NCBI GenBank assembly: GCA_001770015.1
Contig: MEQB01000036.1
Span: 1-64,000 of the forward strand
From: Bdellovibrionales bacterium RIFOXYC1_FULL_37_79
GTDB lineage: Bacteria; Bdellovibrionota; Bacteriovoracia; Bacteriovoracales; Bacteriovoracaceae
Direction: 5' to 3'
DNA: 64,000 nucleotides
Numbering within the stretch: the first letter of the stretch is position 1; each line of letters begins with the position of its first letter. Below are positions 1 through 64,000 of the stretch, one piece after another. The translations under genes were made by a program, and so were the position numbers. The notes below the pieces were generated by a model. It was not told where the DNA came from and ran no database searches. It saw only the letters and a program-made list of their open reading frames with translations.

Positions 1-726
1 TCAAGAGTCGCTTATAGCGCCGCTTCTGTACCTTACGGACAACTCTGCTCTGCCATTGGACAAAATCAGACCAGAACTTGTAACAATGGAACCTGGTCTA
101 GTTGGTCAGGCACTTATCAGTATCTGAGCTGTTCAGTACAGGCTGCTGCCAGCTGTGGAAGTATCGCAAGTGGTGGATACGAAATTAGAACAATGTATCA
201 AGCCGCCGCTGTAAGCGAAAGCCAAAACTGTGTTTCTGAAACTCAAAGTCGACTATGTACGAACGGACAATTCGGTGCTTGGTCAGGGACTTATACTCAA
301 GTAAAATGTGTTAAATCAAGACTCCGCTATGAAACCGGTTCAGTTCCAGCAGGCAGCAGCTGTAGCTCAGAAACCCAAAGAATGACTTGCGAAAATGCTG
401 TGTGTGGAGTCTGGGTACCGAACAATTATACTTTTACCGCTTGCTCTGTGGCCCAAGGAGACGGATGCTCACAGGTAAGTTTTGCTTGGAATCCAAATGA
501 CGAAAGTATTTTGCGCGGATACAAAATTCACCAGGGAACCGCATCCATGTTGTTTGATAAACACTACGATGTAGGATTGCCAAACCCAATTAATAATGAA
601 GTCTCCGCCACAGTGGTAGATGATTTTGCATTTGGTGAAACCTATTACTTTACAGCTACGGCTTACGGATTGGACCAACTGGAAAGTGGTTATTCAAACC
701 AAGTTTCTTGGACCTGTTTAGATTAG
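1..726 (+). CDS. Secreted Cys-rich repeat protein with C-terminal FnIII-like domain (5' end outside window)
   Basis: The frame is open from base 1, so only the last 241 residues are visible. They hold about three degenerate units of roughly 45-55 residues. Each unit has a segment like 'SVPAGSSC', then 'RTCNNG' or 'RLCTNG', then 'WSGTY' and a closing Cys. The Cys pattern implies disulfide-stapled modules in an exported protein. From about residue 155 a fibronectin-III-like domain follows (SFAWNPNDESILRGYKI ... YYFTATAYG), ending in a Cys near the C-terminus. A strong terminator follows the stop codon. A surface or secreted adhesin-like role is inferred from architecture only; no catalytic motif is visible and the N-terminus cannot be judged. 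Confidence 0.8.
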   Translation, partial: SRVAYSAASVPYGQLCSAIGQNQTRTCNNGTWSSWSGTYQYLSCSVQAAASCGSIASGGYEIRTMYQAAAVSESQNCVSETQSRLCTNGQFGAWSGTYTQVKCVKSRLRYETGSVPAGSSCSSETQRMTCENAVCGVWVPNNYTFTACSVAQGDGCSQVSFAWNPNDESILRGYKIHQGTASMLFDKHYDVGLPNPINNEVSATVVDDFAFGETYYFTATAYGLDQLESGYSNQVSWTCLD

Positions 727-739
727 AATTGGATATCTT

Positions 740-795
740 GGCCCTTTTTAGAAATGATTGCCGCTTAGCAATGTTTTTAAAAAGGGCCTTTTTCT
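740..795 (+). terminator. Rho-independent terminator after the Cys-rich protein gene
   Basis: Inverted repeat GGCCCTTTTTA (740-750) with TAAAAAGGGCC (778-788), followed by a T-rich run at 789-795. It lies 14 bases after the stop codon of the gene ending at 726. Confidence 0.75.
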
Positions 796-959
796 GTCTG
801 GGCTAAGTCAGCACATCATTTAAATAATATATATTTACCAAATATACCTTATCATAACACTCTGACTTCACCCCGATATCACGGAAAAAAAGTCCCTCCA
901 TATGTATAAATCCCATAAGCAATTATGATCATTATATGGATTGGGAAAGATAATTTTTG

Positions 960-2813
960 ATGAAGAATAATTTTAACAAACATTTATTGTTTGCAAGAAG
1001 AATAGTTATCTACTTGACGTTCTTATGCTTTTTCTTATCATCCTCCATCGCTCAAATCGAAGATAATATTGACAACCAAAACCAGCACAATTTAGTGACC
1101 ATCAAATGGAGTGCCGTCCCCAATGTATCCGGTTACCAAATTCAAATCTTTGATTCAGACCAAACGCTGATTGAAACCCAGAACGTACAGGACAACTTAT
1201 TTGACTGGCTGGGAGCAAATCCCGGCAGTTACACCTATCAAGTGGCCTCCCTTGATTCCCTAGGCCGACCGGGTGAATTTTCTCCCCAAGGAAACATTCA
1301 AATCACCAAGGTGCAAATACGTATAGAAAGGCCCCAGCTCGAAATGACCAAAACTTCCCTGATTTTCAGCTTTAAAGAAAACAAGTTCGTCACCCAATAC
1401 GAACTCCATATTGAAACGGACGAGGAAGTACCCACCACTCTCCATCAAGAAAAATCCAAGCTACCGATCTTCACCATCCCCATCAAGAAATTCCAGGATT
1501 ATTCCCGTATCAAGTGGTACGCCAAGGTGTTTTTAACCAGCAATCAAATTTTGTTATTCCAAGGCATTGCCAACCTTCCCAATCTAGGTACAGGGATTAC
1601 CCTTTTAACCCCCATTGATCGGGAGGCATTAAAACCACAGATGCACTACCAGTTTTCCTGGCAACAAAAAAAACCGGCCCCTCTTTACCATTTAAATCTC
1701 TGGAAAACCAAACCTTTCAAATCCAAACTGGTTACCATCAAAACCAATAATCTTTTTTTTAAAGTCCCTCATGCCTATTTTCAAAACAGCCAGGAAATCA
1801 ATTGGAACGTCACCGGAATCACCAATCAAAAGAAAGTCTTATCCCAAACCAATAAATTATTCATTTTGGAAGGCGACAGATCTCCCATCAAACTGCTCGG
1901 TCCTGACCATCAAAAAACCTTTGTTCCCCCTGAAATGGTCACGCTGTCTTGGGAACCTCGGCCGGAAGTCTTAAATTACCGAGTGGTCATGACTTCTGGT
2001 TCAAAAGTATTGTTGGACAAAACCACCGCTAAAAATACGGTTTCCCTGAGCACGAAAATGCCCAAAGGCCAGCAAATAATCCAGTGGCGGGTTTCATCCA
2101 CCAACGAAACCACGCCCATGACTTCTGAAACCAGAAAAATTATCATCGCCCCCACCAGAATCAAAAAATTCAAACGCATCGGCACCCTTTCCACCTTCTT
2201 CACCATGAGCAAGGGGACCTTCAGTGAAACCGCCGACGGGGCTTCGATTGCCTCCAATCAAGACTCCCCGGTCACCTTGGGGGGAGCTTATTCCTACCAA
2301 TTCAAGGAAAAATCCTCGGTGTCTGCCAGCCTGTATTTTTCCAAGCTGGATGGCTCCATTTATAACGAAGAAAAGATCAGTATCCCCCCTGAATATGGCC
2401 TAAACGCCTATTACAATCACATGTTCCGCAATTTTCCGGTGGTCCCATACCTAGGACTCGATCACGAGCGATTTTCCACTTATAATACCGACGAATTGCC
2501 ACTGGGATACACGCTTAAAACCAGGGAACATAATATCACCTACCTGACCCTCGGCGCTTATAAAGTTTTTAAAATAAAAAGAAAGAATCTACTGCTTAAA
2601 ACCAGCTTTAGTAAATCCCTCCACTCCTTTTCATCCCCGGATAGCCTGGTTACTTCCGAAACCTTTGGCGGCTTTAAATATATCTTCTATTCCAGCATGG
2701 ATCTATCCAGAAGATGGTCGGTGCATTTCCTCTATAAAGTTCATCTGCTGGAAGGCCCCACTGATTTAACTATTCACCGCATGGGTTTTGGGGTGGGCTA
2801 TCGAATCTTCTAG
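960..2813 (+). CDS. Outer-membrane protein: FnIII-like repeats plus C-terminal beta-barrel
   Basis: The protein is about 617 residues. The N-terminus is a signal peptide with a hydrophobic core around residues 13-30 ending 'SSSIAQ'. Residues about 45-400 contain several FnIII-like beta-sandwich segments (VTIKWSAVPNVSGYQIQI; VTLSWEPRPEVLNYRVVM). From about residue 405 the sequence alternates polar and aromatic/hydrophobic residues like short amphipathic barrel strands, and it ends 'GFGVGYRIF' with a terminal Phe, as many outer-membrane barrels do. ATG at 960 was chosen; TTG at 957 is equally close to the GGGAAAG ribosome site at 942-948. The likely arrangement is a barrel anchor with a FnIII stalk. 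Its function is unknown. Confidence 0.75.
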   Translation: MKNNFNKHLLFARRIVIYLTFLCFFLSSSIAQIEDNIDNQNQHNLVTIKWSAVPNVSGYQIQIFDSDQTLIETQNVQDNLFDWLGANPGSYTYQVASLDSLGRPGEFSPQGNIQITKVQIRIERPQLEMTKTSLIFSFKENKFVTQYELHIETDEEVPTTLHQEKSKLPIFTIPIKKFQDYSRIKWYAKVFLTSNQILLFQGIANLPNLGTGITLLTPIDREALKPQMHYQFSWQQKKPAPLYHLNLWKTKPFKSKLVTIKTNNLFFKVPHAYFQNSQEINWNVTGITNQKKVLSQTNKLFILEGDRSPIKLLGPDHQKTFVPPEMVTLSWEPRPEVLNYRVVMTSGSKVLLDKTTAKNTVSLSTKMPKGQQIIQWRVSSTNETTPMTSETRKIIIAPTRIKKFKRIGTLSTFFTMSKGTFSETADGASIASNQDSPVTLGGAYSYQFKEKSSVSASLYFSKLDGSIYNEEKISIPPEYGLNAYYNHMFRNFPVVPYLGLDHERFSTYNTDELPLGYTLKTREHNITYLTLGAYKVFKIKRKNLLLKTSFSKSLHSFSSPDSLVTSETFGGFKYIFYSSMDLSRRWSVHFLYKVHLLEGPTDLTIHRMGFGVGYRIF

Positions 2814-2875
2814 TTTTTTGAGTCGTCATCTATCGCTTGTTAGGTTCCCTAAATTATGATATTTCTCTAATCCAT

Positions 2876-3106
2876 ATGCAAAACGAAAGAATAGATTTTC
2901 TGGCCAATAACATTGATGTACTCAACAGGCTTTGTCTCAAACTTGACCCCTATAAACCGGTATCAAAAGAGCACCAAAACCTTTTAAAAGCCTTTAACAT
3001 TGAGGATTTTTATGATCCTTTCAAAGTGACCAATCAATTACTGGTGCTACTTGAAAATTATATTGAAGAACTGCATAGCCTGCAAAACAACGAAACCATC
3101 CAATGA
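2876..3106 (+). CDS. Small hypothetical protein coupled to the downstream methyltransferase
   Basis: About 76 residues, mostly helical and charged (MQNERIDFLANNIDVLNRL ...), with no signal peptide. Its stop codon overlaps the start of the next gene in an ATGA arrangement (3103-3106), which implies translational coupling. The frame is also open upstream to a TTG at 2837; neither start has a convincing ribosome site, so the 5' end is uncertain. I do not recognise a family. Confidence 0.55.
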   Translation: MQNERIDFLANNIDVLNRLCLKLDPYKPVSKEHQNLLKAFNIEDFYDPFKVTNQLLVLLENYIEELHSLQNNETIQ

Positions 3107-4317
3107 TCAAAAAACCAAACGCCCCCTTTAAAAGGGCCCCGCTTCATCCCTTCAGCATCAAGGCCTTGAAAAAAGGCCACCCCTGGGTTACCAAAGATGA
3201 ATATTCCAGCAAATTTTCCAAAGACACACCTTTTATTATTGGAACCGACCATAAACAAAATGATGTTGCCTTGCTGATAAACGACCCGGCCCATCCCCAA
3301 ATAAAGGCCAGGCTTTGGTCCACCAAAACTCCTTTACCTGAGGAATATTATAATTTTAAACATGAACTCGATCATCGCCTCATGCAATCCATAAAAAAAA
3401 GAAACCTCCCCCAGCTCATGGGCGAAAGACAGAATTTTTACCTGGTGTTTGGGGAAGCTGATTTCCTGCCGGCCCTGTTTATTTTACTGGTGGGTGAACA
3501 CCTCTTGGTGCAAAGCTACTCATCGTTTTGGGATAAATATAAAAACGAAATCAGCAAAAGTCTTAAAAAACATTTAACCACTCTCCCGGTTAAAACCCTT
3601 ACCTATCAAAAAAGAAATTTGGACAACCAAAAACCCTCCAGTGCCTTCGATAAAACCTTTGTCATCCAGGAATTTGGCATCAACTACCAAATCAAACTGG
3701 ATCATTACGACATTGGTATTTATACCGACATGGCCGCCATTAGAAAAAGCCTGGTACCTTATTTTAAAAAGGCCCGCCATCTGCTTAACCTTTTTTCTTA
3801 CACCGGTAGTTTCTCGCTTTTAGGCCTTGACCAGCAAGTCAGTGAAGTTGTATCGGTGGATATTTCCAATACCTACAATGAATGGCTACTGAAAAATTTG
3901 AGTCTCAATAAGCGACTTGATTCCCGTCATCATCAACTCCAAAAGACTTCGGTGGATGAGGCGGTCCTTCATTTTATTAAGGCCAACAAAACCTTTGATT
4001 TAATCATCTGCGATCCCCCCAGCTTTTCAAGCTCCAAAATCAAAACCCAAAACTCCTTTAAAGGATATGAAGAATTGCTACCCAGTCTAGAAAAAATCAC
4101 AGCCTCAGGTGGCCACCTGGTGGTGTTCATCAACACCCATAAAATCAACCGCCATAAGTTTGAAAAAAAAATCACCGATATTTTATCCAAATTCAAATTA
4201 CAAAAAATTCTATCCATAGAAAAAACCCTGGGACTATCCACGGATTGTCCAATTATCAAACCCTTCCCGGAAGGGGATTATTTAAAAGGTATTATTTTAA
4301 AAAAACATGAGGATTAA
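3103..4317 (+). CDS. Class I SAM-dependent rRNA methyltransferase, RlmI/RlmK-like
   Basis: 404 residues. An N-terminal PUA-like segment (residues 1-75, including 'KKGHPWVTKDE' and 'ALLINDPAHPQIKARLWS') precedes a linker and a Rossmann methyltransferase domain. Motif I is LNLFSYTGSFSLLGL, an acidic motif is SVDISNTY, and motif IV is LIICDPPSFSSSK. RlmI-type m5C enzymes carry an SCS cysteine after the 'GG' strand. Here that position reads 'FINTHK', closer to the 'FSNNKR' of RlmK-type N7-guanine enzymes. The target is therefore probably 23S rRNA, but the modified base is open. The gene overlaps the small upstream ORF by four bases and lies two bases before the hydantoinase gene, so it sits in an operon. 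Confidence 0.8.
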   Translation: MIKKPNAPFKRAPLHPFSIKALKKGHPWVTKDEYSSKFSKDTPFIIGTDHKQNDVALLINDPAHPQIKARLWSTKTPLPEEYYNFKHELDHRLMQSIKKRNLPQLMGERQNFYLVFGEADFLPALFILLVGEHLLVQSYSSFWDKYKNEISKSLKKHLTTLPVKTLTYQKRNLDNQKPSSAFDKTFVIQEFGINYQIKLDHYDIGIYTDMAAIRKSLVPYFKKARHLLNLFSYTGSFSLLGLDQQVSEVVSVDISNTYNEWLLKNLSLNKRLDSRHHQLQKTSVDEAVLHFIKANKTFDLIICDPPSFSSSKIKTQNSFKGYEELLPSLEKITASGGHLVVFINTHKINRHKFEKKITDILSKFKLQKILSIEKTLGLSTDCPIIKPFPEGDYLKGIILKKHED

Positions 4318-4319
4318 TC

Positions 4320-5687
4320 ATGTCAACAATGCTTATCAAAAATGGATTTATCGTAACCGAGGATGAGGTCATCAAAGGTGATCTGCTGATTGCTGATGAT
4401 AAAATTGTAAAAATTTCGGAGTATCTCGAAATGCGTGCCGACATCGTCATCAATGCTCTTAATAATATTATTTTCCCAGGTGGGATTGATGCCCACACCC
4501 ACATGGAATTACCATACCCGGGCGGATTTTCTTGTGACTCCTTTGAAACCGGCTCACGAGCGGCCTTACATGGAGCAACCACCACGATTATTGATTTTGC
4601 CAATCAACAAAAGGGCAAGACTCTTGATCACGCCCTGAAACTTTGGCACAAAAAGGCCAAGGATCATTGCTGTTGTGATTACAAATTTCATATAAGCATA
4701 ACTGACGTAGATGAAACCACCCTGGATGAAATGAAAAACATGTACGAATGCCAGGGCATCTACTCTTTTAAAACTTTCCTCACCTACCCTGACCTGATGA
4801 TCAGTCCTGACGATTTGGAAAAAGTCATGCTTAAAACCAAAGAACTGGGCGGAGTGGTCACCCTGCACGCAGAAATGCATCAGATCATCGAAGCGCTTGA
4901 CCAAGAATTTTCTAAAGGCCTTAAAACTGCGCCTTATTATCACGGCCTTTCCCATCCAGATACGGCCGAGGAACAGGCCATCGCACTCGCCATTACCCTT
5001 GCCGAAAAAACCCAGTGCCCGCTCTATATCGTTCATCTGTCTTGCAAAAAAGGATTGGATTTGGTGAGTGCGGCCAAAAAATCCAACAAGGTGAAAATCT
5101 TTGCCGAAACGTGCCCTCAATACCTGCTCCTTGATAACTCTCTTTATAAAAATAGTGATCACACTGAAGTCATGAAATATATTCTGAGTCCACCACTTAG
5201 GACTAAAAAGGACCAAGAAGCTTTATGGAAGGGAGTTTTGGATAAAACCATAGATGTGATCGCCACCGACCACTGCCCCTTTACCTTAAAACAAAAAAAG
5301 GCCGGTCTTTCCCATTATAAACTGATTCCAAACGGCATCCCTGGGGTGGAAAACCGGTTTGAAATGATGTTTTCTGAATGTGTGAGTAAAAGAAAAATGA
5401 CCCTGACTGATTTTGCCAAAATCATCTCCACCAATCCAGCGCAAATTTTCAAACTCTATCCCCGCAAGGGTGTTATTGCCCCGGGCTCAGATGCGGATTT
5501 GGTTATTTTTAACCAGGATAAAAAATGGAAAATTTCCAAAGATAACCATCACATGAATGTTGACTACAATCCTTACGAGGGTTTTTTAGTAAGTGGCAAA
5601 GTTCAAAGTGTTATTTTGCGTGGCAATTTGGTGATCCATGACGAAAAACTGGTAAATGAAAAGAAAGATGGCATTTTTGTTTTTTAA
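4320..5687 (+). CDS. Dihydropyrimidinase / D-hydantoinase (cyclic amidohydrolase)
   Basis: 455 residues, the normal size for the family. It hydrolyses cyclic ureides such as dihydropyrimidines or hydantoins to N-carbamoyl amino acids using a binuclear metal site. All ligands are visible: H59 and H61 in DAHTH, the lysine to be carboxylated at K150 in YSFKTF, H182 in LHAEM, H238 in VHLS and D316 in ATDHCPF. The substrate-contacting Tyr155 is also present. A GAGG ribosome site precedes the ATG, and the gene lies two bases after the methyltransferase stop codon. The physiological substrate cannot be read from sequence; no other pyrimidine-degradation gene is nearby. Confidence 0.88.
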   Translation: MSTMLIKNGFIVTEDEVIKGDLLIADDKIVKISEYLEMRADIVINALNNIIFPGGIDAHTHMELPYPGGFSCDSFETGSRAALHGATTTIIDFANQQKGKTLDHALKLWHKKAKDHCCCDYKFHISITDVDETTLDEMKNMYECQGIYSFKTFLTYPDLMISPDDLEKVMLKTKELGGVVTLHAEMHQIIEALDQEFSKGLKTAPYYHGLSHPDTAEEQAIALAITLAEKTQCPLYIVHLSCKKGLDLVSAAKKSNKVKIFAETCPQYLLLDNSLYKNSDHTEVMKYILSPPLRTKKDQEALWKGVLDKTIDVIATDHCPFTLKQKKAGLSHYKLIPNGIPGVENRFEMMFSECVSKRKMTLTDFAKIISTNPAQIFKLYPRKGVIAPGSDADLVIFNQDKKWKISKDNHHMNVDYNPYEGFLVSGKVQSVILRGNLVIHDEKLVNEKKDGIFVF

Positions 5688-5914
5688 GTACAGAGTTAAC
5701 CTAGATCAACTTTTTTTACCTCCTGTTTTCCAGACCATCAAGACGATTTGATACCACTTTTATATTTCCCATTTTAAAATCAGCGCAAAAGATTTTTTCC
5801 AATTTTATTTCAGTTAGTTGATGCAACCATACAGAACCTAGCAGCATGGCATATCAATTGCTGAATCATCATTGCTCATTTCAATTTTGAATTAAACAAA
5901 ACCTGGAGAAACAA

Positions 5915-7480
5915 ATGCAACAAATGGAACAAGAACTAAAGATTGGCTTTCTTTTTTTTCTTTTTTGCCTGATCTGGTCACAGCTTAATTTCGCCAGCGA
6001 ACCAGCGCATGACTTCACCTATACCGGTCAGCAAATCGACACCGTTTTGCTTTCCAATGTTTTACAAGAAACCAGATACCGCACCGAGACCTATGAAACC
6101 ACTTGCCATCGGCAAGTACCTTATCAAGATACCGAATGTGGAAATGAAACTAGATATAGACAAGAATGCACGACCATTCCCGGCCATGAAGATTGCCACA
6201 ATGTCACCGACCGTGAATGTAATAATGTAACCCGCTACCGAAATGAATGCCACCGTGAACCAGGACGGGAAGTCTGCCACCATGAACCAGGCAGAGAAGT
6301 TTGCACCAATCGACCTGACCGAGAGGAATGCAGTATCGTAAACGGTAGAAGAATATGCCGAAGAGTCCCTGGCGGTAGGGAGTGCCATACCGTGGGTGGG
6401 GGAAGACAATGTCACACAGAACCAGGCCGGGAAGTTTGTCGAAGTGTTCCCTATACCGATCAAGAATGTAGAAATATCACCAGACGCGAATGTAACTGGG
6501 TACCTGCCAGACAAGACTGCAGGCAAATTGCCTATCAGGAATATGTCTGCCATACGGTAACCAGATATCGAACCGAGTCCTATGCCTGCACCCAAACCAG
6601 GGAAATTCCCTATACCGTAACCCTTAAAACCTACCAGGCTGAAGTGGATTTTAACTTTGTTCCCGTTGATCAAAACCTTCAAACCCAGTTTAAAATTTCT
6701 CTCGATACCGCTGGTAAATTAAATCTGCTGGCACAAGATGCCTCCACTCCTTCCGTGTTTGTTCAAATCATCAAACATATTTCACAAACTGAAGTTAATA
6801 ACCTGGTCACCATCAAAGCTTTGTATGATGTTCGCTTTATTAATACCAACGAATACACCGGAATTTTTGAGGGAAATTTTGAACTCCACAGTTTTGACCA
6901 GGATGAAATGACCTTTCGAATCGGAGAAATGAATCATCCGGATAAAACCATCATTACCCTTACTTTCAAACAAGACGAACACACCTGGATTGATCGCATT
7001 TTAGAGGAGGAAGATTTTCAAGCGACTCCCTCTGAAAATTCAACCTTGCTTAAAATTGATCTTGCCAATCTGAACATTCCCAAGTTTTGGGGAACGTTCA
7101 CTTTTAATTTAAAAGTTCAAGTGGAACTTCCCGAGGGCATTGAAGCGACGGATGACCAGGTACTCACCAAGGAGCAAGCTTTTACCAAAGTCATCGCACC
7201 TCCTTATGAAATCCTCCATAGAACCGTGCACATCGCTAATCTCAAAAAACTGGCAAAGAAGAGTTGGCTTTCCGATAATACTGCCTATAAGAAAAAAATC
7301 AGAAAAAAGACCATTGAGCTTTTTAAGACTGCGGGAATCGAAGTTGAAGTAAACCTTGATTCGATCACGTTACCTAAAGACGACCAGCCGGCCAGCCTTT
7401 TATTGATTTTCAAAACCGAGTTTAGCAACGAACAGATCATTGAAATTTTTACCAGACAGGAAATAGACGCCAGTATCTAG
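5915..7480 (+). CDS. Exported protein with a long periodic Cys-rich repeat
   Basis: 521 residues. The N-terminal hydrophobic segment (residues about 11-27, ending in 'NFAS') is a signal peptide or anchor. Residues about 50-235 are a low-complexity tract of 18 cysteines spaced mainly 8-10 residues apart, with recurring units such as EPGREVC, TRYRNEC and PYTDQEC. The remaining part (about 240-521) is Cys-poor and predicted beta-rich, with no recognised motif. A GGAG ribosome site precedes the ATG at 5915. A terminator follows. The regular Cys/aromatic/Pro pattern suggests a stacked disulfide-linked strand structure. I do not recognise a family with known function. Confidence 0.75.
   Translation: MQQMEQELKIGFLFFLFCLIWSQLNFASEPAHDFTYTGQQIDTVLLSNVLQETRYRTETYETTCHRQVPYQDTECGNETRYRQECTTIPGHEDCHNVTDRECNNVTRYRNECHREPGREVCHHEPGREVCTNRPDREECSIVNGRRICRRVPGGRECHTVGGGRQCHTEPGREVCRSVPYTDQECRNITRRECNWVPARQDCRQIAYQEYVCHTVTRYRTESYACTQTREIPYTVTLKTYQAEVDFNFVPVDQNLQTQFKISLDTAGKLNLLAQDASTPSVFVQIIKHISQTEVNNLVTIKALYDVRFINTNEYTGIFEGNFELHSFDQDEMTFRIGEMNHPDKTIITLTFKQDEHTWIDRILEEEDFQATPSENSTLLKIDLANLNIPKFWGTFTFNLKVQVELPEGIEATDDQVLTKEQAFTKVIAPPYEILHRTVHIANLKKLAKKSWLSDNTAYKKKIRKKTIELFKTAGIEVEVNLDSITLPKDDQPASLLLIFKTEFSNEQIIEIFTRQEIDASI
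6104..6589 (+). repeat. Coding Cys-periodic repeat tract
   Basis: Eighteen Cys codons at near-regular spacing inside the gene at 5915-7480. Typical units are PGREVC, RYRxEC and VPYTDQEC. Units diverge at DNA level, so this looks like an old tandem expansion rather than a recent duplication. It also creates a long spurious open frame on the other strand. Confidence 0.8.
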
Positions 7481-7504
7481 GTTGCGTCTATTTTTTCTTC
7501 CGTT

Positions 7505-7542
7505 AGAGGGGGGGCTTCCTTGATGGAGGCCCTCTTGTTTTT
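7505..7542 (+). terminator. Intrinsic terminator between convergent genes
   Basis: AGAGGG...CTTCC pairs with GGAGGCCCTCT around a TTGAT loop, followed by TTGTTTTTG. It terminates the Cys-repeat gene; the opposite strand lacks a good T-run. Confidence 0.65.
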
Positions 7543-7544
7543 GA

Positions 7545-8993
7545 TTATACCCCTGCCAAAATTTTAAGTAAGATTTGCCAAAGCATTTCCGTATCAACAT
7601 TTTTCCCCAGTCGCTTGGAAAGTAGAGACTGGATCTCCATTTGTTCCTCTTGAATAATTTTTAAAAAATGGGCAATCCTTTGAGGTTCCACGTTATTTTC
7701 CACTGCAAATTTGCCAATATCCTCAGGGGTCTTGGGCGCTTTACTCGGATTGGAAAGGATGACTTTCAATGCCGCCAGTTCACGCTTATCCACTTTTTCC
7801 TTTAAAATAAAATTGCCAATATCCAAAAGTAACTTGTCAAAGATATCACTGGTTAACACCGCCATATTTTGCTGCGCCAGCTGATAGGCTTTTACGTCAT
7901 TAAAATTTTGCACTTTGGCCTTAAAGATTTTATTGATGGTATCTAGCTCTTTAGTGATCATCCCCTTTTCTTTTAGACCTAGAATAATCCGGAAAGGATT
8001 GAAATCCTGGTATGGGTTAAAATCAAGCCCCAATCCATCAGCATGCAAAGCTTCCAGCGCCGTAGTATGACAGGCATTGTGAATGGTATGATAAATACTT
8101 TGCTCCATCACCTGGCCTGAGCGATTGAGCGCATAGTCCAATATCTTTTTACCGGTTTCCTTATTATCAATTTTGATTTCATATTGCCTGACCACATTAT
8201 CCTCGGTCTGGTTATAAGAGACATGCGTGGTCGAATAAACTCCCAGCGAATTGGCAAAAGAACCCAGTCCACCTTCCACAATTCCCCATGACTTGGGACC
8301 ATTTTCAGTTCTGACGGCATTAAGGGAATAAACCAGATCGCCTTTCATTAAAAAAGGACTCCTAATCTTGAGAATCTCTTTATCAGTAATCTCCAATTTG
8401 GTTAAATCAACCACCCGCTGCTGCCAATTTAAATCCCCGGTTTGGTCTTGGGGAATAAGTAAAATTGGATTATTCAATAAAAACCGCAGTTGAAAATGAG
8501 ATCCAACCCCTTTATGAAATTGCTCTTCCTGCATGATCACCTTTTCTACTTGGCCCTCTTTGGAAATAACGGCAATCCAAAACTGGGCATCTTTTTTTAC
8601 ATAGTCTCCAATCGTTTCGGTCTTGTTGTATCCGTTTATAAAATTGGCAAATATATAAAACTGATCCAGACTGGAAGCCTTGGTTTTAAGCACCTGGTTT
8701 ATTTTTTGAAGCGTAATCTGATAATCATCCATTTGCTCTTTATCCAACAAGCGAATACTTCTTTTTTCATTTCTAAGCAGGATATCCCCTGGGTTATTGG
8801 AAAAAATGGTCACCTCACCGTAAACTCGGGTGGATTTACTCGGATCCTTTGGATCAACCTTTATTTCTATCAGCCGGTCTGAAAGATCCTGGGTTTCCAT
8901 AATTTTTTCCACCGTCTCAAAATCACTCGCGAGTAAGGGAAGCGATAAAAAAAGAGTAAATAAGGACAAAAGCAAAATATTAGATCTTTTCAT
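7545..8993 (-). CDS. Secreted DUF4105/Lnb-type (papain-like fold) candidate protein
   Basis: 482 residues with a clear signal peptide (MKRSNILLLSLFTLFLSLPLLAS). A GGAG ribosome site lies 6 bases before the ATG. The central part has the landmarks of the DUF4105/Lnb N-terminal domain: a 'WGIVEGGLGSFANSLGVYS' segment, then 'HVSYN' and 'VRQYEIKI', then 'NACHTTALEAL' in the position of that family's NC motif. DUF4105 is related to papain-like/NlpC-P60 folds, so the Cys in NACHT could be a nucleophile. The C-terminal 130 residues are helical. Assignment rests on motif order, not a search. It converges with the upstream Cys-repeat gene. Confidence 0.6.
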   Translation of the reverse strand: MKRSNILLLSLFTLFLSLPLLASDFETVEKIMETQDLSDRLIEIKVDPKDPSKSTRVYGEVTIFSNNPGDILLRNEKRSIRLLDKEQMDDYQITLQKINQVLKTKASSLDQFYIFANFINGYNKTETIGDYVKKDAQFWIAVISKEGQVEKVIMQEEQFHKGVGSHFQLRFLLNNPILLIPQDQTGDLNWQQRVVDLTKLEITDKEILKIRSPFLMKGDLVYSLNAVRTENGPKSWGIVEGGLGSFANSLGVYSTTHVSYNQTEDNVVRQYEIKIDNKETGKKILDYALNRSGQVMEQSIYHTIHNACHTTALEALHADGLGLDFNPYQDFNPFRIILGLKEKGMITKELDTINKIFKAKVQNFNDVKAYQLAQQNMAVLTSDIFDKLLLDIGNFILKEKVDKRELAALKVILSNPSKAPKTPEDIGKFAVENNVEPQRIAHFLKIIQEEQMEIQSLLSKRLGKNVDTEMLWQILLKILAGV

Positions 8994-9089
8994 ACATTTC
9001 TCCAGATAATAGAATAAGGTGTAGCATACCTCGGGTTAACGCCATGTGCTATATTTTTGAATTAATTACAGATTAAATAAAGGTTTTTT

Positions 9090-9434
9090 ATGATCAAACC
9101 AATAGTTTTATTAATAATTTCAAATGTTTTCATGACTATCGCATGGTATGGGCACTTAAAAAATATGTCCAGTAAACCCCTTTGGATCGTCATCCTGGCA
9201 AGCTGGGGAATTGCTTTTTTCGAGTATTGTTTTCAAGTGCCAGGCAACCGATTGGGAAATTTAGTCTATACCCTTCCCCAACTTAAGGTAATTCAAGAGG
9301 TAATCACCATGGTGATCTTTGCTCTTTTTTGTCTAATGTATATGAAAGTGCCTTTAACCAAAAACTTTTTGTTTGCCTCGATTTGCCTGGTCATGGCGGT
9401 TTTTTTTATTTTTCGGGACCTACCAAAGGCTTGA
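9090..9434 (+). CDS. DUF486 (DMT-like) small integral membrane protein
   Basis: 114 residues with four hydrophobic helices. It shows the DUF486 signature: 'TIAWYGHLK', 'SWGIAFFEYCFQVPGNRLG', 'QLKVIQEVITM' and a terminal 'FRD'. DUF486 proteins resemble small drug/metabolite transporter units of the inner membrane; their substrates are not established. An AAAGG ribosome site is six bases upstream of the ATG. Divergent from the DUF4105-like gene. Confidence 0.85.
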   Translation: MIKPIVLLIISNVFMTIAWYGHLKNMSSKPLWIVILASWGIAFFEYCFQVPGNRLGNLVYTLPQLKVIQEVITMVIFALFCLMYMKVPLTKNFLFASICLVMAVFFIFRDLPKA

Positions 9435-9463
9435 ATAAACTTTAACTTGAGTATATTTCGACT

Positions 9464-9489
9464 TTTGCTTGCCATTAATGGCAAGCAAA
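9464..9489. promoter_or_regulatory. Perfect 26-bp palindrome in an intergenic region
   Basis: TTTGCTTGCCATT is followed directly by its exact reverse complement with no loop. There is no T-run on either side, so it is a poor terminator. It could be an operator or a cruciform-type element lying 29 bases after the DUF486 stop codon. Confidence 0.5.
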
Positions 9490-9574
9490 GTATAAATCAT
9501 TAAATAGTATATCAGCGCATGTTACGGCATTATTAATTTGGAACAGACAGGAATAATAAAAAACAGGAGCCAAA

Positions 9575-10000
9575 ATGAATACAGCATTAATTAAAAAAAC
9601 CTCCATACTGATAACCTTTTTACTTTTTAGTCAATTCTGTTTTGCAGACAGCACTCGGTTAATCAAATATGAGTGTCGTGATGTTAGAGCAGTCGCAGCG
9701 TCTGAAACAAACATTAGATGTTTTCTTTTTGCCAGGAATTTCGAAGGAACAGATATCGCACTTATTTTTCCTGCAGAGTTTGGTGATCTGTCAAGAAGCT
9801 ATCTGGGAATGGAACTTGCAACTGCAGCCAGCGAAAAAGTCCAGGCAATTATAGATCTTGATTATGCGGAAAAAATTTCTAATCCAGGAGTCTTAAAGTA
9901 TTTCAAAAAAGAATTTGGAGAAGGTTACGACTACTATACTTATGGTGATTTAAGTTACGGTAGTTTTTCTGACCTAATAAATATTACTTCAAGAAACTAA
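9575..10000 (+). CDS. Small secreted hypothetical protein
   Basis: 141 residues. A signal peptide (hydrophobic core about residues 9-22, cleavage after 'CFA') is followed by about 117 mature residues with two Cys (in YECRD and IRCFLF), probably one disulfide. AGGAG precedes the ATG. A 25-bp upstream motif (9515-9539) recurs in front of the secreted-protein gene at 11792. No family recognised. Confidence 0.7.
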   Translation: MNTALIKKTSILITFLLFSQFCFADSTRLIKYECRDVRAVAASETNIRCFLFARNFEGTDIALIFPAEFGDLSRSYLGMELATAASEKVQAIIDLDYAEKISNPGVLKYFKKEFGEGYDYYTYGDLSYGSFSDLINITSRN

Positions 10001-10226
10001 AAGCATAAACGAAAACAATCTCTCTTGATTATATTGACCAAATTTTAAAAGGGCTAAAGCCCCTGGTCTGTAAGAAATAGACTTCATTTGTATATGCCAT
10101 TATAAAAATATTGAATTATTAAATATTCATATAAAAAATACATATAATTATTTGCTATATTCCTTGATTGTTTAATCTTTTGTAAATATCTAAAGATTAT
10201 ACCTATATTAAATCATTGAAGGAAAT

Positions 10227-11513
10227 ATGGTCAAACTTATCACACTTTTTTTTAGCCTTTTGTTTTTAAACCCAGGATTCATAAGCGCCCAAGAAGCTCC
10301 TACCGTAATCAAGCTAAGCGATTATACGATTACCATCATTGAGAAAAATATACCTCATGGAGCAATTCTCGACGTAACATACTTTCCATACTTACTTTAT
10401 AAAAATGAAAATATTTTTAATCATCGCTACCAGGGACCAATCAACCCGCTTGGTGCAAGAGAAGATTGGGGAAATATTCCAAGTTATACTTTAGCAAATT
10501 GGGTACTCCATCCAGATTTAATGACGACAGATATTTTTCATGTGGCCCTTTCATCCAACTCTGCTGAAGGTTGGTCGAGACTGATGTTAGCTGACCAATT
10601 GGTAATTGAGTATCTTAGCAGAAATAATCTTAAAAATTTCATAGACCACAACAAAGACAATTTTTCTAAAACAATAGAACGTTTACGCAGCGAAATCGGC
10701 AAACCTGAATCTTATCCATTTGTAGATAAATCAAATATTCAAAAAATGAATCAGTATGCTCTTGAAGACACTTTTGCTTTATTAAAAAACAAGTCTGTAT
10801 ACTTTCAACCAAACCCAGATCTTGAACAAGTTTTTTTGGACTTTAACTTTTTGCCTTCGATAAAGAAGAAAATCACCCTTGATGATCCAATGAACAAACA
10901 TCCCTTGATCGTAGTTCATACTTCAAAAATATTTGACGATGCCGCCATGGCTAAAGAAGGTGTTGATTATCTGATTAACAAATTTAAAGTTAATAACCTT
11001 CCTGTTGTATACCTCATGCACCATGATGGATACTCGGACTTAATGTGGTATCCGGAAGACAGAAATCCTGACTACGCTGTATATTCTGCTGGTGGTGAAC
11101 ACAATCTTCCTCTCTATAACCCCGAGGTAACTATTGTTGGAGGATTTTTTGGAGACTATGATGGGGCCCACGGTTGCCACTTTAAGGCGATGGCCGATGC
11201 GATTACCAGATATTTTCTTCACGGTAAATTTTCTTTTAAAATTCATCTTCCCATTTCTGCCATCTATTTTTATTCTGAAGATGAGTCCAGTAGGGATGAA
11301 TTTCTAGATGAAAAAATATCTCCTTTGGAATTTATTGATTATATTCATGAATCTTTCTTTTTCACATTTGACGAAACTTATCTTGGCGGAAGCACCGAGT
11401 ACACCGGTATCATAAGCACAACTGATTATACTTTCCTTTACTTTGTCGACGATGTCCTGATAAAAAAGCATGGTGTGGGGGACCGCACAGTTGAGTTCCG
11501 GTTTTCAAAATAG
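10227..11513 (+). CDS. Secreted hypothetical protein, 428 residues
   Basis: A signal peptide of about 21 residues ends 'GFISA', and AAGGA precedes the ATG. The mature part has a conserved-looking core (LIVVHTSKIFDDAAMAKEGVDYL, PVVYLMHHDGYSD, VGGFFGDYDGAHGCHF) that alternates strands and helices like an alpha/beta fold. His/Asp-rich stretches (MHHDG, GDYDGAHGCH) could bind a metal, but I know no family that fits. The 3' end directly abuts a transposase remnant on the other strand. Confidence 0.7.
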   Translation: MVKLITLFFSLLFLNPGFISAQEAPTVIKLSDYTITIIEKNIPHGAILDVTYFPYLLYKNENIFNHRYQGPINPLGAREDWGNIPSYTLANWVLHPDLMTTDIFHVALSSNSAEGWSRLMLADQLVIEYLSRNNLKNFIDHNKDNFSKTIERLRSEIGKPESYPFVDKSNIQKMNQYALEDTFALLKNKSVYFQPNPDLEQVFLDFNFLPSIKKKITLDDPMNKHPLIVVHTSKIFDDAAMAKEGVDYLINKFKVNNLPVVYLMHHDGYSDLMWYPEDRNPDYAVYSAGGEHNLPLYNPEVTIVGGFFGDYDGAHGCHFKAMADAITRYFLHGKFSFKIHLPISAIYFYSEDESSRDEFLDEKISPLEFIDYIHESFFFTFDETYLGGSTEYTGIISTTDYTFLYFVDDVLIKKHGVGDRTVEFRFSK

Positions 11514-11514
11514 C

Positions 11515-11622
11515 CTATGACGCAAGTTTGATTAATCGATTTTTTAATCGTTTGTCATTCAGATTCATCTGCTCAAATTCTGAATTTGCCCAGGCAAGCA
11601 ATTGATTAACGCTTGAAACCAT
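11515..11622 (-). pseudogene. N-terminal remnant of an IS4/Tn5-type transposase
   Basis: A 35-codon frame on the minus strand (ATG at 11622, TAG at 11517-11515) reads 'MVSSVNQLLAWANSEF' then 'NLNDKRLKNRLIKLAS'. It matches the start of Tn5/IS4-family transposases in the pattern 'W..(S/E)xF...LxDxRxxxRLxxLA'. Everything after that N-terminal motif is missing, and the frame ends two bases from the stop codon of the gene at 10227-11513. I did not find terminal inverted repeats. Confidence 0.6.
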
Positions 11623-11791
11623 ATTGTGGTAGTTAGAAATATTTTTCGATGGGGACAGTGTAAGAAGTATGTCATTTTTACATATAAAAAAATCAGACCA
11701 TGTAATTATGGGTAAAGCAAATTATAAGCCTTTAAATTATATTTAAGTGCATGGTATGGCATCATTTAATTAATCACTAACGGAGGAAAAA

Positions 11792-12283
11792 ATGAGCAAA
11801 TTAATTTTAACAATCGTCTCTCTGGTATTTACCCAAGTGCTGTATGCCGATAATCACATAAACGTCGATAATTGCGACGTAAAAATATTCGGAATCAATA
11901 TCAGAGACAAGGTTGTGTGTGACGGTTCCAGTAATCAATTTTGTGGCCATGAAAAGTCCGTGACTTTTACCGTTGGTGTCGATAAAAACAAACTGGATGC
12001 TCCCGTTAAGAGAGTCGGATTTAAAGGCACAAATGATGGACAGGCCTATGAAACTTCATTTCCAGCCACAAATGAGCACCATACTGGACTGTGGGATATT
12101 GAATTTTCACTGGCCCGTCACATAGCTTGGAATAAATTTGATCATGTTACCAAAGGATCATTTTTTGTAGAAACTACCGATGGTACTTATTACTGGTTAA
12201 AATATAAAAATAATAGTGATTTTGAATTTGATTCTAACTTATCATCCAATTTATCTTTTTACGATAACAGATGCTCCGAATAA
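11792..12283 (+). CDS. Small secreted hypothetical protein
   Basis: 163 residues. The signal peptide ends 'VLYA'. Mature Cys residues in NCDVKIF, VVCDG, QFCGHE and NRCSE suggest two disulfides. The predicted fold is beta-rich, with alternating strands ending in 'TYYWLKYKN'. A GGAGG ribosome site is well placed. It is first in a run of three same-strand small secreted-protein genes. No family recognised. Confidence 0.7.
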   Translation: MSKLILTIVSLVFTQVLYADNHINVDNCDVKIFGINIRDKVVCDGSSNQFCGHEKSVTFTVGVDKNKLDAPVKRVGFKGTNDGQAYETSFPATNEHHTGLWDIEFSLARHIAWNKFDHVTKGSFFVETTDGTYYWLKYKNNSDFEFDSNLSSNLSFYDNRCSE

Positions 12284-12314
12284 ATAAGACATTAAACAAA
12301 CCAGGGGAATGATT

Positions 12315-12653
12315 ATGAAAGGAATTATTTATATAATATTTTTGGTAAATGTGTATTCCAGTTATGCAACCGATTGTTTCGAAACTGTAAAAGCACGTTT
12401 TCAAGATATTTATCCTTTTGCCAGCGATTACATTGTTACAATGGAAAGCAATCAAGCTTACCCAACGTCCTCTGACATGCTTCATGGCGATTTTTCTTAC
12501 AAATTGAATGAAGATGAAGTTGATTTGAATAGTCCTAAGTACAAAACATTTATAGCCTCATCTTCGGCAATTGGCTGCTTTGGAAGCGAATTCGTTGTTT
12601 TTGAACAAGCAACCTGTACTTTGGTAGCAATTGGTGGTGGGTACTGCGAATAG
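12315..12653 (+). CDS. Small secreted hypothetical protein
   Basis: 112 residues from ATG 12315; the ATG at 12309 is too close to the AGGGG ribosome site at 12303-12307. The signal peptide ends 'SSYA'. The mature protein of about 95 residues has four Cys and ends 'GGGYCE'. It lies 31 bases downstream of the preceding secreted-protein gene, probably in one transcript. Orphan. Confidence 0.65.
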   Translation: MKGIIYIIFLVNVYSSYATDCFETVKARFQDIYPFASDYIVTMESNQAYPTSSDMLHGDFSYKLNEDEVDLNSPKYKTFIASSSAIGCFGSEFVVFEQATCTLVAIGGGYCE

Positions 12654-12698
12654 TAAATCACCAATCATAAGTAGTTTCGTACAACGATGGAGAATAAA

Positions 12699-13025
12699 AT
12701 GAAAAACATAATGGTGTTAGCTTGGGTCTTCTCATCACTATGCTTTGCTGTTTCTTTTGAAGAAGCACGTTTGGTGGCAGCAAAATATCTCAACACAGAC
12801 CAAGTCAAAATGGATAATGAAAGTAAAAAATCATATTTCTTTATTACCGAACTTGAATATAAACCTGGAGATGAAACACAGGAGTGGCAATGTTTTAGAG
12901 GTGTGGTCGTTTCAAAGAAAACTGGAGAAGTGGTTGATCCATCCTCAGATAAAGATATTACTATTAGTTTTCCGTATTCAGATACTCATCAAGAGGGATT
13001 TGTAATTATCAATTGTGCAGATTAA
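12699..13025 (+). CDS. Small secreted hypothetical protein
   Basis: 108 residues from ATG 12699. The GGAG at 12689-12692 fits this start rather than the ATG at 12687, and this start gives a clean signal peptide (MKNIMVLAWVFSSLCFA). The mature part has two Cys (WQCF, INCAD), and 'EYKPGDETQEWQCFRGVVV' plus 'KTGEVVDP' resemble a small beta-sheet protein of the PepSY/YmfJ type. That resemblance is weak. Confidence 0.65.
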   Translation: MKNIMVLAWVFSSLCFAVSFEEARLVAAKYLNTDQVKMDNESKKSYFFITELEYKPGDETQEWQCFRGVVVSKKTGEVVDPSSDKDITISFPYSDTHQEGFVIINCAD

Positions 13026-13332
13026 AAAAATTCACCTCATGCTTTCCACCAAATGTAGATTGTTAACAAAAGTTTTATTTTGATTTTTTTTCAAGCTGTT
13101 ATACAATCATAACAAGCAATTTATCCACCCTCCCCAGGAGGGTGGACTTAATACCTTGACCACTTAAAGACCTAATATAATTGGACCTAAACTACTTTAC
13201 TCACCGCCCAATAATAGGGTAATTCTTTCATATTATATATTTTTATTAAGTAGTAACAACCAGCCATGCTATAAACCCGCTTTAACGATTTAGTCTTAAT
13301 ATAATTTTAAGAGCATAAAAAAAGGAGATTCT
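13026..13332. other. Intergenic region of 307 bases with one hairpin
   Basis: AT-rich spacer between two secreted-protein genes. It holds the hairpin at 13125-13145 and a 'GACCTAATATAAT' word that recurs near 24004-24016. No coding frame is visible. Confidence 0.6.
13125..13145. repeat. Dispersed hairpin, copy 1
   Basis: CCACCCTCC-CCA-GGAGGGTGG, a perfect 9-bp stem with a 3-base loop. A near-identical hairpin occurs at 31272-31290. Neither copy is followed by a T-run. Confidence 0.6.
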
Positions 13333-13731
13333 ATGAAAAAACTATTCTTTATCATTTCACTGCTCACAATCTCAACACTCACTTTGGCACAAACACAGTC
13401 AGTTTTGGTTGATTGCAGACCTGCTTGGGGTCCAATGGGTGGAAGCATTGTTACGCTTAAAGGTGATCTTGACCTTACCGATCTAGATACAGGTGCCAAA
13501 CAAGCTGAAGGTGAGCTTATGGTTATCATTTCAGATGCAATGGATGGGATAATTCTCAATCAAACAGCACAATTTGTTGGTCAATATGAAAACATTGATG
13601 GCAAAGCTTCTGCAACCGTTGATACGACAATAAATGGTGTTGACGTTGTTGCCAAAATCAACTTTTCTGACAAAAATTTATCTCGTCTTGAATATAAAGG
13701 ACGATCACATAGAATGAATTGCGCTAAATAG
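13333..13731 (+). CDS. Small secreted beta-rich hypothetical protein
   Basis: 132 residues. Signal peptide of about 19 residues (ending TLALA-like 'LTLA'), preceded by AAGGAG. The mature protein has one Cys near each end (VDCRP, MNCAK), likely one disulfide closing a beta-sandwich or barrel of about 110 residues. The pattern of short alternating strands resembles the small secreted orphans common in Bdellovibrio-like genomes. No function assigned. Confidence 0.7.
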   Translation: MKKLFFIISLLTISTLTLAQTQSVLVDCRPAWGPMGGSIVTLKGDLDLTDLDTGAKQAEGELMVIISDAMDGIILNQTAQFVGQYENIDGKASATVDTTINGVDVVAKINFSDKNLSRLEYKGRSHRMNCAK

Positions 13732-13740
13732 ATTGAAGTA

Positions 13741-13913
13741 AACGGTTTTAACTGGACCAGAATAATGGGGTTGAAATCAAAAGTAATGTTTATTTTTTAA
13801 TAGGTTGGGAGATTACCAATTCACCAGTTTAACTTGGTGTAAACGAATTGTAATGATTCCGCTATTCTAATAGAGAATCAACCCCATTGTACTAGTCCAG
13901 TTTATAAACGGTT
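13741..13913. repeat. 173-bp element bounded by long inverted repeats (MITE-like or bidirectional terminator)
   Basis: The left arm 13741-13774 (from AACGGTTTTAACTGGACC to GGGGTTGA) and the right arm 13878-13913 are imperfect reverse complements over about 34 bp, with an almost perfect core AATGGGGTTGA. The interior is AT-rich and non-coding and contains a smaller ACCAA...TTGGT-type stem. It lies between convergent genes. A second, 8-bp inverted pair (13908-13915 with 13957-13964) overlaps the right end. Confidence 0.6.
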
Positions 13914-13975
13914 CTTAATTGCAAACCAATACGTTAATCGAATAGAGTCGCAAATGAGAACCGTGTACTTGCAAA

Positions 13976-15823
13976 CTACTTCCTAATCGATCTCACTACC
14001 GACCGCTGATTTTTTGGCAAGGTCTTCTTGCGAATACGAATATTTTTAGGCGTCACTTCCACCCAGTCATCATCATCAATCCAAGATAAGGCCCATTCCA
14101 GGGTACGGGGTCTCACCGGCGGTAAAATAACGTTTTCGTCCTTGCCGGCCGTTCGCACACTCGATAAATGTTTCTCTTTCACCACATTGACATTGCTATC
14201 ATTGGTTTTATTATGCTCTCCAACCACCATTCCCTCATAAACGGTCTCACCGGGTTTGATAAATTGCTCCCCCGTCGCCAGCAGATTAAAAAGGGCATAG
14301 GGCGTGGCCTTGCCGTGCTTATCAGCAATTAAAGAACCATTTTGCCGGGACAAAAGATCTCCCGCATAGGGCCTGTATCCCAAAAAATACGAAGACATCA
14401 ATCCGGTTCCCCGGGTATCCGTTAAAAAAATGGAACGATATCCGATCAGACTTCTCGATGGTATAACAAACTCCACCCGGGTGCGGGTATCACCAATGGT
14501 ATGCATGGATTCCATGCGGCCTTTTCTCTCTGATAATTTTTGAGTTACAATTCCTGTACATTCATTGGGTACATCAATACAAAGCATCTCAAATGGTTCT
14601 TCCTTTTGACCTTGCTCATTGGTTTTGGTAATAACCGTCGGTCTGGAAACCATAAACTCAAACCCTTTTCTTCGCAGTTCTTCAAAGACAATCGCCAGCT
14701 GAAATTCACCTCTGCCTTTTAACATAAACACTTTGGGATCATTGGTTTCTTCATATCGTAAGGCCACATTCAAGCGACATGACTCTTCTAAAAATTCCTG
14801 CAACTTTCTGGAAGTCAGATACTCTCCCTCTTGTCCGGATAAAGGTGAGGTGCTAACCGACACATTGACCGACACAGTCGGAGGCTCAATTTCCACCCGG
14901 GGAAGTGGTTCCACCCTATCCACGGAACATAAAGTATCTCCAATCTGGGCCTTATTAAAACCCGAAATAATAACAATTTCTCCAGCGGGGCAGGAGTCCA
15001 CTTCTTCCTGGCCTAGTCCCCCAAAAACCTGCAAACAGCTGACTTTGAAACTTTCCGTTTGATTATTTTTTCCACACCACATGACTTGTTGATGGCGTCT
15101 CACAATGCCCCTTTGAATTCGACCGATAATGAGCGGTCCGAGATAGGGTGAATAGGATAAATTGGAAACCAGCACCTGCAGCTCATGGCCCTTGGATATT
15201 TTAGGCTCAGGAAAAAAATCAGAAACAAAAAAATCCAAAATAGGTAATAAGTTTTCGCCCTTCTGTTTAGGATCTATTAATTCATTCAAGGCCCATTTCT
15301 CTTTAGCCGAAGCATAAATAATGGGAAAATCAAAATCGTAATCATCGACGTGAAGAATGGAAACCAAATCCAAAAATAAGTTTTCAATCTCAACCTTGAC
15401 TTCCTCGATGCGCTGGTCGGGTCGGTCCACTTTATTAATAACCACGGCAATTCTAAGTCTTCTTTCCATGGCCTTACTGAGCACAAATCTGGTTTGCGGT
15501 AGTGGTCCTTCCGAGGCATCCACCAATAACAAAATGGAATCCACCATCATCAACGAGCGTTCCACTTCGCCACCAAAATCAGAGTGACCGGGAGTATCGA
15601 GCAGATTGATTTTCACACCCTTCCAATAAATAGCACAATTTTTGGCCCGAATGGTGATGCCTCTTTCTTTTTCAATTTCCCCAGAGTCCATTACTCGTTC
15701 AACCACTTCTTCTCTTTCGGTAAAAACCCCCGATTGCCGAAGCAGGCCATCCATCAAAGTCGTTTTTCCGTGGTCAACATGCGCAACAATTGCAACGTTT
15801 TTAATTTTTGAAAACTGCTCCAT
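13976..15823 (-). CDS. typA: Ribosome-associated GTPase TypA/BipA
   Basis: 615 residues, full length. Translation-factor GTPase that acts on ribosome assembly and stress growth. Visible motifs: P-loop AHVDHGKTTL, switch I 'EKERGITI', G3 'DTPGHSDFGGEV', G4 'NKVDRP', then EF-G-like domains II, III and V and the BipA-specific C-terminus (TGLMSSYFLGYRPYAGD; a basic tail ending KNQRSVVRSIRK). The ATG at 15823 with an upstream GAGTGAG ribosome site is preferred to the TTG one codon earlier. It stands alone, convergent with the secreted-protein gene. Confidence 0.96.
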   Translation of the reverse strand: MEQFSKIKNVAIVAHVDHGKTTLMDGLLRQSGVFTEREEVVERVMDSGEIEKERGITIRAKNCAIYWKGVKINLLDTPGHSDFGGEVERSLMMVDSILLLVDASEGPLPQTRFVLSKAMERRLRIAVVINKVDRPDQRIEEVKVEIENLFLDLVSILHVDDYDFDFPIIYASAKEKWALNELIDPKQKGENLLPILDFFVSDFFPEPKISKGHELQVLVSNLSYSPYLGPLIIGRIQRGIVRRHQQVMWCGKNNQTESFKVSCLQVFGGLGQEEVDSCPAGEIVIISGFNKAQIGDTLCSVDRVEPLPRVEIEPPTVSVNVSVSTSPLSGQEGEYLTSRKLQEFLEESCRLNVALRYEETNDPKVFMLKGRGEFQLAIVFEELRRKGFEFMVSRPTVITKTNEQGQKEEPFEMLCIDVPNECTGIVTQKLSERKGRMESMHTIGDTRTRVEFVIPSRSLIGYRSIFLTDTRGTGLMSSYFLGYRPYAGDLLSRQNGSLIADKHGKATPYALFNLLATGEQFIKPGETVYEGMVVGEHNKTNDSNVNVVKEKHLSSVRTAGKDENVILPPVRPRTLEWALSWIDDDDWVEVTPKNIRIRKKTLPKNQRSVVRSIRK

Positions 15824-15921
15824 CAATATCTCACTCGCATTAGAATATTTTTAACGGCCCAAAATACCCTAACCGTCATCAAATACAAAGTTATTTTATG
15901 ATTAAAATTCTACCGCAAACT

Positions 15922-17073
15922 TTAGCAACTGGGGACGCACGAAATGGTCGGTGCCGGAACATTAAAAGTACAAGCCGGTGCCCCTACACAAGTAGCGCTG
16001 CTACCACAATTAATCGTCGGACCTGATGGCCCATAATAACCAGGAATGGTTGGACTATCGCTACAGGACTTCGTACACTGGGGAGGACAAGGGTCGTATT
16101 TCAGTAAGGCCCGATCCCCGGCTGCTGCATTCGTCAATCTCACCCTAACCTTGGAGGCGGAAGCACTCGTGGTAACGTCATAAAGAACGTAATATTCAGT
16201 ATTGTTCTTATAAAATCGAAGATTCCTGCGATTAGGTGGCAAAATGGCATTTGATACCGAAATATTGGTATCAATACCGGCAATCATCACGTTTTGATTG
16301 TCATATCTGACCGTAAAAAGCGGAGTAAAACAGGAACCAATCACCTCGATAAGATCCTGACAATCACAAGTGTAGCTGCCTGGTTTACAAGGACATCTTC
16401 GGACCTCTTGAACCATATTGAGGTTGGCATCACAATAAGCACCCGCTTGAGGAACCGGATTGGGATTACAAGTCTTATTGAGCTTATTATTTACCACGCT
16501 CAAATCACAAGCACCACCAACACAGGTACCTGTCCTGAATTTTCCCCACACCTGAATCATCGTACCACTTGCCACACACCAAGGAGGTGGTGAGGTCAGC
16601 CAAGCATCCTCACAGGTCTCGATATCCTTGATAACATCAGAATACTGGCAAGTCCCTCCGCTACAAGAATACGTTCGATAGTTTTGCTGAACAACCAGAC
16701 CAGTGCAAAACTTCGAACCGGTGTAACCTGGTCCCGGGCAACTTCCACAAGATCCAGAACATCCATCACTGCCACAATTTTTACCGCTACAATTAGGAGC
16801 GCAACAATCCGAACTGGGACAGGAAGCATTCGCCCCACAATTCTGAGTAACCATAGATCCGCATGAGTTACTAGGCGGACTGCCCGCACAAGGCTCATAC
16901 TTGAGAATTTTTTCATTGACAGACCCATTACACACACAACTATAACTATCTTCACAATGATTATCACCACAGCGATAATGTCCACCAAAACCATCACAAT
17001 AATCAGCAAACCCCACCATCGGAAACAGAATCAGCAATAAAAATGAGCCAAGAAAAAGTTTAAATTTATTCAT
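15922..17073 (-). CDS. Secreted Cys-rich protein in prepilin operon
   Basis: 383 residues from ATG 17073, which has a TGAG ribosome site; the frame also opens farther upstream into the preceding gene. The signal peptide ends 'MVGFA'. Residues about 20-230 are extremely Cys-rich (CGDNHCEDSYSC, SSDCCAPNCSGKNCGSDGC), like small disulfide knots. A Cys-poor beta-rich insert (about 255-330: TVRYDNQNVMIAGID...LRFYKNN) follows, then another Cys-rich tail ending CVPSC. It starts 11 bases after the stop codon of the prepilin gene, so it is co-transcribed with it. A tip adhesin or capping role for a pilus-like fibre is possible but inferred from context. Confidence 0.75.
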   Translation of the reverse strand: MNKFKLFLGSFLLLILFPMVGFADYCDGFGGHYRCGDNHCEDSYSCVCNGSVNEKILKYEPCAGSPPSNSCGSMVTQNCGANASCPSSDCCAPNCSGKNCGSDGCSGSCGSCPGPGYTGSKFCTGLVVQQNYRTYSCSGGTCQYSDVIKDIETCEDAWLTSPPPWCVASGTMIQVWGKFRTGTCVGGACDLSVVNNKLNKTCNPNPVPQAGAYCDANLNMVQEVRRCPCKPGSYTCDCQDLIEVIGSCFTPLFTVRYDNQNVMIAGIDTNISVSNAILPPNRRNLRFYKNNTEYYVLYDVTTSASASKVRVRLTNAAAGDRALLKYDPCPPQCTKSCSDSPTIPGYYGPSGPTINCGSSATCVGAPACTFNVPAPTISCVPSC

Positions 17074-17084
17074 ATATATTCTCA

Positions 17085-18026
17085 CTAATCGTTTATCCAC
17101 ATTGTGCCCTGAGGACAACCAACACAGCCATCGGTTCGGCGTGGTATCACCATGGTTTCCATCGCTTGAAAAGTCTGCTCGATGGTCGCTGAAGGAGTGG
17201 AGGATGTATTGGTGGCCGCTTTAAAATTCAAATTGCCAGCGATCCACATTCCTCGTGGTCTTTCATGGTAAGTATTATCAATGGCCAAAATAGCGTTAAG
17301 GGCAGAGGCGGGGGTGGTTTTTTCCTTGGAAAAGCCGATTAACACCTTGGCCTTTCCCCCAGTTATATTAGTCTTGTTATAATTAATATTTCTCGTGACC
17401 GGATCCCGATACCAAAGTCCCAAGTCATAACCATCTCCGAGTTTGCATCTTTTAATTTTACGATCTCCCAGCGGAGTGGCAGTGGTATCTTCCAACTCGA
17501 CAAACAAACGCACCATTCTTTTAAATTTACGAGCAGAAGCATCATCAGAGGCCAGCTTGCCCCGGTCAAACTCCACCACAAAATCGACCGTTCCAATGGC
17601 AGAATCCGAAGCCGTATTAACCCCTACCCAAGGGTCGGAAGTATCCAAATAATAACCTTCAATAACAATATTTCCACTACCTATTTTTTTACCATCCACT
17701 TTGTAATAGTGCCTGGTCGCACTATCGGTGATCCCATTTTGATCCACCAAATTAAGTGCCCTATAGGTATTTTCCGGCACCATCTCACCTTTTAAAGTCT
17801 TGGTACAGGTCGTTTCGTCTTGTAATAGATCCGCAATATGCCTGGAAATCGAAATTTCATCAAATCTCTTTTCACTCATTTTATTGGATTGAAAAACATT
17901 AGTAATCAACATGGCACTGGCCAGGGTCAAAATAGTGGAGACCCCCACCGCAACAATGAGCTCAATCAAGCTGACACCCTGACGACTGTTCATAATAATC
18001 AAATAACTGCTGCGCCTTGATTTCAT
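17085..18026 (-). CDS. Prepilin-like protein (type IV pilin/pseudopilin N-terminus)
   Basis: About 313 residues. An N-terminal class III signal 'SRQG/VSLIELIVAVGVS', with Glu at +5 of the mature protein, marks cleavage by a prepilin peptidase and assembly into a pilus or pseudopilus. It is larger than a major pilin, as in PilW-like minor pilins. The C-terminus (GNL...MVIP...CPQGTMWIND) resembles that of the neighbouring prepilin. The start overlaps the upstream stop as TAATG (ATG 18026); an ATG at 18038 with a weak GGA is an alternative. Middle gene of a three-gene operon. Confidence 0.8.
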   Translation of the reverse strand: MKSRRSSYLIIMNSRQGVSLIELIVAVGVSTILTLASAMLITNVFQSNKMSEKRFDEISISRHIADLLQDETTCTKTLKGEMVPENTYRALNLVDQNGITDSATRHYYKVDGKKIGSGNIVIEGYYLDTSDPWVGVNTASDSAIGTVDFVVEFDRGKLASDDASARKFKRMVRLFVELEDTTATPLGDRKIKRCKLGDGYDLGLWYRDPVTRNINYNKTNITGGKAKVLIGFSKEKTTPASALNAILAIDNTYHERPRGMWIAGNLNFKAATNTSSTPSATIEQTFQAMETMVIPRRTDGCVGCPQGTMWIND

Positions 18027-18898
18027 TACGGCATCCATATCATTCCATTTTGGGGAGTAGTCGGGGCGACCAGGGGAATAACCAATTGCCCTTTGACATT
18101 AACTTTGGCAACTGACGCACTATTGGTAACTGTTAAGTTGCCATCAACATAAACACTACCGGCCACCTGGACCAGTGCTGCAGTAGCTCCAGAAGTGATC
18201 GGCACGGTACCAATACCGACATTTCCATCAGCATAATAAATATTCATCATATCTGCTGATGTTCTCGTCCACACACTATTGCTGCCGGAAGCTGCCCGAC
18301 ACAGCTGGATTAACCATCGATTCGCCGGAACCGTGGTCTCGGTAACTGCGACCAGGGGGATACCATATTTCATGGAAGCTGAACCAAACCCGGAGATGTT
18401 ATCAGCCGCCTCTCTCCTTTTAATGGTCACAAACAAAACTGTGTATTTTATTCTGTAGGTAGCGGTGTTAACGGGAGAAGCAGGCGGAGTGCCAGGCATG
18501 CCAAAATATTTTTTAAGATTGACAGCTGAATCATTTAACTCATAACGGGTAATCTGAAGTCCCTGTTTGCCAATAGGTTGATTCCTTACAAAAGCAATCT
18601 TATTTCCCCCGGAATTGACGGCCACAATCTGGGTCGTGCCACTAAAGCTCCGCAAATCCTTCTTACTTCCTGAGGTAGGGGCCAGCAAAAAAGTTTGGGT
18701 ACAGGTATCTTCATTGGCCAGTAAACCTTTGATCGTCTCAATGATCTGCTCTTCCTCATACTGTTGAGCTGAGTGAACCACTGATTTTCTCTGGGTATTA
18801 AACAATTGAAGAGAAGCCAGCCCGATACCGGCCAAAAGAGCACCTGCCAGCAAAACTTGTATTAAGCCAACTCCACGATTGAATTTCAAAAATTGCAT
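18026..18898 (-). CDS. Atypical prepilin-like protein with tail-fibre-like C-terminus
   Basis: 290 residues. Prepilin-type start 'NRG/VGLIQVLLAGALLAGIG', but Gln stands at the +5 position where almost all pilins carry Glu. A large soluble domain follows, with two Cys (DTCTQTF, QLCRA). From about residue 221 it reads 'GNVGIGTVP', 'VQVAGSVYVDGNLTV', 'VKGQLVIP' and 'NGMIWMP'. The GNVGIGT-x-P pattern is typical of trimeric tail-fibre/adhesin proteins. First gene of the operon; its stop overlaps the next start. Lack of E5 recalls tip pseudopilins such as GspK, so a tip role is a fair guess. Confidence 0.75.
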   Translation of the reverse strand: MQFLKFNRGVGLIQVLLAGALLAGIGLASLQLFNTQRKSVVHSAQQYEEEQIIETIKGLLANEDTCTQTFLLAPTSGSKKDLRSFSGTTQIVAVNSGGNKIAFVRNQPIGKQGLQITRYELNDSAVNLKKYFGMPGTPPASPVNTATYRIKYTVLFVTIKRREAADNISGFGSASMKYGIPLVAVTETTVPANRWLIQLCRAASGSNSVWTRTSADMMNIYYADGNVGIGTVPITSGATAALVQVAGSVYVDGNLTVTNSASVAKVNVKGQLVIPLVAPTTPQNGMIWMP

Positions 18899-18993
18899 AA
18901 AAGTTTCCCAAATGTTGCATTAGTTATCAGACTTCTATTCTAAGTTTAGAAAAGTAGTTGTCAATCAATAAACCGTCTGACACTGATTATTAT

Positions 18994-21546
18994 TTATATC
19001 AGCTCTGAGATCACTTTTATCATTTCTTTGATCGAAACAGGTTTATACAGCAGGCGGTTAATGACACTCCCATCCTGTAAATTTGTCATCAACTCAATGT
19101 GACCAGTACAAAGAATAATTGGCACATCCCTTCTAATCTCCCTGGCCTTGACCGCAATATCCAATCCTGACATTTCCGGCATAGTATGATCTGTGATAAT
19201 TAAATCATAATAATACGGATCGTCATAAAATTCCTTGATGGCCTCCACCGGTTTGGTAAAGGGCCTAACCTCATAGCCCAGTTTTTCAAGCAACTTTTCC
19301 AATACCCGGAGAATCATCTCTTCATCATCCACCAGTAATATTCGCCCTAAATGGGTCTTTAAAACCAAATCATCACTTTTTTTAGCAAAGAGATTGATAT
19401 TGTAATCCACCACCGGCAAATATAATTGAAAAGTTGAGCCGCACCCCAGTTCACTCTCCACCGAGATCTCTCCCCTATGTTTATCAATAATGGCCTTGGT
19501 CACCGAAAGTCCCAGCCCTGTGCCTTTTCCAACATCCTTAGTGGTAAAATAGGGTTCAAATATTTTGGACATGTTGCAAGGATCAATCCCGACACCGGTG
19601 TCTTTAACCGAAAGTACGACATAATACCCGGTCGATAAAGTGGGATGATTTTCCACATACTCCTTCCTAAGAGCAAAAGAGATCATCCCCCCCTTTCCTT
19701 CCAGGGCGTGGTAGGCATTGGTTCCCAAATTCATAATGACTTGCTGAATTGAGGTGTCGTTACCCTTGATATATATTTTACTATCAGGAATATTGACTTC
19801 AATTTTTACCTGAGGAGAAACCGTCACCTTGAACAGTTTAATGGTTTCCTCCAAAAGCGCAGACACCTCCACGAGTGCATACTCCACCTCGGTTTTTCGC
19901 GCAAAAGTGAGGATCTGCCTGGTCAGATCCTTGGCCCTAAAAATCGCTTGATTGATACCTTTTAAATATTCATAAGCTGGATGACTGTCAGCCAGGTTCA
20001 TTTGCATAATTTCCACATTGCCAAGAATTCCCGATAAAATATTGTTAAAATCGTGAGCGATACCACTGGCCAGATTCCCAATCGCTTCATTTTTTTGAGC
20101 ATGGACCAGCTGATTTTCGAGCTCCCTCATTTGGGCCTCTTCCTCCCTTTGATGGCTGATATCCTGGATAATGCCTTTTATTTTCTCCGAAACATTATTT
20201 TTCTCAAATGAGATAAATAAATATTTGATCACCCCGTCAGGCAGTAAGACCCTGCAACTGAACTCCACTAAATCATTGCCTCTTTGACTGGCTTGAAATA
20301 TTTCCATGACTTTTTTCAAATCATCCTTGTGAATCAAATCAAAAAAGGATTTGGCACAATGATCATAATCCTCAGGCATGATGGAAAGCCAGGACAACAA
20401 ATCATTTTCCAAGATAATTTTATCCTCCTGCGGGTAGTATTCAAACGCCCCAATTCTGGCAATGATTTGAGCCTTTCTTAACTGTCTTCTGCTTTCAATG
20501 ATCTCCAGCTGCCTGGATTTTATATTTTTTGCCATGGTATTGAAATTATCCATCAGTTCGTTGACTTCCAAAAAATTGGATGGTTTGATAAAAAAATCAT
20601 ATTCGCCGCCGGCCACTTTCTTGGTGTGCAAAATCAGCTCATACACCGTTTGGGAAAGGATTTGTATTTTCGCCAACAGGTAGATAAAGACATACACAAA
20701 AAGTGGAATGGCGGCTGCCAACAACCATAAAATCAAATTATAAATTGGCCGATAAACCTCGCTTTCCAATTTATAGACGATAATCGTCCAGCCAGCGGTT
20801 TTAATTTTCCTGGCGTAATAAAAAAAATCCTGATTATCAATCTCGAAACTAAACTTGGTAACCCGGGAAGAGGAGATGCTCTTTAAAAGAAAAAAGTTTT
20901 TTTCCATATCACTCTCTTTCACTTTTTTCTTGTCGCTATGAAAAACAAAGGTCCCTTGCTGATCCAAAACCGCAATAATTAATTTACCCTCGTCCGCCAC
21001 TTCATCGAAATGGGAGATAATCTGATTTAAATCCAAGGAAGCAGTCAAAATATAACCAGGTAAATAAAGTGAAACCGTTACCGTGGGCAAATTGGTTTGC
21101 AGTGATTGAAAACTCCAGGACCAATGAATGGGATTTTTCTCGGATAACTCTTGAAAAAAAGCATAATAACTGACGTCATTACCCACGACACTTGGATCGG
21201 CCGGTGCGGTAAACAGGACTTTCCCGGAATGACTGACGATTTGCAGGCCAGAAAACTCGGTATGCCGTCCAAGCAGATCATTTAAATAACTATTAATCTT
21301 TCCGGGATCTAGTGCTTTTATATCTAAAAAAGTGACCACCCCTTCCAGTTCGTGCTTGATATTTAAAAGCGAACGATCAATCGTAACCGCCACCAGATTG
21401 GCCAATTGGATATTTTTCTCCTCAATCTCCTTGTCTAAAATTCTAAAGGACGTGACCAACGTGGCTACCACCAGCAACAAAAAGGGCAGGATAACCGCCA
21501 TCAAAAAAGTAAAGGCCAGTGATTTTTTTAAACTTTTCTTATTCAT
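18994..21546 (-). CDS. Membrane hybrid sensor histidine kinase (Cache-HAMP-PAS-HisKA-HATPase-REC)
   Basis: 850 residues. TM1 about 11-33, periplasmic Cache-like sensor about 35-265, TM2 about 271-293, HAMP about 294-347, PAS about 360-467. HisKA has the phosphoacceptor H498 in GIAHDFNNIL. The ATPase domain shows the N-box around N610, DTGVGID and [12 protein letters not shown]-terminal receiver has acidic residues DDE near 740 and phosphoacceptor D786 in ITDHTMP. The ATG at 21546 overlaps the last codons of the upstream binding-protein gene by eight bases. The two products probably act together, with the lipoprotein presenting a ligand to the sensor. No DNA-binding output domain is present. 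Confidence 0.9.
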   Translation of the reverse strand: MNKKSLKKSLAFTFLMAVILPFLLLVVATLVTSFRILDKEIEEKNIQLANLVAVTIDRSLLNIKHELEGVVTFLDIKALDPGKINSYLNDLLGRHTEFSGLQIVSHSGKVLFTAPADPSVVGNDVSYYAFFQELSEKNPIHWSWSFQSLQTNLPTVTVSLYLPGYILTASLDLNQIISHFDEVADEGKLIIAVLDQQGTFVFHSDKKKVKESDMEKNFFLLKSISSSRVTKFSFEIDNQDFFYYARKIKTAGWTIIVYKLESEVYRPIYNLILWLLAAAIPLFVYVFIYLLAKIQILSQTVYELILHTKKVAGGEYDFFIKPSNFLEVNELMDNFNTMAKNIKSRQLEIIESRRQLRKAQIIARIGAFEYYPQEDKIILENDLLSWLSIMPEDYDHCAKSFFDLIHKDDLKKVMEIFQASQRGNDLVEFSCRVLLPDGVIKYLFISFEKNNVSEKIKGIIQDISHQREEEAQMRELENQLVHAQKNEAIGNLASGIAHDFNNILSGILGNVEIMQMNLADSHPAYEYLKGINQAIFRAKDLTRQILTFARKTEVEYALVEVSALLEETIKLFKVTVSPQVKIEVNIPDSKIYIKGNDTSIQQVIMNLGTNAYHALEGKGGMISFALRKEYVENHPTLSTGYYVVLSVKDTGVGIDPCNMSKIFEPYFTTKDVGKGTGLGLSVTKAIIDKHRGEISVESELGCGSTFQLYLPVVDYNINLFAKKSDDLVLKTHLGRILLVDDEEMILRVLEKLLEKLGYEVRPFTKPVEAIKEFYDDPYYYDLIITDHTMPEMSGLDIAVKAREIRRDVPIILCTGHIELMTNLQDGSVINRLLYKPVSIKEMIKVISELI

Positions 21547-22651
21547 TGGTGATTCTTTCAAATTTCCCTTGCCTGACTATAAAGGTGGAGGTTTTCCTTT
21601 TAGCGTCGCCCTGTTCATTTATTAAAAATTCCTCTTGAATGCCACTGACCACTTGGGAATTGACAATGATTTTTTTAAGTTCTTCACCGCTTTTTTGCTT
21701 GGTCCCAAGCAGTGCTCTAAGCAGGATGTTCGTGGTATCATAAGCATAAATACCCAGCCAATCTGGATAACTGCCAAATAATTCCTGGTATTCATTTTCA
21801 AATACTTGATATTCCCTGGACCTATTGGCCGGGTAATAATTGGAAATGACCTTGGTGCCTTCAGAATACCTTCCCCCATGCCGGATATAATTGCTGGTCT
21901 TTAACCAGGTTGGGCCATAAATTTTACCCTGGTATTTGATCCTCCCCAGATTTTGAACCACAGCACCTCCGGTTATGCCACTGGCCAAAATGGTTATCGC
22001 CTGTGGATTTAATCTGCCTATCTCCAAAGCTTTCTGATAATAATCCTCCTTGCTCCAAGAGGAAAGATCATACTCCTTGAGAATTTTTTTTCCAAGGTAA
22101 GCCTTTACGATCCCCTCTCTGACCGAGAGGGTGTATTCTCCATTGTGACCATCATAAATGATAATCAGGGAATTGATCCGGTCATTTTCTAATTCCCTGG
22201 CGATCGCCACTCCTTGCAAACTGGCCACTTCATTGATCATAATAAAATTATCATCCTTGTTACTGAAAAAATCGGACGATACTGATGGACTTAAAAATAA
22301 AATATCCCGGACTTGCTGACGATCCAGAATCTCCCTGGCTATATTGCTGGTCAAAGGCCCTAGAATCAGTTTCACCCCGTCCCTCCTGATGGTCTCTAGC
22401 AGCGGTTTAACTGATGCCAGTTCTCCCTTGGTATCATAGGTCCTAATCTCAATCTCAAAGGCATCTGGATATTTTTTTTTAAAATGCTCAAGCGCCAAGG
22501 TATTACCTTGGCGAAATTCCTTTCCCATATCGGAATATTTTCCAGAAAAACTGCCCAGCAACCCTATTTTCACCTTTTCCTTGGGCAGACATCCAAACGT
22601 TCCCACCAACCCCAAAAGACAAATCAAAAACCAAGTTATTTTCATATCCAT
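21539..22651 (-). CDS. Branched-chain amino-acid-type periplasmic binding lipoprotein
   Basis: 370 residues with a lipoprotein signal (lipobox TFGC, Cys at residue 20). The body is a LivJ-type Peripla_BP_6 fold: 'VKIGLLGSFSGKYSDMGKEF' at the start, 'LILGPLTSNIAREI', 'INEVASLQGVAIA', and 'YPDWLGIYAYDTTNILLRAL' near the C-terminus. Usual ligands of the fold are amino acids or amides. No permease or ATPase genes are nearby. The gene instead overlaps a histidine kinase gene, so a sensory rather than transport role is likely. Confidence 0.85.
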   Translation of the reverse strand: MDMKITWFLICLLGLVGTFGCLPKEKVKIGLLGSFSGKYSDMGKEFRQGNTLALEHFKKKYPDAFEIEIRTYDTKGELASVKPLLETIRRDGVKLILGPLTSNIAREILDRQQVRDILFLSPSVSSDFFSNKDDNFIMINEVASLQGVAIARELENDRINSLIIIYDGHNGEYTLSVREGIVKAYLGKKILKEYDLSSWSKEDYYQKALEIGRLNPQAITILASGITGGAVVQNLGRIKYQGKIYGPTWLKTSNYIRHGGRYSEGTKVISNYYPANRSREYQVFENEYQELFGSYPDWLGIYAYDTTNILLRALLGTKQKSGEELKKIIVNSQVVSGIQEEFLINEQGDAKRKTSTFIVRQGKFERITNE

Positions 22652-22758
22652 ATATAATCGCTTAAAAACCTATTTTTATAAACCGGAAATTATCAGTTTC
22701 TACTCGAACGTATAAAAAAGTTTACAATCATTTCCCCAGATATTATGGTGAGAATCTC

Positions 22759-22980
22759 ATGAACAAGATAATAAAGCATTTTCCTCAAACTAGAATACAA
22801 TTAATACTAATTGCTTTGCTCTTGCATACAATTGTACCTTTTTTTTCTTCAGGTTTTTTACATCCCGACGAACAATACTATGTTTTGGATTTCACCTTTG
22901 AAAAGCTGAACATGATCGTCAACTACCAAAAATCATGGGAATATCTGGCTGCTTTTCGGGTGCAATTAATGGCCCTCAAG
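22759..22980 (+). pseudogene. 5' fragment of an ALG9/GPI-mannosyltransferase-like gene
   Basis: A well-formed gene start (GGTGAG ribosome site, ATG 22759, first TM helix about residues 13-32) leads into 'GFLHPDEQYYVLDFTFEKLN' and 'KSWEYLAAFRVQL'. This matches the opening of Glyco_transf_22 proteins (HPDE.....E.A..KL, PWE...R..L). After about 74 codons the similarity stops and the frame runs on to 23124 antisense to the protease gene. Family members are several hundred residues long, so this is a truncated relic. The junction is close to 22960-22985. Confidence 0.6.
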
Positions 22981-23907
22981 CGTCTCTTTCAATTTCTCGA
23001 CTACCGTCACTCTGGTTACATCTTCCAGATGACATGCTCCATCCTTGCATTGATTAAGAATCGTATTCACACGGGTGCAATCATTGATGGCATCATAAAC
23101 ATAATCGTTCTCGCCCCTGACTAAAATGCCTTCCACTAGGCCTGTTTCAAAATGAAAAACGGGAGAACCTGAATTGCCATGGAAGGTGTCAAGATTAGCG
23201 GCAAAGTAAACCCCATTATCATTCTCTATAACCTTGGCCCCGTCGGCGAATTTTTTAGGCAATCCCCCCGGGTATCCAATCACTACCAGTGGGGCATGAT
23301 CTTCTATTTTCCCCTCCCATCTAACTTGAAGCGGTGACCGGTTGGGTACTGCTCGATCGAGCTTGATCAATGCAAAATCCAATTGGTCAGTCAAAGAAAA
23401 TGGAAAATAATGCTGGGAGATAATTTCGCTACATTTAAAAATATTTTCCGAAGGCACCATGGTATAATCCAGATCACCAGCATGTTTCAATTCATAATCA
23501 AAAACCCAAAACATCTGGTCACAATCAGATTGAATTCTTATACAATGGCCGGCAGTCAGCAAATGATCGTCGCTTACTAAAAAACCAGAGCACCTACCTA
23601 CAATAGTTTGAGTGGCGAATAATTCATCCTGACAAAGTGGCGGGTCCTGGCTTTCGCTTAGACTTGATCCAACCAGTCTCATCCACGCCTCATCAATGCT
23701 GACCAGATCGGAACTGATAACTTGCATGGCAACCGAGCGACTTAACTCCTCCCACTTTGTTCCAGTCAAATGAAAGGCATCGACCCGGTTATCCTTTCCG
23801 TGAACCACTTTCACATCAGCGAAAGGATCGCTTGGGGCACTAAATGATAATTGAGGAATGATAAACAGAACCAATAAGGCCAGCAGAGATTTCAAGATTT
23901 TTTTCAT
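22966..23907 (-). CDS. Secreted trypsin-like serine protease
   Basis: 313 residues from ATG 23907, which has GGGAG five bases upstream; the GTG at 23911-23913 is inside the spacer. The signal peptide ends 'LSFSA'. The S1-family triad is complete: H121 (LLTAGHC), D177 (QLDFALIKL) and S246 (FHGNSGSPVF). A pro-region of about 80 residues precedes the catalytic domain. The GNSGSP form is typical of bacterial V8/glutamyl-endopeptidase-like trypsins. The 3' end overlaps the broken mannosyltransferase gene, so its last few residues may be recent. Confidence 0.88.
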   Translation of the reverse strand: MKKILKSLLALLVLFIIPQLSFSAPSDPFADVKVVHGKDNRVDAFHLTGTKWEELSRSVAMQVISSDLVSIDEAWMRLVGSSLSESQDPPLCQDELFATQTIVGRCSGFLVSDDHLLTAGHCIRIQSDCDQMFWVFDYELKHAGDLDYTMVPSENIFKCSEIISQHYFPFSLTDQLDFALIKLDRAVPNRSPLQVRWEGKIEDHAPLVVIGYPGGLPKKFADGAKVIENDNGVYFAANLDTFHGNSGSPVFHFETGLVEGILVRGENDYVYDAINDCTRVNTILNQCKDGACHLEDVTRVTVVEKLKETLEGH

Positions 23908-23924
23908 CTTCACTCCCTTTTTAT

Positions 23925-23945
23925 AAAAAAGCGTCTTGCTTTTTT
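23925..23945 (-). promoter_or_regulatory. A/T hairpin in the protease leader
   Basis: AAAAAAGC-GTCTT-GCTTTTTT, an 8-bp stem just upstream of the protease ribosome site. On the minus strand it ends in a T-run, so it could act as a weak attenuator or an mRNA-stability hairpin. Confidence 0.4.
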
Positions 23946-23974
23946 AAAACTCGCCTCACTCTATAACAATTTCC

Positions 23975-23997
23975 CCTTTGTAAACAACTTACAAAGG
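23975..23997 (-). promoter_or_regulatory. Inverted repeat overlapping a candidate protease promoter
   Basis: CCTTTGTAA-ACAAC-TTACAAAGG is a perfect 9-bp inverted repeat. On the minus strand a -35-like TTGTTT lies within it and is followed 16 bases later by TATAGA. The arrangement suggests an operator on the promoter of the trypsin-like gene. Confidence 0.4.
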
Positions 23998-24042
23998 CCC
24001 TCACGACCTAATATAATCTTACATTCGCATTCCAAGCGCACC

Positions 24043-24068
24043 AAAAAAAAGGCTCCCCGCAGGGAGCC
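24043..24068 (-). terminator. Rho-independent terminator of the hpf transcript
   Basis: Read on the minus strand: GGCTCCC-TGCG-GGGAGCC followed by eight T. It lies 25 bases beyond the hpf stop codon and closes the lpt-rpoN-hpf operon. Confidence 0.9.
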
Positions 24069-24092
24069 ATTACACTTGATATTTATCAAACC

Positions 24093-24470
24093 CTATCCCA
24101 CATCCTGGAAGTAATCTTCATCATAATCAGTCCAGGCCAGTTCGGGATCTAAAATTTCTGGTTTTTGAAATTTTCGATGCATTTTATTGGCAAATAATTC
24201 TCGATATTTTTTTAATTGTTTTTCCATTTTTCTGACCACCAGCTCGCATGATTTATCAAAAGATTCGCTGCGAGCGGAGGCATGCTTGTTAAAATTAGGA
24301 GCTATACATTGCACTTCCACATCAAAAAAATTTCCATGTTTGGAGCAGGTCCATTTTAGCTCGGCATCACCTTCAAAATACTTTTCCAACTTTGAAGCCT
24401 CACCATGAATTCTTTCTTCCAAACCTTCAGTATTCCTATGCATTTGTTTAAACGAAATTTGTAGCTTCAT
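24093..24470 (-). CDS. hpf: Ribosome hibernation promoting factor (HPF/RaiA family, short form)
   Basis: 125 residues. The beta-alpha-beta-beta-beta-alpha HPF fold is visible: 'KLQISFKQMHRNTEGLEERI' then helix, strands 'FFDVEVQCI', and the basic second helix 'CELVVRKMEKQLKKYRE'. The fold binds the 30S A/P site in stationary phase. An acidic tail (DYDEDYFQDVG) replaces the long dimerisation domain of lHPF. It is the last gene after rpoN, the classical arrangement. AAGGA is well placed before the ATG. Confidence 0.9.
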   Translation of the reverse strand: MKLQISFKQMHRNTEGLEERIHGEASKLEKYFEGDAELKWTCSKHGNFFDVEVQCIAPNFNKHASARSESFDKSCELVVRKMEKQLKKYRELFANKMHRKFQKPEILDPELAWTDYDEDYFQDVG

Positions 24471-24558
24471 AATTCCTTACTCCTTAAGTTTTTTTATCTA
24501 ATCAATTATCCTAATTTTTTTCCTCCTTTTTTTATCTAAACCGTTTATAAATTGTTAT

Positions 24559-26043
24559 TTAATTTTTATCGGCATTTTTTCTTTTCTTGCGCTTGGATGA
24601 CCCCAGTATTCCCATCATCTCCCGGTATTTGGCCACCGTTCTACGGGCCACGGCTACATCCTCCCGGCTTAAAAGTTCGGCAATCTTTTGATCAGACAAA
24701 GGCCGGTTGGCATTCTCGTTGTCAATCAGCTGCTTGAGTTTTAATTTTAAAACCTCACTCGAAATATCAACTCCGCCGTTTTTCCCCCCGATGCCCGAAT
24801 TAAAAAAGTATTTCAGCTCATATAACCCGGTAGGAGTATGCATATACTTATTGGTGGTCACTCTGGAAACCGTGGACTCATGCATCCCGATCTCGTTGGC
24901 AATATCCCTTAAAATCATTGGCTTTAAAAAATTCACACCCTTTTTAAAAAATTCCTGCTGTTTGGAAACAATGGCCTCTGCCACTTTTAAAATAGTCCTT
25001 TGCCTATTGTGGATAGATTTAATAAGCCACATGGCGGCCCGCAATTTATCCTCAACATAGTCCTTGGCCACTTTATCGCCCTGTTTTTGATATTCCTTAT
25101 ACAAATTTTGATAGTACCTGCTGATTTTTAAATTGGGCACCCCTTCGTCATTCACCCGAACCACAAACTCCTTGCCCGATTGCACCACATAAATATCTGG
25201 CACCACATAAAAAGTTTCTTCACAAGTAATCAGCCGGCCTGGTTTGGGATGAAGCTGTTGAATAATGATCTCTGTATCCTTAATCTTGGAAACATTGACA
25301 CCGGTCTCTTTCGAGATTTTTTCATAATCTTTGCATTCCAGATCCTTAAGATGATGGTTGATTAATATTTCCAAAAAAGGAAACCGGATATCCAATATCC
25401 TGGCCTGGGCCAGCAAACAATCTTTTAAATTTTCCGAACCACATCCCACTGGATCAAGCGATTGCACCTTATATAAAATCTCAAACGCATGTTCTCTTTC
25501 CAGCTTGGACTGGGCAAGTATTTCCTCAAAAGGAATTGAGAGATATCCATCGTCGTTAATATTGTGAATAATATTTTGGGTAAGCTCCCATTCTTCCTGG
25601 GACAAGTCCTCCATCCGCAACTGCCACTCCAAATGTTCGGGAAGATTTTTGCCCTTGGAAATAATATTTTCGTAGTTAGGTAGATCGTCTAAATCGGTGG
25701 AACTCATCGAAGGCGGAGTATAGGTGGTATTGTTGTAGCTTTCGATATAAGTGCTCCAGTCAAAATCATCCTTGCCCACCACACTAGGCGCATCAAAATT
25801 TTCAGTTTTGGCCTCTGCATTTTGCATGACCAGCTTTTCCTCCCGGTAATCCGACTCCCCCTTGTTTTCTGCTGGCTCCCCACCGTCCATTTCTTCCAGC
25901 ATGGGGTTTTCCACCATTTCCTGGGAAATAACATTGGTCATTTCCAAATGAGTCAGTGTCAAAAGCTTGATCGCCTGCTGCAGCTGGGGCGTCATCATGA
26001 GCTGTTGAGTTTGTTTTAGACTTTGCGAAAGCTTCATGGCCAT
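24559..26043 (-). CDS. rpoN: RNA polymerase sigma-54 factor RpoN
   Basis: 494 residues, full length. Region I is 'LSQSLKQTQQLMMTPQLQQAIKLL', followed by an acidic region II and the core-binding domain. The HTH reads 'RDIANEIGMHESTVSRVT', and the RpoN box 'ARRTVAKYRE' sits at about 466-475. It directs transcription from -24/-12 promoters with AAA+ activators. The start has AGGTGGG upstream; a second Met two codons later is possible. It lies 27 bases after lptB and upstream of hpf. No sigma-54 activator gene is visible in this window. Confidence 0.96.
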   Translation of the reverse strand: MAMKLSQSLKQTQQLMMTPQLQQAIKLLTLTHLEMTNVISQEMVENPMLEEMDGGEPAENKGESDYREEKLVMQNAEAKTENFDAPSVVGKDDFDWSTYIESYNNTTYTPPSMSSTDLDDLPNYENIISKGKNLPEHLEWQLRMEDLSQEEWELTQNIIHNINDDGYLSIPFEEILAQSKLEREHAFEILYKVQSLDPVGCGSENLKDCLLAQARILDIRFPFLEILINHHLKDLECKDYEKISKETGVNVSKIKDTEIIIQQLHPKPGRLITCEETFYVVPDIYVVQSGKEFVVRVNDEGVPNLKISRYYQNLYKEYQKQGDKVAKDYVEDKLRAAMWLIKSIHNRQRTILKVAEAIVSKQQEFFKKGVNFLKPMILRDIANEIGMHESTVSRVTTNKYMHTPTGLYELKYFFNSGIGGKNGGVDISSEVLKLKLKQLIDNENANRPLSDQKIAELLSREDVAVARRTVAKYREMMGILGSSKRKKRKNADKN

Positions 26044-26070
26044 TTTTGTCCCACCTAGTACAAAAGTGAG

Positions 26071-26793
26071 TTACATCCTGAACTCTGCTCCCAAATAGAA
26101 CTTCCTTGCTCTTTCGTTATTAATAATTTCTGCGGGGGTACCTTGTACCAACAATTCGCCGCTATTCATAATATAGGCCCGATCCACAATATGGAGCGTT
26201 TCTCTGACATTATGATCGGTAATTAAAACTCCGATATTTCTACGTTTCAAATCTTTAATAATATTTTGAATATCATTCACCGCCAGCGGATCAACCCCGG
26301 CGAAAGGCTCATCTAGTAAAATAAATTTGGGTTCAAGCGCCAATGCCCTGGCTATCTCAACTCTTCGGCGCTCGCCACCGGATAATGCCGATCCCTTGGA
26401 GTGTCTTACCTGGCTCAGTCCAAAATCTTTAATCAAGGAATTAAGAAGAGTCACTCTCTTGGCACTGGGTAGCAGTCGATTTTCCAGCACACTATAGATA
26501 TTGGCTTCCACACTAAGATCTCGAAAGACTGACGCTTCCTGAGGAAGATACCCGATCCCTTTTAAGGCCCTTACATGAATGGGGGCAAACGTCAGATCCT
26601 CTCCGGAAAAATCAATGACCCCCTCATCGGCTTTAATAAGGCCTACAATCATATAAAAAGAGGTGGTCTTGCCGGCCCCGTTTGGGCCTAGCAGTCCTAT
26701 CACCTCACCCTGCTCCACTTTCACGCTGACATTATCAACCACACATCTGCCAGCATACGTTTTTTTCAAATTTTTAGCTTCCAAGTAGCTCAT
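26071..26793 (-). CDS. lptB: LPS export ABC transporter ATP-binding protein LptB
   Basis: 240 residues. The cytoplasmic ATPase of the LptB2FGC machine that drives lipopolysaccharide to the outer membrane. Walker [11 protein letters not shown]-loop '[13 protein letters not shown]', signature [15 protein letters not shown], Walker [14 protein letters not shown] and switch His in 'VLITDHNV' are all present. It lies nine bases after the lptC/lptA-like gene and just before rpoN, a conserved order. Confidence 0.96.
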
Positions 26794-26802
26794 GAATTCT
26801 CA

Positions 26803-27795
26803 CTATTTTACTATTACATTGGTAATTGCGTCGTCAACTTCCACCGTTTCCGTATCACCTCTTAAAATAATTCGATTTCCCTTCACCACATCCCTTTCCT
26901 GAAAAACCTTGGGATTTCCGGTTAGAATTATTTTTTCCTCACTCATGATACCCTCTAGCCTTTCGGCAAAGGCCCTTCTCGTTATTTTTTTATTCTGTGA
27001 TAACATCAAATTCTGCTGTAGTTTCACATCGTCAGAAAGCGCATAATACTTGAGTTTTTTATTATATTCCTTCAGGTGAATCTCTCCTTTCCGTGCTTCT
27101 GCGGTAATTTGCTGGTGCTTGATGGTAACTCTTCCTATTAAATCAATGATGTGGGTGAAAAGATCAAAGTTTAAAAGATCGGAAGAAAAATACACTTTTT
27201 CCTCGTAAATCCTTTTTCTGACAATATGACCACTCACCTTGTCTTGAAAACTGGATTTTTTCAAATTAAGCCAGCTCGTTGCCTTGTCCGCATTAACGAA
27301 TACCGTATCGCCATTTTCCTTTGAAACCGTTTTAGTTTTTACATTTCCATCGTAATTTAAAATTTCTTTTTTCAAATTATATTTCGCCTGGTTCGATTCT
27401 ATATGTGAATCTACCGTCTCCATTTTTACATCACCAGATAATTCAATAAGATCCTTGTCCCGATCCCACATACCTTCGTTAGCGGCATATTTTATCTCCA
27501 TATCATTTCCCAGATATGCCATACCGTTTGGGGTAATCACTTTTCCGGTATTCCCATTTTCATACATCACCAGGATCTCCCCATTTAAAAACAACTTGGG
27601 TTTTTCATCTTCCATATAAAAATAATCAACCGACGACAAAAAACTTTTAGCACCTTTGTTCTTTTCATCGTTATTACTTTGATCAATCAAGGAACTATCA
27701 CCAAAGTTGGTAAACATAAAATAAACAGACGACCCCAGGGTAATCATCGCAAACCAAATTAGAAGAAGGGTTTTGGAACGCTCGTAAATAACCAT
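26803..27795 (-). CDS. lptC: LptC-like protein extended by an LptA/OstA-like part
   Basis: 330 residues, nearly twice the usual LptC (about 190). The N-terminus has one TM anchor (about residues 10-29) with a periplasmic LptC-like region (KPKLFLNGEILVMY...). OstA-like beta-jellyroll repeats continue to the end: 'LIELSGDVKMETVDSHIESNQAKYNL', 'LIGRVTIKHQQITAEARKGEIHL' and 'GNRIILRGDTETVEVDDA'. The length suggests that the bridge component LptA is fused to LptC. No separate lptA lies between this gene and lptB. It heads the lpt-rpoN-hpf operon and is divergent from mutS. Confidence 0.8.
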   Translation of the reverse strand: MVIYERSKTLLLIWFAMITLGSSVYFMFTNFGDSSLIDQSNNDEKNKGAKSFLSSVDYFYMEDEKPKLFLNGEILVMYENGNTGKVITPNGMAYLGNDMEIKYAANEGMWDRDKDLIELSGDVKMETVDSHIESNQAKYNLKKEILNYDGNVKTKTVSKENGDTVFVNADKATSWLNLKKSSFQDKVSGHIVRKRIYEEKVYFSSDLLNFDLFTHIIDLIGRVTIKHQQITAEARKGEIHLKEYNKKLKYYALSDDVKLQQNLMLSQNKKITRRAFAERLEGIMSEEKIILTGNPKVFQERDVVKGNRIILRGDTETVEVDDAITNVIVK

Positions 27796-27986
27796 TATAT
27801 TGTTTAAATTCCTTTGGTAAATATATTATATTTATCCAATTATATATGTAAATCAACAATAATTAACCAAGTTTCAAATAAAAAATTGAGTATCCCCAAT
27901 ATATTTTTGGCCTGCATGAGCAATCTATACTATGTTAAACTTGACCATTTTCGATTGGTATTATTTTATCTTCTAGAGGTTATCTT

Positions 27987-30626
27987 TTGTCGTTAATAAC
28001 ATTGGATCAAATTATTCAAAGTGGCCAAAAATTAACTCCGATGATGGAGCAATACTATAAGCTAAAAAAACAATACCCCGATATTTTCCTCCTTTACCGG
28101 ATGGGCGATTTCTACGAAGTTTTTTTTGAAGATGCGGTGGAAGTTTCTAAAATTCTCAATATCACCCTTACTCACCGGGGAAGTATTGGCGAAATCAAAA
28201 TTCCCATGGCAGGCATTCCCCATCATGCAGCCTCTAGTTATATTGATAAACTCACCTCCAGGGGACTAAAAGCTGCCATTTGCGAACAAATTGAAGATCC
28301 CAAAGATGCCATTGGCATTGTCAAACGAGCAGTTACCCAGGTGGTCTCCCCTGGTATGCCCTATGATCTGGAAAAAACCGAAGGCCTGGAAAACCGTTTT
28401 ATTGCCTGTGCCCATTATCAAAATAAAAATTTTCAACTTGTACTGCTCGATTACACCACGGGACTTTTTAGGGGTTACTTTATAAGTAGTGAAGATGAAT
28501 TTGTCGAAAAATTAAAATTATATGCGCCCAAGGAAATGATTACTTTCATGGGACAGTATGATCAATTTCCCAAGGTGGTGGAATATTTAAAAACTCAAAA
28601 TATTTTAAAAACCCATCTCTCCATTGAATATTTTGATCTTTCCCATAGTCGGATTTATGTTGAAAAATTAATCCCATCCTACCAGCGGGATAAAACCCTG
28701 GGTGCGGCCAAAGAAATACTCTCTCCCGTGGGAGCGTTGGGCTTTTATATCACTTCCACCCAAGACCTTTGCAAGCTTCATCATATCAGGCCTTTTAGTT
28801 TAATCAGTGAAAAAGGTAAAATGAAAATCTCGCTTGCAACCCTAAAAGGACTGGAAATTTTACCAGGCCAAAAAGAAAATTATAAATATTCCATGCTAGG
28901 ACACTTGGATAAGACCATCACCTCCATGGGATCAAGATTTATAAAAAACCTTTTCTTGGCACCGCTGTGTGACGAAGATTTGATCAACCAAAGGCTTGAT
29001 CTCATTCAAGTACTAAGTGAAAATAAAACTTTTTTAAATGAGACCCGGGAAGAGCTTAAACAGGTACGGGACATCGAGCGCATTTTGGCCAAAACCACTC
29101 TGAATAAGGCCACCTCCAGCGACACCCTCCATCTCATGCACACCATCGAGGCCTTTGCTAGGATCGATCATAACTTGCAATCGATTCTCCAATTCCCCAT
29201 TAGCGACCTGGCCCCTTCCAATCTACCTAAGCTTACAAATCTGGCAGAAGAAATAAAAATCATCATCAACGATGAAATCGGTGCTTCCATAGACAAAGGA
29301 AATTTAATTCGTGATGGCTTTAATGAGCAGCGGGACCGTTTGAAAAAAATCAGTCAACATACTCAAATTGAATTACAAAAAATCGAAGATAAATACAAAA
29401 AAGAAACCGGCATTGGTAATCTTAAAATTAAATATAACAACGTTGCCGGCTATTTCATTGAAGTCTCCAAATCCCATCTGGATAAAGTCCCCACTCATTT
29501 CAAGCGCAAGCAGACACTGGTTAATGCCGAAAGATATCTCACTGATGAATTAATCCAATTTGAAAAGGAAATCCTGACCGCCAAAGATAAATTGGAAAAA
29601 ATGGAACGGGAGCTGTTCAATAACCTGCTAAGTAGTATTAAAAATCTATCCAGCGACATTTTGATCATGGCACACAACCTCGCTTTTTTGGACACCTTTT
29701 TATCTCTTAGCCTGGTGGCCTGCCAGGAAGGTTATACCCGACCAATTTTTTTAAAGGATAACAAGATTATAGAAGTCCAGGCTGGTTTTCATCCCCTTAT
29801 AAAACATTTTATTCAAGAAAAATTTATTTCTCATAATCTCAATCTCAATCAAGATTGCTACTTCGGGCTCATTACCGGGCCCAATATGGCCGGAAAAACC
29901 ACGGTCATGAGAGAGATGGCCATCATTCAGTTTCTTGGTCAAATTGGCTCCTTTGTACCAGCTAAAAGGGCCACGCTCTCCCTGTGTGATTATCTTTTTT
30001 GCCGGCTGGGGGCCAGTGACGATATCACCAAGGGGCAATCTACTTTTATGGTGGAAATGACCGAAGCAGCTGAAATCATCCGACATGCCACCTGTAAATC
30101 ATTCATTATCCTAGATGAGCTGGGCCGAGGCACTTCCACCCATGACGGGCTTGCTATTGCTTGGGCGTTAACCGAGCATTTAATAAAAAAAACCAAGGCC
30201 CTTTGCCTGTTTGCCACTCACTATCATGAACTCATCGAAGTGGTATCCAAATTGTCCGGTGCTAAAAATCTCACCACTGAAATTATCAATCAAGATGGCA
30301 AAGTGCACTTTCTCTATCGATTGATCGAACAAGGGGCAACCGAAAGTTTTGGGATCTATGTGGCAGGGCTCGCTGGTCTTCCGGAATCCATTTTAAAGCG
30401 CTCAAGCGAACTTTTACATAAATTGGAAAGCCGGCACCCGGTCACCAATCATAAATCACCTACAGTCTTACAGCCTGGCTTTTTCGACGAAATTGCCGAG
30501 CAAAATACTCCACAATATCTGATTGATATTGAAAATATCCTAAAACGTATTGATCCCATGCAAATGACTCCTATTGAAGCCTTGAGCACTTTGGATCAAA
30601 TCAAGAAAAATCTTCCACTACAATAA
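27987..30626 (+). CDS. mutS: DNA mismatch repair protein MutS
   Basis: 879 residues, full-length MutS. Mismatch-reading motif GDFYEVFFEDA (F-Y-E), connector and lever domains, then the ATPase with Walker A GPNMAGKTT (about 631), 'STFMVEMTEAAEI', Walker B 'FIILDELGRGTS' and the H-motif 'ATHYHEL'. The short helical C-terminus is present. The start is TTG at 27987 with AGAGG seven bases upstream; the next ATG (28041) would cut the conserved 'LTPMMEQYYKLKKQYP' region. No mutL in the window. Confidence 0.96.
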   Translation: MSLITLDQIIQSGQKLTPMMEQYYKLKKQYPDIFLLYRMGDFYEVFFEDAVEVSKILNITLTHRGSIGEIKIPMAGIPHHAASSYIDKLTSRGLKAAICEQIEDPKDAIGIVKRAVTQVVSPGMPYDLEKTEGLENRFIACAHYQNKNFQLVLLDYTTGLFRGYFISSEDEFVEKLKLYAPKEMITFMGQYDQFPKVVEYLKTQNILKTHLSIEYFDLSHSRIYVEKLIPSYQRDKTLGAAKEILSPVGALGFYITSTQDLCKLHHIRPFSLISEKGKMKISLATLKGLEILPGQKENYKYSMLGHLDKTITSMGSRFIKNLFLAPLCDEDLINQRLDLIQVLSENKTFLNETREELKQVRDIERILAKTTLNKATSSDTLHLMHTIEAFARIDHNLQSILQFPISDLAPSNLPKLTNLAEEIKIIINDEIGASIDKGNLIRDGFNEQRDRLKKISQHTQIELQKIEDKYKKETGIGNLKIKYNNVAGYFIEVSKSHLDKVPTHFKRKQTLVNAERYLTDELIQFEKEILTAKDKLEKMERELFNNLLSSIKNLSSDILIMAHNLAFLDTFLSLSLVACQEGYTRPIFLKDNKIIEVQAGFHPLIKHFIQEKFISHNLNLNQDCYFGLITGPNMAGKTTVMREMAIIQFLGQIGSFVPAKRATLSLCDYLFCRLGASDDITKGQSTFMVEMTEAAEIIRHATCKSFIILDELGRGTSTHDGLAIAWALTEHLIKKTKALCLFATHYHELIEVVSKLSGAKNLTTEIINQDGKVHFLYRLIEQGATESFGIYVAGLAGLPESILKRSSELLHKLESRHPVTNHKSPTVLQPGFFDEIAEQNTPQYLIDIENILKRIDPMQMTPIEALSTLDQIKKNLPLQ

Positions 30627-30665
30627 TTAGCTAATTGAATTAATCCTATTTCCGATCAATTATCA

Positions 30666-31205
30666 ATGGATCTTCTACAAAGAAAAAAAATAATCTTAAA
30701 AAAACGCGGAATAGCCTTTGCGATCGACTATTTTTTAATCATGATTATTCATAAATCCATCATGCTTTCATTTAGCGCTTTTTTTACCAATTTTTTATTT
30801 CATCTACCTGATAAAATCATTCAACAGGCAATTAACAACGTTCAAGATACCAGTTTGCTTATTTCATTCATTGTATTTTGGGGTTATTTTATCACCTCTT
30901 ATTTCCTGGGAAATGGCCAAACCCCGGGAAAAGTTTTTTTAAGTCTTAGAATTTATGGTGTCAATCAATATCCCACCCTCATGGAAGCCACCCTGAGAAC
31001 CCTGGGATACTTTTGCTGTTTTCTCACCTTGTCTGTTCTTTTTGTGATCCCTTATTTTAATAAAAGCAAAAAGGGTATCCCCGATTGGATGTCTGGAACA
31101 TACGTCGAATACGAAGACTTTGTTCCTGCACTCGATAACAATATTATTCCATTTGTCCAACCCGAACTCTTTCCCGATGAATCGGATCTTAAAAAATCCG
31201 CTTAA
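30666..31205 (+). CDS. RDD-family membrane protein
   Basis: 179 residues. RDD-domain hallmarks: an N-terminal 'KKRGIAFAIDYFLIM' (R...A..ID), TM helices at about 18-40, 62-82 and 118-138, and the central 'NGQTPGKVFLSLRIYG'. 'KKGIPDWMSGTYVEY' before the last part matches the family's 'HD..TgT.V'. Function of RDD proteins is mostly unknown; some affect ion homeostasis. It follows mutS by 39 bases and may be co-transcribed. Confidence 0.8.
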   Translation: MDLLQRKKIILKKRGIAFAIDYFLIMIIHKSIMLSFSAFFTNFLFHLPDKIIQQAINNVQDTSLLISFIVFWGYFITSYFLGNGQTPGKVFLSLRIYGVNQYPTLMEATLRTLGYFCCFLTLSVLFVIPYFNKSKKGIPDWMSGTYVEYEDFVPALDNNIIPFVQPELFPDESDLKKSA

Positions 31206-31271
31206 ACCACCATCTTCCCAAGGACTACGATACTGATTATTTTCAGCCTGAATAAGCACTGACCTTGCCTT

Positions 31272-31290
31272 CACCCTCCTCAGGAGGGTG
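31272..31290. repeat. Dispersed hairpin, copy 2
   Basis: CACCCTCC-TCA-GGAGGGTG, followed by GATAACTAATT. It matches the 13125-13145 hairpin at all stem positions it shares. It lies between the convergent RDD gene and the small Cys-rich gene. Confidence 0.6.
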
Positions 31291-31359
31291 GATAACTAAT
31301 TCCTTTAAAAACAATGGGTTAAATTCAAAGAAGGGCTACTAAAAGATAGGAAAAACCCC

Positions 31360-31944
31360 TTACTTAGGATCAGTACGGTCACCTACTGGACCAGCTGCTG
31401 CACCTACGGATGAAGGAACTTTGGCAGCAGAATTCCTTTGTCCTTGTGTCACCTTTGGACAGTCCTTTGCTCCGTTTCCCCCATCAGAAATCTCTGTAGT
31501 CCCCTGCTCCTTAACTTCTTGTCCCAAGACACAATCATTGGAACGAGTCGGATTGTTGTTGTAACATTTTGCATATGTCCAAAGTTTTGAAGAGGTCTTT
31601 TTGCAACTGCTTTCACAAGCTTTTTTTGCGCCTTCTCTAACATTCGATTGTAGTAACTGACAATTTGTATCACATGCAAATGAAAATTCTGAACTAAAGC
31701 TATCAATAGTGCCATCTGTTTTACCACAATATTGCGCCAACTTACCTCTTATATCATCCGCTACCCTTTCAAAATAAAGTCTATCAAATTCCTTTATTTT
31801 ATCTTTTTCAAATGCGATCTCCATCACCTTGGGAATCAATTCTCTGCACTTTGCTTGCCATGAATTGCCATTATTGGGTTGTTCAAACGCCAGGACATGA
31901 GTCTGAATTAACAAAAGCCCCATTATCCCGTAGATCATTTTCAT
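31360..31944 (-). CDS. Small secreted Cys-rich hypothetical protein
   Basis: 194 residues from ATG 31944, chosen because GGAG lies seven bases upstream. The signal peptide ends 'HVLA'. The mature protein has about ten Cys, several in CxxxC spacing (CDTNCQLL, CESSCKK), in a helical context, which suggests a disulfide-linked helical bundle. A low-complexity Gly/Ala/Pro tail follows (SAAKVPSSVGAAAGPVG). Orphan. Confidence 0.65.
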   Translation of the reverse strand: MKMIYGIMGLLLIQTHVLAFEQPNNGNSWQAKCRELIPKVMEIAFEKDKIKEFDRLYFERVADDIRGKLAQYCGKTDGTIDSFSSEFSFACDTNCQLLQSNVREGAKKACESSCKKTSSKLWTYAKCYNNNPTRSNDCVLGQEVKEQGTTEISDGGNGAKDCPKVTQGQRNSAAKVPSSVGAAAGPVGDRTDPK

Positions 31945-32036
31945 CTCGCATCTCCTAAGTAAAAAAACCATCGTCACGCCCTTATCGGAGGAAATATTAA
32001 AAAATTAATCAAATGATAAACCTCATCAACTTTTTT

Positions 32037-32885
32037 TTAAATGGAAACTTTGTTGTAATGAAAATAACTCTTTAAAACCGTCGCCATAAAAATAAGCCCT
32101 GCCCCCACCAAAGTTATCAAGGTAACTTTCTCTCCATGCACAAACCAGGCAATGATTGGACTGGCAACTGGTTCAAACAAAAGCAGCAGCGACGCTTCAA
32201 AAGCAGGAACTTTAGAAAGACCTTTGAGCATAAACAGATAGCCAAGCGAAATTTGAACAATGCCAAGAAAAAGAATTAAACACACATCACTTATTTGAAA
32301 AGATACCATCGGAAAGGCAAAAGGCATGGCTATGGCCGACGCCAACAAATTCCCCCAGAGTAATAAAATAATACCTTGATTGGTTTGATCATCCCTTTTT
32401 AAAAATCTAAGCCCCATAATCAGCATGGCCCAACAAACTCCCGCACCACAAGCTAAAATATTTCCAAGGATAGGATTCGACGACAGGGCTGTGCCGGCAC
32501 TGGTACCCGCAAACAAAAACATCATACCGGTAACAATTGGAAGTATTAAAAACAAATCGGTGCTTTTAATTTTTTCTTTTAAAAATAAAGGGCCTAGTAA
32601 CATGATATAAAGTGGAGAGGCACTTTGAAGAAAAATGGAATTGGCTGCGGTGGTTAGTTTATTGGATAAAACAAAAAAAATAACCGTCATGGCATAGGCA
32701 ATACATACCATTAATATTTTTTTACTGGGTAACACTCTGGCTTTGGGCAAAATAATAAATAGAAAAATCACCGCTACCAGCGAGCGAAAAGATGCCACTT
32801 GAAAACCGGAAAGCGTAATGCTTTTAATCGCCGCACCTGCCGTGGAAAAAAGCAGGGCCGCTATGATAATCATCATTCTATGCAT
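32037..32885 (-). CDS. EamA/DMT-family transporter
   Basis: 282 residues with ten predicted TM helices in two EamA repeats (about 5-130 and 145-275). The second repeat begins 'NILACGAGVCWAMLIMGLRFL' and includes 'ALLLLFEPVASPIIAWFVHGE', the classical 'L.EPv.a.l.a....ge' signature. It is an inner-membrane metabolite exporter of unknown substrate. It lies 15 bases after aspS on the same strand, so it is probably co-transcribed. Confidence 0.88.
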   Translation of the reverse strand: MHRMMIIIAALLFSTAGAAIKSITLSGFQVASFRSLVAVIFLFIILPKARVLPSKKILMVCIAYAMTVIFFVLSNKLTTAANSIFLQSASPLYIMLLGPLFLKEKIKSTDLFLILPIVTGMMFLFAGTSAGTALSSNPILGNILACGAGVCWAMLIMGLRFLKRDDQTNQGIILLLWGNLLASAIAMPFAFPMVSFQISDVCLILFLGIVQISLGYLFMLKGLSKVPAFEASLLLLFEPVASPIIAWFVHGEKVTLITLVGAGLIFMATVLKSYFHYNKVSI

Positions 32886-32900
32886 AAAATTTTCTAAGAC

Positions 32901-34673
32901 TTACTTCCAACGCATATTAAGTTCTTCCAACTGGGCAACGCTTGGTGCAGAAGGAGAGCCGGCCATGAGATCGGACGCAGAGGTGGTCTTGGGGAAGGCA
33001 ATAACATCTCTGATGTTGTCGGTATTACATAAAAGCATAATGAGTCGATCAAGACCAAAGGCCATTCCACCGTGAGGAGGAGTGCCGTATTTAAGAGCAT
33101 CAATAAAGAAACCAAACTGATTGCGGGTTTCTTCCTCGGTAAATTTCAAAATTTTGAACATTTGAGATTGAACGTCTGGATTAAAAATTCTCATTGACCC
33201 GCCCGCAATTTCATAACCATTACAAACCAGATCGTAGGCATCGGCTAGACAATTTTTTTGTCTTTCCATATCATCGCTCATAAAATCATCCAAGAATGCT
33301 TTCTTAGGCATGGTGAAAGGGTGATGTCTTGCCACCAAGCGGTTTTCCTGTGCGCTATACTCAAAAAGTGGGAAATCATATACCCATAAAAAGGCGTAGC
33401 CACTTTTATGAAGCTTCAGTTCTTTTCCCAGATGACGTCGAAGCGCATCGGCACTGGCATGCGTAACTTCTTCTTTTTTATCCGCAAAAAACAACCAAAT
33501 ACCATCCCCTTTATCCTCACACATGGCACTTAATTTTTGATAGATCTCATCCGTGATATATTTGGAAATACCACCAGTCCTTTGATTTTTTTCAAGCTTG
33601 AACCAGGCCACTCCTTTGCCGCCGTAGGGTTTAACCACCTCCACAAAAGCATCAATCATTTTCCTGGAAAAAACACCGAGTTTTTCCGGGACAAACATCG
33701 CCTTGATCAAACCACCATTCAAGGCCTCTTTAAAAACTCCAAAATCAGTGTCTTTGAAAAAATCATTAACCATCATATGTTTTAGACCAAAACGAATATC
33801 CGGCTTATCACTTCCGTATAAATCCATGGCGGTTTTAAAATCCATCATCGGAAGTTTAAAATCATTTTCCAGTTTAAAAATTCTTTTCACTATTTTCGTG
33901 GCCAGCTCCCTGATATAATCCTGGGTAATGAAACTGGCCTCAATATCAATTTGCGAAAACTCTGGCTGTCTATCGGCTCGCAGATCCTCATCTCTAAAAC
34001 AGCGACAAATTTGAAAATAGCGATCCGTTCCCCCAATCATCAGAAGCTGTTTAAGGGTCTGGGGTGATTGAGGAAGAGCATAAACCTTATTTTTATTCAC
34101 CCTGCTTGGAACAATATAATCCCTCGCTCCTTCGGGAGTGGATTTATATAAAATGGGGGTTTCCACTTCGATAAAATTCTCCCCCATTAAAACTTCCCTG
34201 GCCATAAAACATGCCTGGCTTCTCATTTTCAAAATATCTTGTAATTTGTTGGTTCGAAGATCCAAATAGCGAAACTTGAGTTTTAAATCATCGGTGGCAT
34301 CCACCGCACCAAAGGGAAGAAAAGGAATACTATCAATATCACTGCGTGAAAGCAGTTCCAGGCCAGTTACCGAAACTTCCACTTCACCGGTTGGCATATT
34401 TTTGTTTTTCGCCTCATCAGGTCTTTTTGTAACAATCCCCTCTACGCGAATAACCGACTCTAGCGATATTTTTTTTAGCTCTTCAAGTTTATGGACATCT
34501 TTTAAATACTCCCCAAAGGATAATTGAGTCATTCCATATTTATCCCGAAGATCAATAAAATGAAGCCCCCCCAAATCCCTATATTTATTCACCCATCCGC
34601 ATATGGAAACATGTTTTTTCACATCTTCAATCCGCAGTTCACCACAGGTATGGGTTCGAAGCATTTTATCCAT
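32901..34673 (-). CDS. aspS: Aspartyl-tRNA synthetase, bacterial type
   Basis: 590 residues, the usual bacterial size. N-terminal OB fold (VSICGWVNKYRDLGGLHFIDLRD), class II motif 2 'CFRDEDLRADRQPEFSQID', the GAD insertion domain of bacterial AspRS at about 300-410, and motif 3 'GMAFGLDRLIMLL'. It attaches Asp to tRNA-Asp. Whether it is discriminating was not tested. The GAGGG ribosome site precedes the ATG; first gene of an operon with the EamA transporter. Confidence 0.96.
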   Translation of the reverse strand: MDKMLRTHTCGELRIEDVKKHVSICGWVNKYRDLGGLHFIDLRDKYGMTQLSFGEYLKDVHKLEELKKISLESVIRVEGIVTKRPDEAKNKNMPTGEVEVSVTGLELLSRSDIDSIPFLPFGAVDATDDLKLKFRYLDLRTNKLQDILKMRSQACFMAREVLMGENFIEVETPILYKSTPEGARDYIVPSRVNKNKVYALPQSPQTLKQLLMIGGTDRYFQICRCFRDEDLRADRQPEFSQIDIEASFITQDYIRELATKIVKRIFKLENDFKLPMMDFKTAMDLYGSDKPDIRFGLKHMMVNDFFKDTDFGVFKEALNGGLIKAMFVPEKLGVFSRKMIDAFVEVVKPYGGKGVAWFKLEKNQRTGGISKYITDEIYQKLSAMCEDKGDGIWLFFADKKEEVTHASADALRRHLGKELKLHKSGYAFLWVYDFPLFEYSAQENRLVARHHPFTMPKKAFLDDFMSDDMERQKNCLADAYDLVCNGYEIAGGSMRIFNPDVQSQMFKILKFTEEETRNQFGFFIDALKYGTPPHGGMAFGLDRLIMLLCNTDNIRDVIAFPKTTSASDLMAGSPSAPSVAQLEELNMRWK

Positions 34674-34716
34674 AAATCCCTCTTTTAAAACTGTTAAAAA
34701 AAATTATAATAGATGA

Positions 34717-35238
34717 ATGTCAAACATTACTAAAATCCTTATCAAAAATCCAGTTATTATGTTTTTTCTTGGATTTTTACTTTGCCTGAAATGTTTTGCA
34801 TTGAGTACTCCGATCTACCCGCTTTTGATTCCACCTGATCATAAAATCCAGGTGCAAATTGCCGCCACCGAAAAGGACCAAAAAAAGGGGTTATCGGGAG
34901 TGCCATCAGAAAATTTTAAAGCAGACCAGGGAATGCTTTTTTGTTTTGCCAAAGAAGAAATCAAGGTCTTCTGGATGCCAGACACTCGATTTAATCTTGA
35001 TATTTTTTTCCTTGGCAGCGATCTTACCGTTTTAGATATTGAACGCAACCTGCCTTTTTATCGAGGTTTTGCTAATCCTCAAAAAATACCACGAACCCGC
35101 CCCATCAAGGCCCAACATGTGCTTGAAATGAGAGCTGACTCACCTCTGGCCAAAAAAATCACCAAAGGGATGAAGCTTATTTGGTTACACTCTAAGGATT
35201 TGAATCAAACAATATCAAATGCTCATCTTTCGCAATAA
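34717..35238 (+). CDS. DUF192 family exported protein
   Basis: 173 residues. After an N-terminal hydrophobic signal segment (about 13-28) comes the DUF192 domain: 'IQVQIAATEKDQKKGLSG', 'GMLFCFAKEEIKVFWMPDTRFNLDIFFLG' and 'ALEM'-like 'HVLEMRADSPLAKKITKGMKL'. The family is widespread and of unknown biochemical role. No clear ribosome site; a Met at 34759 is a possible alternative start. Its 3' end overlaps the convergent FtsB-like gene by 47 bases. Confidence 0.8.
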   Translation: MSNITKILIKNPVIMFFLGFLLCLKCFALSTPIYPLLIPPDHKIQVQIAATEKDQKKGLSGVPSENFKADQGMLFCFAKEEIKVFWMPDTRFNLDIFFLGSDLTVLDIERNLPFYRGFANPQKIPRTRPIKAQHVLEMRADSPLAKKITKGMKLIWLHSKDLNQTISNAHLSQ

Positions 35239-35857
35239 ACCCCAGATGATCCCGCACTAATTGTTTTTGATATTGATAATTATCTTGAATTAATTTTATT
35301 TCTTTTTCGAGATTGTTATTCTCCACAATTAACTGTTTAAACAACATTTCTTTTCGATTAAAGGAAGCCTTTCTCGAGTAATAATCCATCACTCCTCTTT
35401 GGGCAAAGACCAATCTTAACAGTAAAAATAGACAAAAACACCATCCCCCAATCACCATGATCTTGGTCCAATTAATTCCCGCCTTGTCGCTTATTTTTTT
35501 TACGGGTGAATCGCCATAACTTTTAGGTAGAATATTTTTCCCCAACAAGCTTTTTTTATTTCTAGTCACATCACTTAAACCGTTAGTAAATTTAACATTA
35601 TCTGCCGTCGCTACACTTTGCCGCTTTGGCAACGATAAATTACTCATAGGCTGGATTGGGGGTGCCTTGGGCGGAGCTGGCGGAGGTGAGCCCGGGGATT
35701 TAAGATTCCAAAGCTTATTACTGGTTGATGAAAACGATGCCATGGGAGCCGGGCCCATCTCAGATTTTCTGCTTAGTTTGTCTCTATTCCTAAGTATGGC
35801 CTTTTGTAATCGATCGCTTCCTACACCTTCGGGAAAATTCGAGTGATTTGAATCCAA
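35192..35857 (-). CDS. FtsB/DivIC-like septum protein with long Pro-rich N-terminal extension
   Basis: 221 residues. Residues 1-130 are cytoplasmic, polar and Pro-rich (SPGSPPPAPPKAPPIQP). One TM helix lies at about 131-152, followed by a coiled coil (about 165-205: FKQLIVENNNLEKEIKLI) and 'HLGFIAKDEHLILF', the FtsB/DivIC signature. FtsB normally has only about 100 residues, so the extension is unusual. The TTG start has AAAGGA seven bases upstream. It probably acts in the divisome through FtsL/FtsQ; the identity of this copy is inferred from topology and the end motif. Confidence 0.72.
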   Translation of the reverse strand: MDSNHSNFPEGVGSDRLQKAILRNRDKLSRKSEMGPAPMASFSSTSNKLWNLKSPGSPPPAPPKAPPIQPMSNLSLPKRQSVATADNVKFTNGLSDVTRNKKSLLGKNILPKSYGDSPVKKISDKAGINWTKIMVIGGWCFCLFLLLRLVFAQRGVMDYYSRKASFNRKEMLFKQLIVENNNLEKEIKLIQDNYQYQKQLVRDHLGFIAKDEHLILFDSNP

Positions 35858-35947
35858 AATACAATCCTTTGTATAAGGTTTTGACCTGGTAACATCCTGT
35901 TATTATTATTTTACCACTGCGATGACTATATTCAATAAAATAATGAA

Positions 35948-36838
35948 TTATTGAATATATGTTTGACCGTTTTGATCATCCTCTAGCACCAGATCAAAAA
36001 CATGCAACCAAAATTTTCTGAAAGCCGCAATTTGATCCAAATAATGCCAAAATTCCGCATAAATAGGGATGTTAAAAGGGTAATCCAAATCGAATTCGTT
36101 AATCCCTTCCAAAAAAATCCTACGAAACATTCTAAAGGCGATGGAAGCTTTGTCGCTGGTTCTGATTGACAAGGATTTTGAAGTGCATGAAAATTCTTTA
36201 ACTGGAAATAAAAGTCCATACAACTTAAAAACCTGGTTAAAATAGATGCCAGCTTTACGATGATCTCCCACTGGCCCAAGTTGCATTAGATTTTGTGCCC
36301 TATCAATTCCGTGTGATTTGAAAAAAAGTGTTATCCGATCATCTGAATCATCATACCACCAGCTAAAACCAGGATCAGATATATTACAAATAACATCCTC
36401 TTGGATGGGAAATCTGCGATTGATCATATGCTTGACGATTTTATCCGCTTTTTCCACAGTATCGGTTTCGTAATATTGAATCTCACCAGGATCGGTATCC
36501 TTATCAATTTTAAGTCGATAAAAAGCCTCTTCGTCTCGGTAATTATTGATTTGTTGATGACGAAACCTCAGGTTGGAGGTGGCAAATCCTCTTATGCAAA
36601 AAGTATGTCCCCCCTTTTCCAGCACAAAAATAATTCCAGGTTTAGCAGATGGCGCAAGGCTATTTTCTGATTTAGTAGGCTGACATTCGCTTTCATTCTT
36701 TTCATTGACCGCAAACACAGGATCGATCTCATCTAATAATTGCTTTTGTCTTCGTAAAATATTAGAAAGCTCAACGGTTTCTTGGGCCAAAAGACTAAAA
36801 TCCATGTCCATAAGCACTGACACCTTTTCATTTATCAT
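35948..36838 (-). CDS. Hypothetical cytoplasmic protein
   Basis: 296 residues with no signal peptide or TM helix. A helical N-terminus with a disordered linker (about 45-65) is followed by a mixed alpha/beta body (GIIFVLEKGGHTFCIRGF; FSWWYDDSDDRITLFF). I do not recognise a family. Start uncertain: ATG 36838, or ATG 36811 with a distant AAAAGG. It lies between yggT and the ftsB-like gene on the same strand. Confidence 0.6.
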   Translation of the reverse strand: MINEKVSVLMDMDFSLLAQETVELSNILRRQKQLLDEIDPVFAVNEKNESECQPTKSENSLAPSAKPGIIFVLEKGGHTFCIRGFATSNLRFRHQQINNYRDEEAFYRLKIDKDTDPGEIQYYETDTVEKADKIVKHMINRRFPIQEDVICNISDPGFSWWYDDSDDRITLFFKSHGIDRAQNLMQLGPVGDHRKAGIYFNQVFKLYGLLFPVKEFSCTSKSLSIRTSDKASIAFRMFRRIFLEGINEFDLDYPFNIPIYAEFWHYLDQIAAFRKFWLHVFDLVLEDDQNGQTYIQ

Positions 36839-36898
36839 GAAAAAAAACTACATCAATAGCTTATTTTATATTTAATTGATCTGATTTGACAATCAGTA

Positions 36899-37135
36899 TC
36901 ACCACAGCGCTTCGATCGTTTTTAAGATGACTATAAAAATAATGGGGGAAATATCTATGGGGAGATCCTGCATCGGCAATTTTTGAACTATATATTTTCT
37001 AATCGGGTTGAGAGTCAGATCCGCCAGCATCTTTATTTTTCTTGCCCAATTATTTTTATTATACTGGGGGAAATAACTTAAGACCGCATCCACAATCAAT
37101 AGCATAATATAAATATTGAGTATCGCACGGATCAT
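36899..37135 (-). CDS. YggT family membrane protein
   Basis: 78 residues, a single YggT repeat: TM helix 1 (IRAILNIYIMLLIVDAVLSYFP), a basic loop with 'LTLNPIRKYIVQKLP', and TM helix 2 (DISPIIFIVILKTIEAL). The family is linked to division/osmotic functions in several bacteria. GAGGTG precedes the ATG. It lies 29 bases after pepD. Confidence 0.85.
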   Translation of the reverse strand: MIRAILNIYIMLLIVDAVLSYFPQYNKNNWARKIKMLADLTLNPIRKYIVQKLPMQDLPIDISPIIFIVILKTIEALW

Positions 37136-37164
37136 TTTTCACCTCTTTTATGAAATATAAAAAA

Positions 37165-38622
37165 TTACAGTTCTTTCAATATAGCAGCCAGGTAATCCCA
37201 TAACTGGCAAGCAGATTTGATCTCCAATCTCTCCGTGGGAGAATGAGCACCTGATATATTGGGACCTATGGAAATAATATCCATGTCGCCCAATTTGTTT
37301 TTTAAAATTCCACATTCCAAGCCGGCATGAATGGCCTTTACTGACGGGATCACCCCAAAAAGATCATGGAATTGGGTTTTGGCCAAATCCAGTAATTTAT
37401 TGTCATGAACCGGTTTCCAGCTGGGATACCCCTCACTCATTTCCACTTTTAAATTAAAGTTAGCCGCCAGTCCGGCAATTTTATTTTTAATAGTGTTAAC
37501 TTCCCCCCGATCAATAAAACGCATGGAAGTCTCTATAAAAATATCATTCTTTTCAAGTCTCATCATCGCCAGGTTGGAACTTAAAGTCACCAGGGGCTCC
37601 AGCAGATTCCAATCATAATTATATGCCCCGTGAGGAAATAAATTCAAAAGATTGACAATGCGATCTCTTTGCTTCTTGGGCAACACCCGCTTTATTTTTT
37701 CTAAACCTTGAATCAGATTGATTTGTAAATCCCGGTCTTCGGGCAAAGCGTTTTGGCGTAAACCCGCCAAGACCTGAAGGCAAATTTCCTGAAACTTTTT
37801 AAAATCCTCTTTTTTTATGACTAATTTGCATACCGCATCCCTCGGAATAATATTATGGGCCTTACCTGCGCTAATACTGGAGATTGAATAATCCAATTTT
37901 TGGGCCTCCCATAGAATTTGGGCCAGCACCACCATCGCATTTAATCGGCCACGATGAATATCCAGACCTGAATGGCCTCCTTTCAAATTCTTTATTTCCA
38001 AAACACATGAAAGATGATTTTTATTGGCATCCACCTGATGAGTTTTTCCAGATAATTTAGCATCAATCCCCCCCGCACATCCGATGTAAATGGCTCCCCA
38101 TTCCTCGGTATCTATATTGATCATTTTTCTCCCTTTCAGCAAAGAAGCATCCAAATTCAAGGCTCCATTCAAACCGGTTTCCTCGTCTGTAGTAAAGAGT
38201 AACTCAAGCGGAGGATGAGCGATTTTTTTGTCACAGGCCAACGCTAAAGACATCGCACAACCAAAACCATTATCCGCACCAAGAGTAGTTCCTTTGGCAT
38301 AAATCCATCCGTCTTGAACATAAATATCGATGGGATCTTTTTCGAAATCAAAATTCTTTTCAGGAATTTTATCGCACACCATATCCATATGATTCTGAAT
38401 GATGACGGGAGAATTATGTTCCTTGCCTGGCGTGCCTGGAACATAAATAATAACATTCTTGGCACTGTCCACTTTGTATTTTAGATTTTCTCTGATGGCC
38501 AGATTGGTTAAATATTTAATAACCAAAGCCTCCTTTTTACTAGGCCTAGGAGTTTGGGTTAATTGATAAAAGCATTCCCAAACATGCTGGGGTTGCGTTG
38601 GATAATTGGTGATGTTTTTCAT
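37165..38622 (-). CDS. pepD: Aminoacyl-histidine / cytosol non-specific dipeptidase (M20/PepD)
   Basis: 485 residues from ATG 38622 with a GGAAGGA ribosome site; an upstream GTG frame lacks one. Metal-binding and catalytic motifs of M20: H in IQNHMDMVCD, D in GADNGFG, EE in TTDEETGLNGA, D in INIDTEEWG. The family motif 'HSGLDIHRGRLNA' and C-terminal 'HAGLECGIL' are present. It hydrolyses dipeptides, including Xaa-His, in the cytoplasm. First gene of a likely pepD-yggT-hypothetical-ftsB run. Confidence 0.92.
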   Translation of the reverse strand: MKNITNYPTQPQHVWECFYQLTQTPRPSKKEALVIKYLTNLAIRENLKYKVDSAKNVIIYVPGTPGKEHNSPVIIQNHMDMVCDKIPEKNFDFEKDPIDIYVQDGWIYAKGTTLGADNGFGCAMSLALACDKKIAHPPLELLFTTDEETGLNGALNLDASLLKGRKMINIDTEEWGAIYIGCAGGIDAKLSGKTHQVDANKNHLSCVLEIKNLKGGHSGLDIHRGRLNAMVVLAQILWEAQKLDYSISSISAGKAHNIIPRDAVCKLVIKKEDFKKFQEICLQVLAGLRQNALPEDRDLQINLIQGLEKIKRVLPKKQRDRIVNLLNLFPHGAYNYDWNLLEPLVTLSSNLAMMRLEKNDIFIETSMRFIDRGEVNTIKNKIAGLAANFNLKVEMSEGYPSWKPVHDNKLLDLAKTQFHDLFGVIPSVKAIHAGLECGILKNKLGDMDIISIGPNISGAHSPTERLEIKSACQLWDYLAAILKEL

Positions 38623-38734
38623 TTTTTCCTTCCACTGTGATTTTAAAAAATTACGCAATAACTTATCAAAAATCGGGCGATCTTGCACATGCGCTAAGAG
38701 TCATACCGATTCTAAGAATTACCGTTATATAATC

Positions 38735-38762
38735 TTGACATCATTCAACTTACGATTATGAT
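38735..38762 (+). promoter_or_regulatory. Sigma-70-type promoter of tRNA-Arg
   Basis: TTGACA (38735-38740), a 16-base spacer and TATGAT (38757-38762), 16 bases upstream of the tRNA 5' end. The -35 box is the consensus and the -10 box has one mismatch. Confidence 0.7.
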
Positions 38763-38778
38763 AAATTATTTACCTCAT

Positions 38779-38853
38779 GGCCTCATAGTTAAATGGACAT
38801 AACGGAGCATTCCTAATGCTCAATTCGTGGTTCGATTCCACGTGGGGCTACCA
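38779..38853 (+). tRNA. tRNA-Arg (anticodon CCT)
   Basis: 75 bases with the CCA end encoded. Acceptor GGCCTCA pairs with TGGGGCT (with G-U pairs). D-arm GTTA/TAAC with a GG-containing loop. Anticodon stem GAGCA/TGCTC around TTCCTAA, giving anticodon CCT that reads AGG. T-arm CGTGG-TTCGATT-CCACG. Discriminator A plus CCA at 38851-38853. No integrase or attachment-site duplication was seen next to it. Confidence 0.92.
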
Positions 38854-38972
38854 CTGTTATGTAGAATTCTTAGATGCTTTTGTCGGACATGAAAGTTCGC
38901 CAGTTTTTAATGAAATTATATGAAGCCAATCTTCATGATTTAAAAAAATTAAGATCACCTTCTCAAGAATTT

Positions 38973-40667
38973 TTAACTTTTCAATTTTTGCAACAAAGCA
39001 ATGATCGCCTTTTGAGGAAAAGGTTTTTTGAGAATGGCATCCGCATTATAGCGGGGCAAATCAAGCTCCAACTCTTCCTCGCTCCACATGCAACCAGTAA
39101 TCAACACAAATTTAGTTTTTTCACAATTTTTTAATTTTCTGGCCCTATCTATTAATTCATCCCCTCTCATCTTGGGCATCATTAAATCAGTAATCACAAA
39201 ATCAAAATCATTTTTTTTAAAATATCCCATGGCCTCACTGGCACTTTTAGCCGTCATCACTTCCAAACCAGCCTCTTTTAAAAGCATCCCCAGAATATCT
39301 CTAATGGATTCCTCATCATCCACCACCAAAACTTTTCCCTGCATTTTTTTAATTTTATCATCAACAATCACTGGTTTTGACTTAAACTCCCTGCTGGTCA
39401 CTGGTAACGTGACAATAAAGTTGCTTCCCACCCCTTCCCTGGATAAGACACTAATCTCCCCACCAAAGGCCTTGATAATTTTATAAGTGATCGACAGGCC
39501 AAGTCCGGTACCTTTACCTGCCACCTTGGTGGTGAAAAAGGATTCAAAAATCTTATTTAAATTTTCATCTGAAATTCCGTGTCCACTGTCTTCTACCTCA
39601 ATAACGATATTTGCATTTTGTGACTTGGAGCTCACCTTGATAAACTTATTTGGTGCAGCGGCATCAAACTGTTTCTCCATCATGGCATCCCTGGCGTTGG
39701 AAAAAAGATTCATGAATACTTGTTGGATTCTGCCCACATTGGCAAAGATGTAATGGGAACTCGCCATGAAATTTGTTTGGAACTTGATATCATCCTTTTG
39801 ATAAATGTTTTCAATTAAACTGATGGAATCCAAAATCAAATCATGCAGATCAAAAACTTCTGAGATCTCACTATCGACGCGGGCAAAACTGCGCAGTCCC
39901 GAAACAATATTGATAATTCTGCTGATAGCATTGTTTTGCCTGTCAAAAATCAAATCAAGTTGCTTGTCTTCAAGTTTGTACCTGGTCACAATCATTTTCA
40001 GGATGTCCATATTTCCTTGAATCACCGTCAGGGGATTATTTATTTCATGGGCCACGGCTGCCGCCAGCATCCCGATAGAAGCCAGTTTAGACGAACGTAT
40101 CAATTGATTTTCCACGGTTTTTACCTGTTCGCTTTGCTGGGCCACCAGATTTGTCATCCCTTCAATTTGCGTTTTGCTATGCAAGTACAGATCCCATTTT
40201 TGACAAAGCGTATAGGCCAGTTGGATTACCTCCACTGCATCAAAGGGTTTTTTTAAAATCAACAGTCGGTCAGTAAGACCTAGCTCTTTGGCCAAATCTT
40301 CCCAGGTATAATCGGAATAAGCGGTACAAATCACACATTGAATATTCACATCAACTTCAAATATTTTTTTTATGGTCTCCAGGCCATCCCACCCCGGAGG
40401 CATGCGCATATCCACAAAGGCCACCTTATAAGGTTCATTATTTTTCTGGGCATTTATCACCCATTCAAACCCCTCCTTGCCTTGTAAAGCGCAATCCACC
40501 CAGAATTCTTTGGGGGTAAATCTGGTGTGATCCTCCTTTTTTAAAAAACTATTAATCATATTTTGGGCCTCATTGACCCGTTTTTCACCCAATATTTTTT
40601 TAAAGTCATTATGAATAATTTCCTGATCATCAATGACGAGAATTTTATTTTTCATCTTGCTATCCAT
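38973..40667 (-). CDS. Cytoplasmic REC-HisKA-HATPase-REC hybrid kinase
   Basis: 564 residues without TM helices. An N-terminal receiver (D86 in [10 protein letters not shown]139 in LKKPF) carries a 20-30 residue insertion. HisKA has phosphoacceptor H207 in [10 protein letters not shown], and the HATPase shows DSGHGIS and [11 protein letters not shown] second receiver has D494 in ITDLMMP and LKKPFP near the end. The start has AGAGG eight bases upstream and lies three bases after the stop of the membrane kinase gene. The N-terminal receiver is a natural acceptor for phosphate from that kinase, which itself lacks a receiver. Confidence 0.9.
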
Positions 40668-40670
40668 GCT

Positions 40671-42290
40671 TTATCCTCTATCTTTGTGAAGGGAGCGATG
40701 TTGGCAGGGAAAAGTGAAAACGAACTCCGCCCCCTTTTTTTCACCTTCACTTTTAACTTCTAATTGTCCACCAATCTCTTTTGCCGCCAGCGCAGAATTA
40801 TGTAATCCAAAACCGTGGCCATCTTTTTTGGTGGTATGACCATAAAGAAAAATTTTATTTAATTGATCCTCACTGATTCCAATTCCATTGTCCTTGACCA
40901 TAACCTTGATCATCTGATCCTGTTTTCTAACCACCACATGAATTTTTTTATTCTCCATACCTTTTAACGCATCTTTAGCATTGGTAATCAGATTGATTAA
41001 AACCTGGATCACTTTTAAGCGATCGGTTTCTACCACGATCTCTTGTGCATTTTCTTCAACCACCTCTATCTCGTGTCTGATCAAGGCATTCTTATTGATA
41101 CTGATCGCCTGGGAGATAATTTCATTTATATTAAATTTTTCAATCATGCCGCCTTTTTTAGCGACTGATTGCTGGATATAAACAATATTTTTAATATTTT
41201 CCACGTACTTTTCCAGTTCCATAAACTCAAGGCCAACTTCCTGTTGTTCTTTTTTCATTTCTTCACTGATAGCTAAAAGTACCGGAAAAAACATTCGCCC
41301 CTGTTCATGGTTTTGAATAAATCCTACCCAGTCATTTTGGGCGGTATAAACCACTTCCATCACTTTGAAAAAATCATTCAGGCTGGCATTTTTCAAACGG
41401 CGCTTAATCTCTCCAATGGAAATATTAATACTATTCAAAACATTACCCACATTGTGAAGCACACCAGTGGCAACTTCACTCATCCCCGCCTCTCTGGAAA
41501 CTTCCACCAATTTCTTTTGCATTTCTTCCTTGATTTTTTCCGCTTTATTTTTTTCGCTGATATCTGCCGCAGTACAAACAATGACATTTTCCAAATGTTC
41601 ATTGCCCATCAAAGAGGCTGAAAACAACACGGGAAAAAGCTCCTTATCTTTCTTTATTAACATGATCTCCTTTTGTCTGACTTTCCCTTCTAAAAGAAAA
41701 TCCCATGCCTCGCTACTTTTAAACTCTCCCGATAAAACTGACAAAGGTCTCCCAAGCACATCAGCTTCATCCCATCCCAAATTGTACGTCGTAGCCTGGT
41801 TAACCGATTTGATAAGTCCCTCGCTATCCAAAACAATCAGCATATCCCGCATAGATGATAAGATATTATCCAGATAATTTTTAGAAACCGATGTCTCATT
41901 TAGACTTTGCACCATCTTATTGAAAGTCAAGGCCATAATACCCAGCTCGGTGTTATCATTAATGGACACTTTGATATTCCAATTCCCCTTATCAACTTCC
42001 AGCATGGCAGCCGTTAACTGCTTGATTGAATGGGCCAGCGGGCCAGTAATTTTCACTGCAATTAAAATCACCAAGATTACTCCCAGTAAGGTGGTGCCTG
42101 TTCCTACCGCAATTATTTTGACCAAAAGCTGGTTAACCGCCTCCTGGGGAATCTGTTCATTATTCAAAAAATTTTTTATAAAATACTGACTGATCGTACT
42201 GGTAAATATACCAAGAAAAGATGACAACAAGACAAAGGCCACCAAAATGGTATTTCTAATGGTTATATAACTTTTATGCTCCATAAACAT
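40671..42290 (-). CDS. Membrane sensor kinase (HAMP-PAS-HATPase, 'LHNVGN' type H-box)
   Basis: 539 residues. TM1 about 12-32, a very short periplasmic loop of about 28 residues, TM2 about 60-80, HAMP about 81-133, PAS about 138-250. The H-box is 'GVLHNVGNVLNSI' (H279), a variant common in deltaproteobacterial kinases without a standard HisKA hit. The ATPase domain shows NLITNAKDAL, DNGIGIS and GHGFGLH. The short loop argues for sensing through the membrane, the PAS domain or the neighbouring transporter. Its ATG follows the YeiH stop codon directly (TAGATG). Confidence 0.88.
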   Translation of the reverse strand: MFMEHKSYITIRNTILVAFVLLSSFLGIFTSTISQYFIKNFLNNEQIPQEAVNQLLVKIIAVGTGTTLLGVILVILIAVKITGPLAHSIKQLTAAMLEVDKGNWNIKVSINDNTELGIMALTFNKMVQSLNETSVSKNYLDNILSSMRDMLIVLDSEGLIKSVNQATTYNLGWDEADVLGRPLSVLSGEFKSSEAWDFLLEGKVRQKEIMLIKKDKELFPVLFSASLMGNEHLENVIVCTAADISEKNKAEKIKEEMQKKLVEVSREAGMSEVATGVLHNVGNVLNSINISIGEIKRRLKNASLNDFFKVMEVVYTAQNDWVGFIQNHEQGRMFFPVLLAISEEMKKEQQEVGLEFMELEKYVENIKNIVYIQQSVAKKGGMIEKFNINEIISQAISINKNALIRHEIEVVEENAQEIVVETDRLKVIQVLINLITNAKDALKGMENKKIHVVVRKQDQMIKVMVKDNGIGISEDQLNKIFLYGHTTKKDGHGFGLHNSALAAKEIGGQLEVKSEGEKKGAEFVFTFPCQHRSLHKDRG

Positions 42291-43304
42291 CTATCTTATA
42301 AAATTAATCATTACTAAAAAAAATACGCTGGCACAGATAAAACCAATGGTGGCCATTAAAAGTGCCTTGAGCCCATGATCACTTAAAATTTTCCGTGCAT
42401 CAGCATTAAGCCCGATTGCCGCCATGGCCATCGCCCACAAAAACATATAAATCGGTGTAATGGTGGGACTTAACAACTCATCATAAAATTGACGGTGATA
42501 ACCATAAAAATAAGATCCCAGCACTCCTCCGACGATAAAGATCAGCAAAATACCCACTGTGTATAATTTATTTTTGCGGACGCTGCCAAAAACCGGTATC
42601 GCCACCATCAATGCCAGATACCGGAGTGCTTTTACCGATAAGGCCAATTTGGCGGCGTAAAAAGTATCGACTTTTTCCACCAACGGAGGAATAAAATTCA
42701 TGGCAGCCTTTACAAAACCGGTATATTGCATGGTTGTACCTGCGAACAGGGCATACACTTCATTATCCAAACCCAAAATGGTGCCCACAAAAGGCAATAC
42801 CACAAATAAGGCCAGCAATCCCACGAAGGTCACCGCGATCAAGGACACTGAAACATCGTCGCTTTCGGCATCCATGGCATAGGAAGTGACGGCAATAGCA
42901 GAAGCCCCACAGATCCCGGAAGAGGCAGCCACCAAATAACTGATTTCTTTTTTTTGTTTAAGCAGCTTTCCCGCCACAATGATGGAAAGAAAATAAACCG
43001 CCACCACTCCAAAAGTTAACAGGATAAGCATGGGATCATTTTTGGAATATTTTACAAAATTTAAATTTTTTAATGCATAAAAAATAATCCCCACAGGAAT
43101 CAGGATTTTGGGAGCCAGCTTGAAAAAATCAATTATTTTTTGATTAAAATTAAGCATCGATCTCAAGGTTATACCAATGATTAACGCCAACAGTAGCGGA
43201 TCAGCAAAGCTATCCCCTGCTATTTTTTCCGTAGCATATGATGCCATCCCAATCATCAAGATGATGGTAAGACTTGCAATAGCATCCTTATGTTTTTGCA
43301 ACAT
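42291..43304 (-). CDS. YeiH/UPF0324 family putative anion exporter
   Basis: 337 residues with about ten TM helices. Family marker 'GICGASAIAVTSYAMDAE' lies about residues 133-150, with the duplicated-looking half around 'MFLWAMAMAAIGLNADARKI'. Some YeiH relatives are reported as sulfate/sulfonate or taurine-linked exporters; the substrate here is unknown. AGGAG precedes the ATG. First gene of a tight operon with two signalling kinases. Confidence 0.88.
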   Translation of the reverse strand: MLQKHKDAIASLTIILMIGMASYATEKIAGDSFADPLLLALIIGITLRSMLNFNQKIIDFFKLAPKILIPVGIIFYALKNLNFVKYSKNDPMLILLTFGVVAVYFLSIIVAGKLLKQKKEISYLVAASSGICGASAIAVTSYAMDAESDDVSVSLIAVTFVGLLALFVVLPFVGTILGLDNEVYALFAGTTMQYTGFVKAAMNFIPPLVEKVDTFYAAKLALSVKALRYLALMVAIPVFGSVRKNKLYTVGILLIFIVGGVLGSYFYGYHRQFYDELLSPTITPIYMFLWAMAMAAIGLNADARKILSDHGLKALLMATIGFICASVFFLVMINFIR

Positions 43305-43456
43305 AGAGATCTCCTAATCATAAATATCCTGAGGTTTATTGTATTGTAGGTTTCAATACCGGATATATAAAGAGTAACATTTTGCCTGAATGACCATCAA
43401 GCCTGATTACCTGACTATTAGCATCTGATATAAACGGACTCACTATAATGGGCCAG

Positions 43457-44638
43457 TTAGTTTTTTTTATCCCCCACCACTTCCAAGCTGGATACATGCA
43501 TGTCGATCCATGACTTTACATACTGATCAATATAACCTTTAAAATTCTCACTTACTTGCATGCCGGAAAAATCCAGAGGCTGCATAGTCCTTGATAAGAA
43601 AATAAAATCCATATATTGATTATCCTCTTGTTTAAAGGCCGGACAAATGGCGGAAGGCAAGAATTGATTTTCCAGAAAGCAATTAATAGCCTTGTCATTA
43701 TCCAGCCGGATCAAGACCTCTATATAATTAATGCCATAATCCTTCATTTTGAAAATTAGTCTTTTTAAATTATTGGCCCCCAGCTCTTCAATTTCCTGGT
43801 TGGTACCGATAATGGCGCAATAGTGATCTTTTTGACTTAAATGAGCGTATAACTCAAAATCCGACTCCGTTGCTGTGATCAACAAATTGGGAGCTTCAAA
43901 AGGTGTGAATTCCTTGTCCCGAAATTCCTTGGGAAAGGTTTTTTGAAATCGTTTTTTGACAAATTGAGGTGCCAGCACAAATTCAAAATCATTCTCTACC
44001 GGACTAAATTTCAAATCATAAGTGACACAGACACTCTCATTTTTTTTCTGACTAAGGCATCGCTTTTTACCAAGAATTCGGTTGGAAATTTTTAAAAGAG
44101 GTTTGAGTTTGGGGGAAATAGTATAAATATACTGTCTATTTTCCAGCACATTTTTACGAAAACATCCCATAAAGGTCAACGTTTCAAAAGCATGAATTTT
44201 ATGGGCATTGGGAAAAATCCCCAGCGAATAATAACCATTTTTTAAAAACATCAGCTGGCTGGCCACCGACACGGTACGAGTGGTGGTATATAGGGCATCA
44301 ATATCGTTTTCCTGCTCCAAAAGTATCTGCGTCCCTTTACTAATCAAAAGTCCGGCAATACCACGTCCTTGATAACCAGGCATCACCGCCACTCCCATCA
44401 CTTTTCCGGTACGACTGCATTTATCGAAATGAAAAATAATCGATCCAATCGATTTATTTTGGTTGGTGGTATCCTTGGCGATCAGCCACAAATAACGATC
44501 AGGACTTAAGAGTGCATCTTTGATCTCATCTGGATTGGTACCGATGCTAAGCGGATAATCGTTTTTATAAACCCGGTAGTAGATATTCAATATATCAGGA
44601 ATATCGACGAGGGTGGCCTTGATAATACTAAAATCCAT
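43457..44638 (-). CDS. Two-domain GNAT-family acetyltransferase
   Basis: 393 residues. The N-terminal domain (about 1-155) is a GNAT fold with the acetyl-CoA loop 'VMPGYQGRGIAGLL' (Q/RxxGxG) after the V-strand. The C-terminal half (about 215-370) also looks GNAT-like in strand order (INYIEVLIRLDNDKAINCFLENQFLPSA) but lacks the acetyl-CoA loop. GGGAG precedes the ATG. Substrate not readable. It stands alone between MarC and YeiH. Confidence 0.75.
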   Translation of the reverse strand: MDFSIIKATLVDIPDILNIYYRVYKNDYPLSIGTNPDEIKDALLSPDRYLWLIAKDTTNQNKSIGSIIFHFDKCSRTGKVMGVAVMPGYQGRGIAGLLISKGTQILLEQENDIDALYTTTRTVSVASQLMFLKNGYYSLGIFPNAHKIHAFETLTFMGCFRKNVLENRQYIYTISPKLKPLLKISNRILGKKRCLSQKKNESVCVTYDLKFSPVENDFEFVLAPQFVKKRFQKTFPKEFRDKEFTPFEAPNLLITATESDFELYAHLSQKDHYCAIIGTNQEIEELGANNLKRLIFKMKDYGINYIEVLIRLDNDKAINCFLENQFLPSAICPAFKQEDNQYMDFIFLSRTMQPLDFSGMQVSENFKGYIDQYVKSWIDMHVSSLEVVGDKKN

Positions 44639-44778
44639 TGTTCACTCCCAAAATGTCTCATCCTAGAATATAATCCAAACCCAAACTAGACTCCAGTCTT
44701 TTGTGCATTGCGGTATTAATTACATATTTTTATAATTTTTCCTATAATTACAGATAGCTACGATCAAAATAGAAACCA

Positions 44779-45408
44779 TTATTTGATCAGAAAAGAAGTT
44801 TTAATTCCCTGAATAATATATTCCACCGAAATAGCTGCCAGGATAAGGCCCATCAACCTGGTAATGATATTGATCCCGGTTCGTCCCAGAATCTGGATTA
44901 GATAATGAGCGGTTTTTAAGATCAGACACATCAGCAAGGTAGAAACCACAATTGAAAAAAATAAAATAATACCTTTGCTCAAAGAGTCCACTTCTCCTGC
45001 TTGCAACACCACCGTGGAAATGGCACCGGGCCCCGAAATCATGGGAATCGCCAAAGGGAAAATAGATACGTCCTGTTTCTCGATGCCTTCTTGTTCTTCG
45101 TGCTCGGTTTGTCTGATCTGGGAGCGCTTGGCGTGCAACATTTCAATGGACATGATAAGCAGCAGTAAGCCGCCCGCCACTTTAAAGGAGTGAATGGAAA
45201 AACCAAATAAGTTAAAAAAACCGTTGCCAAAAAGGGCAAAAAAAAGACAAATCCCCATGACGGTTAATCCGGTCTTTTTAATCATTTTATTTTTTTCTTC
45301 CTCTGAATTATCCTTGGTGAGAGAAATGAAAACTGGAACAATGGAAAACGGTCCCATTATAATGAAAACTGAACTAAAGGTTTTTAGGATATATTCCAAA
45401 TATTCCAT
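44779..45408 (-). CDS. MarC/UPF0056 family membrane protein
   Basis: 209 residues from ATG 45408 with AAAGG just upstream; the frame opens to a TTG seven codons earlier. Six TM helices. MarC signatures: 'FIIMGPFSIVPVFISLT' at the start, 'IFPLAIPMISGPGAISTV' in the middle and 'TRLMGLILAAISVEYIIQGI' at the end. Function is not established; an early link to multiple antibiotic resistance was not confirmed. Confidence 0.88.
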   Translation of the reverse strand: MEYLEYILKTFSSVFIIMGPFSIVPVFISLTKDNSEEEKNKMIKKTGLTVMGICLFFALFGNGFFNLFGFSIHSFKVAGGLLLLIMSIEMLHAKRSQIRQTEHEEQEGIEKQDVSIFPLAIPMISGPGAISTVVLQAGEVDSLSKGIILFFSIVVSTLLMCLILKTAHYLIQILGRTGINIITRLMGLILAAISVEYIIQGIKTSFLIK

Positions 45409-45565
45409 ATAACCTTTGTACTCTGGCAACCCGAATGTTTCAAGAGGGAATTAAAATGTGAAATATCAGACTAAAACAAGCAAGCTTACCACCTTGAAAA
45501 ATGTACCCTCTTTCGTTTCATCCTTCTATTGATTAAAATGAGATAAATCATTTTTTTTAAGATTT

Positions 45566-46792
45566 ATGAAAATTAAATTTAAATACCTCCTCATAACCTT
45601 TTTTCTGTACCACCCCGTCTGGAGTGCTAATTTTATAAAAACCCAAAAGGATTTTGATGAATATCTTGATTGGAACAAATCTAATTTATTAGATGCGGAT
45701 GAAAGATATATAAAATTACATAAGGCCCTCGACACGCTTACCCCCAAGCAGGAAGGGTCCTTAAGACCGGAACATTTCTTGAAAGTCGGAATAGCCTACT
45801 CTTATCAAAACACCATAGACCCCTTTAATAAAACTAGTGACCCCCTAAAAAAAGAGTATGATATCTCCTCAATACCCTACGTTAAATATGATCAACGGTT
45901 TATTCTAGATGTATCACCCCACATCACCGACCTGGTTTTGATCGATGATTCACAAAGGCAGCAGATGATGGGAGGGAAAGATCAAATACAAAAACTGATC
46001 AACGCTAAAAAGGCCAATAAAAAAATTGCCTTGGTCTTTTTTTCCGGGCACGGAACCTCTGATGGAAAAACCCCCATTCCAACTCACACCGCCGAGTGCA
46101 GACAACTATTTAACCAATTGCAAAGTAGTCATCAACCACACCCGTCGGAGACTGCACAGTGGAAAAATAGTGCATGCAAAAATGAAAACTACCTATTGAG
46201 CCTGCTTGATTACAAGTCAATTTTTGCACCTCTTGAGGTAGTACTCATCAACGATTCTGATTACTCTGGCATTTACCTGGATTTTGTCAATGATGGCACC
46301 TTGGCAGGCCTGATACACTCAACCGCCAAGGATGAGCTCACTCATCCCCATGAACTTTATCATGAGCAACCAGACCCCGGTGGTGCCCTGATGCCCGAAT
46401 TACGCAAGAGATTAGCTGCCAAACAGGGTTGTAAACTAGATGGAACCAATTCAGGAATAAAGGATCGCGTCCTCGATTTACAGGAATGGACCGCTGGAAT
46501 CAGGGAAAAAAAATTCGCTAATTATCGCTCTGATCCAAATATCAAAAAACAAGGAATGGGCCTATCGGTGTCTGGTACCAAAGAGTTAATCAAATTCCTC
46601 CCCATTCACGTTTATACTGCAAAGGAGTGTAATGAAACATTTCCAGATCAAACCACACGGTGGGAGGAAATGATTAAGCAAAACCAATTTTCCACCCAAA
46701 ACATTGAAAAATTAAAAAAAATGGTCAATGTAAATCGCAATATAGAAAAACTTTCCTTAGGCCAGGGCGGAACCTTTTCTACTCCCCCCTAG
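45566..46792 (+). CDS. Secreted caspase-fold protein lacking the catalytic Cys (pseudo-protease candidate)
   Basis: 408 residues. The signal peptide ends 'PVWSA'. A caspase/peptidase C13-C14-like core is visible: strand 'KKIALVFFSGHGTSDG' with the usual GHG (H162), and later strand 'PLEVVLINDSDYSGIYL'. In active family members that second motif is D-x-C-x-S-G (for example DACHSG). Here residues 230-235 are DSDYSG, so Asp232 occupies the nucleophile position. The chain between the two motifs is about 65 residues. The C-terminus is Gly/Pro-rich. A non-peptidase scaffold or inhibitor role is possible. It is followed by a secreted metallophosphatase gene on the same strand. Confidence 0.65.
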   Translation: MKIKFKYLLITFFLYHPVWSANFIKTQKDFDEYLDWNKSNLLDADERYIKLHKALDTLTPKQEGSLRPEHFLKVGIAYSYQNTIDPFNKTSDPLKKEYDISSIPYVKYDQRFILDVSPHITDLVLIDDSQRQQMMGGKDQIQKLINAKKANKKIALVFFSGHGTSDGKTPIPTHTAECRQLFNQLQSSHQPHPSETAQWKNSACKNENYLLSLLDYKSIFAPLEVVLINDSDYSGIYLDFVNDGTLAGLIHSTAKDELTHPHELYHEQPDPGGALMPELRKRLAAKQGCKLDGTNSGIKDRVLDLQEWTAGIREKKFANYRSDPNIKKQGMGLSVSGTKELIKFLPIHVYTAKECNETFPDQTTRWEEMIKQNQFSTQNIEKLKKMVNVNRNIEKLSLGQGGTFSTPP

Positions 46793-46995
46793 ATCCAGAT
46801 CTAAAAACCATGCCTGATTTTTTTGCCTCCATGGACTTCCCTATATTCTCCCTGCCTGACCATATCTAGCTGAATTTAATGCATAATTACCTTTGTCTGA
46901 AATCCTTATAAGTCATCCTTTGGAGTTAGGTTATAATGTTTGCAGGCGAATTCTTGATTGTAAACTGGTACTGAAATAAAACAAAAAGGTTATCT

Positions 46996-48225
46996 ATGAA
47001 GCTAATACTGCTACTTAGTCTTTTGATCGGCGTGCTTTCGGGTGGACAGGCCCAAATTGTGGAAAATTGTTTTACTGAAAAAAAGTCTTTAAATGAACAC
47101 GCCACTTGTCTACTCCATTTATTACCCACTGATTTGCAAGAATATAAATTTGCCATACTCACCGACCCTCATATATCCATCGTTAACGGAGTTGGTAACA
47201 CAGGCTACAACCCCATTGATGGAAGCAGTAACTTCCAGGCCAATTTGGAAAGTGCCAAAACCAATAAGGTTTCCTTCATTTTTATAACCGGTGATATGTT
47301 TTCTTACCTAAATGATGTTGACCTAAATTACTACTATCAATTTGTCTATAAATTCATGGAAAGAACCAAAATAGCGATTTTCCATATTCCCGGAAATCAT
47401 GAATTTTTTTACCGAGGCCTTGATGGTGCCGGTAAATCTGCAGGCCAATTATGGTATTCCAAAACCGGATCTTCCTATGACTTTCTTGGCAAATATTTCA
47501 GGTATATCGGTGACCCGGATATCCGTTTTACCTTTGGAAAAAATGAAACCATCAAAAGTGCCAGATTCATCATGTCCAATGTCGGATTTAATGCCATCAG
47601 TATTCCGCTTAACGTGAATGATTATGAGTTGGGAAAGAAAGTTCCTCTCAACCGGGTTTACACCAATATATATTTACCCAATAGAAAAAAAGAAAACGAT
47701 TATTATGTTAACATCCGTGACGAATACCGATACACCGTGAGAAGTTCATATAACGCCCAACCGGATTTAACCTACACCATCGATCAATCCCAAATTGATG
47801 CGATCGGATCAGTGATCAATAACCACGATGTCAAATATACCTTTGTGCTCACCCATATGGCGCTGGCCAGTTACCTGCTAAATTCTTGTAGTGATGCTAT
47901 GAAACATGTGGATAAAGCAGCTTATTTAAAGTTCAAAGAATTATTCCAAGAAAAAAATAATACCATTATTTTTTCAGGCCACACCCATCCAAGTATAAAA
48001 AATTGTGAGGGCACCAAGGACGCCAAAGGCAATTGGGTGATCACCCCCAATCGTTGTGAATGTTTTCAATATGATCTTTTTTCTCACTCAAGGACCGTCA
48101 GAAATTATATCGGATCCAGATCCACGCTCTGGACCATGATCAGCGTATCGCCCAAAGGTGTGTTGATTGATTATATGCAAGGATCAAGTATTAAAAAGAT
48201 GACCTTTAGGGAATTTTTTCAATAA
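46996..48225 (+). CDS. Secreted calcineurin-like metallophosphoesterase
   Basis: 409 residues with a signal peptide of about 20 residues ending 'GGQAQ'. Metallophos ligands in order: D57-x-H59 (LTDPHI), D100 (ITGDMF), N134-H135 (PGNHEF), a His in 'VLTHMAL', and GHTH in 'IFSGHTHPS'. This is a binuclear-metal phosphoesterase acting outside the cytoplasm; large inserts (about 140-260) resemble sphingomyelinase/acid-phosphatase-like secreted members. An AAGG ribosome site precedes the ATG. Confidence 0.85.
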   Translation: MKLILLLSLLIGVLSGGQAQIVENCFTEKKSLNEHATCLLHLLPTDLQEYKFAILTDPHISIVNGVGNTGYNPIDGSSNFQANLESAKTNKVSFIFITGDMFSYLNDVDLNYYYQFVYKFMERTKIAIFHIPGNHEFFYRGLDGAGKSAGQLWYSKTGSSYDFLGKYFRYIGDPDIRFTFGKNETIKSARFIMSNVGFNAISIPLNVNDYELGKKVPLNRVYTNIYLPNRKKENDYYVNIRDEYRYTVRSSYNAQPDLTYTIDQSQIDAIGSVINNHDVKYTFVLTHMALASYLLNSCSDAMKHVDKAAYLKFKELFQEKNNTIIFSGHTHPSIKNCEGTKDAKGNWVITPNRCECFQYDLFSHSRTVRNYIGSRSTLWTMISVSPKGVLIDYMQGSSIKKMTFREFFQ

Positions 48226-48286
48226 TAATTTTACGCAAATATTTAAAATGATCATTGGATGATTCACCCAATTAAACCGTTTATTA

Positions 48287-48316
48287 TTGCTATTTTCAGT
48301 AAGTCAGTAATACAAT
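48287..48316 (+). promoter_or_regulatory. Candidate sigma-70 promoter of the efflux operon
   Basis: TTGCTA (48287-48292), 18-base spacer, TACAAT (48311-48316), 46 bases before the TolC-family start codon. Confidence 0.35.
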
Positions 48317-48361
48317 ATGAGGCAGTCACAAAAAAATAATTATTTTCCAAGGGACCAGTAA

Positions 48362-49714
48362 ATGTTTGCTAAATTGCATGCCCCCCTTCGAGATTTACAA
48401 AGCTTGATGATCTTCACGTTGGCGCTGTTAATTAGTCTGTCATTTTTTTGTGATAGGGTTTTTTCCCAAGACGATCATTCTCCCGCCGTAACGGTGACCC
48501 TGGACACTGCCTTTCGCTTTGCCCTCGAGAAAACCGAAACCGTTCCCATCGGCAAATCCAGAATAAACCAAGCACAGGCCAAAGAGGATCAGGTGAAATC
48601 CCGCTTTTTCCCCTCCCTTTCCTTTGAAGCAAATTACCTGGAACAAGAGAAAGCTCATTTGATGATTCCCGCCACGGGTATCTGGGGCGATAAACAGTCT
48701 CACACCCGCCTCCATCTTTCCCAATCGCTATACGAAGGATGGCGCAATTTGCATCAACTAAATGCCAGTAGATTTGACCGCGAACTTCAACGACAAAATT
48801 TGTTTTATGAAAACTGTATGACTTATATTAATATCGCCAAAATTTTTTATGCGGTCATCTCAAACGAAGCCGAACTTACCAGCCTTAACAAAACCATAGA
48901 CCTGGCGAAAGACCGGGTTAATGAAATAAAAAATCGAGTTAAAATCGGTAAATCCAGAAATATAGAATTAATGGCCGCCATGGCCCAGCTTTCCGTATTG
49001 GAGGCCCAAAAAATTGCTACCGAAGGCGAACTAACTGCGGCCCTTGATCAATTTGCACTCAGTACAGGACTTCCTCGCCATGTAACCTTGCAAAAGAAAC
49101 CGGAAAAAATTGAAAAACCTGAAAGCATGGAGACTTATCTAACTCTTATAGATGAGCGCCCGGACATCCTAGCAGCCAAGGCCCGTGCCCAAAGTGCTCA
49201 CAGTCACATATCCTCAGTCCGAGCAGGACATCTGCCGGCCGTGGAAATCGGAGCAAACTATTACCCAACCAGGGATGGCGCTAAAAAAGATATGAATTGG
49301 GATGCGGCAATTACCCTTACCGTGCCGATCTTTACCGGAGGGCTAGTGAATGCTCAAATGCGCGAAGCCAGTGCGGCTAAAACGGAAGCTGATTATTTAC
49401 TAGCATCCTCCAAACGCCGGGCGGAAATTGAAATAAGAACCGCCTACAACAGTTTGCTCAGTGCCATTAACCAGATCAAGGCTTTAGAATCTGCCCTTAA
49501 ATTAACCGAGCAAAATTACCAGGAACAAACCAAGAATTACAAATTCAGCCAGGCCACCAATCTGGATGTCATTTCGGCCTTAAACACCTATCAAGAAACC
49601 AAACGTTCCTTTGATAGAACCCACTACCAGGCCCTATTATATTGGGCCCAATTAAAAGCCACCACCGCTCAAATTTCCTTTAACTCTTTAATGACCAAAG
49701 AAAAGGACTGGTAA
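48362..49714 (+). CDS. TolC-family outer-membrane efflux protein
   Basis: 450 residues. Signal segment about 15-35. The two-fold repeat of the outer-membrane efflux fold is visible: 'VTLDTAFRFALEKTETVPIGKSRINQA' and 'MAQLSVLEAQKIATEGEL', then the second half from 'RPDILAAKARAQSAHSHISSVRAGHLPAVEIGANY' to the final 'FSQATNLDVISALNTYQETKRSF'. It makes the trimeric exit duct for a pump. Its stop overlaps the RND gene start by one base (TAATG). Confidence 0.92.
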   Translation: MFAKLHAPLRDLQSLMIFTLALLISLSFFCDRVFSQDDHSPAVTVTLDTAFRFALEKTETVPIGKSRINQAQAKEDQVKSRFFPSLSFEANYLEQEKAHLMIPATGIWGDKQSHTRLHLSQSLYEGWRNLHQLNASRFDRELQRQNLFYENCMTYINIAKIFYAVISNEAELTSLNKTIDLAKDRVNEIKNRVKIGKSRNIELMAAMAQLSVLEAQKIATEGELTAALDQFALSTGLPRHVTLQKKPEKIEKPESMETYLTLIDERPDILAAKARAQSAHSHISSVRAGHLPAVEIGANYYPTRDGAKKDMNWDAAITLTVPIFTGGLVNAQMREASAAKTEADYLLASSKRRAEIEIRTAYNSLLSAINQIKALESALKLTEQNYQEQTKNYKFSQATNLDVISALNTYQETKRSFDRTHYQALLYWAQLKATTAQISFNSLMTKEKDW

Positions 49715-52700
49715 TGAGACTCTCTGAAATATCCATAAGAAATCATGTTTTTGCTTGGATGTTAATGTTTGCACTGATTATTTTTGGGGCCATCTGCTAT
49801 CAAAAAATGGGAATAAGCCAACTGCCCAATGTAGATTTTCCAACTGTCAGCGTGGGGGTCAGCTTGGATGGGGCCTCTCCAGAGGTCATGGAACTTGATG
49901 TGGTCGATGTCATCGAGGGAGCACTGGTTTCCATTCCCGGAATAAAAAGCATGTCATCCTCTGCCAGAACCGGCTCTGGAAATATTACGGTTGAATTTGA
50001 TCTGGATAAAAACATTGATACCGCAGTTGCAGAAATCCAAAGTGCCGTAGGTCGCGTCCAACGAAGACTGCCCGACGACGTCTCCCCTCCCACGGTAAGA
50101 AAAAGTAATCCTGATGATATGCCCATTTTATGGATTGCGATAGCTGCGGAAGGTCTCACTCGTAAAGAATTGATGGAATTTGTACGTGATAATGTTCAAG
50201 ACCGTTTTTCCATGATTGATGGAGTGGGTGAAGTTTTTCTGGCTGGATATGTGGCCCCTAACCTGCGAGTATGGTTGTCACAAGACAAACTCGATCGATA
50301 TCAATTAACCTCCTCGGATGTATTGGGTGCGATTGCACGGGAACATTCTGAAATGCCTGGTGGAAGAATTGAAACCATCAATGAAGAAATGAATGTGCGT
50401 GCGATGGGAGAGGCCACCTCCATTAGTGATTTTGAAAATATCACCATTAGCAGACGTGGTGGTGCTTTAAATTATTCCCCAGTGGCCTTAAAGGACGTGG
50501 CCTTGATTGAACACGGCACGGAAGATATCAGAAACATCGGTCGCTCACAGGGTAAACTTTCAGTTGGACTTGGTATAAAAAAACAACCGGGAGCCAATGC
50601 CATTCAAGTTGGCAAGAAAGTTAAGGAAAAAATTCAAGAAATTACCAGCCAACTCCCCCACAATATGGAAATGGGCGTGCGCTTTGACACCACCACTTTT
50701 ATAAAAGAATCGGTGGATGAATTGGTTTTTACCCTGTCCTTTGCTGCTGTTTTAACCGGTCTCATTTGTTGGTTTTTTTTAGGATCATTTTCTGCCACCA
50801 TCAATATCATCCTCGCCATTCCCACCTCGATCATTGGAAGTTTCATTGCGCTTTATGCACTTGGATACACACTTAATACCTTTACGCTGCTGGGCCTTTC
50901 ACTGGCCATCGGTATTGTGGTCGATGATGCCATCATGGTGCTGGAAAACATTGTAAGACATAATGAAGCCGGAAAAGATAGAATGACTGCTGCTTTGGAT
51001 GGGTCCAAAGAAATCACACTGGCTGCCATGGCCACTACCGCAGCTATTATTGCCATCTTTTTTCCAGTGGCCTTTATGGATGGCGTGATTGGCAAATTTT
51101 TTCTTCAATTTGGGGTCACTCTCTCGGTGGCGGTTGCCATTTCATTATTGGAAGCCCTTACCTTGACTCCCATGAGATGTTCGCGCTTTTTAACCATCAA
51201 GGAAAGAACTTCTCTGGTCGGAAAATTGGTTGAAAATTCTTTTCACTATGCCGAAAATCTCTACCGCCGAATTATCCCGGTCACCCTGAAGCACCCTTGG
51301 ATCACTATCCTTATTGCAGTCTTGTTCTTTGCCAGTACCTGGATGATCAGCACCCTGTTAAAAAAAGAATTTGTGCCCACCCAGGATCAATCTCAACTGA
51401 GTGTCCGGTTACAAACGGCAGTGGGCTCTTCTCTGGCCTTCACCGATAGCAAAGTTCAAGAAGTTGAAAAATACTTTTCATCCCGTCAGGAGGTGGTAAG
51501 TTATTTCAGTTCAGTTGGTGGGATGGGCAGTTCTCAAGTGAATGCAGGTAACATTTTTTTAACCTTAACTGCAAAAACCAAAAGAAACTTAAGCACCCAG
51601 GAACTTGCCAACATCTATCGGAAAGAATTACGCGACATTAAAGGAGTACGGGCCACCATTCAAGATCCGTCACTATCAGCGCTGGGTGGAAGAAGAAGTT
51701 TCCCTATTCAATTTACCATCAAAGGTCCCAAGTGGGAGCGTTTAATTGAATTATCCGACAATATCACCAAAAAAATGGAAGAAACCAATTTAATGACTGA
51801 CATCGACACGAATTATCAAGCCGGTATGCCTGAAGTCCGGATCGTCCCCGATCGGATAAAGGCACGTCAATATGGTGTAGATGTTCATGACATCATCCAG
51901 ACGGTAAATGTCATGATGTCCGGTGCTGTTGCAGGTAAATATTCACAAGATGGAAGACGCTCTGATATCAGAGTGGGATTGCCGGCCAAATCCCGCAACT
52001 CCCTTGATTCCATAAAACAGCTAAAGGTTCGTAATGATCAAGGTGAGCTTATCCCTTTGGAAAAAGTTATCAATGTTGAAAAGCGAACTGGATTACAAGC
52101 TATCTCCAGAGAAGACCGGCAACGGGCCATTAATGTGCACGCCAACGTGGCCACGCATAGTTCACAGGCCAAGGCCATGGAGGAAACTCAAAAAATTTTA
52201 ATCACCAATTTGCCTGATGGATACTCATTTGTAGTTAGTGGGAGTGCCAAGACATTTCAGGAATCATTTAGTGGTTTGATTCTTGCCTTGATACTTGGTA
52301 TTTTAATTTCTTATATGGTGCTGGCTTCCCAATTTAACAGTTTTGTTCATCCCATAACTATTTTGACAGCACTTCCCTTTAGTATCTCTGGAGCGTTTAT
52401 TGCACTTTATCTGGGAAATCAGACCTTGAATATTTATAGTATGATTGGATTGATTCTTTTAATGGGAATTGTTAAAAAAAATTCCATCATGCTGGTGGAA
52501 TTCACCAATCAAATTCGTAAAAAAGGCAAATCCGCCAATGAGTCCTTATTGGAAGCGTGTCCGATTCGCTTACGACCCATCTTAATGACTTCCATTTCAA
52601 CTATTGTGGGTGCTCTTCCGCCAGCGTTGGCCTTTGGCCCTGGAGCTGAAAGCCGAGTTCCCATGGCCCTTTCCGTAATAGGTGGAGTGATTATTTCCAC

Positions 52701-52764
52701 TCTGCTAACACTTTTTATTGTTCCCAGCATCTACAGTCTTTTGGATCGCTTTAATAAATATTAA
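49714..52764 (+). CDS. RND-family efflux transporter (HAE1/AcrB-like)
   Basis: 1016 residues, full length, 12 TM helices with two large periplasmic loops. TM4 carries the proton-relay pair in 'GIVVDDAIMVLENI' (D-D about 403-404). The porter domain starts 'GASPEVMELDVVDVIEGAL', and the second half has 'GIVKKNSIMLVEF' in TM10. The transporter is drug/lipid type rather than the metal-type CusA. It follows the TolC gene with one-base overlap, but no membrane-fusion (adaptor) gene is in or next to the operon. Confidence 0.94.
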   Translation: MRLSEISIRNHVFAWMLMFALIIFGAICYQKMGISQLPNVDFPTVSVGVSLDGASPEVMELDVVDVIEGALVSIPGIKSMSSSARTGSGNITVEFDLDKNIDTAVAEIQSAVGRVQRRLPDDVSPPTVRKSNPDDMPILWIAIAAEGLTRKELMEFVRDNVQDRFSMIDGVGEVFLAGYVAPNLRVWLSQDKLDRYQLTSSDVLGAIAREHSEMPGGRIETINEEMNVRAMGEATSISDFENITISRRGGALNYSPVALKDVALIEHGTEDIRNIGRSQGKLSVGLGIKKQPGANAIQVGKKVKEKIQEITSQLPHNMEMGVRFDTTTFIKESVDELVFTLSFAAVLTGLICWFFLGSFSATINIILAIPTSIIGSFIALYALGYTLNTFTLLGLSLAIGIVVDDAIMVLENIVRHNEAGKDRMTAALDGSKEITLAAMATTAAIIAIFFPVAFMDGVIGKFFLQFGVTLSVAVAISLLEALTLTPMRCSRFLTIKERTSLVGKLVENSFHYAENLYRRIIPVTLKHPWITILIAVLFFASTWMISTLLKKEFVPTQDQSQLSVRLQTAVGSSLAFTDSKVQEVEKYFSSRQEVVSYFSSVGGMGSSQVNAGNIFLTLTAKTKRNLSTQELANIYRKELRDIKGVRATIQDPSLSALGGRRSFPIQFTIKGPKWERLIELSDNITKKMEETNLMTDIDTNYQAGMPEVRIVPDRIKARQYGVDVHDIIQTVNVMMSGAVAGKYSQDGRRSDIRVGLPAKSRNSLDSIKQLKVRNDQGELIPLEKVINVEKRTGLQAISREDRQRAINVHANVATHSSQAKAMEETQKILITNLPDGYSFVVSGSAKTFQESFSGLILALILGILISYMVLASQFNSFVHPITILTALPFSISGAFIALYLGNQTLNIYSMIGLILLMGIVKKNSIMLVEFTNQIRKKGKSANESLLEACPIRLRPILMTSISTIVGALPPALAFGPGAESRVPMALSVIGGVIISTLLTLFIVPSIYSLLDRFNKY

Positions 52765-52833
52765 AAATTCATTTGATTTATCAAAAACCACAGGATACCA
52801 TTTTGCACTAATCGTCTTATTTTGGAGGTGTAA

Positions 52834-53199
52834 ATGAAAAAGATGTCTATTCTTATTCTCGTTACGCTTGCTGGATGCGCTTCATATCAGCACGCACAAA
52901 ACGTAAAATTGATTTCCTTTAGCGACAACATTACCAAAAATTCCTCTACTGGAATTATTGAAGGCCAGGATTGCACTTGGCAAGTGTTGGGTTATAAACT
53001 TGGCGGGGCACCCACCATATCCAAAGCCTTTTTGAATACTCAAAATCAAGCTGGGGCCCTAGAGAGTGCTGGTTTAAGTACAGCTAACTCTAGCAATGCT
53101 CTTCGCTATGTAAACAACGTTTCTACCGAAAAAGGTGGCTTTGACGTTGGAATTTTTGGAAAAGAATGCTTGATCGTAAAAGGGGAGGGACATAAATGA
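52834..53199 (+). CDS. Small lipoprotein, TRL-domain-like
   Basis: 121 residues. Lipobox LAGC gives lipidation at Cys15. The mature domain has 'GQDCTWQVLGYKLGGAPTISKAF' and a closing 'GKECLIVKGEG', matching the GxxC...C..V.G frame of TRL-like lipoproteins. GGAGG precedes the ATG. It overlaps the next lipoprotein gene by four bases (ATGA). Role unknown. Confidence 0.75.
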   Translation: MKKMSILILVTLAGCASYQHAQNVKLISFSDNITKNSSTGIIEGQDCTWQVLGYKLGGAPTISKAFLNTQNQAGALESAGLSTANSSNALRYVNNVSTEKGGFDVGIFGKECLIVKGEGHK

Positions 53200-53522
53200 A
53201 AACATTATTAATCACATTATCTCTGGTTATTCTGTCCTCATGTGCGTTTCAAAGAGTGAAAGTAATGAATGCGTCTGCAGTTTCTATGACCCATGATTCA
53301 CTCAAACCAGGACAAACACTCGTTGAAAGTGGAGATGTCAAAGGTGAATTCTGCGCAGATAATTTAAAACAGCAAGGTTCCTTTGGACTTTTCGACGAGG
53401 CCATCAAAAATGCTCAATCAACCAACCAAGTTGACTTCATACTCAACGCAACTTTCTGGGCAACTGGAAATTGCATGTCTGTTGAAGGTACCGGAGCAAA
53501 AGTTGCATCCAATAAAAAATAA
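53196..53522 (+). CDS. Small lipoprotein, TRL-domain-like (paralogue-like partner)
   Basis: 108 residues. Lipobox LSSC, Cys16. The mature domain is like its neighbour: 'KGEFCADNLKQQGSFGLFDEAIKNAQ' then 'NCMSVEGTGAK'. In both genes two Cys flank the same helix-strand segment, so they look like diverged tandem duplicates. Translationally coupled to the upstream gene and followed by a strong terminator. Confidence 0.75.
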   Translation: MKTLLITLSLVILSSCAFQRVKVMNASAVSMTHDSLKPGQTLVESGDVKGEFCADNLKQQGSFGLFDEAIKNAQSTNQVDFILNATFWATGNCMSVEGTGAKVASNKK

Positions 53523-53554
53523 GCTTGTATATTGATGCAAATTTATCATTTAAT

Positions 53555-53578
53555 AAAAGGCCTCCCGCGAGGCCTTTT
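53555..53578 (+). terminator. Bidirectional intrinsic terminator
   Basis: AAAAGGCCTC-CCGC-GAGGCCTTTT, a 10-bp perfect stem with A- and T-runs on either side, between the convergent lipoprotein and 3D-domain genes. Confidence 0.85.
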
Positions 53579-53583
53579 CAATA

Positions 53584-54426
53584 TTAATCATAACCTTCCG
53601 GGTAATCCTTTGCATGCATGGCTTTAAGCTTATCAATAATGGCATTATCTGTCACACGCTGAACTTTCAATCCTTTTATAACATGTAATTGTTTTTTAAG
53701 ATCAGCCTCATTATCCGAGAGTTCACCAACAAAAATATCGATATGATCCCCTTTCACCTTGGGCCCAATATCTCCGGCCAAGAAAAAACCATCATGGACA
53801 ATTGTTTTACCATTTTTTAAATCCAAAGTTTTGCCATCCATGCTGGGAATATAAAGCACAGTTCCCAATATAATTTCTTTTTGATCAACCGCAACTGTCC
53901 GAAAAGGTATAACTGCCACGCCATGGGCCCCCTTTCCCCACCAACTATCAGTAACGGTAAACTTTCTTTGAAATTTCTTCCCCCTAGCATAGGACAACGG
54001 GAAAATACTATGATTACCGCATTTCACTCTTCCCGATCCTTGCATCACTAAATCTTTCACCGCTTGTTTAGTGAGGTATATTTTTTCCTTCGTATCCGGA
54101 CACAGAATAGGTTTATCCTTATCATCCACCAATAGTTGATCAGTTGCCAAATGACGTTGGTTCATGGATGAATATGTTTTTGACCAATAAATTGATGAAT
54201 TAAAATTATTCCCGATTACAGGGTATTTTTTTTTTCCATCAGACTGAACATTAAATTCAGTAATTTCTTGGGAAGCTACAGAAGGTTTTGCCAACTCTGT
54301 TACGATGCCAGTATTTTTTTTAGACAAAATATTTAAAGGATCGTAATTGTCTGGACAATCATCTCCCACCCTAGCGAACAAATCACCTATGCATACTATA
54401 AGTAACAACCATTTAACAAATTTCAA
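53584..54426 (-). CDS. Exported 3D-domain protein (MltA/RlpA-like double-psi barrel)
   Basis: 280 residues with an N-terminal signal segment (KWLLLIVCIGDLFA). The C-terminal half is a 3D domain: 'IPFRTVAVDQKEIILGTVLYIPSMDGK', 'VHDGFFLAGDIGPKVKGDHIDIFVG', with the three conserved Asp positions of the name (HDG, AGD, HID). Such domains occur in lytic transglycosylases of the MltA type that act on peptidoglycan. An unusual N-terminal part (about 20-140) has no match I know. TTG start with GAGG upstream. Confidence 0.75.
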   Translation of the reverse strand: MKFVKWLLLIVCIGDLFARVGDDCPDNYDPLNILSKKNTGIVTELAKPSVASQEITEFNVQSDGKKKYPVIGNNFNSSIYWSKTYSSMNQRHLATDQLLVDDKDKPILCPDTKEKIYLTKQAVKDLVMQGSGRVKCGNHSIFPLSYARGKKFQRKFTVTDSWWGKGAHGVAVIPFRTVAVDQKEIILGTVLYIPSMDGKTLDLKNGKTIVHDGFFLAGDIGPKVKGDHIDIFVGELSDNEADLKKQLHVIKGLKVQRVTDNAIIDKLKAMHAKDYPEGYD

Positions 54427-54772
54427 CTTGCCTCACCTCAATTGGGCCAATCTTCATTTTAACCTCATTCCAACCCTTCGGATTAACTAAGTAAATCTTA
54501 ACTGATTTTATTAATTATATCCTCTTTGTTAACCCCAACAAACGTGCACTTAGGCGGCATTCCCTGACCAAAAAAGTCCGCTTATTGAGATTAAAAATTA
54601 ATCCGTATTACCTCAACCATTTGGGCATGCTTTCAAGATCGTAACTATTTGATTTTTATACGATTATTTTACTTCCGTGAATTAATTACGCACAGCATTG
54701 CAAGGAGCCCCCAGGCACAGTATTATCAAACCAACTTTGAAGGCAATTTGTTCAATAAATTTGGAGAGTATT
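54427..54772. other. Intergenic region of 346 bases
   Basis: AT-rich spacer between the divergent 3D-domain and trypsin-like genes. It must hold both promoters. I see no hairpin or coding frame of note. Confidence 0.5.
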
Positions 54773-55768
54773 ATGGTTAAGGCCATGATTTTTTGTGTAA
54801 CCCTCATATGCAATTTAGCATTTTCAAGCGACATCCCTTTTGCCACCCATTTGGATGATAACACACCAGATGTAATAGAATTTGAACAATCCCTCTCCCG
54901 TGCTTCCCTCTACGGTAAAATTGTTAATAACACCATGCCAGCATGGCAACATTCAGTGCTTTTATTTATGGAAGCAAACGGAACAACTAAACAGCGCTGT
55001 AGTGGGGTGATTATCGCCAAAGATACCATCCTCACCGCTGGCCATTGTCTTAATGGCGGAATTGATAGAGTAAGTATTTATTTTGGCGCCTATGGAAAAA
55101 ATAAAAGACTTCGCTTTGATGCCAAAAAACAGTCAGAGTTCATGACCACTTATTTAAAAGCTTCCGCCCATTCAACCACCATGTCATCCCGATCAGATAA
55201 AAAATCAAACGACCTATATGAATTTGATCAGAAGGAATATGAGCATTTTCTAAATTACTTTAATAACTTAAAATCATTAGTGATTAAAAATAATTATGAT
55301 GACGAATTCTCTAAGCATAATGACAAAGATATTGCATTGATTTTTTTTGATGGCGGTCTTCCCAAAGGATATGTTCCTGCAACATGGTTCAAGGGGGAAA
55401 TTCCGGTCTTCAAAGAAAGGGTCTTCAGCTACGGGTATGGATTATCCTCTAGAACCAGCCAGAAACCAGAGTTCGATTTAAGAGAGGGCACCACCATGGT
55501 ATTTGCATATTACCTGGATAGTCGAGACAGCACCCCCTTATTTTTTAAAACCTTTTCAGGCTCCCACTCCGGATCAAATCCTTGTATTGGAGATTCAGGG
55601 GGAGGGACATATATCATTGATAAAACAACCGGCGAATTGTTGCTGATAGCAATAGTCATAAGCTCCGTCAACAAGTGCGCTAATAGCCAAGGTCATAATT
55701 TAATTCACCGGTATAGCAGCTGGATTAACTCTGAAATTCTTAAATATCGTTCCATCGTCGAAATTTAA
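54773..55768 (+). CDS. Secreted trypsin-like serine protease with a long insert
   Basis: 331 residues from ATG 54773, chosen because GGAGA is six bases upstream and a signal peptide follows (MVKAMIFCVTLICNLAFSS). S1 triad: H91 (ILTAGHC), D186 (NDKDIALIFF) and S275 (PCIGDSGGG). Between H and D lies a polar insert of about 50 residues (about 120-180), unlike compact trypsins. GDSGGG is the chymotrypsin-type site. It differs from the protease at 22966, so the two are not recent duplicates. Confidence 0.85.
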   Translation: MVKAMIFCVTLICNLAFSSDIPFATHLDDNTPDVIEFEQSLSRASLYGKIVNNTMPAWQHSVLLFMEANGTTKQRCSGVIIAKDTILTAGHCLNGGIDRVSIYFGAYGKNKRLRFDAKKQSEFMTTYLKASAHSTTMSSRSDKKSNDLYEFDQKEYEHFLNYFNNLKSLVIKNNYDDEFSKHNDKDIALIFFDGGLPKGYVPATWFKGEIPVFKERVFSYGYGLSSRTSQKPEFDLREGTTMVFAYYLDSRDSTPLFFKTFSGSHSGSNPCIGDSGGGTYIIDKTTGELLLIAIVISSVNKCANSQGHNLIHRYSSWINSEILKYRSIVEI

Positions 55769-55799
55769 ATCAAACATTTTTTAAAATGCATTAATTAAT

Positions 55800-56786
55800 T
55801 TAAACAATCTTAAAATAATCTAAAGTTGATTGAATGACATTTTTGGCCGTAGAAAAACTTTTTTGATAATTTTCTGGTCGTTCAAGAAATGAGCACATGT
55901 TAGCAATATCGAGCAATCTGGACACTTCTCTCCAGTTTGAAGGCAGGGCCTCATTAATAGAGCGGTATCCCTGTTCAAACAGCTCGTCTGACTTGGTCTC
56001 ATAGTCATAACTAAAACGAAAAAAATTACCTAAATCCAGCACACCATTCCCCGAAAGAGCAAATTCCCAATCAATGACTGCGAGTAAATGAGGCAGGGCA
56101 TCTCTCGAAACCATAAGATTTTTCGGGTTAAAATCAGTATGGACAAGTTGATTGATAAATTTACATTCTTCAACAATACACCATTTTTTTTCCATGAGCC
56201 GCACCAGAAGTTCAAGTGTTGTTGGCTCAATTCTATCCGGTTTAGTTTCAAGCATTTTAATGGTCTTAAAAATAAAACCTTTTAAAAAAACTGCGAAATC
56301 ATCATATTCATGCCCAACCATCATCTCCTTCCCCATAAATCCTTGTCGTGAAAAAGTGATACTGTGAATTTTCGCCAGTTCACATCCTATTTCATAATAA
56401 AGCTGTAAGGGACAGGAATGCCCCTCTAACAGTTGGTTCTCGAAATTAATCCCATCTATATATTCCAAGACAGCAACAAACATATGGTCGATCTTCATTA
56501 ACTCATAATGCTTGGGAGATTTGATTTCTTTATTTTCCAAAAAAGTTAATATCCCCTGCTCCCTTTCCGCCGTTTCATCCTTGCTAGAATAAAAACGAAA
56601 AACCAATTTTTGGTACTTATTTTCAATCAAAAAATTGGTGTTCTTAAATCCCCCATTTAAACATGTATGAGTAAAATACTTAAAGGAGGGATCGAACTGA
56701 TAAACGGCCTGGTTTATTACGTCAGTTGATATGGTATTTTTATGTGCATGATAAGTGAAACGATTATGGGGATGGATATACTTCAT
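55800..56786 (-). CDS. Aminoglycoside phosphotransferase-like (APH/choline kinase) family protein
   Basis: 328 residues, cytoplasmic. Protein-kinase-like fold: N-lobe 'GGFKNTNFLIENKYQKLVFRFY' with R64 at the usual Lys position, then 'AVLEYIDGINF' hinge. The catalytic loop is 'HTDFNPKNLMV' (H216, D218, N223), with 'VIDWEFALSG' (D239) as the metal-binding DFG equivalent. The real substrate may be a small amine or alcohol rather than a drug. Weak ribosome site; convergent with the protease gene. Confidence 0.82.
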   Translation of the reverse strand: MKYIHPHNRFTYHAHKNTISTDVINQAVYQFDPSFKYFTHTCLNGGFKNTNFLIENKYQKLVFRFYSSKDETAEREQGILTFLENKEIKSPKHYELMKIDHMFVAVLEYIDGINFENQLLEGHSCPLQLYYEIGCELAKIHSITFSRQGFMGKEMMVGHEYDDFAVFLKGFIFKTIKMLETKPDRIEPTTLELLVRLMEKKWCIVEECKFINQLVHTDFNPKNLMVSRDALPHLLAVIDWEFALSGNGVLDLGNFFRFSYDYETKSDELFEQGYRSINEALPSNWREVSRLLDIANMCSFLERPENYQKSFSTAKNVIQSTLDYFKIV

Positions 56787-56892
56787 AGATTAGAATTTAT
56801 CATTACTTAAATTAACCCGGCCAGCTATGATTTATATACCAAACCACAAATAATTATATTAGTATTAAATAACGAAAGGGTCATGTATATCC

Positions 56893-57891
56893 ATGAAAAA
56901 AATTATGAAAAAAATAAAAATATCAGCAATCGATAGTTATTTTTTTGCTGCCATTTCCGGGATTATCATTTCAGCCATAGTCTTACTCACCTCCTCAATA
57001 GCTTATGCTGCTGATGCTGATCAATTAGAATGTTCAGATTTATCTAATGAAATTTTAAAAAGACAAAATGCAGGTACTTTCTTTAAACCCATAGAGACCA
57101 AAATAGAGTACTTAAAGGATTCATTAGAGTATACCCAATCTCTTAAAAAACTTTACGCAGAAGAAAAAGAAATCAAAAAAATAAAAGATGATTTCAATGC
57201 TTCTCCAGCAATGCAACATCTAATTAAAAATGAACTACATTTTGATCATGTCATCATATTTACGGCAAACGGAAATGAAACCGAATTTATATATAACGGG
57301 AATTCACTAATTGCCATTTCCAGTCGCAACAAAACGACAGGAACAAAAACTAGTAATCGAGCTTACAAGAAGATCCAAGAAGATGTACTGATTTTAAATA
57401 ATTGTAAGATAGAAAAAATTGCACACATCACAACCCTTGAGCACCTTGGGCATGATAAAGTTGAATCTGAGATTCAACTCGTTTTACCGGCATTATGTAG
57501 AGATTTACGTAAAATAAAACGTCTTGCTCTAACCATCAAGGATGATATAGATGATTATAAATATAACTGCCAGCAACAAGGCGGGACGATTATTATCAAT
57601 GATACTGGCAAGTATTGTAAATGTTATCATACTGGTAACACATTTGACCCTTACGCGAAGTCATGTGGAAATAAACGAAGACATATCACCACTCCCTCTT
57701 GGAAAATATTTGAAAAATTTATTAGTGACCATGGCGGAGAGTGGCAGCAAACTCCTTACACGAAAAAAACGTATTACGAAATTGAAAAAAAATGTTCTGA
57801 ATACACTCAATACTTCGATACCCCCAGCAGTGCGATAAAAAGTGCTAGTAAAGAAAAAAGCCAAGATGCGAGTAAGGTTATTCAAGAATAA
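56893..57891 (+). CDS. Secreted hypothetical protein
   Basis: 332 residues. A long signal segment (basic, then hydrophobic about residues 17-38, ending 'SIAYAA'). The mature part begins with a helical region (about 45-110) and continues with a Cys-containing domain (CQQQGGTIIINDTGKYCKCYHTGNTFDPYAKSC) resembling a small EGF-like disulfide knot. The tail is Lys/Ser-rich. GAAAGGG lies 12 bases before the ATG; a second Met at 56905 is possible. Orphan, convergent with the giant gene. Confidence 0.65.
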   Translation: MKKIMKKIKISAIDSYFFAAISGIIISAIVLLTSSIAYAADADQLECSDLSNEILKRQNAGTFFKPIETKIEYLKDSLEYTQSLKKLYAEEKEIKKIKDDFNASPAMQHLIKNELHFDHVIIFTANGNETEFIYNGNSLIAISSRNKTTGTKTSNRAYKKIQEDVLILNNCKIEKIAHITTLEHLGHDKVESEIQLVLPALCRDLRKIKRLALTIKDDIDDYKYNCQQQGGTIIINDTGKYCKCYHTGNTFDPYAKSCGNKRRHITTPSWKIFEKFISDHGGEWQQTPYTKKTYYEIEKKCSEYTQYFDTPSSAIKSASKEKSQDASKVIQE

Positions 57892-57996
57892 CCCTAGCTA
57901 GAAGGACTGAGCGAATTGAGCAAAAAAACAGTTTTAAGGGTTTCCACAAGATCAGTCTATGCTTTTCATCTTCTCGAAGTGTGCAATCTAAAATTT

Positions 57997-60900
57997 CTAT
58001 CTTCGTTTTTTTCCAAGCACCGAATCGAGACAAGCATTAATGGCCGTCTTGACTTTAATGGCAGTATTTCTAAGCGGATTAAGTTCTAAGTTGTCAGCCA
58101 GAATTTTCAAAAAATCATTTTTGCTCATATAATCTCGATAAAACGCTAGCCTGGAAAAACTTCCTGACGCAGCGGAGGGAGCTTCGTTGAGCTTTAGTAC
58201 ATAACTTGGATGCCCCTGCTGATTATATAATGTTTGAATTTTATTGCGTAAAAAATCCAGCCGATCCATGATCATATTAGAAGATGGGAAGTCTGAAGAA
58301 TTAACCACCTGGCGAATAAGTGGCAAAGGATCGTCAATCCGACCATGTAGTTGCTGAAATAAAAAATCAAATTCATTGGCCAGCAGTTGAATATCATCCG
58401 CATTTAGATGATCTTTAATTAGTATCTTGATCATCGACTTTAAAGAATTCTTTTGTTCAGGAGTAAGATTGATAATTTTATCAAAATCAATCCTAACCAT
58501 ACGATCCTGCTCCCCGATACGTTTAAGCCAATTTTGAAAATGTGGGTCGGAGTCAAATTTACCCATATTTATGGCCGAAGCTTCAGCCGCAACCACATTT
58601 TTAGCAAATTTTGTTTTCTGCATATCATTTAGTTCATCCCAAGCTACACGATGGATATTTTCTAAAATAGTTATTTCATTTTGAAATTTCTGTGGGATTA
58701 GTTGTTTTTGCAGCTCGGGGTGAGTTTTAACTACCTCAAAACTAGTTTGATTTGGTTGGTGGGCCAATCGTTCATAAGCTTCCTTGGCGAGCGGCTCAAG
58801 GGCCCGTTGGCGCTCCATATTTAATTCGATTCCTGAACTATGAAGTGTACGCATTATCTCAGAAAACTCTGCATCAAGCATGCTGCCAATTCTTTGAATC
58901 TCAGGGTTCTTATTATCTTGCATAAGTTGAATGGCCTTTTGCCAGTTTTTAGCTTCTTGAGCAATTTGATCATCGACGAGTTCCTTTTGAATACGCAAAA
59001 AGACTTCTACGGTTTGATTGGTTTGAGGGTGTTTGACATAAGCAATAATTCCATAGTTGATGGAACCTGAACCTTGGATTGGACCTAGTTTAACAATTCC
59101 GGCTTTCTTCAAGTCATCACCAAAAATTTTACGGAGTTGTTTTATCATTGTACCTCTGACAGGCTCCTGGGCATTAGCAAAATATGATTCTAATTGCTTT
59201 TGATATTTGGGAGGAAAGATCCCTGCCACTCTAAGTTTTTGCGCAGCCTTGGCGCCAAAAGGACCCATACTATCAAAAATGGGTTTAAGATCAATGCCAA
59301 CTCCTTTGGCTTGGGAACCAATTTTAGAAGCTAAAATATTAGCTAGAAAAACGGGCCTTTCGCTGGCAGGTAATGCACCTAGATAGGAATTAAAGACAGA
59401 GGAAATAACTTTATCGTCATATAGTTCACCTAAAATGATTTTATATATGTCTGTTGCAAAATTTTTAGACTTAAGTTGATTAAGTAACGGTAAAATTGCC
59501 TGAGTTCTTAATAGCGGTGGAGCTTGCTCTAAAATTTTGACCAGATCTTCTGGTTTTATGTTCCCAGGAATGGATCTTACAATATTCTCATGAAGTTCTT
59601 TACGCGGCATTTGTCCGGTAATATATTTTAGAAACTCAAGTCTTTGAAAATCATTTTCCAATCGTTGATTAAATAGCCGCGGAATTTCAATGGCCATAAT
59701 CGAATCTGATTGGGCAATATTTTTAACGGTTATTTTCTCATTATCAAGTAAATCAGTCTCCTTATCATTAGTAATTAATTTTTTTTGAATCCAATCTATC
59801 ATATTATTTTTAGAGAAGTTTTTTTCAGGAAACTGTTTGTTTAATATCTGCAAAACTTCACGGGTTTTCAAGCGGGGTCTTGCTCCCGTCTCTATTAACT
59901 CGTCACCTTTGGATAGAATCTTTTCCATCTGCCATTGTGCCAGCTTGGTTTTATTTTCATGATAAAATAAATGATTCACTTTTTCTGGATGACTAAAATA
60001 TTTCTCTCGCAGGTCGGGACGATCAGCAGTTTTTTCCCATATGTATTCAAAAAGTTTATCTGTTCTCTCAGTCTTTTCAGGATAAAATTGAGAACCATAG
60101 TCTCCCTGCAAACCTGACTCTGTCTGAATTTTAAATATTTCAACTAAGTCTGCAAGCGCAATACGGCTTAATTGTTTGGGATCATCAATTATTTTATCAA
60201 ACCACTTGGCCGTAATACTGGGCAAAAACATGTCCGAGTATGCTAGCGTATTTGTTTCATATAACTGCCGGTAGGCATCATAGTAACCCAGCAAAAATTG
60301 TGCCCGTTCACTTGCTTCTGTTGGAAAAATATGCCGAAGATTAGACTTATAAATTTCCTGGAAGTCATTGGAACGATAGTGTTGCAGATCTTTTTTTAAA
60401 TATTCATTCACCATCGATTTTATTAAAGTGGAATACTGAGTACGTTTGGGTATCTTTTTAGAAAACGGTTTTTTCGTAAGTTGCTGCCACGTCTTAAGAA
60501 AAACATTTTTTTTAATTTCATTTATTTTTTTTGTAATTTGGTCTTTTTGGGCCTGGTTTAAATAAGAAGATCCCGACATCGGAACATAAAAATCCAACAA
60601 CTGTTCGTTGGACAAATTTTGGGTGGCAATCCATTGCAGATGATCCTTTACTAAATCATTCATCCAAGCGTGTTTAGCGCCACCGGACAAAAATTCACTC
60701 CTAGTCATATCGTGACTGGCCAAATGGGGCATTTTTAATATCAAATGATAGAGTTCTTCTTTCGACATGGTTTTTTCTAGCCGTTCAAAAATAAATGGAT
60801 AGTGATAAAAATTATTATCCAACGCTGAGGTGACTTTAAAAAGTTTATTTATATCGCTGCGATTAAAAAAAGACTTTGCTCCTTTAGCAATGGTTTCTTT

Positions 60901-63207
60901 TTCAAATCCAGGCGCCGATGTAATAAGCTTCCAATTTTCCTGATCACTCCCCAACAATAAAAAGGCTTTTACTTCATCGTGACTTAAAGGTGCAGACAAA
61001 CCGGCTTTTTTAAACACACCATAGTGATTTATATCATGTTCTATGGCAGAGTTATAAAAAAAAAGCAGATCATCAGGAAGGGCAACTAGTTTATGATCAG
61101 TACAAAATTCTTGGATAAGATCATTGCCTAGTTGAAAAACTTCTTTGGATTTGTTGGTTTTATTCTGAAGTATTTCATTTAATTTTTGGATTAGTACTTT
61201 CTTGTCATTATTATCAATCTGCAAATCAAGGTCTTTCAACAAGGTCAGTTTTTCTGATTCATTTATCAAATTATTATTTTCAATCAAGATATCTTTCATT
61301 AATTTTTGAACGACTGGATCTTTGTCTAATTTAAGATCTTGGGCTCGTTGGGCAATCCATTTTTGATACTTGAAAAAAATTGCTTTGGAGCGCACAGGAT
61401 CGAGTTTAGCGCATTCATTTAGCCACTCTGTAGCAGTATTTTTATACTTTTTAAGGTGAGAATCAAACACTTTAATCAATTGTCCCTTATTATCGCCAGT
61501 CCCCTGAAGTTGATTTTCAAAATTTAATCTTAGCTTTTCTAAGATACTTTCTGGCAATAAACCACTGAGCAGTTCCTTTTGTTTTTGCGGACTAAAATTA
61601 TATTCGCTTCTAAAATTTTTTAAGGTTGGAATTGAACCTTCTTCTGAAAATATATTAGAAAGACATAAATCGGCATTTTTATCGTAGTATTGCTGCCTTA
61701 ATGCTTTGATTTGAGTGTCCCTTTTGTATGACTTGAGTTTTTGCTTGAAATTTAGTTTTAACTCCATGATGTCATCATAATATTTGACACTACTTTTATC
61801 TTTCATCTCCAGCAAAGCACGATATTTTTTTGTCAAATCATCAAACCCGTTTGCATCATACATGGATTGGGATATTTCAAGGGATTCCTTAGCTTGTTCT
61901 AAACGTTTAGATACTTCCTCAAACTCAGATTTATACTGTTTGATTTTCTTTGGATCAGTGGCATTTTTTAGTTCTTCTGCCACATGATCATATTCTTTTC
62001 GTGCGTTATAAAAGTCGGAATACATATCTGGAAAATTATAATCTAATTGGGTGTTATTAAATGATTGGTCGAGCAATCGATCCAAATGAGTCAGTTGTAA
62101 AAAATGCTCCATCTTTTTGCTTTCAGGAAAACTTGCATGAAACACTTCAATAATCTGTCCACTTATTTTTTCTTCTGACTGGATAATTGTTTGTACCAAT
62201 TCTTTTTTACTACTGATTAAACCCATTTTTTGGTGAATGGCCAAACGACGTTTTTCGTTAATATCTTCGGCAAAACGATCAATTGCCTGACTTAATTTTA
62301 AATAAGTTTTATCTCTTTCACCTGATAGATATTTTGCTTCGGCTATTTGTTTAAAAATAGTTTTGATATCTGTGGCGTCGTCTAAATCTGCATGCAAGCG
62401 TTGAAGCTGTCTATTGAGCAATTCTTTGGAATTCATGTATTGATTGCTTTGTTCAAGATTACCGGCGATATCTGCATGAGGTTTTATGTTTATTTTTAAT
62501 TTACCTTCCCGCCTACTTGCTGTTAAAGATGTGGAGATCAAATCAGCACGAATTTCAGCTCTGGATAAAAAGGCATCAACACTATTCTGGTTAGCAGTTT
62601 GGATTTTTTCAAGCAGATTTAAGGTCTTATATGGATCATATCCAGTATCAATCATCCGTTTAAAAATTGCATTTAAATCATCTTCGTTTTCAACTGCTCG
62701 CTTTAAAAGAGCCGCCTCAATTGTATTTCCTTTGGCCTTCAGGTCGTCAATGGTGTCCTGAATTTGGGAAGTGGAATGTTCCAGTTCCCTGCTAATTACA
62801 AAGGCCAATTCCGATGGGTCACTGGCGATCTTGGCCATTCCCTTGTTGATAAATAATACGTTGCCGGCTTTTTTAAAATCTGATTTTAAAAAACCGGCTG
62901 CAGGTCGCATATCATCCATTATCACTAAAAACAATTTATGACCATCACTCGCATCATAGACATCCCTAAGCACTTGCTCACAAGCTGAATAAAAGGATTG
63001 TAATTTTTTTTCTTCCTTCAAATTTACCGGGTGAGCATCCTTAAGCTCCATTAAGTAGCCAATGTCTGGTGGAATAGCATCAGCAAAGGAAGCTAAGTCA
63101 ATTGGGATAATTTCAGGTGCTACAACTGGCGATTGAGCATGGGCATAAGACATCGCTATCAATATCGATATTATAAAAAGAAATGATGTATTTAAATATT
63201 TCAGCAT
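57997..63207 (-). CDS. Giant exported protein: degenerate M48-like N-terminus, helical middle, ABC1/UbiB-kinase-like C-terminus
   Basis: 1736 residues from ATG 63207, which starts a signal peptide (MLKYLNTSFLFIISILIAMSYAHA); the open frame reaches 20 codons further upstream. Residues about 55-240 resemble M48 peptidases (NKGMAKIASDPSELAFV, then 'SRELEH' where HELGH is expected, 'DTGYDPYKTLNLL', 'SRAEIRADL'). Residues about 270-1300 are mainly helical and coiled coil. About 1313-1590 follow ABC1/UbiB kinases in order: 'GPFGAKAAQKL' (KxGQ), 'PPKYQKQL', 'PIQGSGSIN' (A-rich loop), 'VEVFLRIQ' (VAVKVQ), 'QEAKN', 'FDSDPHFQN' (FHADPHPGN) and 'RIDFDKI' (DFG). Several core residues are changed. Activity and partner unknown. 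Confidence 0.7.
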   Translation of the reverse strand: MLKYLNTSFLFIISILIAMSYAHAQSPVVAPEIIPIDLASFADAIPPDIGYLMELKDAHPVNLKEEKKLQSFYSACEQVLRDVYDASDGHKLFLVIMDDMRPAAGFLKSDFKKAGNVLFINKGMAKIASDPSELAFVISRELEHSTSQIQDTIDDLKAKGNTIEAALLKRAVENEDDLNAIFKRMIDTGYDPYKTLNLLEKIQTANQNSVDAFLSRAEIRADLISTSLTASRREGKLKINIKPHADIAGNLEQSNQYMNSKELLNRQLQRLHADLDDATDIKTIFKQIAEAKYLSGERDKTYLKLSQAIDRFAEDINEKRRLAIHQKMGLISSKKELVQTIIQSEEKISGQIIEVFHASFPESKKMEHFLQLTHLDRLLDQSFNNTQLDYNFPDMYSDFYNARKEYDHVAEELKNATDPKKIKQYKSEFEEVSKRLEQAKESLEISQSMYDANGFDDLTKKYRALLEMKDKSSVKYYDDIMELKLNFKQKLKSYKRDTQIKALRQQYYDKNADLCLSNIFSEEGSIPTLKNFRSEYNFSPQKQKELLSGLLPESILEKLRLNFENQLQGTGDNKGQLIKVFDSHLKKYKNTATEWLNECAKLDPVRSKAIFFKYQKWIAQRAQDLKLDKDPVVQKLMKDILIENNNLINESEKLTLLKDLDLQIDNNDKKVLIQKLNEILQNKTNKSKEVFQLGNDLIQEFCTDHKLVALPDDLLFFYNSAIEHDINHYGVFKKAGLSAPLSHDEVKAFLLLGSDQENWKLITSAPGFEKETIAKGAKSFFNRSDINKLFKVTSALDNNFYHYPFIFERLEKTMSKEELYHLILKMPHLASHDMTRSEFLSGGAKHAWMNDLVKDHLQWIATQNLSNEQLLDFYVPMSGSSYLNQAQKDQITKKINEIKKNVFLKTWQQLTKKPFSKKIPKRTQYSTLIKSMVNEYLKKDLQHYRSNDFQEIYKSNLRHIFPTEASERAQFLLGYYDAYRQLYETNTLAYSDMFLPSITAKWFDKIIDDPKQLSRIALADLVEIFKIQTESGLQGDYGSQFYPEKTERTDKLFEYIWEKTADRPDLREKYFSHPEKVNHLFYHENKTKLAQWQMEKILSKGDELIETGARPRLKTREVLQILNKQFPEKNFSKNNMIDWIQKKLITNDKETDLLDNEKITVKNIAQSDSIMAIEIPRLFNQRLENDFQRLEFLKYITGQMPRKELHENIVRSIPGNIKPEDLVKILEQAPPLLRTQAILPLLNQLKSKNFATDIYKIILGELYDDKVISSVFNSYLGALPASERPVFLANILASKIGSQAKGVGIDLKPIFDSMGPFGAKAAQKLRVAGIFPPKYQKQLESYFANAQEPVRGTMIKQLRKIFGDDLKKAGIVKLGPIQGSGSINYGIIAYVKHPQTNQTVEVFLRIQKELVDDQIAQEAKNWQKAIQLMQDNKNPEIQRIGSMLDAEFSEIMRTLHSSGIELNMERQRALEPLAKEAYERLAHQPNQTSFEVVKTHPELQKQLIPQKFQNEITILENIHRVAWDELNDMQKTKFAKNVVAAEASAINMGKFDSDPHFQNWLKRIGEQDRMVRIDFDKIINLTPEQKNSLKSMIKILIKDHLNADDIQLLANEFDFLFQQLHGRIDDPLPLIRQVVNSSDFPSSNMIMDRLDFLRNKIQTLYNQQGHPSYVLKLNEAPSAASGSFSRLAFYRDYMSKNDFLKILADNLELNPLRNTAIKVKTAINACLDSVLGKKRR

Positions 63208-63242
63208 ACTAAAAACAACCTGATCGTTTATCGGTTTTATAG

Positions 63243-63485
63243 GTGGTAAATAAAGTAATTCCAGCAATTTTGAGCGAAGCGATTATATTTCGTCAAACAA
63301 AAGATATTTATAGAAAAATAAGCAAAATAACCGGGGTTAACCTGTCATCCAAGAATCAAAATGTTTACTGTCTTTGTCAGGAAATTATTGATGGAAAAGA
63401 AACTATTAAAGAAGTATCTATCCCGGTGCTTCGTCCTAACGCCAATCCCAGAGCATCATTGGAAAAATTCAAAACCAAGGAATGA
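63243..63485 (+). CDS. Small hypothetical ORF, doubtful
   Basis: About 80 codons from a GTG at 63243 with no good ribosome site. The second half (GVNLSSKNQNVYCLCQEII; IPVLRPNANPRASLEKF) has a plausible protein composition. It starts 36 bases from the divergent giant gene. It could be a real small gene or the tail of a decayed one. Confidence 0.35.
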   Translation: MVNKVIPAILSEAIIFRQTKDIYRKISKITGVNLSSKNQNVYCLCQEIIDGKETIKEVSIPVLRPNANPRASLEKFKTKE

Positions 63486-63636
63486 TTCCCAAAGATATTC
63501 TCATAAAAAAAATACAGGTATGATAATTATCAATTACCAGGTCGTTATCATTTGACCTATAACTAAATCAAGAGACGAAGCAAAGATCAAAATCTTCCAC
63601 CTCTTTTTGCTTATATATAAACCAGGAGATAGTTTC

Positions 63637-64000
63637 ATGAAGATTGTCCAGCTTAAAACAGATACCGAACTTTGTCAGTTTCAAAAAGAAACATACAAAT
63701 ATCTGAAAGTGGTTTACCCAATGGAATTTTTAAAACCCAATCTGGTACGAGGAATTTTTTCCGATGATCAACAAATGATCGGTGGATATATTGTGGCCTT
63801 AACTCCTCCTTTTCGCTCATTGGATCTGGTGCCCCCGCAAGCTCTGCAAGCATCTTCAATCTATCGCGAGCTTGATCTTGATTTGGTCCTTGAAATCAAT
63901 GGACTCTGGCTTTCGCCCCTGGCCTCCAACCGGCTATATTCGGTAAGAACATGGTTTCGATTATATCAAGATATTATCTCCAGCCCCAAAAAACATTTGG
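63637..64000 (+). CDS. Hypothetical protein, 3' end outside window
   Basis: Open frame from ATG 63637 (AGGAG nine bases upstream) to the window end, 121 codons. 'RGIFSDDQQMIGGYIVALTPPFRSLDLVP' followed by 'LDLVLEINGLWLSPLAS' recalls the strands of a GNAT-type fold, in which a chain reports its value then its position, but no acetyl-CoA motif is in view. It would be classed better with the rest of the gene. Confidence 0.6.
   Translation, partial: MKIVQLKTDTELCQFQKETYKYLKVVYPMEFLKPNLVRGIFSDDQQMIGGYIVALTPPFRSLDLVPPQALQASSIYRELDLDLVLEINGLWLSPLASNRLYSVRTWFRLYQDIISSPKKHL

Follow-up and report, generated by a model that had tools for sequence, protein, structure and literature searches.

A predicted exported pseudo-orthocaspase of Bdellovibrionota with aspartate in place of the catalytic cysteine

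What is a caspase-like protein for when its nucleophilic cysteine has been replaced by aspartate? The question is raised by a gene of Bdellovibrionales bacterium RIFOXYC1_FULL_37_79 that lies in the stretch of DNA analysed here (the window: 64,000 nucleotides, positions 1 to 64,000 of contig MEQB01000036.1, assembly GCA_001770015.1). A sequence-only reading of positions 46043-46271, which span S160 to G235 of the product, had described a secreted protein that keeps the GHG motif with H162, reads DSDYSG at the site of the catalytic Cys, and seems to maintain a caspase fold without protease chemistry. The genome is 4.36 Mb long and 96% complete, and the gene is the only match to itself there. 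The following features of the gene and its product are referred to throughout, all on the plus strand.

45566..46792, +: pseudo-orthocaspase gene, 408 aa, from the open reading frame and its translation; single copy in the genome
45566..45625, +: likely Sec signal peptide, residues 1-20 (MKIKFKYLLITFFLYHPVWS), judged by eye; cut site unproven
45761..46630, +: caspase-fold core, about residues 66-355, from the AlphaFold2 model; range aligned to metacaspase 4, 69-353, Z 15.3
45890..45892, +: D109, the first of two acidic residues of the S1 pocket, equivalent to the Asp in metacaspase GCxND; Asp in 18 of 18 aligned proteins, aligned to GCVND in metacaspase-4
46043..46054, +: S160-G-H162-G motif with the catalytic-position His162 (codon 46049-46051); His in 18 of 18
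46097..46099, +: C178, non-catalytic Cys, also in the genus proteins L002 and L003; a Cys lies at most 4 columns away in relatives L010-L013
46175..46177, +: C204, non-catalytic Cys; aligned Cys in 8 of 9 genus and exported-subgroup proteins, 0 of 9 other C14 proteins
46253..46255, +: D230, the second acidic residue of the S1 pocket, equivalent to the Asp in DxCxSG; 18 of 18
46259..46261, +: D232 (GAT), replacing the nucleophilic Cys within N229-D-S-D232-Y-S-G235; Asp in both orthologues, Cys in 16 others
46430..46489, +: C289-W308, site of the relatives' EF-hand-like loop, degenerate and with an insertion in the 18-protein alignment; holds the conserved C289
46628..46630, +: C355, non-catalytic Cys, also in L002 and L003; a Cys lies at most 4 columns away in L010-L013 and L025

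The exchange of Cys for Asp in DSDYSG, beside an intact GHG with H162, was confirmed by translation, by a syntenic orthologue, by alignment and by the register of an hhalign comparison. The orthologue (L002:1501-2703) belongs to Bdellovibrionales bacterium RIFOXYA1_FULL_36_14 (G001), the sole other genome of the genus examined; it is 53% identical to the window protein, reads NDSDHSG, and sits in the order marC, gene, outer membrane efflux protein, AcrB. The same genome holds a paralogue of about 30% identity (L003:1495-2679, minus strand) that adjoins phoU and carries Cys in the motif NDSCHSG. Codon 232 is GAT in both orthologues and TGC in the paralogue. Only draft assemblies are available, which would allow for a sequencing or assembly error at this codon, but the same GAT in two separate genomes whose proteins share 53% identity refutes that explanation for practical purposes, and we assign it a negligible probability. 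Profile searches of 369 genomes of the phylum found no further orthologue of the window protein; Asp232 is kept in the sole orthologue found, so that its conservation rests on two sequences.

Homology of the window protein to Peptidase C14 is real as judged from profile comparisons, and it is easily overlooked. Alone, the protein scores 12.2 bits against Pfam C14, under the cut-off of 21.4, such that a single-sequence search would miss the relationship; the paralogue passes with 23.2 bits. Other single-sequence searches gave no match in NCBIfam, nothing meaningful in the PDB and only chance-level matches in PHROGs, and a weak Pfam match to MC1 (PF05854) was treated as chance. Phylum-wide profile searches recovered further exported relatives (L010-L013, L025 and L026), all Cys-bearing; one candidate relative (L006 in G086) was rejected, having an internal stop and no caspase-like ORF. 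A seven-member profile of the genus proteins and exported relatives, containing no canonical C14 sequence, matches metacaspases of known structure with the motifs in register (metacaspase-4, E-value 2.7e-6). Using hhalign, we aligned the two Asp orthologues with four Cys-bearing exported relatives (93% probability, E 2.9e-7), which places D232 on the catalytic Cys in a gap-free neighbourhood; against canonical C14 proteins the match was shorter (80%) and fell on the SGHG strand. A pattern-based scan of genome contigs returned none with the single protein and, with an alignment as query, only the two known RIFOXYA1_FULL_36_14 loci. The pattern-based scan of viral contigs and a tblastn search of plasmids with the paralogue as query returned none, and five proteins of the group had no match among the PADLOC-DB anti-phage defence models.

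The predicted structure agrees with this assignment. An AlphaFold2 model built with 18 sequences has a mean pLDDT of 76 and a pTM of 0.73, and its core blocks, among them residues 151-170 and 221-250, reach about 90; a model from three sequences (pLDDT 35) was discarded. Foldseek returned metacaspase 9, legumain and caspases as best matches. With VIA-align, the model superposes on Arabidopsis metacaspase 4 with a Z score of 15.3 (3.4 A over 213 residues) and on legumains, caspases (including caspase-6) and MALT1 with Z scores of 14.4-15.3, and as canonical C14 sequences were part of the AlphaFold2 alignment this match speaks for compatibility more than it provides an independent test. The model thus bears out the expectation that the caspase fold is maintained, and the window protein is predicted to have the caspase-hemoglobinase fold. 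Pseudo-orthocaspases are defined in part by the lack of a p10 domain; in the model, two more strands (332-335 and 346-349) follow the p20-like part.

Within this fold, the pocket framework is retained and the nucleophile alone altered: D109 and D230 are kept and the Cys is changed. D109, G161, H162, D230 and G235 are invariant in the 18-protein alignment, and at column 232 Asp is confined to the two orthologues, with Cys in the 16 others. The roles of these two acidic S1-pocket positions in metacaspases are described in PMC6426788, which cites the Trypanosoma brucei MCA2 structure. Of the His-Cys dyad of an active orthocaspase, the window protein has His162, with Asp232 standing for Cys; it carries two of the marks of a pseudo-orthocaspase, namely a substituted catalytic residue in p20 and retained acidic S1-pocket Asp residues. 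It had been foreseen that a nearby Cys might stand in for the nucleophile, and we found none: C178, C204, C289 and C355 all recur in the paralogue alongside its catalytic Cys, so none of the four replaces the nucleophile. On these grounds the protein probably lacks peptide hydrolysis and is a dead protease kept for binding.

A different outcome would be a changed enzyme, in which H162 and D232, with D230, perform other chemistry in the old pocket, such as metal binding or Asp-based hydrolysis. The residue at 232 is Asp, not Ser, Ala or Gly; a Cys codon must change at two bases to give it, and both species retain it next to an unaltered His, all of which fits such a role. This reading draws on two sequences, however, and we know of no clan CD member that works by His-Asp chemistry; we regard it as very improbable. 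A broader form of the idea, in which Asp232, His162 and D230 would make up a new functional centre (a ligand or metal site) on an exported caspase fold, defining a non-proteolytic secreted orthocaspase branch in Bdellovibrionota, also seems to us unlikely.

We infer that the protein is exported, to the periplasm or the outside. The N-terminus is hydrophobic in all three genus members (the window protein, its orthologue and the paralogue), and the linker at residues 14-26 has low confidence in the AlphaFold2 model; export signals of the window protein and its relatives were judged by eye. The contrast that the sequence-only reading drew with most bacterial caspase homologues proved weak: several Cys-bearing C14 proteins of the phylum also show export signals by eye, a TAT-like signal is present in the YS pseudo-orthocaspases of cyanobacteria (PMC6426788), and exported families also belong to the clan, among them C11, with one member in the window genome. 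That member (L058, G000:C11, about 64667-65536, minus strand, on another contig) is clostripain-like, with an apparent signal peptide and intact WGHG and FDACL motifs.

Most members of the exported subgroup share the four non-catalytic cysteines, three of which (C178, C204 and C289) are without an equivalent in the nine remaining C14 proteins; this pattern suggests disulphides among the four. Three exported C14 relatives (L011, L012 and L025) have an EF-hand-like DxDxDG loop shortly after p20, below the Pfam cut-offs, with weak EF-hand matches in L012 and L025. In those relatives the loop is a possible Ca2+ site.

When did the cysteine change, and has the gene been kept since? In a tree of the core, the window protein, its orthologue and the paralogue group with an ultrafast bootstrap of 100 and L013 joins next at 98, with weak deeper nodes. 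Because every outgroup has Cys, Cys is ancestral and the change to Asp, TGC to GAT by two base changes, is placed on the branch that leads to the orthologue pair. The orthologue pair has a dN of 0.36 and a dS of about 2, which is saturated and makes the resulting omega of about 0.18 a rough figure; conserved neighbours have omega values of 0.03-0.13 and a 3D-domain neighbour 0.39. Changes at third positions (56%) exceed those at second positions (22%). The pocket loops are 73% identical between the orthologues (30 of 41 residues) compared with 53% elsewhere (152 of 288; hypergeometric p 0.01), a modest conservation that 30 of 329 circular shifts also reach.

These numbers bear on whether the gene is simply decaying, a dead protease drifting to loss. 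Two points fit such drift: its evolution is far faster than that of most neighbours (53% identity versus 77-95%), and the window genome has no Cys paralogue. Yet the frame is open in both genomes, the omega and the excess of third-position changes speak for constraint, and both orthologues keep the four non-catalytic cysteines, H162 and both pocket aspartates. Rapid divergence is also not peculiar to this gene: the neighbouring 3D-domain protein (53584-54426, minus strand; omega about 0.39) is equally divergent, at 47% identity to its syntenic counterpart in RIFOXYA1_FULL_36_14. The sequence comparisons favour a gene that is kept and evolves fast under purifying selection, and we consider decay an improbable account.

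The surrounding genes complete the description of the locus. A metallophosphoesterase gene (46996-48225, plus strand; PF00149, apparent signal peptide) separates the pseudo-orthocaspase gene from the efflux genes and is missing there in RIFOXYA1_FULL_36_14. Genes for a TolC-like outer membrane protein and an AcrB-like RND pump are adjacent at 48362-52764 (plus strand), and in neither genome was a periplasmic adaptor gene seen between or directly before them. Farther on, an ORF of 1756 aa (57997-63267, minus strand) has no Pfam match at E 0.001.

The paralogue raises a further alternative, that the window protein is a cFLIP-like regulator, a pseudo-protease that binds or caps an active caspase-like paralogue. 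In RIFOXYA1_FULL_36_14 the Asp form occurs together with a His-Cys paralogue of matching exported four-Cys architecture, which speaks for such a regulator. The window genome, however, keeps the Asp form with no other C14 match, and no caspase gene adjoins its phoU, the place that the paralogue occupies in RIFOXYA1_FULL_36_14. A search of the window genome for the CHAT family gave no member either. Regulation of a paralogue is thus possible in RIFOXYA1_FULL_36_14 and not general. The C11 clostripain-like protein of the window genome could be a target instead, but nothing links the two, and we find the regulator model doubtful.

The explanation that we prefer, and hold to be reasonably probable, is an exported pseudo-orthocaspase in which Cys changed to Asp before the two species split and which was then kept, acting by binding and not by cutting. 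Its ancestor would have been a C14-type (caspase p20) protein with a His-Cys dyad; the change would have preceded the divergence of the two known species, and the protein would have been retained since. The folded pocket may still hold a partner or substrate by a basic (Lys/Arg) loop or peptide end and leave it uncut, so that the protein would serve as a binding module, whether decoy, protector or scaffold, within the cell envelope or beyond it. We infer this mechanism from the retained acidic pocket, which is likewise retained in known pseudo-orthocaspases (PMC6426788), and it names a candidate class of ligand or partner only.

Pseudo-orthocaspases account for 858 of 9,994 bacterial orthocaspases, mostly from Alphaproteobacteria and Cyanobacteria, with YS as the commonest dyad alongside YA, FS, QC, HA and YN (Klemencic et al. 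2019, PMC6426788). Dyads with Asp replacing the Cys are reported from cyanobacteria as YD and QD, and HD is not in the main-text list of that report (PMC8283722). The window protein resembles these proteins in its p20 with a substituted dyad, its acidic pocket, an export signal (TAT-like in some of them) and a presumed non-proteolytic role; it differs in its His-Asp dyad, its Bdellovibrionota host and its four extra conserved cysteines. The paralogue is homologous over its full length and has a comparable export signal at the N-terminus and the same four cysteines and pocket; it differs by its catalytic Cys and its low identity. Arabidopsis metacaspases 4 and 9 (6w8r and 8a53) share the caspase-fold core, with Z scores of 15.3 and 14.5 and 17-18% identical residues across about 210 aligned positions, but they are Cys-His proteases, present as Cys mutants in these structures, with a p10 part and no bacterial signal-peptide export. 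In Trypanosoma brucei MCA4, described in PMC7475262 as a pseudopeptidase with a biological role, the catalytic Cys is also replaced; that protein is eukaryotic, has Ser in place of Cys and is not a close homologue. Knock-out of the Synechocystis pseudo-orthocaspase SyOC has a phenotype (PMC7889975).

Separately, a 493-aa C14 protein encoded by a minus-strand ORF in the same bacterial family (L047 in G069) reads FIDSSAEE, with Ser for Cys, and keeps AGHG; by its motifs it is a second, separate pseudo-orthocaspase of that family.

Pseudo-orthocaspases, including Cys-to-Asp forms, were already known; what is new is an apparently exported His-Asp pseudo-orthocaspase with four extra cysteines in Bdellovibrionota. 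Such proteins have so far come mainly from phototrophs and been tied to photosynthesis or cell death. The small exported four-Cys orthocaspase subgroup of this phylum scores near or under the usual profile cut-offs, and the Asp form together with an active-type paralogue in one of the two genomes offers a natural pair for the role of a non-cutting caspase fold.
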